The notes under the pieces: model-generated | Databases searched by the model: none | The model's input: only the letters and a program-made list of their open reading frames with translations | What the model was told of the DNA's origin: nothing | Shown here: one piece after another, positions 1 through 38,037 of the stretch | Numbering within the stretch: the first letter of the stretch is position 1 | How the letters are laid out: the number at the start of each line of letters is the position of its first letter | NCBI GenBank assembly: GCA_018667855.1 | Contig: JABIRL010000236.1 | Span: 1-38,037 of the forward strand | Source: Rhodospirillaceae bacterium | GTDB taxonomy: Bacteria; Pseudomonadota; Alphaproteobacteria; GCA-2731375 | Length of the DNA: 38,037 bases | Direction of reading: 5' to 3' | Program-made: the position numbers and the translations under genes

Positions 1-630
1 GCCGCCGCCGCCATGATGCTCAAGGGCATGACCGTGGAATACCTGGTCCGCCGCACGTACCCGGTCAAAAAGGGCCAAACCGTGCTGTTTCACGCCGCCG
101 CCGGCGGCGTCGGCCTGATCGCCGGGCAATGGCTGGCGGCTCTGGGCGTTCGGGCCATCGGCACCGCCGGCGGCCCGGCCAAGGTTAAACTGGCGAAGGC
201 CCACGGCTATGCCGAGGTGATTGATTACAAGAAAAAGGATTTCGTCAAGGAAGTGGCGCGCCTGACCAATAAGGAAGGCGTGCCGGTGGTCTATGATTCC
301 ATCGGCAAGGATACCTGGGAAGGTTCCCTCGATTGCCTGCAGCCGCGTGGTTATATGGTCTCGTTCGGCAATGCCTCCGGCCCGGTGACCAGCTTTGCCC
401 CCGGCGCTCTGGCGGCCAAGGGATCGCTTTACCTCACCCGGCCCAGCCTGGTCTCCTACACCGCTACCCGCAAGGAATTGGAAGCCAGCGCCAAGGCCCT
501 GTTCGCCATGGTGAAAAGCGGCAAGGTCAAGATCGAGATCAACCAGACCTATGCCCTAAAAGACGCAAAACAGGCCCATAAGGATCTGGAAAGCCGCAAA
601 ACCACGGGTTCAACCATCCTGATCCCCTAA
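1..630 (+). CDS. qor: NADPH:quinone oxidoreductase, zinc-independent (5' truncated by window edge)
   Basis: This is the C-terminal two thirds of a medium-chain dehydrogenase/reductase of the quinone oxidoreductase type, which transfers electrons from NADPH to quinones. The frame is open to the first base of the window, so the true start lies upstream. The visible part has the Rossmann nucleotide-binding motif AAAGGVGLIAGQ followed by the cofactor-discriminating stretch around IGTAGGPAK, then VIDYKKKDF, VVYDSIGKDTW and the family's C-terminal LESRKTTGSTILIP. No structural zinc cysteine cluster is visible, which fits the QOR branch rather than alcohol dehydrogenases. A strong hairpin terminator follows the stop codon. 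The family call is secure; the physiological substrate is not known from sequence. Confidence 0.88.
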   Translation, partial: AAAAMMLKGMTVEYLVRRTYPVKKGQTVLFHAAAGGVGLIAGQWLAALGVRAIGTAGGPAKVKLAKAHGYAEVIDYKKKDFVKEVARLTNKEGVPVVYDSIGKDTWEGSLDCLQPRGYMVSFGNASGPVTSFAPGALAAKGSLYLTRPSLVSYTATRKELEASAKALFAMVKSGKVKIEINQTYALKDAKQAHKDLESRKTTGSTILIP

Positions 631-650
631 TTTTGCACGAAATTGACAAA

Positions 651-686
651 AATAGAGGCCGCGTTGGCAACAGCGCGGCCTCTTTT
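651..686 (+). terminator. Intrinsic terminator after qor
   Basis: A perfect 9-bp stem (GAGGCCGCG at 655-663 with CGCGGCCTC at 674-682) extends inward by three more pairs, one of them a wobble. It is capped by a GCAA (GNRA-type) tetraloop at 667-670 and followed by TTTT at 683-686. An A-rich stretch precedes the stem, so it may also work on the opposite strand. It lies 20 bp after the qor stop codon and separates qor from the next gene. Confidence 0.85.
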
Positions 687-699
687 GTAAACTGAGCTG

Positions 700-1665
700 A
701 TGACAATCGGATATCGCCAGGGTTTGTTCCACGATCACGACCGATCCAGTTGGGAAGGCAACGGCGCCCGCCCGTTAAGCTGGATCGCCTGGTATCCGAT
801 TTCCGGAGACGCGGCCCAACAAAAGCATTCAAGCGATATACCAATCATAATTCAAACGCGGCAGCCTTGTCCCGTGGTCTTGCTGTCTCACGGCACCGGC
901 GGTGCGGCCATGGGACTTGCCTGGCTGGCTGAAAGATTGGTCCGGCATGGCTTCATTGCGATCGCGGTTAATCACCACGGCAATACCGCCATCGAACCCT
1001 ATCGGGCAGAAGGTTTCCTTTGTCTGTGGGAGCGGGCGCGTGATTTAACCGTAGTGCTGGATCAGTTGCTGGAAAACGAGCAATTCGCCGATTGCATCAA
1101 CAGAAAGGAAATTTTCCTCGGTGGGTTCTCAGCCGGCGCCTACACGGCTTTGCAGCTAATTGGCGCCATCACGAAACATTCCCAATACCAGCTTGCAAGC
1201 CCAATACCGGGGGCCACGCGCGGGCCGAGAGAATTCCCGGATCTGGTCGACCAGTTGCCCCATCTCCTCGCCAACAATGCTGTATTTCAGACATCCTGGG
1301 CGCGTATGTCCCGCGACTATCGGGACGCGCGGTTCAAGGCAGCGCTGGTCTGTGCGCCCGGACGTTCCGTACTGGGATTTGACGAGCAAAGTCTCGGACG
1401 CATAGACAGACCCGCGCATATTGTTGTTGGCCGGGCCGATGCCGTGGCGCCACTGAACGACTGCGCGGTTTGGCTGAAGAACAGAATTCAATCAAGTACG
1501 CTGGAAATTCTGACACCCGACGTTGGGCATTACATATTTCTGCCTGAAGCAACGGATGCCGATCGCCTCGCCGCACCGGAGGTTTACGTAGACGCTCCGG
1601 GCGTTAACCGATCGATCATCCATGATCAAATCGCCAATGCCGCGGCCGCCTTGTTTGGCCGGTAA
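700..1665 (+). CDS. Alpha/beta hydrolase, dienelactone hydrolase/PAF-acetylhydrolase-like
   Basis: The 321-residue protein has an alpha/beta hydrolase fold. The oxyanion-hole segment is LLSHGTGG near residues 61-68. The nucleophile elbow is GGFSAG with Ser144, followed by a likely acid at Asp247 (VGRADAVAP) and a likely catalytic His277 (DVGHYIF). There is no signal peptide, so it is probably a cytoplasmic esterase or lipase-like hydrolase. The organisation resembles the predicted dienelactone hydrolases related to platelet-activating-factor acetylhydrolase; the substrate cannot be named. The gene follows the qor terminator with no obvious strong ribosome binding site and runs convergently into rho, with only 10 bp between the stop codons. 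Confidence 0.75.
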   Translation: MTIGYRQGLFHDHDRSSWEGNGARPLSWIAWYPISGDAAQQKHSSDIPIIIQTRQPCPVVLLSHGTGGAAMGLAWLAERLVRHGFIAIAVNHHGNTAIEPYRAEGFLCLWERARDLTVVLDQLLENEQFADCINRKEIFLGGFSAGAYTALQLIGAITKHSQYQLASPIPGATRGPREFPDLVDQLPHLLANNAVFQTSWARMSRDYRDARFKAALVCAPGRSVLGFDEQSLGRIDRPAHIVVGRADAVAPLNDCAVWLKNRIQSSTLEILTPDVGHYIFLPEATDADRLAAPEVYVDAPGVNRSIIHDQIANAAAALFGR

Positions 1666-1675
1666 TAGCGTAGAA

Positions 1676-2932
1676 TCAGGTATTCATCGAGTCGAAGAAC
1701 TCGTTGTTGTCCTTGGTGGATTTCAACTTGTCCAGCAGGAAGCTCATGGAATCCATGGTCCCCATGGGATGCAGGATCCGCCGCAGCACCCACATTTTGG
1801 CCAGGGCGCCCTTGTCCACCAGCAATTCTTCCTTGCGGGTACCGGACTTGATGATGTCGATGGCGGGGAACACCCGCTTGTCGGCCAGTTTGCGATCCAG
1901 CACGATTTCTGAATTGCCGGTACCCTTGAATTCCTCGAAGATCACTTCGTCCATGCGACTGCCCGTATCGATCAGGGCGGTGGAGATAATCGTTAAGGAG
2001 CCGCCCTCCTCGATATTCCGAGCCGCGCCGAAGAAACGTTTTGGGCGCTGCAGGGCGTTGGCATCGACGCCGCCGGTCAGCACCTTGCCGGATGACGGCA
2101 CCACGGTGTTGTAGGCCCGGGCCAGGCGGGTGATGGAATCCAACAGGATGACCACGTCCCGCTTGTGTTCAACCAAACGCTTGGCCTTATCAATGACCAT
2201 TTCAGCCACCTGCACGTGGCGGACCGCGGGTTCATCAAAGGTCGAGCTTATCACCTCACCCTCGACCGAACGTTTCATATCGGTGACTTCCTCGGGCCGC
2301 TCATCGATCAACAGCACGATTAGGAAGCATTCCGGGTGATTGGCCATGATTGAGTGGGCGATGGATTGCAGGATTACGGTTTTACCGGTACGGGGCTGGG
2401 CCACGATCAGGGCCCGCTGGCCCTTACCGATGGGCGAGACCAGCTCGATCACCCGGCCGGTTTGATCTTCCAGGGTCGGATCATCCCGCTCCATGATAAT
2501 CCGCTCATCAGGATACAGCGGTGTGAGGTCATCAAAGTGCACTTTGTGACGGGCTTCTTCCGGGTCGCTGAAATTTATGTTGTTGACTTTCAACAGGGCA
2601 AAGTATCGCTCACCATCCTTGGGCGCGCGGATCTCACCCTCCACCGTATCTCCGGTGCGCAACGCAAAACGGCGGATTTGCGAGGGGGAAACATAGATAT
2701 CATCGGGGCCGGGCAGGTAATTCGCTTCCGGCGCGCGCAGGAAGCCGAAACCGTCCTGCAGAATTTCCAGCACGCCGACGCCGGTAATCTCCTCATCATT
2801 TTCCGCCGCCAATTTCAGAATGGCGAACATCTGTTCCTGCCGGCGCAGGGAAGAGGCATTTTCCAGCCCCTTTTCCTCGGCATAGGAAAGCAGGTCGATG
2901 GGAGTCATGGATTTTAATTCTTGAAGTTTCAT
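1676..2932 (-). CDS. rho: Transcription termination factor Rho
   Basis: Rho is the hexameric RNA-dependent ATPase/helicase that terminates transcription. The chosen start ([15 protein letters not shown]) gives 418 residues, almost the same as the 419-residue E. coli protein; the upstream in-frame extension has no Rho-like sequence. Visible parts are the N-terminal Rho_N helix bundle (1-45), the cold-shock-like RNA-binding domain (about 50-120, with [22 protein letters not shown]), the Walker A motif AQPRTGKT (178-185), the [12 protein letters not shown] segment and a Walker B-type [16 protein letters not shown]. The C-terminal tail ends FFDSMNT. It is the last gene of the leftward hem group, but a 280-bp leader separates it from the SDR gene, so it probably also has its own promoter. 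Confidence 0.97.
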
Positions 2933-3144
2933 ATTCTTATCGTTTGTTTTGTGAAAATGGCAAAAGGGTGTGACTTCGGGTGTCGCCGCACGGGGAGCAG
3001 AATTAGATCGGCTTTGGATGCGGCTGAAGAAAGTTCGGCTGGAAAATCGCTGCTGAAAAGATATTGAGATGCAGGCACTTGGAGAGGGATACACGAAACA
3101 TGGCACCGGACAGCGCCTGTGGCCTTTGATCGTTACCTTCACCT

Positions 3145-3172
3145 AACATAGGTAGGGTTCGGGTGAAAGCAA
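3145..3172 (-). promoter_or_regulatory. Candidate rho promoter in the 280-bp rho leader
   Basis: Reading leftward, TTGCTT (3167-3172) and TATGTT (3145-3150) are separated by 16 bp, a weak sigma70-like match (3/6 and 4/6). The whole gap 2933-3212 has no convincing gene. If this promoter is used, rho mRNA would carry an untranslated leader of about 200 nt, which would fit the leader-dependent autoregulation known for rho in other bacteria. No intrinsic terminator was seen between the SDR gene and rho, so read-through from the hem genes is also possible. Confidence 0.3.
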
Positions 3173-3212
3173 GAAATTGCTTCAAATGAACGCTTTTTTC
3201 CAACTAAGCGGC

Positions 3213-3977
3213 TCAGCGCGCCGCATAACCCCCGTCGATCAGCAGATCGGCGCCCGTCATGAAGCTGGAATCATCGCCCGCCAGATACACCGCGGCGCGG
3301 GCAATCTCGCCCGGTTGGCCAAGACGGCCGATGGGATGCGCCGGGCCCCAATCCCGTTCCGCCCGCTCCAGATCGCCGTATTGTTTGGCCAAGCGATCCG
3401 TCGCCACACCGCCCGGCGACAGGGTATTGGCGCAAATGTTGTCCGTCGCATGTTCCAGGGCGATCACCTTGGCCAGCTGCAGCAAAGCGCCCTTGGTGGA
3501 GCAATAGGGCCCGCGCCCGGGTGTCGCCACCCGCGCCATCTGCGAGGCGGTGATGATGATGGATCCCCCGCCCGCTGATAACATCTGCGGAATCAAATAC
3601 TTAGACGTCAGGAACACTCCGGTCAGATTGACCGACAGGGCCTGATTCCAATCTTCCAGGGACAGCTCCGCGATGGCAAAGGTCGGCGTCAGGGTCGCGG
3701 CATTACACATCCCAACATTGACGGGACCATATTCCGCCGCCACCGCGGCGATCGCCGCCTGCACCGATCCTTCATCACGGACATCACATGCTTCGGCCAT
3801 GGCCCGCCCGCCAGCCGCCGTTATGGCCTCGGCCGCCGCCGCCGCCTTAGCCTCATTCAGATCCAACAGACCGACAGCCGCGCCCTCTGTCGCAAAAGCC
3901 TGGGCCGTGGCTAGCCCGATACCCTGTGCGGCACCCGTAACCACCGCGACCTTGCCCGCCAAAATCCCATCTGCCAT
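3213..3977 (-). CDS. SDR family NAD(P)-dependent oxidoreductase
   Basis: This is a 254-residue classical short-chain dehydrogenase. The N-terminal cofactor motif is TGAAQGIG, followed by LLDLNEAK (an Asp at the end of beta-2, suggesting an NAD preference), CDVRDEGS, the ITASQ serine and the catalytic YCSTK pair. The C-terminus LLIDGGYAAR is typical of FabG-like enzymes. The usual NNAG motif is CNAA here. The gene starts 12 bp after hemJ and belongs to the leftward heme-gene group. In many alphaproteobacteria rho follows hemJ directly, so this gene looks like a local addition. The substrate is unknown; a role in heme metabolism is not implied by sequence. Confidence 0.85.
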   Translation of the reverse strand: MADGILAGKVAVVTGAAQGIGLATAQAFATEGAAVGLLDLNEAKAAAAAEAITAAGGRAMAEACDVRDEGSVQAAIAAVAAEYGPVNVGMCNAATLTPTFAIAELSLEDWNQALSVNLTGVFLTSKYLIPQMLSAGGGSIIITASQMARVATPGRGPYCSTKGALLQLAKVIALEHATDNICANTLSPGGVATDRLAKQYGDLERAERDWGPAHPIGRLGQPGEIARAAVYLAGDDSSFMTGADLLIDGGYAAR

Positions 3978-3989
3978 GAAGTCATCTCC

Positions 3990-4442
3990 TCAAAAAGGCC
4001 GTACGATCACCATAATGACGATGATAATCATCAAAACGGTCGGAATTTCATTTACTTTCCGATAAAAACCGGCTGATCGCGTGTTCCGGTCAGCCTCGAA
4101 ATCCTTGCGCCAGCGGGAAAGATAGGAATGCATGCCTCCCAGGCCGAAAAATGCGCAAAACAACTTAATCCAGATCCAATAAGCGCCAAAATCGATTACC
4201 CCTGGGGTAAACACCATGCACAGCCCCAGGATAAAAGCCGCCATCATGGCCGGGTTGATGATGGCGCGCAGCAGGCGCCGCTCCATGATCTTCAAGGTTT
4301 CCGATAGTTCGGACCCCACCTCAGCCTCCGCATGATAGACATACAGGCGCGGCAGATACAGCATACCGGCCATCCAGGCGATCACCGAAATGATGTGCAG
4401 GGCCTTGATCCAGTCATACCACTCGGACAGAAAATCAGCCAT
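3990..4442 (-). CDS. hemJ: Protoporphyrinogen IX oxidase HemJ
   Basis: This is a 150-residue integral membrane protein of the HemJ/UPF0093 family, which oxidises protoporphyrinogen IX to protoporphyrin IX in bacteria lacking HemG or HemY. The conserved N-terminus DWIKALHIISVIAWMAGMLY carries the family histidine (His16), then LPRLYVYHAE, MERRLLRAI with a following helix, WIWIKLFCAFFG and a last membrane segment VLMIIIVIMVIVRPF. About four hydrophobic helices are visible. It lies 14 bp after hemH, placing the penultimate and final steps of heme synthesis side by side. Length and motifs match the family well. Confidence 0.93.
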   Translation of the reverse strand: MADFLSEWYDWIKALHIISVIAWMAGMLYLPRLYVYHAEAEVGSELSETLKIMERRLLRAIINPAMMAAFILGLCMVFTPGVIDFGAYWIWIKLFCAFFGLGGMHSYLSRWRKDFEADRNTRSAGFYRKVNEIPTVLMIIIVIMVIVRPF

Positions 4443-4456
4443 GATCCTTCACCCTA

Positions 4457-5524
4457 TCACGTACCGTGAACGCAAGTCGTGAACCCATCCGGACAGCAGC
4501 GTCCATCGGATGGGTTACCACATCGCGCGCCGGCATCCCCATCCGAGCGTTCCAAGGCCGATCGGGCCATGGACGCCAAACCGTCAATAAAGGCGGCGGT
4601 CGTGCCCACGGTTGCAACCCGGGTATAGCTGGGCACACCTACTTTTTCCGCCAGTTCCCGATAATCCATATCCAATTCGACCAGGGTTTCAGAATGCTCC
4701 GAAACAAAGGCAACAGGTGCCAGGACAACCGACACCCCATCGGCGCCGGCCCGGGAAATTTCATCCTCCGTCGCTGGTCCGATCCATTCCATGGGACCGA
4801 CCCGGCTTTGATAACAAACCTGCCAGTCCAGATCAGCGATGCCGTTATCTGCCAGACCGGGCGCCAGGCCGTCCGTCAGAGCGGCACAGGTCTGTTCGAC
4901 CTGCCACTGATAGGGATCACCCCGCGCGATGACCTTTTTCGGCAAACCGTGTGCCGATAGCAACAATCTGGTCGGCCCCGCCGTTTGCGCGGCCTGCAAC
5001 AACGGCAGTATCAGCGCAACTTGGGCCGCTATGAATCCCTGCTCCTGGGCATAGCAGCAGATCTTTTTGTGCGGCATCGTCAGGCTATTCAGCGCCGCCG
5101 CCCGTTGCCAATCCGACAAGGATGACCCGGTCGTAGTGGTAGAAAACTGCGGATAAAGCGGCAAAAGTATGACCTGGTCCGGCGCGAATTCCGCCACTGC
5201 CTCGGCGACCTGATCACTAAAGGGATGCCAATAGCGCATACAGGGAAATGCCCTTACCTCTCCCAGATCCGAGAGGGTATCCTCCAGGGCCCGGGCCTGT
5301 TTTTCCGTTTGCAGCCGGATTGGCGAACTGCCACCGATCTTGCTATAAATCCGCTTCGCGTGTGAGGTGCGCCGCAGGGCGATATACCAGGACAGAAAGC
5401 GCCGCACCGGCGCTGGCGCGGAAATAATCGCCGGATCGGAAAACAGGTTACGCAAAAATGGCTTCACCGCATCCAGACCGCTGGGGCCGCCAAGATTGAA
5501 CAAAACGATGGCTATACGGGACAT
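4457..5524 (-). CDS. hemH: Ferrochelatase HemH with probable [2Fe-2S] cysteine set
   Basis: Ferrochelatase inserts Fe2+ into protoporphyrin IX. The 355-residue protein opens with IAIVLFNLGGPSGLDAVKPFL and contains LLPLYPQFSTTTTGSS, the metal-site SAHGLP (His192), YQSRVGPMEWIGP and the conserved VAFVSEHSETLVELD (Glu279). Unlike the E. coli enzyme it has a C-terminal extension rich in cysteine: Cys335, Cys343, Cys344 and Cys351. Cys157 (KKICCYAQ) lies where the animal enzymes have the distant cluster cysteine (IQCFADH). That arrangement matches the [2Fe-2S]-containing ferrochelatases known from animals and Caulobacter; presence of the cluster here is inference. It lies between hemE (30-bp gap) and hemJ (14-bp gap). 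Confidence 0.95.
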   Translation of the reverse strand: MSRIAIVLFNLGGPSGLDAVKPFLRNLFSDPAIISAPAPVRRFLSWYIALRRTSHAKRIYSKIGGSSPIRLQTEKQARALEDTLSDLGEVRAFPCMRYWHPFSDQVAEAVAEFAPDQVILLPLYPQFSTTTTGSSLSDWQRAAALNSLTMPHKKICCYAQEQGFIAAQVALILPLLQAAQTAGPTRLLLSAHGLPKKVIARGDPYQWQVEQTCAALTDGLAPGLADNGIADLDWQVCYQSRVGPMEWIGPATEDEISRAGADGVSVVLAPVAFVSEHSETLVELDMDYRELAEKVGVPSYTRVATVGTTAAFIDGLASMARSALERSDGDAGARCGNPSDGRCCPDGFTTCVHGT

Positions 5525-5554
5525 GACGGCTCCGGGCTTGCTACAATTTCAATC

Positions 5555-6589
5555 TTAGTCGCCGCGCAGGATTTCCGCCAACCGACCCACATGTTCGGGT
5601 GGTGTTTCCGGCACGAAGCCATGGCCCAGATTGAAAACAAATGGCCCCTGTCCCAATGTTTCCAGAATGCGATGCGCCTCCACTTCCATGGCCTTACCAC
5701 CGACCACCGCCAATCTTGGATCCAAATTCCCTTGCACCGTGACCTGGCTTTGTACTTCGTCACGGGCCCATTGCAGCGGCACCGTCCAATCCAGGCTGAC
5801 ACCATTAACGCCGGCCAACTGGGCAAATGACCCGTAACCGGCACCAACACCACGGGGAAAGCCAATAATCGGCAGGCCGGGATGTTTTTGATGTAAATCC
5901 CGGACAATCCGTTGCACCGGTTCAACACACCAGCGTTGAAACGCCGTTTCCGACAAGGCACCAGCCCAAGTATCGAATAGCTGTATGACTTCGGCCCCCG
6001 CTTCGACCTGTTTGCTAAGATATTCAACGGTCGCCGTCACCAATAAATCAATAAGCTGGCCGAAACCCTCCGGATCGCCATAAGCCCATTGCTTGACAAT
6101 CCCATGGTCCCGGCTACCTCTGCCTTCGACCATATATGTCGCGACAGTCCAGGGCGCGCCGGCAAAGCCGATCAATGTGACATTATTCGGCAATTCCGCC
6201 GCCAGACGGGAAACCGTCTCGTAGACCGGCGCGACACGCTCGTGCAGGCCATCCAGACTTAGGCTCGACAGATCAGCCACGGTCCGTACCGGCTCCAATA
6301 TGGGTCCTTCGCCTTCCCGATAATCCAGCGCCTGCCCCATACCGTCCGGTATCAGTAAAATATCAGCAAATAGAATGGCGGCATCCATGCCAAACCGGCG
6401 GATCGGCTGTAAGGTGACTTCGGTCGCCAGATCCGGATTATAACATAGGTCCAAGAAACTACCGGCCTGCTGGCGGGTGGCACGATATTCGGGAAGATAA
6501 CGACCCGCTTGCCGCATGAACCAAAACGGCGGCCGGTCTAGGGTTTCGCCTTTCAGGGCCCGCACCAGCAATTTATCGTCTGTTTTCAT
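5555..6589 (-). CDS. hemE: Uroporphyrinogen III decarboxylase
   Basis: HemE removes the four acetate carboxyls of uroporphyrinogen III to give coproporphyrinogen III. Starting at MKTDDKLLVRALKGE gives 344 residues, the usual family length; an AGGGA-type ribosome binding site precedes this ATG, and the 50-residue in-frame extension upstream is AT-rich and unlike HemE. The signature RPPFWFMRQAGRYLPEYR is at about residues 19-36, followed by AAILFADILLIPDGMG, GFAGAPWTVATYMVEG, QLFDTWAGALS and the C-terminal FNLGHGFVPETPPEHVGRL. It is the first gene of the leftward hem group and faces the candidate origin. Confidence 0.97.
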   Translation of the reverse strand: MKTDDKLLVRALKGETLDRPPFWFMRQAGRYLPEYRATRQQAGSFLDLCYNPDLATEVTLQPIRRFGMDAAILFADILLIPDGMGQALDYREGEGPILEPVRTVADLSSLSLDGLHERVAPVYETVSRLAAELPNNVTLIGFAGAPWTVATYMVEGRGSRDHGIVKQWAYGDPEGFGQLIDLLVTATVEYLSKQVEAGAEVIQLFDTWAGALSETAFQRWCVEPVQRIVRDLHQKHPGLPIIGFPRGVGAGYGSFAQLAGVNGVSLDWTVPLQWARDEVQSQVTVQGNLDPRLAVVGGKAMEVEAHRILETLGQGPFVFNLGHGFVPETPPEHVGRLAEILRGD

Positions 6590-6637
6590 AAGCTGCGTTC
6601 CCTGATCCTGGCGACAATCTAATTTTCCGCCTTTTTG

Positions 6638-6655
6638 AATATAATTATTTTTAAA
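6638..6655. other. A/T-only tract, candidate DNA unwinding element
   Basis: Eighteen consecutive A/T bases sit at the hemE side of the candidate origin, in a region otherwise rich in GC. Duplex-unwinding elements of bacterial origins are usually such tracts beside the DnaA boxes. It could alternatively be part of the hemE promoter: reading leftward, TATATT at 6638-6643 is a 5/6 match to a -10 hexamer, although no good -35 accompanies it. Confidence 0.4.
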
Positions 6656-6759
6656 GGATAGATAGTGGTAGTTGATGAATCCCAGTGATAGCTGGGGATT
6701 ATGGCTTATCCCTCGATTCCTCCGGTGGTCGCCCCCCAATTGAATGTCTCGACGATATT

Positions 6760-6768
6760 TGGGGATAA
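6760..6768 (-). promoter_or_regulatory. Best DnaA-box-like 9-mer
   Basis: On the minus strand this reads TTATCCCCA, one mismatch from the E. coli consensus TTATCCACA. It is the strongest of several related 9-mers in the hemE-PDRP gap and lies near its centre. Confidence 0.45.
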
Positions 6769-6874
6769 AGATCCTTTACCGGCCCATTTCCGGTCAGTGA
6801 ATAGGGTGCATAAACTGCATAGAAAAGACACTTGAAGGTTATCAACGCCATTTCGATTCGAAATCAAACCATCA

Positions 6875-6902
6875 TTAAGAGGCTAAGAACGGTGTCCATA
6901 AT
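6875..6902 (+). promoter_or_regulatory. Candidate promoter for the PDRP gene
   Basis: TTAAGA (6875-6880, 4/6) and CATAAT (6897-6902, 5/6) are spaced by 16 bp and point rightward, about 100 bp before the start codon at 7002. The match is modest, and origin-associated AT-rich DNA produces chance promoters, so this is only a candidate. Confidence 0.3.
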
Positions 6903-7001
6903 ATAGACCTCTTGGTGCATGAAAATCCTTGTCACTCCAACAAGGGCGGCTTATCCCCGTCACTAACAGTTTTCACCAAGCCTATTGGGAACCGCGAAAA
7001 C

Positions 7002-7835
7002 ATGACGAAGTTCCATTTACACCTGGTCTCCGATGCGACTGGCGATACCTTGTTATCCCTGGCGTCCGCCGCATTAGCGCAGTTCGAGGGGGCGGAATCG
7101 GAGCGTCATATTTGGCCCATGATCCGTTCCGAAGCGGTCATGGCGCCGGTGATCGCGGCCATCGAAAAGAATCCCGGTCTGGTCATGTTCACTTTGGTGG
7201 ATCACAATCTGCGACAAATTCTGTGGGATGAATGCCGCCGCTTGCAAGCGCCTTGCGTGCCTGTCTTGGACCCGATCATTGGAGCGCTGGAGAATTTTCT
7301 GGGCGTTCAGAGCCGCGAGTTACCGGGCCGCCAGCACATCATGGATGCTGACTATTTCGAGCGGATCGACGCCATTCACTATTCACTGAGCCATGATGAC
7401 GGCCAGGCAGTGGATGATTTCGGCCGCGCCGACGTTGTCTTGGTGGGCATATCACGCACCTCGAAAACACCAACCTGCATGTATCTGGCGAACAGGGGGC
7501 TAAAAGCTGCGAATATTCCCATGGTGCCAGGCATTCCCCTGCCAGAAGAAGTCTTGAACCTAAAGGACGTGCTTGTGGTTGGCCTGACCGCATCACCGGA
7601 CAGATTGGTACAAATCCGCCGAAATCGTCTGCAATATCTTAACCAGGACGGCGATACTGACTACGTTGATATTCAAGCGGTTAAGGAAGAGGTGATCAAC
7701 GCCAGACGCCTGTTCGCTAGCAAAGGCTGGCCTAAAATCGACGTGACCCGGCGCTCTATCGAAGAAACCGCCGCCGCCATTATCAGCCTGCATACCCAGC
7801 GTTTGGAAGATCTGGCGGGCAATGGTGCAAAATAG
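7002..7835 (+). CDS. Pyruvate phosphate dikinase/PEP synthase regulatory protein (kinase/pyrophosphorylase, DUF299)
   Basis: Members of this family both phosphorylate (ADP-dependent) and dephosphorylate (Pi-dependent) a threonine of pyruvate phosphate dikinase or PEP synthetase, switching gluconeogenic flux. The start at MTKFHLHLVSDATGDTL gives 277 residues, the usual length; the in-frame extension to 6912 is not family-like. Visible motifs are HLVSDATGDTL near the N-terminus, the P-loop GISRTSKTP (149-157), and KAANIPMVPGIPLP just after it. The orthologue is the first gene on this side of the Caulobacter and Rickettsia origins. Which target enzyme is regulated cannot be decided from this sequence, so no symbol is given. 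Confidence 0.93.
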   Translation: MTKFHLHLVSDATGDTLLSLASAALAQFEGAESERHIWPMIRSEAVMAPVIAAIEKNPGLVMFTLVDHNLRQILWDECRRLQAPCVPVLDPIIGALENFLGVQSRELPGRQHIMDADYFERIDAIHYSLSHDDGQAVDDFGRADVVLVGISRTSKTPTCMYLANRGLKAANIPMVPGIPLPEEVLNLKDVLVVGLTASPDRLVQIRRNRLQYLNQDGDTDYVDIQAVKEEVINARRLFASKGWPKIDVTRRSIEETAAAIISLHTQRLEDLAGNGAK

Positions 7836-7841
7836 CTGCGT

Positions 7842-8933
7842 CTACCGATCATCCTGATCCCAATGAAAGGGAATTTCCGGTCCAACCTGGTCTGGAAGAG
7901 GTAAAACGACCGCATCCTTGATCCATAACCATGGTTTCAAAAGATCGCGATCACGATGGCGGCGCGTACCAGGTTGCGCCGCTGCTGTACGTTCCAATTT
8001 CAGGCGATAAAGCATGGCGGAATTGTCATCATGACCGTTTGTACCGGGAGATTTGGCCACGGCATAGGGACGTAAATCCTTGACCCCGGCCGCTGTCGCC
8101 GCCAGTCGAAAACGCTCCAGCGCCAAACCAGTAGGCCGGATCAGCAAGTATTGATCAATGCCCGGACTTTGATCCAGGACGGTCAACCGGCAATCCTCCT
8201 GCCCCGCCACAAAGACCGAAAAACGTTGACCTTGGGCCGATAACAGCTGCGCCGCCATGGCCGCGGCGCTTTTGCGGCCGGCGGCATTAGCCGAGAACCC
8301 GAAATATTCGAAAAACTTGCCTTCCAGGGCCTCCACATAGTCCTCGCCCCGTTCAAACAGGCGTCGTTCCACATAGCCCAGTTGCTTGCCCAGCTCCTTG
8401 ATGGCTGTGTCCGTCAGACGCTCCACCTTCACGTGCATATGGCTCAAGGCCATGCCGTCGTCATCCTCGCTCCTTTGAGCCAGTAGCGCATAATCGAGAG
8501 AAATCAGCCGTTGCAGCAATAAATCGAAGCCATTTTCTTCCGAACTATTTTCCTCCCCCGCATCAAGCCGACAATGACTGGCCTTGAAGTCCGACAAATC
8601 CTGATCCGGGGCCAGGCGCTGAATATTGCGCCACGTCACCCGATTGGACGCCCGCAGGCGAAAATGCTTGTTCAGCGGGCGGGGCAAGGTGCCGTCGATC
8701 AGGAACATCAGAGCGGTGTTCTGATCCCGATGTTCGACCCATGCCTGTCCTTGGCCGGGCAATAAATTATCCGCGCTGGCGAACGGATAAGGCTTTCCAT
8801 GGTCATTGAAGCGATGGAAACTGTCGATCAGGCAATGACGCAGCAAAAGTTTGGTCAATTGGGTCCTGGCCGCCAGGAAAGAATCGTTCTGGACGGTGCT
8901 GGGCAGGGGAATGATATTGCTTTTGTCCGACAT
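7842..8933 (-). CDS. Unrecognised protein encoded antisense between PDRP and maf
   Basis: The protein has about 363 residues if started at MSDKSNIIPLP, or 370 from an ATG at 8954; neither start has a strong ribosome binding site. No signal peptide or membrane segment is visible, and no family motif could be recognised. It is charged and soluble-looking, with an acidic stretch (EENSSEENG), a central region FERGEDYVEALEGKFFEYFG, and a Trp/Pro-rich C-terminus near KPWLWIKDAVVLPLPDQ. Its own codon-like composition and the lack of any competing gene make it a believable coding region. It breaks the otherwise rightward order of the conserved origin-flanking block and converges on PDRP with only 6 bp between the stops. 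Confidence 0.7.
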   Translation of the reverse strand: MSDKSNIIPLPSTVQNDSFLAARTQLTKLLLRHCLIDSFHRFNDHGKPYPFASADNLLPGQGQAWVEHRDQNTALMFLIDGTLPRPLNKHFRLRASNRVTWRNIQRLAPDQDLSDFKASHCRLDAGEENSSEENGFDLLLQRLISLDYALLAQRSEDDDGMALSHMHVKVERLTDTAIKELGKQLGYVERRLFERGEDYVEALEGKFFEYFGFSANAAGRKSAAAMAAQLLSAQGQRFSVFVAGQEDCRLTVLDQSPGIDQYLLIRPTGLALERFRLAATAAGVKDLRPYAVAKSPGTNGHDDNSAMLYRLKLERTAAAQPGTRRHRDRDLLKPWLWIKDAVVLPLPDQVGPEIPFHWDQDDR

Positions 8934-8973
8934 GGAACCCGACTTCATAATCATTTAATCTCAATAGGTTGAA

Positions 8974-9004
8974 TATAATAATTCAGGCCATGTATTAATA
9001 TAAT
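8974..9004 (+). promoter_or_regulatory. AT-rich divergent spacer with two TATAAT hexamers, candidate maf promoter
   Basis: Two perfect -10 hexamers, at 8974-8979 and 8999-9004, occur in the short AT-rich gap between the antisense gene and maf. No well-spaced -35 was found for either, so the promoter is suggested only by the -10 elements and by the need for rightward transcription of maf-aroE-coaE-dnaQ. Confidence 0.35.
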
Positions 9005-9040
9005 CATAAAACCACTGGAGAAAACAAGGAAAATTGATTT

Positions 9041-9652
9041 ATGATAAGAATCGCCCAAGCGCCATTGGTTTTGGCGTCCGGCAGTGCCGCGCGTCGGGAA
9101 ATGCTGCGCAACGCCGGCGTGGAATTCACTGTCATGGCCACAGATCTGGACGAGGCGCCAATCAAGGCCCGGGCCCTGAAAACCAATACCGATGTCCGCG
9201 ATTTAGCGGTGACCCTGGCCGAGGCAAAGGCCCGCGCGGCGGCGGCGGAGCAGCCGCGGGCCTGGGTTTTGGGCGCGGACCAGGTTTTAGTTTGCGATGG
9301 CGTACTGTTCGACAAAGCCAGGGATATAATCGAAGCCAAAGAGACCTTACGGTCCCTTTCGGGCCGAAAACACGAACTGTACGCGGCGGCCTGTATCGTC
9401 AGGAACGGCCACGTGGTCTGGCGTAATGTGAGCACGGCGCAAATGTAGATGCGGCCGCTTGGGGATGAATTTATTGATCGATATTTAGACCGGGCCGGCC
9501 CGACGGTGCTATGGTCGGTGGGCTGCTATCAAATCGAAGGGCTGGGCGCACAATTGTTTGAACGTACTGATGGGGACCACTTCACTATTCTGGGTATGCC
9601 CCTGCTGCCATTGCTGGGCTTTCTGCGCACCAATAGGCTGCTGGCGATATGA
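9041..9652 (+). pseudogene. maf: maf (nucleoside triphosphate pyrophosphatase) interrupted by an in-frame amber codon
   Basis: Maf-family proteins hydrolyse non-canonical or methylated NTPs to the monophosphate. Read through, the gene would encode 203 residues, the normal family length: LVLASGSAARREML at the N-terminus, VLGADQVLVCDG and FDKARDIIEAKETLRSLSGRKH in the middle, then [32 protein letters not shown] and [15 protein letters not shown]. Codon 136 (9446-9448) is TAG, in the same frame on both sides, falling just before the conserved MRP segment. The next codon is ATG, so reinitiation is conceivable. The stop overlaps aroE by ATGA, so the operon layout is otherwise intact. It may be a recent nonsense mutation or a single-base sequence error. 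The active enzyme would need both halves. Confidence 0.85.
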
Positions 9653-10497
9653 TCACCGGCAAAGCGCGGCTGGCCGGTGTGGCGGGGTGGCCCATTTCCC
9701 ACTCCCGCTCGCCCCGTCTGCATAATTTCTGGCTGAATGCCTATGACATTGACGGCGCCTATCTGCCCCTGGCCATCGCACCGGAGAATTTCGAGGCCGC
9801 GGTCCGCGCCCTGCCCAAGCTTGGCTTTGCCGGATGCAACGTGACCCTGCCCCACAAGGAAGCCGCCTTGCGCGCGGTTGACAGGATCGATCGGCTGGCC
9901 CAGCGCATTGGCGCCGTGAACACCATTGTCGCGAACCAGGACGGCACCTTGAATGGCAGCAACACGGACGGGTTTGGATTTCTGCAGACCTTGTTCGAAA
10001 GCGCACCGGACTTGGATTTAGCCGTGACGCCGGCTGTTATGGTCGGGGCCGGAGGATCGGCCAAAGCCATCGCGGTCGCGCTATTGGATGCCGGTGTTCC
10101 CGAGCTGGTCATCCTCAATCGAACCCGGGCCCGCGCAGAGGCCCTGGCCAATGCGCTTGGTTCCGGTGGCGGCAATGTCACTGTCGGTGATTGGGAAGAA
10201 CGGGCGGCCCGATTGGGATCGGCGCAATTCCTGATCAATTGCACCACGCAGGGTATGCAGGGACAACCGGCCTTGGATCTGGCGCTGGACGATCTGCCTT
10301 TGGATGCGGTGGTCATGGATGCCGTCTACACCCCATTGCTGACGCCGTTGCTGGCGGCGGCCCATGCACGGGGCAACAGGATTGTCGACGGTTTGGGTAT
10401 GCTGTTGCATCAGGCCCGCCCCGGCTTTGCCGCCTGGTTCGGGCGCGAGCCGGTGGTGGATCAGACCCTCCGCGACCATATCCTGGCGGATCTGTAG
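9649..10497 (+). CDS. aroE: Shikimate dehydrogenase
   Basis: AroE reduces 3-dehydroshikimate to shikimate with NADPH in the aromatic amino acid pathway. The 282-residue protein has the substrate-binding [13 protein letters not shown] (residues 18-29), [10 protein letters not shown] with the catalytic Lys70, NTDGFGFL with Asp107, the Rossmann glycine loop VGAGGSAKA, the [11 protein letters not shown] cofactor segment, [10 protein letters not shown], and the C-terminal [18 protein letters not shown]. Start ATG overlaps the maf stop by four bases, indicating translational coupling. It is followed 11 bp later by coaE. Confidence 0.96.
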
Positions 10498-10508
10498 GGA
10501 GCCATATT

Positions 10509-11195
10509 TTGTTTATCGTTGGTTTGACCGGTTCAATCGGCATGGGAAAATCGGAAACGTCGAAAATGTTTCGCCGCCTGGGCGTGCCGGTGTTCGATGC
10601 CGATGCGGCGGTGCACGATCTGCTGCGGGCGGGCGGCCGTGCCGTGCGCCGGGTCGAACAGGTCTTTCCCGGCGTTACCAAGGACGGCGCCGTGGACCGT
10701 CCGGCCCTGGGCGCCAGGGTGTTCGGCAAACGGGACGAGCTGCGCAAGCTGGAGGCGATCCTTCATCCCATGGTCGGTCAAATGCAGCGCGCATTTCTAA
10801 GTGATGCTCAGGCCCGGCGTCTGCCGCTTGTGGTGCTGGATATACCCCTGTTGTTTGAGGGCCGGGGCGAGGAACGTTGCGATGCCACCGCCGTGGCCAG
10901 CGCGCCAAATTTCCTGCAGCGGCAACGGGTTCTGGCCCGGCCCAATATGGCCGTGGAAAAGTTTGAAAATATCCGCCGTCAACAGGTGCCCGATGCGGTT
11001 AAGCGACAACGCGCTGATTTTATTCTGCCCACCGGGCTTGGCCGCCGCTTCACCTTGAACCACGTGGCAAATCTGATTGGCGCGGTGCGTGGCCGTTCCG
11101 GTCACGCCTGGCCGCCAAGGGGACGTCCCCACCGCCGCCCCACCAATCACCCGAGCCGGAGGCCCGTGCATGCGCGAAATCGTATTCGACACTGA
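10509..11195 (+). CDS. coaE: Dephospho-CoA kinase
   Basis: CoaE phosphorylates dephospho-CoA to give coenzyme A. The best start is TTG at 10509, with GGGAG spaced about 8 bp upstream; it gives FIVGLTGSIGMGKSETS with the P-loop GSIGMGKS, as in other CoaE proteins. Further motifs are GVPVFDADAAVHDLL, LEAILHPMV, VLDIPLLFEG, RQRVLARPNM and the lid-like RRQQVPDAVKRQRADFIL. The predicted 228 residues slightly exceed the usual length of about 200; the basic tail (PPRGRPHRRP) overlaps the start of dnaQ by 26 bp in another frame. No ATG start fits, since the open frame upstream is shadow sequence of aroE. Confidence 0.92.
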   Translation: MFIVGLTGSIGMGKSETSKMFRRLGVPVFDADAAVHDLLRAGGRAVRRVEQVFPGVTKDGAVDRPALGARVFGKRDELRKLEAILHPMVGQMQRAFLSDAQARRLPLVVLDIPLLFEGRGEERCDATAVASAPNFLQRQRVLARPNMAVEKFENIRRQQVPDAVKRQRADFILPTGLGRRFTLNHVANLIGAVRGRSGHAWPPRGRPHRRPTNHPSRRPVHARNRIRH

Positions 11196-11841
11196 GACGA
11201 CCGGCCTTGATCCCGCCGCCGGCCACAGGGTGGTGGAAATCGGCTGTGTGGAGCTGATCAATCACATGCCCACGGGGGAAACCCGACAATGGTATCTGAA
11301 CCCGCAACGGGATATGCCCGAGGAAGCCTTCAACGTACACGGCCTGTCGGAAGAATTTCTTGCTGATAAACCGTTGTTCAATGCGGTCGTCGACGATTTT
11401 CTAACCTTTGTCGATGGCGCCGTGCTGATCGCCCATAACGCTAATTTCGACATGCGTTTTCTGAATGCCGAACTGGCGGCCCTGGATCGCCCAAATCTGC
11501 CCAAGGACAAGGTGCTCGATACCATCGCCCTGGCTCGGCGCAAGATTTCCGGCGCCCAATACAGCCTGGATGCCCTTTGCCGCCGCTTCAATATTGATCT
11601 TTCGGCCCGTGAGAAACATGGCGCCCTGCTGGATGCGGAACTGCTGGCCGAGGTTTATCTGGAATTGATCGGCGGCCGTCAGCCCGGCCTGGTTTTAGCC
11701 AGCGAGCGCAAGGAAGAAATTTCGGGCGATCCAGCGGAGCGTAAGACACGGCCCGCCCGCCCCCACGCCCCATCGGCGGCGGAAGACGCGGCCCATCAGG
11801 CGTTTGTTACCAAGATAAAGGACCCGATCTGGGATAAATGA
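11170..11841 (+). CDS. dnaQ: DNA polymerase III epsilon subunit (3'-5' proofreading exonuclease)
   Basis: This is the proofreading subunit of the replicative polymerase, 223 residues long. The DEDDh exonuclease motifs are clear: ExoI IVFDTETTG (Asp7, Glu9), ExoII NANFDMRFL, and ExoIII with the general-base histidine KHGALLDAELLAEVY. The C-terminal part after about residue 180 is Ala/Pro/Lys-rich and ends TKIKDPIWDK, the likely polymerase-binding tail. A GGAGG ribosome binding site lies in the coaE coding sequence just before the ATG. The location next to coaE near the origin is conserved in alphaproteobacteria. Confidence 0.95.
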   Translation: MREIVFDTETTGLDPAAGHRVVEIGCVELINHMPTGETRQWYLNPQRDMPEEAFNVHGLSEEFLADKPLFNAVVDDFLTFVDGAVLIAHNANFDMRFLNAELAALDRPNLPKDKVLDTIALARRKISGAQYSLDALCRRFNIDLSAREKHGALLDAELLAEVYLELIGGRQPGLVLASERKEEISGDPAERKTRPARPHAPSAAEDAAHQAFVTKIKDPIWDK

Positions 11842-11871
11842 CCACCGCGGCGAAACAATGGAGAGTGCAAA

Positions 11872-12276
11872 ATGATCCGTTATCGTTCAGGTTATAAGTA
11901 TCAGATTTCCGACAGTTACAGCCATAACGTCGGTATCTCCCTGGCTGAGGAAGTCGACCTTGATTTCCTAACCTTGGATCCAACCGGCAACCTGGTGATA
12001 AAGCAAGGCTATGCCTGGGACGGACCCAGCGGGCCGGCCCTCGATACATCCACTTTCATGCGCGCTAGCCTGGTACACGATGCCTTGTATCAACTGATGC
12101 GGATGGAGCGGCTACCCGATAGCTATCGGGACCATGCCGACGACCTCATGCGGAAAATCTGTATCGAGGCGGGTATGCCCACCATACGGGCCTGGTACAC
12201 CTATCACGCAGTGCGCTGGTTTGCATCCGGGGCCAATAAACCCCGCAATGTGAAGCCGGTTCTTTCCGCGCCGTAG
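11872..12276 (+). CDS. DUF1353 family protein
   Basis: The protein of 134 residues carries the family pattern GYAWDGPSGPALDTSTFMRASLVHDALYQLM, given here only as residue landmarks around 46-78, followed by a helix-rich C-terminus with WYTYHAVRWFA. DUF1353 proteins are common in phages and scattered in bacteria; the function is unknown. GGAGAG precedes the ATG at good distance. It follows dnaQ by 30 bp on the same strand and converges on secB with 15 bp between stops. It might have arrived by phage-related transfer, but no other phage gene is nearby. Confidence 0.85.
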   Translation: MIRYRSGYKYQISDSYSHNVGISLAEEVDLDFLTLDPTGNLVIKQGYAWDGPSGPALDTSTFMRASLVHDALYQLMRMERLPDSYRDHADDLMRKICIEAGMPTIRAWYTYHAVRWFASGANKPRNVKPVLSAP

Positions 12277-12291
12277 GGATCGTAGCCGGTC

Positions 12292-12798
12292 TCAGGCCTC
12301 GCCATTGCCGCTGCCGTTTGACGGATCGTCCATCCGGTCGGCCGACTGGCGGTAAAGCGTCGCGAAATCGATGGGTTCCAGCAGTAGGGGCGGGAAGCCG
12401 CCGTCGCGGGTGGCGTCCGCCACAATGCGGCGGGCAAACGGAAACAGCAGGCGGGGGCATTCGATCAGGCAGATCTGCTTCAGATTGCTTTCATCCACGT
12501 TGTGCAGGGTAAAGACGCCGGCGTACAGCACCTCGACCACGAACGCCTTGACCTCATCTTGTTGCGCATGTGCCGTGATACGCAATTCCACTTCGAACTG
12601 GCTGGCGGTCAGACCGCGGGCGCCCACATCGACGGAAACCTCGATATTCGGCTGGCTGCCCTGGTTGGCCAGACTTTGCGGCGCTTCCGGGTTTTCGAAA
12701 GACAAATCCTTGACGTATTGGGCGTGGACTTGGACATGGGGGGCGTCTGGTGTTTGGTCGATTTCCTGGGCCCCGGAACCTGTGGTGTCGTCGGTCAT
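12292..12798 (-). CDS. secB: Protein-export chaperone SecB
   Basis: SecB holds preproteins unfolded and delivers them to SecA. The chosen start MTDDTTGSGAQE gives 168 residues, in the family range; the much longer in-frame extension crosses fxsA and is not SecB-like. The core begins VQVHAQYVKDLSFENPEAP, continues with IEVSVDVGARGL, FEVELRITAHAQQ, AFVVEVLYAGVFTL and the signature LIECPRLLFPFARRIVADATRDGGFPPL, whose C-terminal part forms the tetramer helices. It is 130 bp downstream of fxsA; a CATAAT hexamer at 12833-12838 on the minus strand may mark its own promoter. Confidence 0.95.
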   Translation of the reverse strand: MTDDTTGSGAQEIDQTPDAPHVQVHAQYVKDLSFENPEAPQSLANQGSQPNIEVSVDVGARGLTASQFEVELRITAHAQQDEVKAFVVEVLYAGVFTLHNVDESNLKQICLIECPRLLFPFARRIVADATRDGGFPPLLLEPIDFATLYRQSADRMDDPSNGSGNGEA

Positions 12799-12928
12799 GG
12801 TGGATATGTCTCGTCCTGAAAAGGCAGCTGAAATTATGCGGGCTTGGCTATCACGTCTAATGCCGGGCAGCAAGGACCGCCGGCTCGGATTTCCGCAATG
12901 CCAGGGATTCTGGGTCAGAAAAAGCGGG

Positions 12929-13438
12929 TCAGGATTCCGGCGGTTTCTTGCGCTGGTCGTCAAGGGGCGCCGGATCCTCGGGCGGCACTTCCTCGAAATC
13001 CACATCGATAATGTCGTCATTGCCACTTGAAGAATGTGGCGGTGGCGGTTGGGTCGAGAATGTCTGACCCTGGAATTGACCGGTGGCGATAATATGGTTG
13101 GCAACCATGCGGCCCAGGATGGTGCGGATGGGTGGCAACAACAACAGTCCGCCGGCCAGATCGGTGACGAAGCCGGGCGTCAACAGCAAGGCGCCGGCGA
13201 TTAGCAGACACAAGCCATCAAAAACCTCGCGCAGCGGCATGCGCCCCTCGGCCATATGGGATTGCGCCCGATGCAGGGTCGCCAGACCCTGGCGGCGCAA
13301 CATAAAGGTGCCGCCCAGCGCGGTGGCGACCACGATAGCCAGGGTCCACCACAGACCGATAATTCCGCCGACTTCGATAAAGACGGCTATTTCCATCAAA
13401 GGTATGGCGATGAACGCCAACAGAATAACAAAGGCCAT
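12929..13438 (-). CDS. fxsA: FxsA family membrane protein
   Basis: FxsA is a small inner-membrane protein named for suppressing F exclusion of phage T7 in E. coli. The 169-residue protein starts MAFVILLAFIAIPLMEIAVFI, with a second hydrophobic block at WWTLAIVVATALGGTFMLRRQG and a third at LLIAGALLLTPGFVTDLAGGLLLLPP, the most conserved segment. The C-terminal 50 residues are cytoplasmic, acidic and proline-rich (DDIIDVDFEEVPPEDP). It is the upstream gene of the leftward pair with secB, an arrangement seen beside the dnaQ block in alphaproteobacteria. Confidence 0.93.
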   Translation of the reverse strand: MAFVILLAFIAIPLMEIAVFIEVGGIIGLWWTLAIVVATALGGTFMLRRQGLATLHRAQSHMAEGRMPLREVFDGLCLLIAGALLLTPGFVTDLAGGLLLLPPIRTILGRMVANHIIATGQFQGQTFSTQPPPPHSSSGNDDIIDVDFEEVPPEDPAPLDDQRKKPPES

Positions 13439-13723
13439 GGTTTTAGCGGCTTGCTCCCATCCCCATCACAGCCTATTTAATACTGTATGACGACCGGCGC
13501 CATAGCGCATTCTTGAAGCAAGTTCGCTGGACAGTCTCGGGCGCGCGCCGTAAGGTAGGTTTCCGCGCCAAAGGCAGGCCGTTTGGTTGCCAGTAGCGGG
13601 CGGCGACCCAACGGGTTAGGTCATTCCTGGCGGCAATCGTGGACTGGGTTAGTTGCATGATTGTGCTAAGGCGTGATTTGACTGGATAGAAAATCCGAAC
13701 GGAATAACGACCCGACAGGACAG
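13439..13723. other. Divergent intergenic region between fxsA and the tim44-like gene
   Basis: This gap of 285 bp must hold the promoters of both the leftward fxsA-secB pair and the rightward tim44-like/mltA series. No convincing gene, hairpin terminator or well-matched promoter pair was recognised. A TTGACT hexamer near 13677 could be a -35 for the rightward transcript, but no good -10 follows at standard spacing. Confidence 0.4.
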
Positions 13724-14503
13724 ATGGAATTCATGGGCGAGGGTCACTTTCTCGATATTATTTTTCTGGCCATGGTGGCGGGCTTCATCTTTTTTCGCCT
13801 GCGAGGCGTCTTGGGCCGCCGCACCGGCAATGAACGTCCGCCAGAGCGGCCGGACGAACGGCAAACGCCGCAACATCCTGGCGAGCCGTCGGGCAGCGAC
13901 GATAATGTCGTCTCGCTGCCGGACCGGGGCAATACTAATCCCGACGCTGACGACGATGCCGCCGATGATGCCGATGAACACGAGCTTGAAGACGATGTCA
14001 GCTCCACCATCAGGGCCGAGGAAGAGGCCGCACTTTGGGCCGAGGATTCGCCAGTCGGCGCCGGCCTGACCAAGATCAAGCTTGCCGACCATAATTTCGA
14101 GCCGGGCAATTTTGCGCAAGGCGCCAAAGGCGCCTACGAGATGATCGTTGATGCTTTTGCCAACGGTGACCGGGACGCCCTGCGCCCGTTATTGAGCGAT
14201 CAGGTGTATGAGAATTTTGCCGGTGCGATTGATGAACGCGAGAATCAGGGCCATACGCTGGAAACCATGATCGTCGCAGTTAACGCAGCGGAAATCGTCG
14301 AGGCCGAGTTGAAAGACAAGGTGGCTGAGGTGACCGTGAAATTCGTCTCGGAAATGGTTTCCGTCGCCCGTGATGAAGATGGCGAGACGCTGCCCGATCA
14401 ACCGACCGGCACACGCGAGGTCACGGATATATGGACTTTTGCGCGCGATACCCGCAACCGGGATCCGAACTGGCAATTGATCGAAACCCACGGCGAAAAT
14501 TAA
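13724..14503 (+). CDS. Tim44/TimA family protein
   Basis: The protein of 259 residues begins with a single membrane anchor (about 8-24, FLDIIFLAMVAGFIFFRLRG). A charged linker with long Asp/Glu runs follows (about 40-100, containing DADDDAADDADEHELEDD). The C-terminal half is the Tim44-like domain, starting near FEPGNFAQGAKGAYEMIVDAF and containing RDALRPLLSDQVYENF and the terminal DIWTFARD...DPNWQLIETH. Alphaproteobacterial homologues are related to mitochondrial Tim44 and are membrane-associated; the bacterial role is not well defined. AGGA lies before the ATG. The gene is followed by mltA as in other alphaproteobacteria. Confidence 0.9.
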   Translation: MEFMGEGHFLDIIFLAMVAGFIFFRLRGVLGRRTGNERPPERPDERQTPQHPGEPSGSDDNVVSLPDRGNTNPDADDDAADDADEHELEDDVSSTIRAEEEAALWAEDSPVGAGLTKIKLADHNFEPGNFAQGAKGAYEMIVDAFANGDRDALRPLLSDQVYENFAGAIDERENQGHTLETMIVAVNAAEIVEAELKDKVAEVTVKFVSEMVSVARDEDGETLPDQPTGTREVTDIWTFARDTRNRDPNWQLIETHGEN

Positions 14504-14525
14504 CACTGCGTAACGGACCACCGGA

Positions 14526-15731
14526 ATGAATGGCCGCATTGCCGTAATCTGGGCCGGCGGTTTGTTGATTGCGCTTGGTCTGCTGATGTGGTGGGCCACC
14601 CGCCCGCCGCCCAGCGACCTTGAACAGTTGAGTTTTCGCGCCGTTGCCTATGATGATCTGGACGGCTGGGCGACCGATGATCACGGGGCCGCCGTCGTTG
14701 CCTTTCGCCACAGTTGCGATCGGTTTGCCACTTGGCCCGATGATCGCAATCTGTCAGGGAACGGCGATGTGGCCGGGCGGGCCCGCGACTGGGCGGAAGT
14801 TTGCGACCTTGCCCGGGGCTTGCCGCCGGGGCCGGCCGCCGCCCGAAAATTCTTCGAAAGCCATTTCAAGGTCGTGGCGGTCAGATACGCAGGCGCCGCA
14901 TCGGGTCTGTTCACCGGCTACTACGAACCGCTGCTGCATGGCAGCCGGCAGCGGTGGGGACCCTACATTCATCCGCTTTATGGCATGCCGAAAGACTTGA
15001 TCCGCGTAAACCTGGGCGAATTTAACGATAGCCTGAAGGGGCAGCATATCGTCGGCCGGGTTCATGGCGCCCGCTTGCGGCCCTATTTCGAAAGGCGCCA
15101 GATCGAAGCCGGCGCCCTGGCGGGTCAGGGTCTAGAGGTTGTCTATGTGGATGATCCCGTGGACGCGTTTTTCTTGCAGATCCAGGGTTCGGGCCGGGTT
15201 GCCCTGACGGACGGTGGCGTGATGCGCCTGGGCTATGGCGGCCGCAATGGGCGGCGCTATTACGCCATTGGCCGGGAGTTGATCAAGCGTGGCATTCTGA
15301 CCGCGGAAAACGTCTCCATGCAGAGCATCCGCGCCTGGCTGACGGCCAATCCGGATGCTGGCCGGGCGGTGATGGATCTGAATCCGTCGTTTGTGTTTTT
15401 TCAGGAACTGACGGGTCCGGGGCCTGTAGGCGCGCTGGGCGTGGCATTGACGCCGGGCCGGTCCATCGCCGTGGATCGCCGTCTGATCCCCTTGGGTATT
15501 CCCATCTGGTTGCAGGCCAGCCGCCCGGCGGCGACCGTCGGCGGGGCTGATCGGCCGCTGCATCGCCTGGTCATCGCCCAGGATACCGGTGGTGCCATCA
15601 AGGGCGGGGTGCGAGGCGATATGTTCTGGGGCCATGGCGCGGACGCCGCCGCCATCGCCGGGCGCATGAAGCATGCGGGTGAGTGGTTCCTGTTGTTGCC
15701 GAACGCCCTGGGCGGATCGCATCTAAGGTGA
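14526..15731 (+). CDS. mltA: Membrane-bound lytic murein transglycosylase A
   Basis: MltA cleaves the glycan strands of peptidoglycan with formation of 1,6-anhydro-muramic acid. The protein of 401 residues has an N-terminal hydrophobic segment (6-24) serving as signal or anchor; there is no lipobox cysteine, unlike E. coli MltA. It then shows FTGYYEPLLHGS, RPYFERRQIEAGAL, VDDPVDAFFLQIQGSGRV and the 3D domain with RSIAVDRRLIPLGIPIWL and VIAQDTGGAIKGGVRGDMFWG, where the catalytic aspartate region lies. It sits 22 bp after the tim44-like gene and 12 bp before lutA. Confidence 0.93.
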   Translation: MNGRIAVIWAGGLLIALGLLMWWATRPPPSDLEQLSFRAVAYDDLDGWATDDHGAAVVAFRHSCDRFATWPDDRNLSGNGDVAGRARDWAEVCDLARGLPPGPAAARKFFESHFKVVAVRYAGAASGLFTGYYEPLLHGSRQRWGPYIHPLYGMPKDLIRVNLGEFNDSLKGQHIVGRVHGARLRPYFERRQIEAGALAGQGLEVVYVDDPVDAFFLQIQGSGRVALTDGGVMRLGYGGRNGRRYYAIGRELIKRGILTAENVSMQSIRAWLTANPDAGRAVMDLNPSFVFFQELTGPGPVGALGVALTPGRSIAVDRRLIPLGIPIWLQASRPAATVGGADRPLHRLVIAQDTGGAIKGGVRGDMFWGHGADAAAIAGRMKHAGEWFLLLPNALGGSHLR

Positions 15732-15743
15732 TATAACCCTGAC

Positions 15744-16550
15744 ATGGCAAACCAAAGTACAAAGACGCCCGTCAATGTAGGGCTGTTCGCCACTTGTCTG
15801 GTGGATCTGTTCCGGCCCACGGTCGGCTTCGCGGCGGCGCAACTGATCGAAAACACCGGCTGCACCGTGCATGTGCCGGAACAAACCTGCTGCGGGCAAC
15901 CGGCCTATAACTCAGGCGACAGCCGCCATGCCCGCCAGATCGCCCGTGCCGTTATTGAAATCTTTGAAGACTATGACTACGTCGTGGTGCCATCAGGCTC
16001 CTGCGGCGGCATGATCGCCGTGCACTATCCGGCTCTGCTCGCCGATGATCCGGATTGGAGCCGCCGGGCCCGTGCCCTGGCCGCCAAAACATTTGAGCTG
16101 ACGGCCTTTTTGGCCGACGTTATGAAGATCGATAGCCTTGACGCCGATTACGACGGCACGGCAACCTATCACGACGCCTGTGCCGGCCTGCGGGAATTGA
16201 AAGTGCGGGACCAGCCGCGGGAATTATTGGCGAGCGTTGAAAACCTGCAGCTGACGGAAATGGACGAGACCGAAGCCTGTTGCGGTTTCGGCGGAACGTT
16301 TTGTGTCAAGTATGGCGAAATATCCACCGATATCGTTTCCCGCAAGACTGCCAATGTGGTCAAGACCGGCGCCGATCTGTTGCTGGCCGGCGATCTGGGC
16401 TGTCTGTTGAATATCGCCGGACGACTGAAACGGGAAGGCTCCTCCGTACAGGTCCGCCACGTGGCCGAGGTGCTGGCCGGCATGACCGACCAGATCCCGG
16501 CTATTGGTGAAACGGCCCCTGAAATATCGGGCAAGACGAACGGGGGCTAA
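15744..16550 (+). CDS. lutA: L-lactate dehydrogenase complex (Fe-S)-binding subunit LutA
   Basis: LutA is the cysteine-rich domain subunit of the LutABC complex, which oxidises L-lactate to pyruvate. The 268-residue protein contains two CCG repeats: CCGQPAYNSGD at about residue 49 with SCGGMIAVHYP, and CHDAC-type HDACAGLREL with CCGFGGTFCVKYGEIS. These cysteine sets are characteristic of the heterodisulfide-reductase-like family. The N-terminus VGLFATCLVDLFRPTVGFAA is typical. It starts 12 bp after mltA and ends 4 bp before lutB, forming a lutABC operon. Glycolate oxidase GlpC/GlcF-type subunits share the CCG domain, but the neighbours make LutA the best call. Confidence 0.93.
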   Translation: MANQSTKTPVNVGLFATCLVDLFRPTVGFAAAQLIENTGCTVHVPEQTCCGQPAYNSGDSRHARQIARAVIEIFEDYDYVVVPSGSCGGMIAVHYPALLADDPDWSRRARALAAKTFELTAFLADVMKIDSLDADYDGTATYHDACAGLRELKVRDQPRELLASVENLQLTEMDETEACCGFGGTFCVKYGEISTDIVSRKTANVVKTGADLLLAGDLGCLLNIAGRLKREGSSVQVRHVAEVLAGMTDQIPAIGETAPEISGKTNGG

Positions 16551-16554
16551 ACAC

Positions 16555-17988
16555 ATGGAGTTCATGAAACCCGGCGCGTTCAAGGACAATGCCCGCCATG
16601 CCCTGGCGGACGAAAACCTGCGCACCGCCATGACCATGCTGAATGCCGGCATGATCCCTAACCGCCAGGGCGCGGTGGACCGCCTGCCGGAGTTTGAAAA
16701 ACTCTCCCAGCAGGGCCGCGAGTTAAAGGACCATGTGCTGGGTCATCTGGACTATTACCTGGAACGGTTTGAGCGCAACTGCACGGCCGCCGGAGGCCAT
16801 GTGCATTGGTGTTCGACGCCGGAAGATGCCCGTCAGGCGGTGTTGGAAATCTGCCGCTCGGTCGATGCGAAATCGGTGACCAAGGGCAAATCCATGATCG
16901 CTGAGGAAATTCATCTCAACGACTTTCTGGAAAAACATCATATCGAGCCGGTGGAAACCGACCTGGGCGAATATATTATTCAGCTGGCCGAGGAACCGCC
17001 CTCTCACATCATCGGACCGGCCATTCACAAGACCAAGGACCAGGTCTCGGACCTGTTTCTCAAACACCATGCCAAGCTGGGCCGGACAGAGAGGCAGACC
17101 GAGCCGCCGGCAATGGTCAACGAGGCGCGGGAAATCCTGCGGCAAAAATATTTTGATGCCGATGTGGGCATCACCGGCGCCAATTATCTGATTGCCGAAA
17201 CCGGCAGTTCGATCATCGTCACCAACGAAGGCAACGGCGATCTGACCCAGACCCTGCCGAAAATTCACATCGTCGTCACCTCCCTGGAAAAGGTGGTGCC
17301 GACGTTGGAGGACGCGACCACGTTCCTGCGCATCCTGGCGCGTTCCGCCACGGGGCAGGAATTTTCCGCCTACACCACGATCTCGACCGGACCCCGCCGT
17401 GCCGACGACGTCGACGGACCTTCGGAATATCATGTCATCCTGTTGGATAATGGGCGTTCCGCCATGCTGGGCAGCGAGGTTCAGGACATGCTGCGCTGTA
17501 TTCGCTGCGGCGCCTGTATGAACCATTGTCCGGTCTATCAATCGGTGGGCGGCCATACCTATGGCACGGTCTATGTGGGTCCCATGGGCGCCGTGCTCTC
17601 GCCGGCGCTGCTGGGGGTCGCGGAAACCAAGCACCTGCCCTGCGCTTCCACCATGTGCGGGCGATGCGAGGAAGTCTGCCCCGTCTCGATACCGCTGCCG
17701 CGCCTGTTGCGGCAATGGCGGGAGAAACAGTTCGAGGCCGGCGACGGGCCCAGCCTGGAACGTTGGGGTCTGTCGATCTGGGCTTTTTTCGCGACACGCC
17801 CCTGGCTCTATGATCTGGGCGCGCGTATGGCCATGCGGGGGCTGGCCTATTTGGGCCGCGGCAAAGGCCGCCTGAGCAAATTGTGGTTCGCCGGCGGCTG
17901 GACCGATGGCCGCGACCTGCCTGCACCCGAAGGCCAAACTTTTCAGGAACGCTGGCGCAGGCAACAGCGCGAAAGAGCGCTATCATGA
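16555..17988 (+). CDS. lutB: L-lactate dehydrogenase complex iron-sulfur subunit LutB
   Basis: This 477-residue iron-sulfur protein carries two ferredoxin-type [4Fe-4S] sites in its C-terminal half: CIRCGACMNHCP and CASTMCGRCEEVCP. The N-terminal two thirds form a LUD domain with KSVTKGKSMIAEEIHLND, VETDLGEYIIQL, ISGAN-like GITGANYLIAETGSSIIVTNEGN and GPRRADDVDGPSEYHVILLDNGR. The start at 16555 has GGGG upstream and gives the family N-terminus; the open frame extends further into lutA, but that part is not conserved. Its stop overlaps the start of lutC (ATGA). LutB passes electrons between LutA and LutC and the respiratory chain. Confidence 0.95.
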   Translation: MEFMKPGAFKDNARHALADENLRTAMTMLNAGMIPNRQGAVDRLPEFEKLSQQGRELKDHVLGHLDYYLERFERNCTAAGGHVHWCSTPEDARQAVLEICRSVDAKSVTKGKSMIAEEIHLNDFLEKHHIEPVETDLGEYIIQLAEEPPSHIIGPAIHKTKDQVSDLFLKHHAKLGRTERQTEPPAMVNEAREILRQKYFDADVGITGANYLIAETGSSIIVTNEGNGDLTQTLPKIHIVVTSLEKVVPTLEDATTFLRILARSATGQEFSAYTTISTGPRRADDVDGPSEYHVILLDNGRSAMLGSEVQDMLRCIRCGACMNHCPVYQSVGGHTYGTVYVGPMGAVLSPALLGVAETKHLPCASTMCGRCEEVCPVSIPLPRLLRQWREKQFEAGDGPSLERWGLSIWAFFATRPWLYDLGARMAMRGLAYLGRGKGRLSKLWFAGGWTDGRDLPAPEGQTFQERWRRQQRERALS

Positions 17989-18764
17989 GTGCCGGCAAGA
18001 ATGATGGCGGGAATAGTAGCGGGGGCCGGGCGGCCATCCTGGGCGCGATCCGGCAATCCCTGGGCCGGCCCGAATTAAATAACGAGGCCAAGCGCGACTT
18101 GAACGAACATATCGCCAAGCACCGCGCCAACCTGGTTCCGGCCCGCGGCAAAGGCGAACATGGCGCCCAGATCAAGCAGTTCCGGGAGATGGCCGAGGCC
18201 GTGTCCTGCACCGTGGAAATTGTGCCGGACGAGGCCGCGGTGCCCGGCGTCGTGGCCGAATATCTACGGGCCAACAATCTGCCGACGCAAATCACCCTGG
18301 CGCCCGATGAATGGCTGGCCGGACTGGACTGGGACAGCCAAAGCCTGCTGGAAACTAAATCCGGTGCCGCCGGTATCGATGATTTGGTTTCCGTCACGCC
18401 CGCCTTTGCCGCCGTGGCCGAGACGGGAACCCTGGTCGCCCTGTCCGGCGGGGGTCATCCCACGACCTTGAATTTTGTGCCCGATTATCATGTGGTTGCC
18501 CTGCGTACGTCTCAAATCGTGGGCGCCTACGAGGAAGTCTGGACGCGGCTGCGCAAGGCCAACAAACAGGGCAAGGGTTTTACCATGCCCCGCAATATCA
18601 ACATGATCACGGGCCCCTCGCGCACCGCCGATATCGCCCTGACCATTGAACTGGGGGCCCATGGTCCCCGCAGCCTGCATATCGTTTTGATCGACGATGA
18701 ATCCGCCGGTGAAACCAGTGACCGAACCGATGGCGAAACTGATGGCGAAGTTGGGCAAGCCTAA
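17985..18764 (+). CDS. lutC: Lactate utilization protein LutC (LUD domain)
   Basis: LutC is the third subunit of the lactate oxidation complex. The 259-residue protein begins near MSAGKNDGGNSSGGRAAILG and its LUD domain shows SVTPAFAAVAETGTLVALSG, TLNFVPDYHVVALRTSQIV and the C-terminal NMITGPSRTADIALTIELGAHGPRSLHIVLIDD. The start ATG overlaps the lutB stop in an ATGA junction, so translation is coupled. The extreme C-terminus (ETSDRTDGETDGEVGQA) is a hydrophilic tail whose DNA also overlaps the likely start of smr in another frame. Confidence 0.92.
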   Translation: MSAGKNDGGNSSGGRAAILGAIRQSLGRPELNNEAKRDLNEHIAKHRANLVPARGKGEHGAQIKQFREMAEAVSCTVEIVPDEAAVPGVVAEYLRANNLPTQITLAPDEWLAGLDWDSQSLLETKSGAAGIDDLVSVTPAFAAVAETGTLVALSGGGHPTTLNFVPDYHVVALRTSQIVGAYEEVWTRLRKANKQGKGFTMPRNINMITGPSRTADIALTIELGAHGPRSLHIVLIDDESAGETSDRTDGETDGEVGQA

Positions 18765-19371
18765 AGACGGGGCCAAAGGCGCCGCGCGCGAACGCCTGGA
18801 TGGCGATGCCTTGTTCGAAGCCGCCATGCACGGCGCCGTACCATTGAAGCGGCGCCCGGCCAAACCGCCGAAAGCCCCCCACAAGGCGACGCCCCGATCC
18901 CAGCCTGGCCGCACCGCCGCCCGTGCGATTGCCAGTGCCCTGCCGAAATCACATACGCCGCGTCCGAACCCGGAGGTTAAGCCCAGTGAAACAATACCCA
19001 GGCAGCATTTCAATGGCGGTCTGGACAAGCGCAACGCCGAACGATTGCGCCGGGGCCAAATGACGATCGAGGCGCGTCTGGATCTGCACGGCCATACCCA
19101 GGCCAATGCCCACGGGGCGGTGCATGCCTTTATCGCCGCCTCTCACGCCGCCGGTCGGCGCTGCGTCCTGATCATCACCGGCAAGGGCGGGCCCCGCGAT
19201 GATTTCGATAGCGGTTTCATGCCCGACCGGGACAGCGGCGTCCTGCGCCGCAACCTGCCCCGCTGGCTGGGGGAGGCGCCGGTGCGGGCAAAAGTTCTGC
19301 GCCTAGAATCCGCCCGCCCCCAGCACGGTGGCGACGGCGCCTACTATGTTCTGCTGAAACGAAAACGTTAA
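18697..19371 (+). CDS. Smr/MutS2-type domain protein
   Basis: The C-terminal third (about residues 125-224 from the longest start) is an Smr domain with ARLDLHGHTQANA, VLIITGKGG and the later GVLRRNLPRWL. Smr domains bind or nick nucleic acid; stand-alone bacterial members have no settled role. The N-terminal half is basic, Ala/Pro-rich and probably disordered. The start is uncertain: ATG at 18697, 18730 or 18742 are all in frame and all lie inside the end of lutC, and none has a clear ribosome binding site. In related bacteria smr follows mltA directly; here lutABC lies between them. Confidence 0.88.
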   Translation: MNPPVKPVTEPMAKLMAKLGKPKDGAKGAARERLDGDALFEAAMHGAVPLKRRPAKPPKAPHKATPRSQPGRTAARAIASALPKSHTPRPNPEVKPSETIPRQHFNGGLDKRNAERLRRGQMTIEARLDLHGHTQANAHGAVHAFIAASHAAGRRCVLIITGKGGPRDDFDSGFMPDRDSGVLRRNLPRWLGEAPVRAKVLRLESARPQHGGDGAYYVLLKRKR

Positions 19372-19452
19372 GGCCAAACGGCGGATGGCCCCGCGGTGGT
19401 CTTGACGGATCCAATGAACGGGGCAGAATGATCAACGGCGAAGGGGGACGAA

Positions 19453-19926
19453 ATGAAATTGCAGGGATCTTGTCATTGTGGGGCTGTCAGCTTCACCGTG
19501 GACAGTCACGGACCGCAACCCTATCAGCGTTGTTATTGTTCCATCTGCCGCAAGGCCGGCGGCTCGGGCGGCTTCGCCATCAACCTACTCGCTGACAACA
19601 GAACCATGGAAATCACCGGCCGGGAGAATGTGGCAGAGTATCGCGCCCTGAAAAATGGCGAACCGTCCAGGCATCGGCGTTATTTCTGCCGGTCCTGCGG
19701 CAGTCACATGTGGGCCTGGAACGAAAGCTGGCCGGATCTGGTGCATCCCCTGGCCTCGGTCATCGATACACCGTTGCCCCGGCCGGAGAGATTCGTCGAT
19801 ATCATGCTGGACAGCGCCGCGCCCTGGGTGGCGCTGCACGAAGGTGATCAGATTGAGCGCTTTCCGGAATACCCGGGCGAGTCGATCGAGGCCTGGCATA
19901 AGCGCCATGGCGTTTGGTCGGAATAA
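19453..19926 (+). CDS. GFA/CENP-V family zinc-binding protein
   Basis: This 157-residue protein has the zinc-binding pattern of the glutathione-dependent formaldehyde-activating enzyme (GFA) fold: CHC at Cys7 and Cys9, CYCSIC at Cys27, Cys29 and Cys32, and CRSCG at Cys79 and Cys82. The proteins catalyse or assist glutathione adduct formation in the founding member, but most relatives have unknown substrates, so only the family is claimed. GGGGAC precedes the ATG. It follows smr by 81 bp and is followed after 2 bp by an XRE regulator, so the two are probably co-transcribed. Confidence 0.88.
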   Translation: MKLQGSCHCGAVSFTVDSHGPQPYQRCYCSICRKAGGSGGFAINLLADNRTMEITGRENVAEYRALKNGEPSRHRRYFCRSCGSHMWAWNESWPDLVHPLASVIDTPLPRPERFVDIMLDSAAPWVALHEGDQIERFPEYPGESIEAWHKRHGVWSE

Positions 19927-19928
19927 CG

Positions 19929-20297
19929 GTGGCTGCGGGGCTGACACCATTTGGCGCCAGCGTCCGCGCCCTGCGCCGTGCGCGCGGTGTCAGCCAGAAG
20001 GATATGGCGCGGGATTTACAAATTTCCGCTGCTTATCTGTCCGCCCTGGAGCGGGGACAACGGGGCCGGCCCTCGCCGGTGCTGGTGGATCAGATCTGCG
20101 GCTATTTTCATATCATTTGGGACGAGGCGGATCTGCTGCGCCGCCTGGCCAAACTCAGCCATCCCCGCGTGGTGATCGACACAACCCAGGCAGGACCGGA
20201 AGCGACGGAGCTGGCCAACCGCCTGGCAGAGGAAATCAATGACCTGCCCCTTGATCGGGTAAAACAGATGCTGGCCGTCATGGCGGCGGAAACATAG
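19929..20297 (+). CDS. XRE family helix-turn-helix transcriptional regulator
   Basis: The 122-residue protein starts at GTG (19929); a TTG at 19914 inside the previous gene is an alternative. The N-terminal HTH_3 domain is LRRARGVSQKDMARDLQISAAYLSALERG, read as landmarks about residues 13-42. A short C-terminal helical region of unknown role (LVDQICGYFHIIWDEADLLRRLA, then EEINDLPLDRVKQMLAVMA) follows. It is likely DNA-binding, and could regulate the surrounding rightward genes, but no operator was recognised. It lies between the GFA protein (2-bp gap) and a hydrolase (13-bp gap). Confidence 0.9.
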   Translation: MAAGLTPFGASVRALRRARGVSQKDMARDLQISAAYLSALERGQRGRPSPVLVDQICGYFHIIWDEADLLRRLAKLSHPRVVIDTTQAGPEATELANRLAEEINDLPLDRVKQMLAVMAAET

Positions 20298-20310
20298 GGA
20301 ACTACAATTC

Positions 20311-21192
20311 ATGACCAAGGTGTTCGGTGACTACGACCAGGCGGGACTGGATGGGGAATACGACAACCGCACCAAGGTGCCCGAAAGCATGGACATGCTG
20401 CAAAGCTTTGCCGCCCAAAGCGCCGAGCTGAGAGATGTCATGCCCGCGCAATTGGGCGTGTCCTTTGGCCCTGATGGGGAGGAAGTGCTGGATATCTTTC
20501 CCGCTCCGGCCGGAACAGCCGGCCCGGCGCCGATCCAGGTCTTCATCCATGGCGGTTATTGGAAAATGATGACCAAGGATGAATTCTCCTATGTGGCCCG
20601 CGCCTTCACGCCAAGGGGCTGTGCGACGGTGGTGGTCAACTATGGCCTGATCCCCGCCGTCGATATGGATGAGCTGGTGCGGCAATGCCGCGCCGCCATG
20701 GCCTGGACCTATCGCAATGCCGATACCTTTGGCGGCGACAGGGAGCGTATATTTGTCTCGGGCCACTCGGCGGGCGGCCATTTGGTGGCCATGATGATGG
20801 CGACGGACTGGCCCGAATTCGATGGGCGATCACCGACCCTGCCGAACAATCTGATCAAGGGCGGTTGCGGCATATCGGGCTTGTATGACCTGGAGCCGAT
20901 CCGCCTTTGCTTTCTGAACGACGACCTGAAACTCAGCCAGGCGGCGGCCGACCGCAACAGTCCCCTGCAGCTAACGCCGGGTGGCCCGGGTCGCCTGCTG
21001 CTAACCCTGGGCGGTGACGAGGGCCCGGAATACCTGCGCCAGAGCGAGGACCTGGCCGCGGCCTGGCGTCGCCACGGCATCGACGTGGAGGTGGTTGTGC
21101 TGGACGGGCAAAACCATTTCACCATCGTTGAACAGCTGGGTGATCCGGCGGCGGAACTCAGCCGCCTTATTCTTGAGCAAATGGGGCAATAG
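20311..21192 (+). CDS. Alpha/beta hydrolase, arylformamidase-like
   Basis: The protein of 293 residues is an alpha/beta hydrolase with the HGGYW oxyanion motif at residues 80-84, characteristic of the kynurenine-formamidase-like carboxylesterase group, and the nucleophile elbow GHSAGG with Ser153. LTLGGDEGPEYL probably supplies the acid and GQNHFTIV the histidine. No signal peptide is visible. No other tryptophan-degradation gene is nearby, so N-formylkynurenine hydrolysis is only a possibility. It is the last gene of the group that begins with the GFA protein, and a regulatory-looking gap of 269 bp follows. Confidence 0.83.
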   Translation: MTKVFGDYDQAGLDGEYDNRTKVPESMDMLQSFAAQSAELRDVMPAQLGVSFGPDGEEVLDIFPAPAGTAGPAPIQVFIHGGYWKMMTKDEFSYVARAFTPRGCATVVVNYGLIPAVDMDELVRQCRAAMAWTYRNADTFGGDRERIFVSGHSAGGHLVAMMMATDWPEFDGRSPTLPNNLIKGGCGISGLYDLEPIRLCFLNDDLKLSQAAADRNSPLQLTPGGPGRLLLTLGGDEGPEYLRQSEDLAAAWRRHGIDVEVVVLDGQNHFTIVEQLGDPAAELSRLILEQMGQ

Positions 21193-21307
21193 GCGTTAGG
21201 CGGATCTTGGGCGATCGGGACACAGCCCGTTTGGTCGTCGGGACCTGTTATCCGTCGCGCCTTGTGTTCATTTGAAATTAGAATTTTTCTAACCCTTGAT
21301 ATAGCGG

Positions 21308-21337
21308 TTTACAACACCAAGGTATTAGACGTAATAT
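21308..21337 (+). promoter_or_regulatory. Candidate promoter upstream of the MBL-fold hydrolase
   Basis: TTTACA (21308-21313, 5/6) and TAATAT (21332-21337, 4/6) are spaced by 18 bp in an AT-rich island within the gap 21193-21461. The position, about 120 bp before the start codon, and the dyad just downstream fit a promoter region. A small TTAGAA-TTT-TTCTAA dyad lies slightly upstream, around 21278-21292. Confidence 0.35.
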
Positions 21338-21350
21338 AGTCAGGTTAGTA

Positions 21351-21367
21351 TATATCGGAACGATATA
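21351..21367. promoter_or_regulatory. Palindromic operator-like dyad
   Basis: TATATCG (21351-21357) and CGATATA (21361-21367) form a perfect 7-bp inverted repeat around GAA, located between the candidate promoter and the start of the MBL-fold gene. Its size fits a dimeric repressor site, and its position just after the -10 would suit repression. It could also be chance in an AT-rich stretch. Confidence 0.35.
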
Positions 21368-21461
21368 CTGCGAATCGAATTGATGAAAAGTATGATTCAC
21401 GGTTAGAATATTTAAACCGGTTCGGTAGCATCGGTTGGCTTTGGTTGAAAGAGTAGGGGCC

Positions 21462-22352
21462 ATGTCGGAGACGAATGAGTTTCAAGTTCGGTTTTGGGGC
21501 GTGCGGGGCAGCATTTCGATCTCGGACCCGAAGTCCGTGCGCTATGGCGGCAATACCTCTTGCCTGGAAGTTCGTTGCGGCGACCGTCTGTTGATTTTCG
21601 ATGCCGGTTCCGGCCTGCGCTATCTGGGTAATGAAATGATGGCCGGCGGCGAAACTTTCGACACCGATATTTTTCTCACCCATACTCACTATGACCATAT
21701 TTGCGGCATCCCGTTTTTTAAACCATTTTTCAATCCACAGAATAAATTCCGCCTTTGGGCGGGCCACCTGTTGCCGGAAACCGATTTGCGCGGCGTCCTG
21801 TGCGCGCTGATGAAATCTCCGCTGTTTCCGGTGCCCCTGGAAATTTTCCAATCCAAGATCGAATTCCATGATTTCTTGACCGGCGATAATCTCAGTGTCG
21901 GCGATGACGTGGTGGTACGCACCGCCTCTTTGAACCATCCGGACGGCGCCACCGGTTACCGGGTCGAATATGGCGGCCAATCGATCTGCTATCTGACGGA
22001 TACCGAACATGTGGCGGGCGAGCTGGATCAGACCATATTGGAGCTGATCGACGGCGCCGATATTGTGATCTACGATTCCATGTTCACGGAAGAAGAATAT
22101 AAAAACTGCGTCGGCTGGGGCCATTCCACGTGGGAGGCCGGTGCCGATCTGTGCGATGCAGCCAATGTTCCGCAATTCGTGATCTTCCACCATGATCCCG
22201 ATCACGACGATGAGTTCATGGACAAGATCGCCGAAGCCGCCGAACGCCGCCGTCCCGGCACCATCGTGGCCCGCGAAGGCATGGTGTTACGCCCGGCCCG
22301 ACGCGAAGCAGAAGCGCCCCTGCTGCGACGCCGCGCTGGCTCGATCGGTTAA
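21462..22352 (+). CDS. MBL-fold metallo-hydrolase
   Basis: The protein of 296 residues has a metallo-beta-lactamase fold: the N-terminal FWGVRGSISISDPKSVRYGGNTSC, then FLTHTHYDHICG giving the metal motif H74-x-H76-x-D78-H79, SLNHPDGATGYRV, YLTDTEH and the C-terminal FHHDPDHDDEF. The FWGVRGS opening is typical of a phosphodiesterase/PhnP-like branch often linked to signalling proteins. The ATG at 21462 follows AGGGG closely. A short stop-to-start gap of 77 bp leads to the methyltransferase; a cyclase lies two genes downstream, so an involvement in nucleotide signalling is possible but unproven. Confidence 0.87.
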   Translation: MSETNEFQVRFWGVRGSISISDPKSVRYGGNTSCLEVRCGDRLLIFDAGSGLRYLGNEMMAGGETFDTDIFLTHTHYDHICGIPFFKPFFNPQNKFRLWAGHLLPETDLRGVLCALMKSPLFPVPLEIFQSKIEFHDFLTGDNLSVGDDVVVRTASLNHPDGATGYRVEYGGQSICYLTDTEHVAGELDQTILELIDGADIVIYDSMFTEEEYKNCVGWGHSTWEAGADLCDAANVPQFVIFHHDPDHDDEFMDKIAEAAERRRPGTIVAREGMVLRPARREAEAPLLRRRAGSIG

Positions 22353-22429
22353 TCCAAAGGCATAATATTTTCACTGCGCGCTATCTGTTTCGACGTTAGA
22401 CTCAAACCACGAGGCTCTTGGAGGACGGA

Positions 22430-23266
22430 ATGCACAGGCGCAGTATGCGGTTGGGGCTGTTGACGGTGTTGGGTTTGGCCCGGCGCGGCTTTTTCATTCC
22501 TTATCGGTACGCCCATACCCTGCCCTTTCCCGGCCGCAACCCCAGCTATCCGCCGCTCGAAGCCATCATGGCGGCGGCGGAAAGCCGTTTTGCCGCCCTG
22601 TTGGCGGAAGTCGACAGCCTGGAAAACGATTTGGCCGCGCTGGGGCATGAAGCGCCGCCCGCTCCCCGTTGGACCCAGGATTGGTTCCCCACACTGGATG
22701 CGGCCGTCGCCTATGCCATCGTACGCGGCAGGCAACCGAACCGCATCGTCGAGGTGGGGTCGGGACATTCCACGCGTTTCATGAAACGGGCCGTTGACGA
22801 TGGCGGCCTGAATACCCACATCACCGCCATCGATGCCCAGCCCAGCCGTTTTGTCGATCAGCTGGATATTGAATTCCTCCCCACCACCATGGGCGCCGCC
22901 GATGTGGAGGTTTTCGCCAGCCTGGGCGCCGGCGATATTCTGTTCATCGATTCCTCCCACATTCTGATGCCGGGCAGTGACGTGGATGATCTGTTCAACC
23001 GGGTCATGCCCACGCTGCCCAGCGGTACCTTGGTGCATATTCACGATATATTCTTGCCCGACGATTACCCAGCCATTTGGGATTGGCGCGGCTATAACGA
23101 ACAACTGGGCGTCGCACCTCTGTTGGCCGGCGGTGCATACGAGGTGCTGTTTTCGTCCCACTACGTGGCCACGCGCATGGCCGAGCAACTGGCGGCCTCG
23201 GCCATACACAGGCTACCCGGCAAGGCGGGCAGCCTGCCGGCCAGCCTGTGGCTGCGCAAGTGTTAG
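22430..23266 (+). CDS. Class I SAM-dependent methyltransferase
   Basis: The protein of 278 residues has the SAM-binding motif I IVEVGSGHSTRF (residues 106-117), then ITAIDAQPSRF (motif with the acidic residue), and DILFIDSSHIL followed by LVHIHDIFLPDDYP, a pattern of the Methyltransf_24 group acting on small molecules or sugars. The N-terminus is basic with a weakly hydrophobic segment (LGLLTVLGLARRGFFIPY). GGAGG lies just before the ATG. The end of the gene overlaps the GTG start of the cyclase by 19 bp, suggesting coupled expression. Substrate unknown. Confidence 0.87.
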   Translation: MHRRSMRLGLLTVLGLARRGFFIPYRYAHTLPFPGRNPSYPPLEAIMAAAESRFAALLAEVDSLENDLAALGHEAPPAPRWTQDWFPTLDAAVAYAIVRGRQPNRIVEVGSGHSTRFMKRAVDDGGLNTHITAIDAQPSRFVDQLDIEFLPTTMGAADVEVFASLGAGDILFIDSSHILMPGSDVDDLFNRVMPTLPSGTLVHIHDIFLPDDYPAIWDWRGYNEQLGVAPLLAGGAYEVLFSSHYVATRMAEQLAASAIHRLPGKAGSLPASLWLRKC

Positions 23267-24654
23267 GGGCTGGTCAGCCAGAAAATATTAGCCCGGGTGA
23301 TGCCGGGGGGCGCCTGAGCCGGCTGTTGCAAGGCTTGCCGCGACGGGGCGAATTGCCGCCCCGGGTGGTGGCGGCCATACGGGGCAACCAGCTGCAAAGC
23401 GAAATTCTGATTGCCTGGGCCCAGTTGTTTGTTGGCAGCACTTGGTCCGTTTTGTATGCCGTCGCACCCAAGACGGCGGCCGCGAACGCCATGATCGAAC
23501 CGGTGCCCTTGGCGTTGGGGTCGTATCTGTTGTTTTCCATCCTGCGTCTGATCCTGGTGCATCGCGGCTTTATCTCGACGTGGTTTCTTTCCCTGTCCGT
23601 GCTGGTGGACATGGCCATTCTGATGGCTCTGATCTGGAGCTTTCATATCCAGTATGAACAACCGGCATCCTTTTATCTAAAGGCGCCGACCCTGCTGTAT
23701 GTCTTCATCTTTATCTCGCTGCGTGCCTTGTGCGTCTCGGCCGGTTTCGTATTACTGTCGGGCGGCGCGGCGGCGCTGGGCTGGCTGATCATGCTGTATT
23801 ACGCCATGGCCACATCGGATGCGCCGGACATGGGGGTGACCCGGGACTATGTCGCCTACATGACTTCGAACCTGATCCTGATCGGGGCGGAGTTCGACAA
23901 GGTGATCGCCATTCTGCTGTCCACGGCTATTTTGGCCGTTGCCCTGTGGCGGGCGCGGCGGCTGTTGGTGCAATCGGTCATCGAGGGCCAGGCCCATCAT
24001 GATCTGGGACGTTTCTTCGCGCCGGAAATCGCCCATCAGATCGTCAGCGCGGAACAACGGATCGAGGCCGGGCAGGGCCAGGTGCGCCACGCCGCCGTGC
24101 TGGATTGCGACATTCGCGGCTTCACGCCCCTGGCCATGGGCATGGACCCCGCCGCCCTGATGGCCTTGCTGGCGGATTATCAAAGCCGCATGGTGGCCGT
24201 TATTCAGGCCCATGGCGGCAGCATCGACAAATTCATGGGCGACGGCATCATGGCCACCTTCGGCGCTGCGCTGCCGACCGAAACCTATGCGGCGGACGCG
24301 TTGCGCTGTGTCGAGGATCTGGGACAGGCGGCCCGGGACTGGCGCGCGGATCGTCAGAGCAATAACGACGCTGCCCTCGACGTCGGCTTCGCCGTCGCCG
24401 CCGGGCCCCTGGTGTTCGGTGCGGTCGGTGACGGCCAGCGTCTGGAATTCACAGTGATCGGCGAGCCGGTCAATTTGGCGGCCAAATTGGAAAAAACCAA
24501 CAAGGTCGAATTGGTCACCGCCCTGACCACGGCGGAAACCCTGGCAATGGCCCAGGCCCAGGGTTATCAGGAACCCCGGCCGCTGGAGATCCGGGTCGCC
24601 CGACCGGTGGAAGGGACGGGCGGGCCGGTCGATCTGGTGGTGCTGCTGCCCTAA
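23248..24654 (+). CDS. Membrane-bound class III adenylate/guanylate cyclase
   Basis: The 468-residue protein starts at GTG 23248 or GTG 23260. The N-terminal half has about six hydrophobic helices between residues 53 and 236, then a linker with HHDLGRFFAPEIAHQIV, and a class III cyclase domain from about 280: LDCDIRGF (metal Asp288), IDKFMGDG (Lys328, Asp332), FTVIGEPVNLAAKLE. Threonine 402 and Lys328 point to ATP rather than GTP. The position that is usually the transition-state Arg (VNxAARLE) is Lys413. The membrane part probably senses a signal. Its 5' end overlaps the methyltransferase. Confidence 0.9.
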   Translation: MAAQVLGAGQPENISPGDAGGRLSRLLQGLPRRGELPPRVVAAIRGNQLQSEILIAWAQLFVGSTWSVLYAVAPKTAAANAMIEPVPLALGSYLLFSILRLILVHRGFISTWFLSLSVLVDMAILMALIWSFHIQYEQPASFYLKAPTLLYVFIFISLRALCVSAGFVLLSGGAAALGWLIMLYYAMATSDAPDMGVTRDYVAYMTSNLILIGAEFDKVIAILLSTAILAVALWRARRLLVQSVIEGQAHHDLGRFFAPEIAHQIVSAEQRIEAGQGQVRHAAVLDCDIRGFTPLAMGMDPAALMALLADYQSRMVAVIQAHGGSIDKFMGDGIMATFGAALPTETYAADALRCVEDLGQAARDWRADRQSNNDAALDVGFAVAAGPLVFGAVGDGQRLEFTVIGEPVNLAAKLEKTNKVELVTALTTAETLAMAQAQGYQEPRPLEIRVARPVEGTGGPVDLVVLLP

Positions 24655-24663
24655 GCGGCGTAA

Positions 24664-24698
24664 GGGCCGCGCTGCTCCAACGGCCGCGACTGCGGCCC
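24664..24698. repeat. GC-rich inverted repeat after the cyclase gene
   Basis: GGGCCGC (24664-24670) pairs with GCGGCCC (24692-24698) around a 21-nt loop, 10 bp after the cyclase stop codon. There is no T-run, so an intrinsic terminator of standard form is not supported, but it may act as a transcript-end hairpin. Confidence 0.5.
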
Positions 24699-24699
24699 G

Positions 24700-24741
24700 G
24701 CGCCACTGCGCCGCCCCTCGTGGAGCGGCGCGCGCTGGCGC
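24700..24741. repeat. Imperfect GC-rich hairpin
   Basis: GCGCCA (24700-24705) pairs with TGGCGC (24736-24741), and inside it GCGCCGC (24708-24714) pairs with GCGGCGC (24725-24731) around a 10-nt loop. It follows directly on the previous hairpin. No U-tract follows. Confidence 0.5.
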
Positions 24742-24760
24742 AAAGCGTGAACGAAAAACC

Positions 24761-24812
24761 TAGAGCAACCCGCGGTCAATTGGATTCAATTGACCGCGGA
24801 TAAGTTGCTCTA
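24761..24812. repeat. Long palindromic element 1 (22-bp stem with a bulge)
   Basis: TAGAGCAAC (24761-24769) pairs with GTTGCTCTA (24804-24812), and CCGCGGTCAATTG (24770-24782) pairs with CAATTGACCGCGG (24787-24799), with loop GATT and a 4-nt bulge ATAA at 24800-24803. Every arm pairs perfectly. On the minus strand it is followed by a T-rich stretch (GGTTTTTC), so it could end leftward transcripts from the SDR gene. Its size and modular structure resemble a repetitive extragenic palindrome. Confidence 0.8.
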
Positions 24813-24823
24813 TCTTAAAGGTT

Positions 24824-24866
24824 TTAGCGCATGGCCGCGCGTTCAATTGAACGCGACATGCGCTAA
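24824..24866. repeat. Long palindromic element 2 with CAATTG core
   Basis: TTAGCGCATG (24824-24833) pairs with CATGCGCTAA (24857-24866), and the interior contains a perfect 18-nt palindrome CGCGTTCAATTGAACGCG (24838-24855), with an asymmetric internal loop. The outer arm overlaps the stop codon (24863-24865) of the leftward SDR gene. With element 1 it shares TCAATTGA-like central sequence, 11 bp away. Confidence 0.8.
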
Positions 24867-25762
24867 TCCAGCGGTTCGCCGTCCATGCCGGAGTTGTTGC
24901 GGGCCTGTTCGCACATCTCGCGGATTTTCGGGCCCAGCTCCGCCGGGTCGGCCAGCTGCTCCATCTCCGCGCCCCGGCGCCAGCCTTCACAGACCGCGAC
25001 CATGCCGCCGCCGGCCTGAATGATCCGGCCGGAAAGATCATGCGCTTCCTCGCTGGCCAGATAGGCCACGGTGGGGGAAACCCAGCGCGGGTGCCGCCAC
25101 TCGATCTCTTCCTCGGTGTATTCGCGCAGGCTGTCGGTCATGCGGGTATAGGCCGAGGGCGAGATAGCATTGACCGTGACGCCGATGCGCCGCAACTCCC
25201 GCGCCGCGATGATGGTAAAGGCGGCGATGCCGGCCTTGGCCGCGCCATAGTTGGTCTGGCCGACGTTGCCATAGATGCCGGAGGTGGAGGTGGTGTTGAT
25301 GATCCGCCCCGACACCGGGCCGTCGATCTCCTTGGACTGGCCGCGCCAATAGGCCGCCGCGTGGCGGGATGGTGCGAAGGTGCCCTTCAAATGCACCTGG
25401 ATCACGGAATCCCATTCTTCCTCGGTCATGTTGACCAGCATGCGGTCGCGCAGGATGCCGGCGTTGTTGACCAGAATGTCCAGCTTGCCGAAAGTTGAAA
25501 TGGCCTGATCGATCATGGCCTTGGCGCCGTCCCAGCTGGATACGTCATCGCCGTTGACGGCCGCTTCGCCGCCCGCCGCGATAATTTCTTCGGCGACCTC
25601 TTGGGCCGGTGTCCGGTCCGCGCCGGTGCCATCCACCGCGCCGCCCAGATCGTTGACCAGCACCTTGGCGCCGCATTTGGCCAGCAGCAAAGCGTTTTCC
25701 TTGCCAACCCCGCGCGCCGCGCCGGTTACGATCGCTACCCGACCTTCACATAATCCTGCCAT
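24863..25762 (-). CDS. SDR family oxidoreductase, hydroxyacyl-CoA dehydrogenase-like
   Basis: The protein of 299 residues is a short-chain dehydrogenase: TGAARGVGKE near the N-terminus, VLVNDLGGAVDG, GDDVSSWDGA, NNAGILRDRMLVNMTEEEWD, the serine motif TTSTSGIYG and YGAAK. The ILRDRML...EEEWDSVIQVHLKGTF section resembles the (3R)-hydroxyacyl-CoA dehydrogenase domain of multifunctional enzyme type 2. The ATG at 25762 has GGGAG at about 7 bp; a slightly longer start (25786) is less likely. It is separated by 186 bp from the ABC permease upstream, and its stop codon is inside palindrome 2. Substrate unknown. Confidence 0.88.
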   Translation of the reverse strand: MAGLCEGRVAIVTGAARGVGKENALLLAKCGAKVLVNDLGGAVDGTGADRTPAQEVAEEIIAAGGEAAVNGDDVSSWDGAKAMIDQAISTFGKLDILVNNAGILRDRMLVNMTEEEWDSVIQVHLKGTFAPSRHAAAYWRGQSKEIDGPVSGRIINTTSTSGIYGNVGQTNYGAAKAGIAAFTIIAARELRRIGVTVNAISPSAYTRMTDSLREYTEEEIEWRHPRWVSPTVAYLASEEAHDLSGRIIQAGGGMVAVCEGWRRGAEMEQLADPAELGPKIREMCEQARNNSGMDGEPLD

Positions 25763-25948
25763 GATTTCACTCCCTTGGAATTTCAAATTTTAACTAACGA
25801 CCGCCCGGAGTTATCAAGCCACAGGCCGGTCCACGCTCGATGTGTGCTTCCCATCTGCATAATTCAGTTTGCCGGAACAAGCAAATGTTTGGGGAGTCGA
25901 TAGCTCTTATGTCGCAGGGCCTTGTCGTTCGCCCGATCCGCATTTCGC

Positions 25949-27136
25949 CTACTTATACGGATCCGCCGCGTCCCTCAGGCCGTCGCCGAAGAAGTTGAAG
26001 GCGAGGACGATCAGGACCACGGGCAGCATGGGGAAGATCAGCCAGGGGTAGGTCGCCACGGCGTTGATGTTCTGGGCTTCGTTCAGCAGCACGCCCCACG
26101 ACGTAATGGGCGGGCGGAGGCCGAGGCCGAGGAAACTGAGCGCGGTTTCGGCCAGGATCATGGAGGGGATCGACAGGGTGAGGCTGGCGATCAGGTGGCT
26201 CATGAAATTGGGCAACAGGTGGCGCGCGATGACCCGGGCGGGGGAGGCGCCCATGAGGGTGGCGGCGGTGGCGAAGTCCTCTTCGCGCAGGGCCAGTAGT
26301 TTCGAACGCACGGCGCGGGCCAGTCCGGGCCAGTCCAATAGCGCCAGAATAATTGTGATGCCGAAGAAGACCCCGATGGGGCTCCAGGTCACGGGCAGGG
26401 CGGCGGACAGCGCCATCCACAGGGGCAGTTCCGGGAACGAACGCAGCATTTCGATCAGGCGCTGGACCACGTTATCGACCCAGCCGCCGTAATAACCGGC
26501 CATGCCGCCCAGGGTCAGCCCGATGGCGAAGCTGATGGTAATGCCGATCAGCCCCACGGTCAGGGAAATACGCGAGCCATAGACGATGCGGGAGAACAGA
26601 TCCCGGCCCAGTCTGTCGGTACCGAACAGGAACAAGGTACCGCGCACGGTGCGGTTGCCGACCTTTTCCTTGGAGGGGCAGAAGAAGTGGAACTTCATGC
26701 GCCATTGGCCCCAGAACTTGTATTTCGCGTCCTGGCAGAAAAAGCGGATCGGCTGCACCTGGGTTTGATCCACGGTATAGATCCGCTTCATGCGCTTGAT
26801 GTCGCGGGTCACCTTGTAGCCATAGACAAATGGCCCGACGAAATCGCCCTCGTGGAACAGATGCACCACTTGCGGCGGGGCATAAATGAACTTGGCGTTG
26901 CGCTTGGCCAGGGGATAGGGCGCCACCCATTCCACCATCAGGATCGAGATATAGACCACGGCCAGGAATATCATCGAGGCCACGGCCAGGGGATGGCGGC
27001 GCAGCTTCCACCACATCAAGGTCCATTGCGAGGCCATGAAGAAGCGCTCCTGCTCCTTCGTCAGACGCTCAACCGTGTGCGGGTTAAACGGGGCGTCCGA
27101 AACCCAATGCTGCTCCTGATCTTCGCGCATGGTCAT
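25949..27136 (-). CDS. Oligopeptide-type ABC transporter permease (OppC/DppC-like)
   Basis: The 395-residue permease has a first transmembrane helix at about 50-70, then a long insertion (about 72-168) that should be periplasmic, and the usual C-terminal membrane domain starting with [21 protein letters not shown]. The EAA-loop [28 protein letters not shown] is present, and the C-terminus [14 protein letters not shown] is typical of the family. The insertion contains two cysteines (Cys134 and Cys153). The gene's ATG overlaps the upstream permease stop by 4 bp, and it is the last member of the ABC group. Confidence 0.92.
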
Positions 27137-28158
27137 TTCGAGGCCTCCGCGCCAAGGCGGATGCGGGGATCAAGGGCGGCCAGCGCCAGGTCCGAGACGA
27201 ACATGCCGACCACCGTCAACGCGGCCAGGAACAACAGGAACGAGCCGGCCAGATACTGATCCTGGCTTTGCAGGGCGCTGACCAGCATGGGCCCGGATGT
27301 GGGCAGGCTCATCACCACCGCCACGATGGCAGAGCCGGAAATCATCTGCGGCAACAGATTGCCGATATCGGCCACGAACGGGTTCAGCGCCATGCGCAGA
27401 GGATATTTCAGCAGTAATTTACGGTTGGTCAGGCCCTTGGCCCGGGCCGTGGTGACATACTGTTTCTGTAATTCATCCAGCAGATTGGCCCGCAGACGGC
27501 GGATCATCCCGGCGGTGCCGGAGGTGCCGATCACGATCACCGGCACCACCATATGTTCGCAGATAGAGACAAATTTGCCCCACGACATATCCTGATCGAT
27601 GAATTGCTCGTCCATCAGGCCGCCGATGGAAACCCCAAAATGCTTCTTGGCCAGGAACAGCAGGATCAGGGCGAGCAGGAAATTTGGCGTCGCCAGACCG
27701 ATATAGCCGATGAAGGTCATGGCGTGGTCGCCGAAACTGTATTGCCGCACCGCCGTGTAAACCCCGATGGGAAAAGAGACGGCGTAGACGAACAACATGG
27801 TGGTGAAGTTCAGCACCAGCGAGAGGAACAGACGGTCGCCGACCACCTCGCCCACGGGCAGGTTATATTCGAACGACCAACCCAGATTGCCCTGCAGAAT
27901 GCCCGAAAAACCATTGTTGCCGGGCCAGATGCCCAACCAGGCGGCATACTGCTCCAGCATCGGTTTATCCAAACCGAATTCCTGCCGCAAAAAGGCCAGT
28001 TTTTCAATCGCCGCGCGGTCGCCGCTGGCGATCAGCTCGGCCATCTGGTTGGACAGGTAATCGCCGGGCGGCAGCTGAATGATGATGAATGTGATGACCG
28101 AAATCACCAGCAGCGTGGGGATCATCACCAGGACCCGGTGAGTGAAATAGGTAAACAT
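27133..28158 (-). CDS. Oligopeptide-type ABC transporter permease (OppB/DppB-like)
   Basis: The 341-residue protein is the first permease of a peptide-family importer. It opens with a membrane helix [34 protein letters not shown], and contains LGLDKP-like [37 protein letters not shown], the pore helices with [17 protein letters not shown], and the cytoplasmic coupling motif [28 protein letters not shown]. It overlaps the OppC-like permease by 4 bp and starts 35 bp after the binding protein gene. The permease pair and the fused ATPase indicate import of peptides or a related small solute. Confidence 0.93.
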
Positions 28159-28193
28159 GCGGTTATGTTTCCACTACGCTTCGCACGCCGCCG

Positions 28194-30122
28194 CTACCGG
28201 TCCAACCAAAAGGTGTCGGGCCGATAGATGCCGAAATGGGCGCCGGGATCCCAGTTATAGATGCCGTCCCGGGGCACGTTCTTCACGCCGTGTTTGACCA
28301 CGACGGGTTGTTGCACGCCGGAGACGACGCCGATGGAATAGACCTGGTCGGCGTGAATGGCCAGCATGCGATGCCAGATCTGTTCCTTACGGGCCGGATC
28401 AGCCGTTTCGATCCAGGCGGCGGCCAGACGGGAAAGCTCCCGGGCCTCCGGCATATCGGGGGCCTGGCCCATCTTGCCGGAGGTATCATAATACTGGCCC
28501 CATTTCGGCCACATCAACTGCTGCTGCGAGGTCGGCGCCAGTTCTTCCGGATTGGAAGCGGCCGAGGCGACACCGTTTTCCAGGCCGCTCCAAATCGACA
28601 TCACGGCCTGGCCGGCGAAAATGCGGTTGCGGAAGACTTCCCTTTGGGACGGCTTGATATACAGCTTCACGCCGATTTCGGCCCAGCTTTCCGCGATCAG
28701 TTCCAGGGCGTCGGTCTGCTCGGTATCCTCTCCGGCGGTTTCGATAATGATCTCCAGCGGGCGGCCGTCGGGCATCAGGCGGATATCATCGTCGTCGTAT
28801 TCGGTCAGGCCGATTTCATCCAATAGCTCACTGGCCATGTCAGGGTCGTATTCGGCCCACTGTTTTTGGTAGTCCTTACGGAACAGCGGGCTTTCGGGCA
28901 ACAGGGTGTTGTTGCCCATGATGGCCAGGCCGAAATAGAGCGATTCGTTGACCGCTTCCCGATCCACGCCCAGGCTCAGGGCCCGGCGAAATCGCACATC
29001 CCGCATCAATTTGGCCCAAACCGGATCGGCCGCGTTCATATTGGGAAACAGCGCCAGGTGGGAGCCCTTGGCGATGCGCCACAGATAGGTCTCGAACGCG
29101 CCGGCTTTTTCGTTCTCCCGCAAGAATGTCAGGTTGTTGAAGGCCAGGCTGCGGGCCTGCAAATCAACCTCGCCCGTACCCGCCTTGGCGGCGATCAACT
29201 TACCGTCCGAGACGATCATGATGACCTTGTCGATATAGGGCAGTTGCCGGCCTTTTTCATCGACCCGGTGGTAGTAGGGGTTGCGCAGTCCGATGAACCG
29301 GGTTGCCGGTGGACGGGTCTGATTGACCCAGGGCTGCAGGGTCGGCAGCTTGGGATTATCGAAGCGGTACATATTGTCAAAGCGGTTATGTAACGAGGCC
29401 CAGCTGCGGGTGCGATGCTTGCGTAGCAGCTTTTTCAGAACCTTAGGGTCGGCATATTTGCCGTGATAGTGCTTCAGATAATGGGCCGGGCGATAGATGA
29501 ACAGGGGCGAGGCACCGGCCAGACGGGGCAGGAAAAACGGATTGGCCTTGGGCCAGGTATAGCGCACCGTGGTTTCGTCCAGCATTTCAAAACTGGGCGG
29601 CTGACCATCGGAGAGCATCAACCGCGGCGGCCCCGCCGGCGATGTTCGTTTGTTGTTGGCGACATCTTCCCACCAATAGCGGAAGTCTTCCGCCGTGAAG
29701 GGATGTCCATCGGACCATTTGTGCCCCGGCCGCAATTTGAAGGTGAAGCGCCGGCCTTCCTCAACCTCGACCGATTTCAGGATATCCGGCAGCAGCTCGA
29801 ATTTCTCGTTGTAGCCGACCAGCCGGGCATAACCGTAAACCACGAACAGACGCACATCCTTGGCCCGCCCGATCAGGGTGCGCAGGGCGCCGCCTTGCCG
29901 GCCGATCACCTTGCCCTCGGTCATGCGCACGATGGAGGGACCCTTGGGCAGGCGCTGGGCCACGCCCGGCATATCGCCGGCGGCGACCTTTTCGGCGAAC
30001 AGCGGCGTCTCCACATAGTCCATCGCCGCCGCGTCGTTGGCGCACCCGTCCGTAAAGGCAAACGCACTTGTCAACAAAGTGGCGGCAATGCCCCTCGTAA
30101 AGATCCGCGTAAAGATCCCCAT
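28194..30122 (-). CDS. ABC transporter substrate-binding protein, family 5 (extracellular solute-binding)
   Basis: The protein of 642 residues has a signal peptide (basic [10 protein letters not shown], hydrophobic 11-23) and a mature SBP_bac_5 domain, with the conserved FTFKLRPGHKWSDGHPFTAEDFRYWW (about 126-151) and later RFRRALSLGVDREAVNESLYFG. Family 5 proteins bind peptides, nickel, sugars or opines. A Cys27 after DG is not a good lipobox, so cleavage near the AAA at 31-33 seems likelier than lipid anchoring. It is larger than the roughly 500-540 residues of OppA/DppA. The start codon overlaps the ATPase stop by one base (TAATG). Confidence 0.9.
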   Translation of the reverse strand: MGIFTRIFTRGIAATLLTSAFAFTDGCANDAAAMDYVETPLFAEKVAAGDMPGVAQRLPKGPSIVRMTEGKVIGRQGGALRTLIGRAKDVRLFVVYGYARLVGYNEKFELLPDILKSVEVEEGRRFTFKLRPGHKWSDGHPFTAEDFRYWWEDVANNKRTSPAGPPRLMLSDGQPPSFEMLDETTVRYTWPKANPFFLPRLAGASPLFIYRPAHYLKHYHGKYADPKVLKKLLRKHRTRSWASLHNRFDNMYRFDNPKLPTLQPWVNQTRPPATRFIGLRNPYYHRVDEKGRQLPYIDKVIMIVSDGKLIAAKAGTGEVDLQARSLAFNNLTFLRENEKAGAFETYLWRIAKGSHLALFPNMNAADPVWAKLMRDVRFRRALSLGVDREAVNESLYFGLAIMGNNTLLPESPLFRKDYQKQWAEYDPDMASELLDEIGLTEYDDDDIRLMPDGRPLEIIIETAGEDTEQTDALELIAESWAEIGVKLYIKPSQREVFRNRIFAGQAVMSIWSGLENGVASAASNPEELAPTSQQQLMWPKWGQYYDTSGKMGQAPDMPEARELSRLAAAWIETADPARKEQIWHRMLAIHADQVYSIGVVSGVQQPVVVKHGVKNVPRDGIYNWDPGAHFGIYRPDTFWLDR

Positions 30123-32008
30123 TACATCTCCCTCGGCAACTGGGTACCGGCCTTGGCGCGCACGAAGTGGCCGCCGCCCGCATCGATCATATCCGCGACG
30201 CCGCCGTCGTCCAAGGTAAAGGGTGCGGGCCAGGCGCTGGGCACCGAGGCCTTGCCCTCCATCAACGCGGTCAGGTCCAGTTTGGCGCCGGGGTCAGCCT
30301 TGGGCACCGCCGCCAACAGGGCTTGGGTATAGGGATGCATGGGATTACGAAACAAAGTCTCCCTGGGCGCGGTTTCGACAATGCGCCCGGCGCACATTAC
30401 CGCGATGCGGTCGGCGACATAATCCACCACGGCCAGATTGTGGGAAATAAACAAATAGGTCAGGCCCAGTTCCTCTTGCAGGTCCTTCAGCAGATTCAAA
30501 ACCTGAGCCTGCACCGAGACATCGAGGGCCGAGACCGGTTCATCGCAGATCAACAAATCGGGTTGCAGGGCCAGGGCCCGGGCTATGCCGATCCGTTGCC
30601 GTTGACCGCCGGAAAAGCTGTGGGGGTAGCGGCGCAAATAGCGAATATCCAGGCCGACCAGGGTCATCAGCTCCTGCACCCGGGCGGCACGCTCTTCACG
30701 GTCGCCGATCTCATGAATGTTCAACGGTTCGGAAATTATATCGAACACGGTCATGCGCGGGTTCAGGGATGAAAAGGGATCTTGAAAGATGAACTGCACC
30801 TTGCGGCGAAACCCGAACAACTCTTCATCCTTGAGGGCCAGAACATCAACGATGCGGCCATGATCGTTGAAGGACAGTTCACCTGAATCCGGGGCCAGGG
30901 CCCGCATGATCATTTTCGAGGTGGTGGTCTTGCCGCAACCGCTCTCTCCCACCAGGCCGACGCATTCGCCTGGATTAACGTGAAACGAGATATCATCCAC
31001 CGCCATGACCTTGCCGCTCGACTGGCCGGCGAACAAACTGCGTCTGCGGGTTTCAAAGCCCTTGCACAGATGGCTGACATCCAGCAGCGGGCCGGCGGCG
31101 CGGGCCGCCTCGGGCCAGGGTTCCTTTTGTTTCAGCAGATGGCCCGCATCCGCACTGATCTCGCGCAAGGGCACCAGGCGTTCGCCGGACTTCATACCAA
31201 AGCGCGGCACCGCCTGCATCAGGGCTTTCAGGTAGGGATGTTCCGGCTGCTTGTAGATGCTGGCGACTGGGCCCCGCTCCATCACCTTGCCGTGGTACAT
31301 CACCACGACTTCGTCGGCGACGTTGGCGACCACGCCGAGATCATGGGTGATCATCAGCACGGCCATGTTCAGTTCCGATTGCAGGTCCGCGATCAGCTTC
31401 AGGATTTGCGCCTGAATGGTCACATCCAGTGCCGTCGTCGGTTCGTCCGCGATCAGCAGGGCCGGCCGGCAGACCAGGGCCATGGCGATCATGGCCCGTT
31501 GCCGCAGGCCGCCCGATAGCTCGAACGGATATTTGAAGACGGACTGGTCCGGGTCGGGAAAACCCACCATGCGCAGCATTTCAACGGTCATTTCCCAGGC
31601 TGTCTTCTTGGCCACATCGCCGTGCAGCAACAAGGCTTCCGAAATCTGATTGCCGATGGTGTGCAACGGCGACAGCGATGTCATGGGTTCCTGAAAGATG
31701 ATCGAAATCCGGCCGCCGCGCACCGCGCGCATTTCCTTGGAGTCCGATTGCAGACGCGTTAGATCGACGAACGAACCCGGCTTTTCCGGATCCAGGAACA
31801 GTACTTCGCCGCCGGAAATCGTGGCGGTGTTCGGCAGGATGCGCATGATGGTTTGGCTGACCACCGATTTTCCGGAACCCGATTCGCCCACCAAGGCCAC
31901 GGTCTTGCCTTGGGGCACCGTGAAGGAAACCCCGTCGACCGCCCTGATCAACCCCTCGGCGGCCTGAAACTCCACCACCAGATCGCGTACCCGCAGGACA
32001 TTGCTCAT
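30122..32008 (-). CDS. ABC transporter ATP-binding protein, fused DppD-DppF type
   Basis: One polypeptide of 628 residues carries two complete ATPase domains. Domain 1 has Walker A GESGSGKS (41-48), signature LSGGLRQR (164-171) and Walker [14 protein letters not shown]. Domain 2 has Walker A GESGCGKT (354-361), signature FSGGQRQR (465-472) and Walker [13 protein letters not shown]. Each domain ends with the oligopeptide-type C-terminal segment ([13 protein letters not shown] and [13 protein letters not shown]). The layout resembles YejF. The start overlaps the upstream membrane protein by ATGA and the end overlaps the binding protein gene by one base. Confidence 0.94.
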
Positions 32009-32583
32009 GACGGCAACGCCGCGTCGTTTGGCGGGGCGGGGGATGAAACGGTAGGTTGGACGGCGGGATCATCAGATCCCAGACCCATGGCGGTCAGGTT
32101 GGCGGCCGAGGCGGGATCGTTTGCCAGGCCGTGGTCCCGCGCCATTTCATAAACCTGACGGACGATGTCGTCGAACCCGGGCAGATTGGAGTCCAAGCGG
32201 ATGGGACCGTTGGATCCATGGCCCTCGGATCCGTCCGTCGCACGCAGGACCAGCTGCATCCAGCCGCCCTTGCCATCCCGCCGGGTGGAATAGTAGCGCA
32301 GACGGAAATCACGCAGATCCGCCCAGCGAATTTCCCGGTTCAACAATCCCCCCAATGGACCCTCCTGACGTACGCCGTTCCCGTCGACGCTTAGTAACGT
32401 TGCCTGACGCAACGCCGTACGCACACCGTAAATACCAAACAATAAAACCAAGCCAGCCAATATATAAAACACAACAGGTAACAGGTCCGTAAACAACATC
32501 AAGGCAATCGGCACCAAAACACCCAATCCAGACCGAATATAGTCAAAAATCAGTGCTTTCACCGGATAGCGATAGATGTTCAT
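32005..32583 (-). CDS. Membrane protein with PH-like cytoplasmic part, function unknown
   Basis: The 192-residue protein has two closely spaced hydrophobic helices (about 19-32 and 36-53, [20 protein letters not shown]) followed by a soluble part with [44 protein letters not shown], a beta-rich pattern reminiscent of bacterial PH-like or YdbS-type domains, though I do not claim the family. The C-terminus is Ser/Pro-rich. It is coupled by 4-bp overlaps to the deacetylase-like gene upstream and to the ABC ATPase downstream, so it physically joins the glycan and transporter halves of the series. Confidence 0.8.
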
Positions 32584-33347
32584 TCCGGCACCCTAAAGAC
32601 TTCATCTATGGTTAACCAGTGAGCACCGTCACTTTCTTTGCCGCAAGCGAACAATTCCGCCAAGAAATCCCATGTTTCCTCATCCATGACCCCGTGATGG
32701 CTCAAAACCCCCGTTGCCTCATCGCGCGCGGCTGATCCGGTCCGCCGCGCCCGCAAATGGTTGATCAAAAGATCCAGGGCCGCATCCCGCCCGATGAAGC
32801 CGCGACCGCCCCGCCAATCAATCAGATCCAGATGGCAATTGTTCTCCAGCGGACCGGCGCCGGGTGGTTTCGCCCGGCGTTGGCCATAACGCGACAGGCC
32901 CGTCAGGCGGGCCAGGGGCAGGCGCGTGACCAATTGTTCATCAATACGGTTCCAGGGCGGCACGAACACAGGCAGGGTCAGATCGGCAAACCGGCCCAGA
33001 AGATTTTCATAGCCGATCGCCGCATCGCCCAGCATCTCGCTGACCGGCCGGTGAGCACCGAATTCGGCCTTTTTTTCTTCCGCCGGCGCATTGTTTTGAT
33101 GCCGCAGACCATGTACCAGCATCTTCAATCCCGGCACGCCGGCCACCATTCCGCCAAGGGCGTTTTCCGCCCGCGCGGGAATGACGGCCAGGGCCAGGGG
33201 AACGCCGGACGCCTCCGACAGCGCGGTCAGTCGCTGCAAACGCGGCCCCGGCGCGGTCGCATCATCATCGCGCCACCACAGACCGGCCCGCTGACCGTCG
33301 CCGGCCCAGCGATCCAACTCCGCTTTCAGGTCGGTCCAGCCCGTCAT
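32580..33347 (-). CDS. Polysaccharide deacetylase-like protein
   Basis: The 255-residue protein (start at MTGWTDLKAELDRWA) resembles the NodB/polysaccharide deacetylase fold: WWRDDDATAPGP near the N-terminus offers the metal/catalytic aspartates, VHGLRHQNNAP supplies the paired histidines, VFVPPWNRID the conserved PPWNR-like stretch, and GVLSHHGVMDEETWDFL a late His motif. No signal peptide is visible, so it may act on cytoplasmic glycan intermediates. The in-frame extension upstream of 33347 is GC-rich shadow sequence. A GTAGGGG ribosome binding site overlaps the stop of the preceding gene. Confidence 0.82.
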   Translation of the reverse strand: MTGWTDLKAELDRWAGDGQRAGLWWRDDDATAPGPRLQRLTALSEASGVPLALAVIPARAENALGGMVAGVPGLKMLVHGLRHQNNAPAEEKKAEFGAHRPVSEMLGDAAIGYENLLGRFADLTLPVFVPPWNRIDEQLVTRLPLARLTGLSRYGQRRAKPPGAGPLENNCHLDLIDWRGGRGFIGRDAALDLLINHLRARRTGSAARDEATGVLSHHGVMDEETWDFLAELFACGKESDGAHWLTIDEVFRVPE

Positions 33348-33351
33348 GCCC

Positions 33352-34521
33352 CTACCAATCCAGCGCCGCGGCCCAGGCGGCGATCCGGTTCGCGCCGTCG
33401 CTGGCCCCGTCCGTGCGAAAGTCCCCCGCCGCCGGTTGCATCGCCAATGCCCGATCGATGGCCGTGACAAGGGCGGCGGGCGACAATTCTTCCTCCCCCA
33501 GGGTCGTAATGACATCGCGCTCGGTCAATAACCCGGCCCGCAGGGTCTGCTCGGTCTCCAGGCCGCCCGCATAAGGTACGATGATGGCGCGGCAGCCGGC
33601 ATGCATGCCCTCCATCAAGGTGTTGTAGCCACCCTGACTGATGGACAGGGCGCAGTTCATCAACAAAGACGGAAAATCGCCCCTGGCCCGTTCAACCATG
33701 ATGTCTGGTGATACGCTTGCGGCAAACTTCGACAAGGTCCGGAACTCATCCTCCGTCACCTTGACGCCTGCCAGCACACGCCAACGCTTATGGGCAAGGG
33801 CGCTGCCGGCCCTGGCCAGAATGGCAGCGCGCAGCAATTTATCACCCACGGCCCCGCCGCCGGCCGAAACCAGCACTTCATCCCATCCCGGACTGCCCGG
33901 CCCGCCCCGCCGGCCGGTGCGGTCGACAACATAACCGGTGTAATGCAGCTTGCCGGCGATCTTGGCCGCATGGGGAAACGTTTTATCGAAAGGGATCAGG
34001 TCCGGATCGCCATGTACCAGGACATGGTCGAAGTATTGATCCACCCGTTCCAGCATTTCCACCAGACGCTCGGGCTTCGGCGGGGTCACCAGAATATCCC
34101 GGACAGAGCTGACAATGACCGGCCGGTGGGGGGCGGCCAGGGCGGCGTCCAGCAGAGGCAACAGCTCAAACCGCATCTGCCGGCGGCCAAAGGGATACAG
34201 TTCCAACAAAATGACATGCGGCTGGACCCGGTCCCAAACCCGCAGCAGGGCGTCGCGACGACGGTTGCGCCAGGCATCATCGATGGGCTGATCGAATTCA
34301 TCGACCAGTTCCTTGAAATACAGATCGACGGCGCGGACCGGCGGCAATTGCTCCAAAGCGCCGCCGCCCAGGTCCAGATTGGGGATGCCGTGGCCGCCCG
34401 AAACGTAAGTAACCTCCATTCCGGCATCCTGCATGGCGCGGGCCAGGGTGGCGCCCCGGCGCTGATGGCCAATGCCCAACAGATGCTGGACATAAAAAAG
34501 CACCCGCTTCGCGCCGCTCAT
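33352..34521 (-). CDS. Glycosyltransferase of GT28/MurG-like architecture
   Basis: The protein of 389 residues has the GT-B N-terminal loop KRVLFYVQHLLGIGHQRRG, with GIGH as in MurG/GT28 enzymes, then VTYVSGGHGIPN, VILLELYPFGRRQMRFE and a C-terminal domain with EVLVSAGGGAVGDKLLRAAI, DIMVERARGDFPSLLMNCALSISQGGYNTLMEGMHAGCRAIIVPYAGGLETEQTLRA. The SQGGYNTLMEG segment is the expected donor-binding part. Both donor and acceptor are unknown. It overlaps the phosphatase gene by 4 bp and precedes the deacetylase-like gene by 4 bp. Confidence 0.87.
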   Translation of the reverse strand: MSGAKRVLFYVQHLLGIGHQRRGATLARAMQDAGMEVTYVSGGHGIPNLDLGGGALEQLPPVRAVDLYFKELVDEFDQPIDDAWRNRRRDALLRVWDRVQPHVILLELYPFGRRQMRFELLPLLDAALAAPHRPVIVSSVRDILVTPPKPERLVEMLERVDQYFDHVLVHGDPDLIPFDKTFPHAAKIAGKLHYTGYVVDRTGRRGGPGSPGWDEVLVSAGGGAVGDKLLRAAILARAGSALAHKRWRVLAGVKVTEDEFRTLSKFAASVSPDIMVERARGDFPSLLMNCALSISQGGYNTLMEGMHAGCRAIIVPYAGGLETEQTLRAGLLTERDVITTLGEEELSPAALVTAIDRALAMQPAAGDFRTDGASDGANRIAAWAAALDW

Positions 34522-35141
34522 GGCGCCGCATCCCCGGTGCCCGCCCCATCAGAGATCAGGGGCACATTCATTCGGACCGGCGTTACCTGACCCAGGTCGT
34601 TCACGGCAAACAAATGGGCCTGGTTCCAACGTAACTTAACGGGTGGGCGGCCCGTCATGTCCCAGTCGTGGGCGGCCGCGAATATGGCCCGGATGACAGC
34701 CTTGTGGGCAACGGCGATATGACGCCCGCCGGCCTGTCCCAACTCCGCCAAAAAGGGCGCCAGACGTTGCTGCACCATGCGCGGGCTTTCACCGCCGGGG
34801 GGCAGAAAGTCCAGGCCGCGATCTTCGTTGGCTGCCATGCCCATGTCCGGATCGGCGCGCAATGCTTCCAGGGTGTGACCTTCGTAGGCACCGAAATCCA
34901 TTTCGATCAGACGCTCCTCGATCGGCAGATCGACCGCGCCGCCGCTGATGATAGTTGCGGTTTGCCGGGCCCGCAGCAACGGGCTGACATGCCAACGGGC
35001 GTCCGCCAATTCCGCCGGCGGACGCAAACCATTCAGGTCCGCGCGACCCTGTTCCGTCAAGGGTATGTTGGCGCGGCCGGTCATGCGGCCTTCGCCGTTC
35101 CAGGCGGTGCGGCCATGGCGGATCATGCCCAGCAGGGTCAT
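34518..35141 (-). CDS. Histidine phosphatase family protein
   Basis: The 207-residue protein belongs to the phosphoglycerate mutase-like histidine phosphatases: the RHG motif in MIRHGRTAWNGEGRMTG (His9), PLTEQGRADLNGL, SPLLRARQTATII, EMDFGAYEGHTLEALR and the second histidine region HIAVAHKAVIRAIFAAAH. It could dephosphorylate a sugar phosphate or nucleotide-linked intermediate of the pathway. It is coupled at both ends by ATGA overlaps with glycosyltransferase genes, which supports a shared pathway. The actual substrate cannot be read from the sequence. Confidence 0.88.
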   Translation of the reverse strand: MTLLGMIRHGRTAWNGEGRMTGRANIPLTEQGRADLNGLRPPAELADARWHVSPLLRARQTATIISGGAVDLPIEERLIEMDFGAYEGHTLEALRADPDMGMAANEDRGLDFLPPGGESPRMVQQRLAPFLAELGQAGGRHIAVAHKAVIRAIFAAAHDWDMTGRPPVKLRWNQAHLFAVNDLGQVTPVRMNVPLISDGAGTGDAAP

Positions 35142-36262
35142 GGCAGCGCCGGGCTCAGTATTTTGGCCGCAGCCGCGACGGTGCGTTCCCCGGCGACAAA
35201 TGCCCCCGCCCCCGCCGACAGCCGGCGACGCAGATCGCCATCATCCAGCACCTGGGCAACGGCATCGGCAAATGCGCCGTCGTCACCGGGCGGTGTCAAT
35301 AGTCCGGTTTCGCCATCACGTACCACATCCGGTACTCCCCGTTCATCGCCCGCCACCACCGGCAGTCCCGCCGCCTGGGCTTCAAGATAGGCCATGCCAT
35401 AGGCTTCGCCTACACCGGGCCAGACATAAATATCGCAGGCACGGTATATGTCCGGCAAATCATCCAACGGTAAAACTTCCGCGAAGATGACGTTCTCCAT
35501 TATAGGAGCCAGAGCGGCATGGACCTGATCGCGGGCGCTGCCGTCGCCCACCACCAGTAGCTGCCAATCATTTCGGTTGAGCCGCGCCAGCGCGGCGCCA
35601 AGACGCTGATAGGAATGCAGTTTATCGCCCGGCCGCATCATGGCCACCGTCAAAAGCCAGCGCCGATCCGGGTTCAGGGCGAAGCGCCGCGCCAGCGCCG
35701 CACGATTTGGTTGCCCATTGGCAAAGGGGTCCGGGTCCAAAAAGGGCGGCAGGAAGGTCAATTTATGTGCCGGGGGCACCAGGGGTTGCACACAGGCCAT
35801 ATCCAACCGGGTCAGGCAAAATACCCAATCCGCCGCCGTGATCGCGGCGCCCGCCGCCTGGTGGGCCAGATCCCACGGCCCGCCCGCCCGCTTGGGCGCG
35901 AACGATGCCTCGGCCACCAAATAGGGAATATTCAGGGCGGCGGCCACTTTCGGACCCAGCCAGTCCGGCGCCTTGTGATACAGGTGATAGGTGAACCAGG
36001 CCGTGGGCCGCGAGGCCGGGTCGCGGCCTTGGTATTGCGCGATCAATCCCTCGGCCCGGGCGGCGCCTTCGCTCCGCAGTGCTTCTTGCCGTTGCCGATC
36101 ACCTTGTCCGTCGTAGGCGCGGAAGTCGGACGCTACTTCGACCGTTCCGCCGGCCGCTTCCAGGGCCCGGATCAACAGCCGGGCCATGCGCCGATCACCC
36201 GATGGCGTGGGATGGTTCGGCGCCTTTAACGGCGCATAAAAGGCAATGCGCCGGGCCGCCAT
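35138..36262 (-). CDS. Glycosyltransferase family 4-like protein (A)
   Basis: The protein of 374 residues has a GT-B fold. Its N-terminus IAFYAPLKAPNHPTPSGDRRMARLL contains the expected SGDRRMARLL acceptor loop; the C-terminal half shows LLTVAMMRPGDKLHSYQRLG, LLVVGDGSARDQ and the donor-site motif with paired glutamates GEAYGMAYLEAQAAGLPVVAG. These are the GT4 signatures. Its stop overlaps the next gene by ATGA, and its start shares one base with the upstream glycosyltransferase stop (TAATG). Donor and acceptor are unknown. Confidence 0.88.
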   Translation of the reverse strand: MAARRIAFYAPLKAPNHPTPSGDRRMARLLIRALEAAGGTVEVASDFRAYDGQGDRQRQEALRSEGAARAEGLIAQYQGRDPASRPTAWFTYHLYHKAPDWLGPKVAAALNIPYLVAEASFAPKRAGGPWDLAHQAAGAAITAADWVFCLTRLDMACVQPLVPPAHKLTFLPPFLDPDPFANGQPNRAALARRFALNPDRRWLLTVAMMRPGDKLHSYQRLGAALARLNRNDWQLLVVGDGSARDQVHAALAPIMENVIFAEVLPLDDLPDIYRACDIYVWPGVGEAYGMAYLEAQAAGLPVVAGDERGVPDVVRDGETGLLTPPGDDGAFADAVAQVLDDGDLRRRLSAGAGAFVAGERTVAAAAKILSPALP

Positions 36263-37563
36263 TAGGCCTTCCTGGCGTGGGCGCCGGGTTCCGCCGCGGC
36301 TTCACCGGCGCTGTACGGCAGACCGAACATTCCTGCCAGGCGTTCAATCCAGAATTCGTGTGAGAATTCCCCGCGAACCCGGGCCTGGCCAGCTTGGCCG
36401 AGGGTTTTGCGCCGGGCCGGGTCCGTGATCAAGCCCTCCAGGGCGCGGCTTAACGCCGGTCTGTCCTCAGCCTCGACAAGAACCCCGGTTTCGCCATCGG
36501 TGATCAGTTCCGGGATGGCGGAGACCTTGGTCGCGATGCAGGGCAGGCCCTGGCTTTGCGCTTCCATCAAGACATTGGGCAGGCCGTCCCGATCGCCATC
36601 CTTGGCGATACGGCTGGCCAACACGAAGATGTCCGAGGCGCGGCAGGCTTCCAGCACCATTTCCTGCGGCTGGGCCCCGTGCCAGGTGACCCGGTCGTCT
36701 ATGCCGGCCTGGCGCGCCTGTTGTTGCAGCGCTGCCGACAGGGTGCCGCCGCCAATGTGATCCATACGCCAATGCAAGGTAGCGGGCAATGTCGCCAATG
36801 CGGCGATCAGATCGTCATAGCCTTTTTTGGCGACGGCGCGGCCCACCGAGATTATTCGCACGGGCTCGGTTTCGTCGCTGCCGTCGCGATGGGGTTCTGT
36901 GAAGTTTGGTACGGGAAACTGGTTCAAATCGATGCCATGATAGACCAGCGTGACGGTGCCCTTCGCATTGTCCTCGGGTGCTAAAGCCGCCAGATGATCA
37001 TGGGCGGCCCGGCTGCAGGTGGACAGCCAGGACGTCTCGGCCAGTTTTTCACGCTTCTCCCATTCCGGCGTGGTCCAAATATCCTTGGCATGGGCCGAAC
37101 AACTCCACGACCGTCCGGTCAGGTGCGCGGTGTAGCGGGCGACAGAGGCCGGCGTATGCAGAAAGTGGGCGTGCAGATGTTCAATTTCCCGACCCAGTTC
37201 CGCCGCCAGCACCAAAGCCTGGCCGAACCGGCGTATGCGGTTGGGGCTGCGGTCACGCCACAGATCGGCCAGCCACAGGCGCCGGGCATCGCGATAGCCG
37301 GGTCGCCGCCGCACCGTTCGCCAGGCCCGCCAAACCCGCAGCGGCTCCTGGTAGAGATATTCCGGCAGATAGTTCACCGGCGCCTTGATACGCCGGTGTA
37401 CCGGATGCACGGTGCGGTCGGTGGGGTGGCGCAAGGAAATAATGCGGATATCAAGGCCCCGGCGCTCCAGCGCCTCGATTTCCTGGGCGATGAAGGTTTC
37501 CGATAGCCGGGGGTAACCTTTCAGAATAAAGGCGACTGGATTACTGGTGCTATTGGACGTCAT
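36262..37563 (-). CDS. Glycosyltransferase family 4-like protein (B), colanic-acid WcaL-type
   Basis: The 433-residue protein opens with ILKGYPRLSETFIAQEIEALERRG, the N-terminus typical of glycosyltransferases such as WcaL that build exopolysaccharide. Further landmarks are HLHAHFLHTPASVARY, WSCSAHAKDIWTTP, VYHGIDLNQFP, ISVGRAVAKKGYDDLIAAL and the donor motif with paired glutamates DGLPNVLMEAQSQGLPCIATK. The start is ATG at 37563, 26 bp after the preceding gene. It joins the next gene by a TAATG overlap. The product sugar linkage cannot be deduced. Confidence 0.88.
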   Translation of the reverse strand: MTSNSTSNPVAFILKGYPRLSETFIAQEIEALERRGLDIRIISLRHPTDRTVHPVHRRIKAPVNYLPEYLYQEPLRVWRAWRTVRRRPGYRDARRLWLADLWRDRSPNRIRRFGQALVLAAELGREIEHLHAHFLHTPASVARYTAHLTGRSWSCSAHAKDIWTTPEWEKREKLAETSWLSTCSRAAHDHLAALAPEDNAKGTVTLVYHGIDLNQFPVPNFTEPHRDGSDETEPVRIISVGRAVAKKGYDDLIAALATLPATLHWRMDHIGGGTLSAALQQQARQAGIDDRVTWHGAQPQEMVLEACRASDIFVLASRIAKDGDRDGLPNVLMEAQSQGLPCIATKVSAIPELITDGETGVLVEAEDRPALSRALEGLITDPARRKTLGQAGQARVRGEFSHEFWIERLAGMFGLPYSAGEAAAEPGAHARKA

Positions 37564-37589
37564 GACAAAGACCGCCCGGAATTAGTGGG

Positions 37590-38037
37590 TCAATCGCCGG
37601 ATGACGCCTTGGCGCGTTGGTCCGCCGGCGCCGATTTTGTCTGGGTCTGGTCCCGGGCCGTCTCTTGCGAGACGGTTGGCTCCGTCAGCCAAGGCGCGAC
37701 CAGGCGATTGACGTTGTCCAGACCTTCTAAAAGGCCGGGTACGATAACATCCCGCGGCCGGTTCTGATAAGGCAACTCCCGCAGGGCCTTGCCCATGACA
37801 TCCGCGTCGCGCTTGCCGTCGTCTTCCAGCATACGGACCAGGCCCAGTTCCTGGGCCCGGCTGGCGCGGATCAGTTGTTCCTTGCGCGGTACCTGGCGGG
37901 GCACGATCAGGGCTGGTTTATCGAAACTCAGGATTTCGCAGAACGTATGGTAGCCGCCCATGGCGACAACCCCGGACGCCCGCGCCATCAGAGTTTCAAG
38001 ATGCGCGTTGAAGGTAATGGCAGTGACAAGATCAAGC
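37590..38037 (-). CDS. Glycosyltransferase, MurG-like C-terminal part (5' truncated by window edge)
   Basis: The leftward frame is open to the last base of the window, so only the last ~148 residues are seen. They contain the donor-site-like VVAMGGYHTFCEILSFDKPALIVPRQVPRKEQLIRASRAQELGL, resembling the GT28/MurG C-terminal domain. A Gln/Thr/Ala-rich tail (SQETARDQTQTKSAPADQ) ends the protein. The ATG at 37988 is internal to the domain and is not the true start. It is the first visible gene of the leftward glycan series. Confidence 0.75.
   Translation of the reverse strand, partial: LDLVTAITFNAHLETLMARASGVVAMGGYHTFCEILSFDKPALIVPRQVPRKEQLIRASRAQELGLVRMLEDDGKRDADVMGKALRELPYQNRPRDVIVPGLLEGLDNVNRLVAPWLTEPTVSQETARDQTQTKSAPADQRAKASSGD

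Follow-up and report, generated by a model that had tools for sequence, protein, structure and literature searches.

A probable chromosomal replication origin between hemE and a PF03618 gene in an uncultured alphaproteobacterium

Does the 412-bp gap between the divergently oriented hemE and PF03618 genes, the latter of which we take to be the COG1806 gene, hold the chromosomal replication origin of an uncultured alphaproteobacterium? The initial annotation, made from the sequence of this DNA and naming the second gene PDRP, had described the gap and read it as oriC. The stretch that was analysed, referred to here as the window, is 38,037 nt long and is an entire contig (C274) of a 5.33-Mb draft genome in 371 contigs. 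In a contig search its nearest relatives were uncultured Rhodospirillaceae and Alphaproteobacteria MAGs. In Caulobacter crescentus the origin Cori lies between hemE and the COG1806 gene, contains an A/T-rich part and GANTC sites, and has parS near it, as described in the accessible text of several studies (PMC1914354, PMC4285127, PMC4468827, PMC3973325).

Gene order at the hemE-PF03618 locus

The divergent gap is present as claimed in the initial annotation, with hemE on the minus strand and the PF03618 gene on the plus strand (Table 1). The hemE side comprises rho, a short-chain dehydrogenase gene, a PF03653 gene (presumably hemJ), hemH and hemE, and the other side the PF03618 gene, an unassigned frame, a Maf-like gene, aroE, coaE, an exonuclease-domain (dnaQ-like) gene, secB and a Tim44-domain gene. 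The unassigned frame (370 codons, 7842-8954, minus strand, between the PF03618 and Maf-like genes) is 71.5% identical in G002, a genome of the same genus, and gave no Pfam or NCBIfam match. Rfam at gathering scores gave no match anywhere in the window.

Table 1. Positions of the flanking genes and of the elements assigned to the gap
Feature	Position	Strand	Evidence
hemE, uroporphyrinogen decarboxylase, left boundary	5555..6589	-	PF01208, E 5e-119
Intergenic region, probable oriC, 412 bp	6590..7001	.	gene order, footprint, motif counts
A/T run, 18 bases, likely unwinding element (DUE)	6638..6655	.	sole run of at least 14 in the window
DnaA-trio-like tract, TAG TGG TAG 5'->3' (3'-GAT GGT GAT-5' from the box side)	6656..6676	+	6658-6671 near-invariant
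GANTC between boxes and trio-like tract	6677..6681	.	conserved block 6676-6687
Degenerate second DnaA box TATCACTGG	6682..6690	-	positional alignment
W-type DnaA box TAATCCCCA, oriented towards the trio-like tract	6693..6701	-	conserved run 6694-6702
GANTC	6715..6719	.	conserved run 6714-6719
W-type DnaA box TTATCCCCA (8/9 match)	6760..6768	-	conserved run 6760-6768
Decayed box TTATGCACC	6805..6813	-	alignment, 9-mer scan
GANTC within 8-base invariant block 6853-6860	6855..6859	.	genus alignment
W-type DnaA box TTATCCCCG, opposite orientation	6951..6959	+	genus alignment
PF03618 kinase/pyrophosphorylase gene, right boundary	7002..7835	+	E 1.5e-91

Among the best 80 tblastn loci out of 228 relatives, hemE and the PF03618 gene are divergent at 77; the gap between the tblastn matches measures 339-715 bp at 74 of these and about 1.6 kb at three. 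At the other three loci hemE was not found in the upstream DNA covered (430, 3,327 and 10,001 bases). Four further loci of the family (L098-L101) are in opposite orientation or short; hemE adjoins the PF03618 gene in three, and the fourth covers just 1.5 kb on the hemE side (L098 is the same contig as L012). One wide gap, from Minwuia sp. (L014), contains a 365-codon frame at 8488-9585 that looks dioxygenase-like by eye only, and the gaps of L016 and L026 are similarly wide. The predicted ori of Rickettsia prowazekii has the same boundary genes and a gap of similar length (384 bp), according to the accessible text of PMC1914354.

In 12 aligned genomes, the window counted among them, stop codons interrupt any extension of the flanking genes into the gap in 9 on the PF03618 side and in 10 on the hemE side; in the window itself both frames are open near the genes. 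A longer PF03618 frame starting at TTG 6912 was rejected, because 9 of 11 aligned relatives carry in-frame stops there (the window, L002 and L011 have none).

DnaA boxes and a putative unwinding module

The ten other gaps of the genus share 56-66% identity with the window gap, and 101 of the 412 columns are invariant over all 11 gaps. Runs of at least six bases kept in at least 10 of the 11 gaps are 6658-6671 (trio-like tract), 6676-6687 (GANTC and weak box), 6694-6702 (GGGGATTAA), 6714-6719 (CGATTC), 6760-6768 (TGGGGATAA), 6853-6860 (TCGATTCG), 6950-6958 (CTTATCCCC) and 6962-6967 (ACTAAC). These near-invariant runs coincide almost exactly with the parts expected of an origin. At 6915-6933 a block (GGTGCATGAAAATCCTTGT) shows partial conservation across the genus and in L012; it could form part of the PF03618 promoter.

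Six 9-mers in the gap lie within two mismatches of TTATCCACA, with about 0.7-0.8 expected per 412 bp; over the whole window this class is hardly enriched (75 versus 63.2 in shuffles). The motif TTATCCCC occurs twice in the window gap (0.07 in shuffles). For motif counts across relatives we used 75 gaps, 11 from the genus and 64 others, leaving out three loci with gaps above 900 bp, three without hemE, and L098-L101. In the genus we counted 27 TTATCCCC sites, distributed over all 11 gaps (0.67 in shuffles), and in the other gaps 56 sites in 45 of 64 (1.34 in shuffles). TTATCCACA was found once in the 11 genus gaps and 35 times in 26 of the 64 others (0.22 in shuffles).

The genus sites recur at fixed places. 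All 11 gaps have GGGGATTA at gap position 103-106 and TTATCCCC at 361-375, and eight have GGGGATAA or GGGGATAT at 216-219 or 230, close to where the window has its decayed box, the window, L002 and L005 being the exceptions. At 171-174 ten gaps have GGGGATAA and L005 has TTATCCACA; therefore, the two box types replace each other. Scoring against a genome background had been proposed in the initial annotation, and the gap turned out to be the sole TWATCCCC cluster in 639 kb of a genus genome. All three TWATCCCC sites of the 38-kb window lie inside the gap. The 359 kb of G002 and the 280 kb of G015 (same genus, apparently one genome under two handles) contain 11 and 6 occurrences, four of them in the gap, and any other 420-bp stretch has at most one.

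The boxes belong mainly to the weak W-box (TCCCC) class of Caulobacter. TCCCCA is the consensus of the Caulobacter W-boxes, which are described as very weak DnaA sites in the accessible text of PMC4285127, and W-boxes with TCCCCA are present in all 11 genus gaps. Thus, the DnaA-box-like 9-mers of the initial annotation, the best of them matching at 8/9, held up in place and enrichment, but not in class. In contrast to Cori, the W-type boxes are here TWATCCCC(A/G) and are nearly the sole boxes. G-boxes TGATCCACA were not found in the 11 genus gaps, in which T.ATCCACA occurs once, as TTATCCACA in L005. This W-only state is not confined to the genus, since 10 of the 64 other gaps have TWATCCCC without any TCCACA, among them L012 and seven Pelagibius / Kiloniellaceae / BBD 1991-14 loci. 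A literature search pairing TTATCCCCA with 'DnaA box', with subscription papers mostly outside its reach, gave no paper. A changed specificity of DnaA was rejected as an explanation for TTATCCCC: the motif GGRDHTTV is alike in 21 DnaA proteins, Erythrobacter (GGRDHSTV) excepted.

The gap could also be an origin in which some protein other than DnaA occupies the TTATCCCC sites, leaving DnaA with just the few near-canonical 9-mers. This would fit with a DnaA domain IV that hardly differs from the one in lineages with TTATCCACA boxes, so that no specificity change is visible in DnaA. We nevertheless regard it as improbable, considering the swap of one TTATCCCC site for TTATCCACA in place in L005, the nine of 11 genus gaps that have no 9-mer within one mismatch of TTATCCACA besides TTATCCCCA, and the weak binding of DnaA to the TCCCCA W-boxes of Caulobacter that is described in the same source (PMC4285127).

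On the hemE side of the boxes lies the A/T run that was pointed out in the initial annotation and is indeed present (Table 1). Among all 30-bp stretches of the window, the one beginning at 6635 has the lowest stability; with 50-bp stretches the gap is equalled by one at 8963, and with 100-bp stretches those at 8947 and 21270 are weaker than the gap. At the place of the trio-like tract relatives have CTAC-type repeats. The second box is TATCCACAGG in many other lineages; in the genus it reads CACAGG in 9 of 11 gaps, TATCCACAGG being reduced to NNNCACAGG, CACAGA in L004 and TATCACTGG in the window. In many lineages, going from the PF03618 side, an AATCCCC-like core is followed after a few bases by TATCCACAGG and, beyond a short spacer, by CTAC-type repeats and then an A/T-rich part. 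Of the 75 gaps, 52 have a box core followed by CACAG towards hemE (opposite direction 16; 0.64 in shuffles, maximum 3), and 32 have a box core, CACAG and two CNAC-type units (opposite direction 0; 0.02 in shuffles, maximum 1). Both patterns were defined after the data had been seen, and the window, where CACAG reads CACTG, matches neither.

Order and orientation of this module in many lineages appear to be those of the basal unwinding system (BUS), which is known from oriC of Bacillus subtilis and was predicted in 1755 of 2070 origins; its rule, in the accessible text, is a DnaA box at most 16 bp from at least three NAN trios (PMC8287927). This rule is matched in 48 of 75 gaps (16.6 in shuffles, maximum 22). 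At the homologous place in the window it is broken by GAT GGT GAT, which is why we call the tract trio-like; the sole formal match that the automatic rule gives in the window (box 6893) is at another place, is unconserved and was rejected. The window shares with the BUS one or more boxes, a short spacer and, adjoining the A/T run, a trio-like tract whose strand is the expected one. It differs in that the first box is W-type and the second degenerate, a GANTC lies between boxes and tract, and the middle trio is GGT and not NAN. The imperfect palindrome at 6678-6700 listed in the initial annotation is in place, but as an element of its own it was dropped: the block of GANTC and weak box and the opposed W-type box side by side explain it.

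With the order of DnaA action modelled on the published BUS, DnaA would bind the phased weak TTATCCCC-type boxes at 6693, 6760 and 6951, together with the decayed one at 6805. From box 6693 it would be guided, across the degenerate box (6682-6690), to the trio-like tract, and would then open the A/T run on the hemE side, leading to helicase loading.

GANTC sites and cell-cycle regulators

The initial annotation was also right about three GANTC sites, at 6677, 6715 and 6855. Three sites are no enrichment over gap shuffles (1.92, sd 1.33); the whole 38-kb window has only 40, and all three gap sites are kept in the genus alignment. In the genus gaps together we counted 44 GANTC versus 21.7 (sd 4.4) in shuffles, and in the 64 other gaps 186 versus 114 (sd 9.7).

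The CtrA site TTAA-N7-TTAA is missing from the window, and among the 11 genus gaps only L011 has it, so that its absence had been stated correctly for the window and applies to 10 of 11 genus gaps. Across the 75 gaps it is not enriched over shuffles. An IHF-like site at 6862-6874, also listed in the initial annotation, has one mismatch to WATCAANNNNTTR, which we take to be the IHF consensus. The site exists, but a role for IHF was rejected: its position is not conserved in the genus, the 11 genus gaps contain no full match, and the consensus is not enriched across gaps. CtrA and IHF sites were reportedly described for the Rickettsia prowazekii ori by Brassinga in 2002; the window gap differs from that ori in having neither CtrA sites nor conserved IHF sites. 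It shares with Cori the hemE/COG1806 boundaries, an A/T-rich part, weak DnaA boxes including W-boxes (TCCCCA), GANTC and a nearby parS, and differs from it by the lack of TTAA-N7-TTAA, of a conserved IHF site and of the G-box. The lack of CtrA sites is no surprise in itself, since such sites were unseen in alphaproteobacterial oris outside the Caulobacters and possibly Rickettsia prowazekii, as stated in the accessible text of PMC4468827; some were predicted in Wolbachia (PMC1914354).

CcrM is encoded in the own genome: the protein aligns with 6pbd (Modification methylase CcrMI) along almost its full length (E 6e-153) and has a RAMA domain. Searches of the 15 order genomes detected GcrA in 14, the own genome among them. 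The CtrA model NF045991 scored above its cut-off in 6 of the 15 order genomes and in 3 of 11 in the genus, with partial matches in G006 and G014. In the own draft its best score was 176.8 bits versus a cut-off of 350; Trans_reg_C gave 15 matches there, and the proteins at nine of these were scanned, none reaching the CtrA cut-off. The absence of CtrA is provisional because the genomes (G000-G014) are drafts; a recent loss in some members of the genus is possible.

GANTC methylation by CcrM would be a plausible input to the origin, and CtrA binding would not. The accessible text of PMC3973325 reports that in minimal medium the DNA content of Caulobacter lacking ccrM resembles that of the wild type, which would argue against a methylation switch at the origin, and control by GANTC methylation is hypothetical here. 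We consider it doubtful that the origin of the genus runs on W-class boxes nearly alone, at fixed spacing and with a CcrM site in the unwinding module, and that initiation is timed by DnaA level and GANTC methylation and not by CtrA, apparently lost in several members including this one without a change of the origin. Near-exclusive W-type boxes with GANTC inside the unwinding module form a variant for which we found no description in the parts of the literature that were searchable; the kind of origin is known.

Chromosome context of the gap

The 359-kb contig of G002 has its GC-skew minimum at 148,192 (raw) or 147,084 (strand-normalised third position), i.e., within about 3 kb of the gap at about 149.8-150.2 kb, the skew being weak over the contig, as it is in the genus altogether. 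Two perfect parS lie at 161,199 and 163,207, 11-13 kb from the gap. Contig C45 of the own draft carries mnmE, mnmG, rsmG, genes for a ParA-family ATPase and a ParB-family protein, and two parS. Window and C45 together reproduce the gene order of G002, and thus we infer that here, too, the gap has parS at a distance of about 12 kb. The own draft, with its 371 contigs, provides only the 38-kb profile of the window, which is lowest at 8-9 kb.

Across the 3.14-Mb contig of an Erythrobacter we sampled 38 stretches, each of 20 kb. The normalised skew has a negative sign in all 3 stretches before 60 kb, a positive one in 19 of the 20 between 60 kb and 1.7 Mb, and a negative one in all 15 beyond. This contig has its hemE/PF03618 gap near 69 kb, parS at 74.7 and 76.8 kb and dnaA at 508 kb; in the sample the skew clearly switches at the hemE/PF03618 locus and not at dnaA. 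The raw skew of Magnetospirillum G018 (not above 0 in 7 of 7 stretches below 270 kb, above 0 in 10 of 13 from 270 kb; locus at 271 kb, four parS at 274-284 kb) is weakly consistent with an origin at the locus. In G019 the skew is below zero in 9 of the 10 stretches that reach to 380 kb and above zero in 8 of the 10 after them; with the locus at 334 kb and dnaA at 470 kb, this switch does not distinguish between the two. Pelagibius has a broad basin with a minimum at 174.6 kb (raw) or 147 kb (normalised) and the locus at about 237 kb. In all four, parS is near the locus. On G015:C2 cumulative skew rises over a long distance and levels off near dnaA (140.8 kb). A skew minimum near dnaA, named in the initial annotation as evidence to the contrary, was seen neither there nor as a switch in Erythrobacter.

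The origin reading rests on gene order, phylogenetic footprint, parS linkage and skew, none of which depends on the motif list. Within what sequence can show, an origin of replication is strongly supported, and the gap at 6590-7001 is very probably the oriC of this uncultured alphaproteobacterium. The oriC proposal of the initial annotation is thus upheld by the gene order at 77 of 80 loci, the footprint, parS and skew minimum in G002 and the skew switch in Erythrobacter. For the best explanation taken whole, a chromosomal origin with the path of DnaA into the A/T run outlined above, we estimate a probability of roughly 0.92.

The divergence of the flanking genes would also suit a mere promoter region that hemE and the PF03618 gene share and in which DnaA and CcrM regulate transcription; promoters are known targets of DnaA, CcrM and GcrA (accessible text of PMC2877005), and the gap contains three promoter-like sites versus 0.6 (sd 0.7) in shuffles. 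A promoter role could coexist with an origin. As the only function of the gap it is very improbable, leaving unexplained the skew switch in Erythrobacter, the parS linkage, the order of boxes and trios beside an A/T-rich part in many lineages and the unique box cluster. Least credible is an origin at dnaA or another locus with the hemE cluster as an ancestral relic: origins beside dnaA are common in other bacteria and the G019 switch is not separated from dnaA, yet G015:C2 has no skew minimum at dnaA, dnaA of Erythrobacter is not at the switch, no TWATCCCC site lies within the initial 12 kb of the contig that carries the own dnaA, and the gap sites are conserved and not decaying.

An origin between hemE and the PF03618 gene would be located, for this uncultured alphaproteobacterial lineage, to within some 400 bp, with its kept bases displayed. 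The 75 gaps, many of them with the same order of box, box and trio, make the BUS model testable in alphaproteobacteria. Within the genus, two contrasts are at hand: TTATCCCC versus TTATCCACA at one position (L005), and species with CtrA versus species in which none was found, the origin being the same.

A minor observation concerns G013, a genome of the same family with 102 DnaA-domain matches on many contigs. Nearly all of them are weak, of equal score and about 253 codons long, and they are probably copies of a single helper ATPase, encoded by an IS21-type element that is present in very high copy number.
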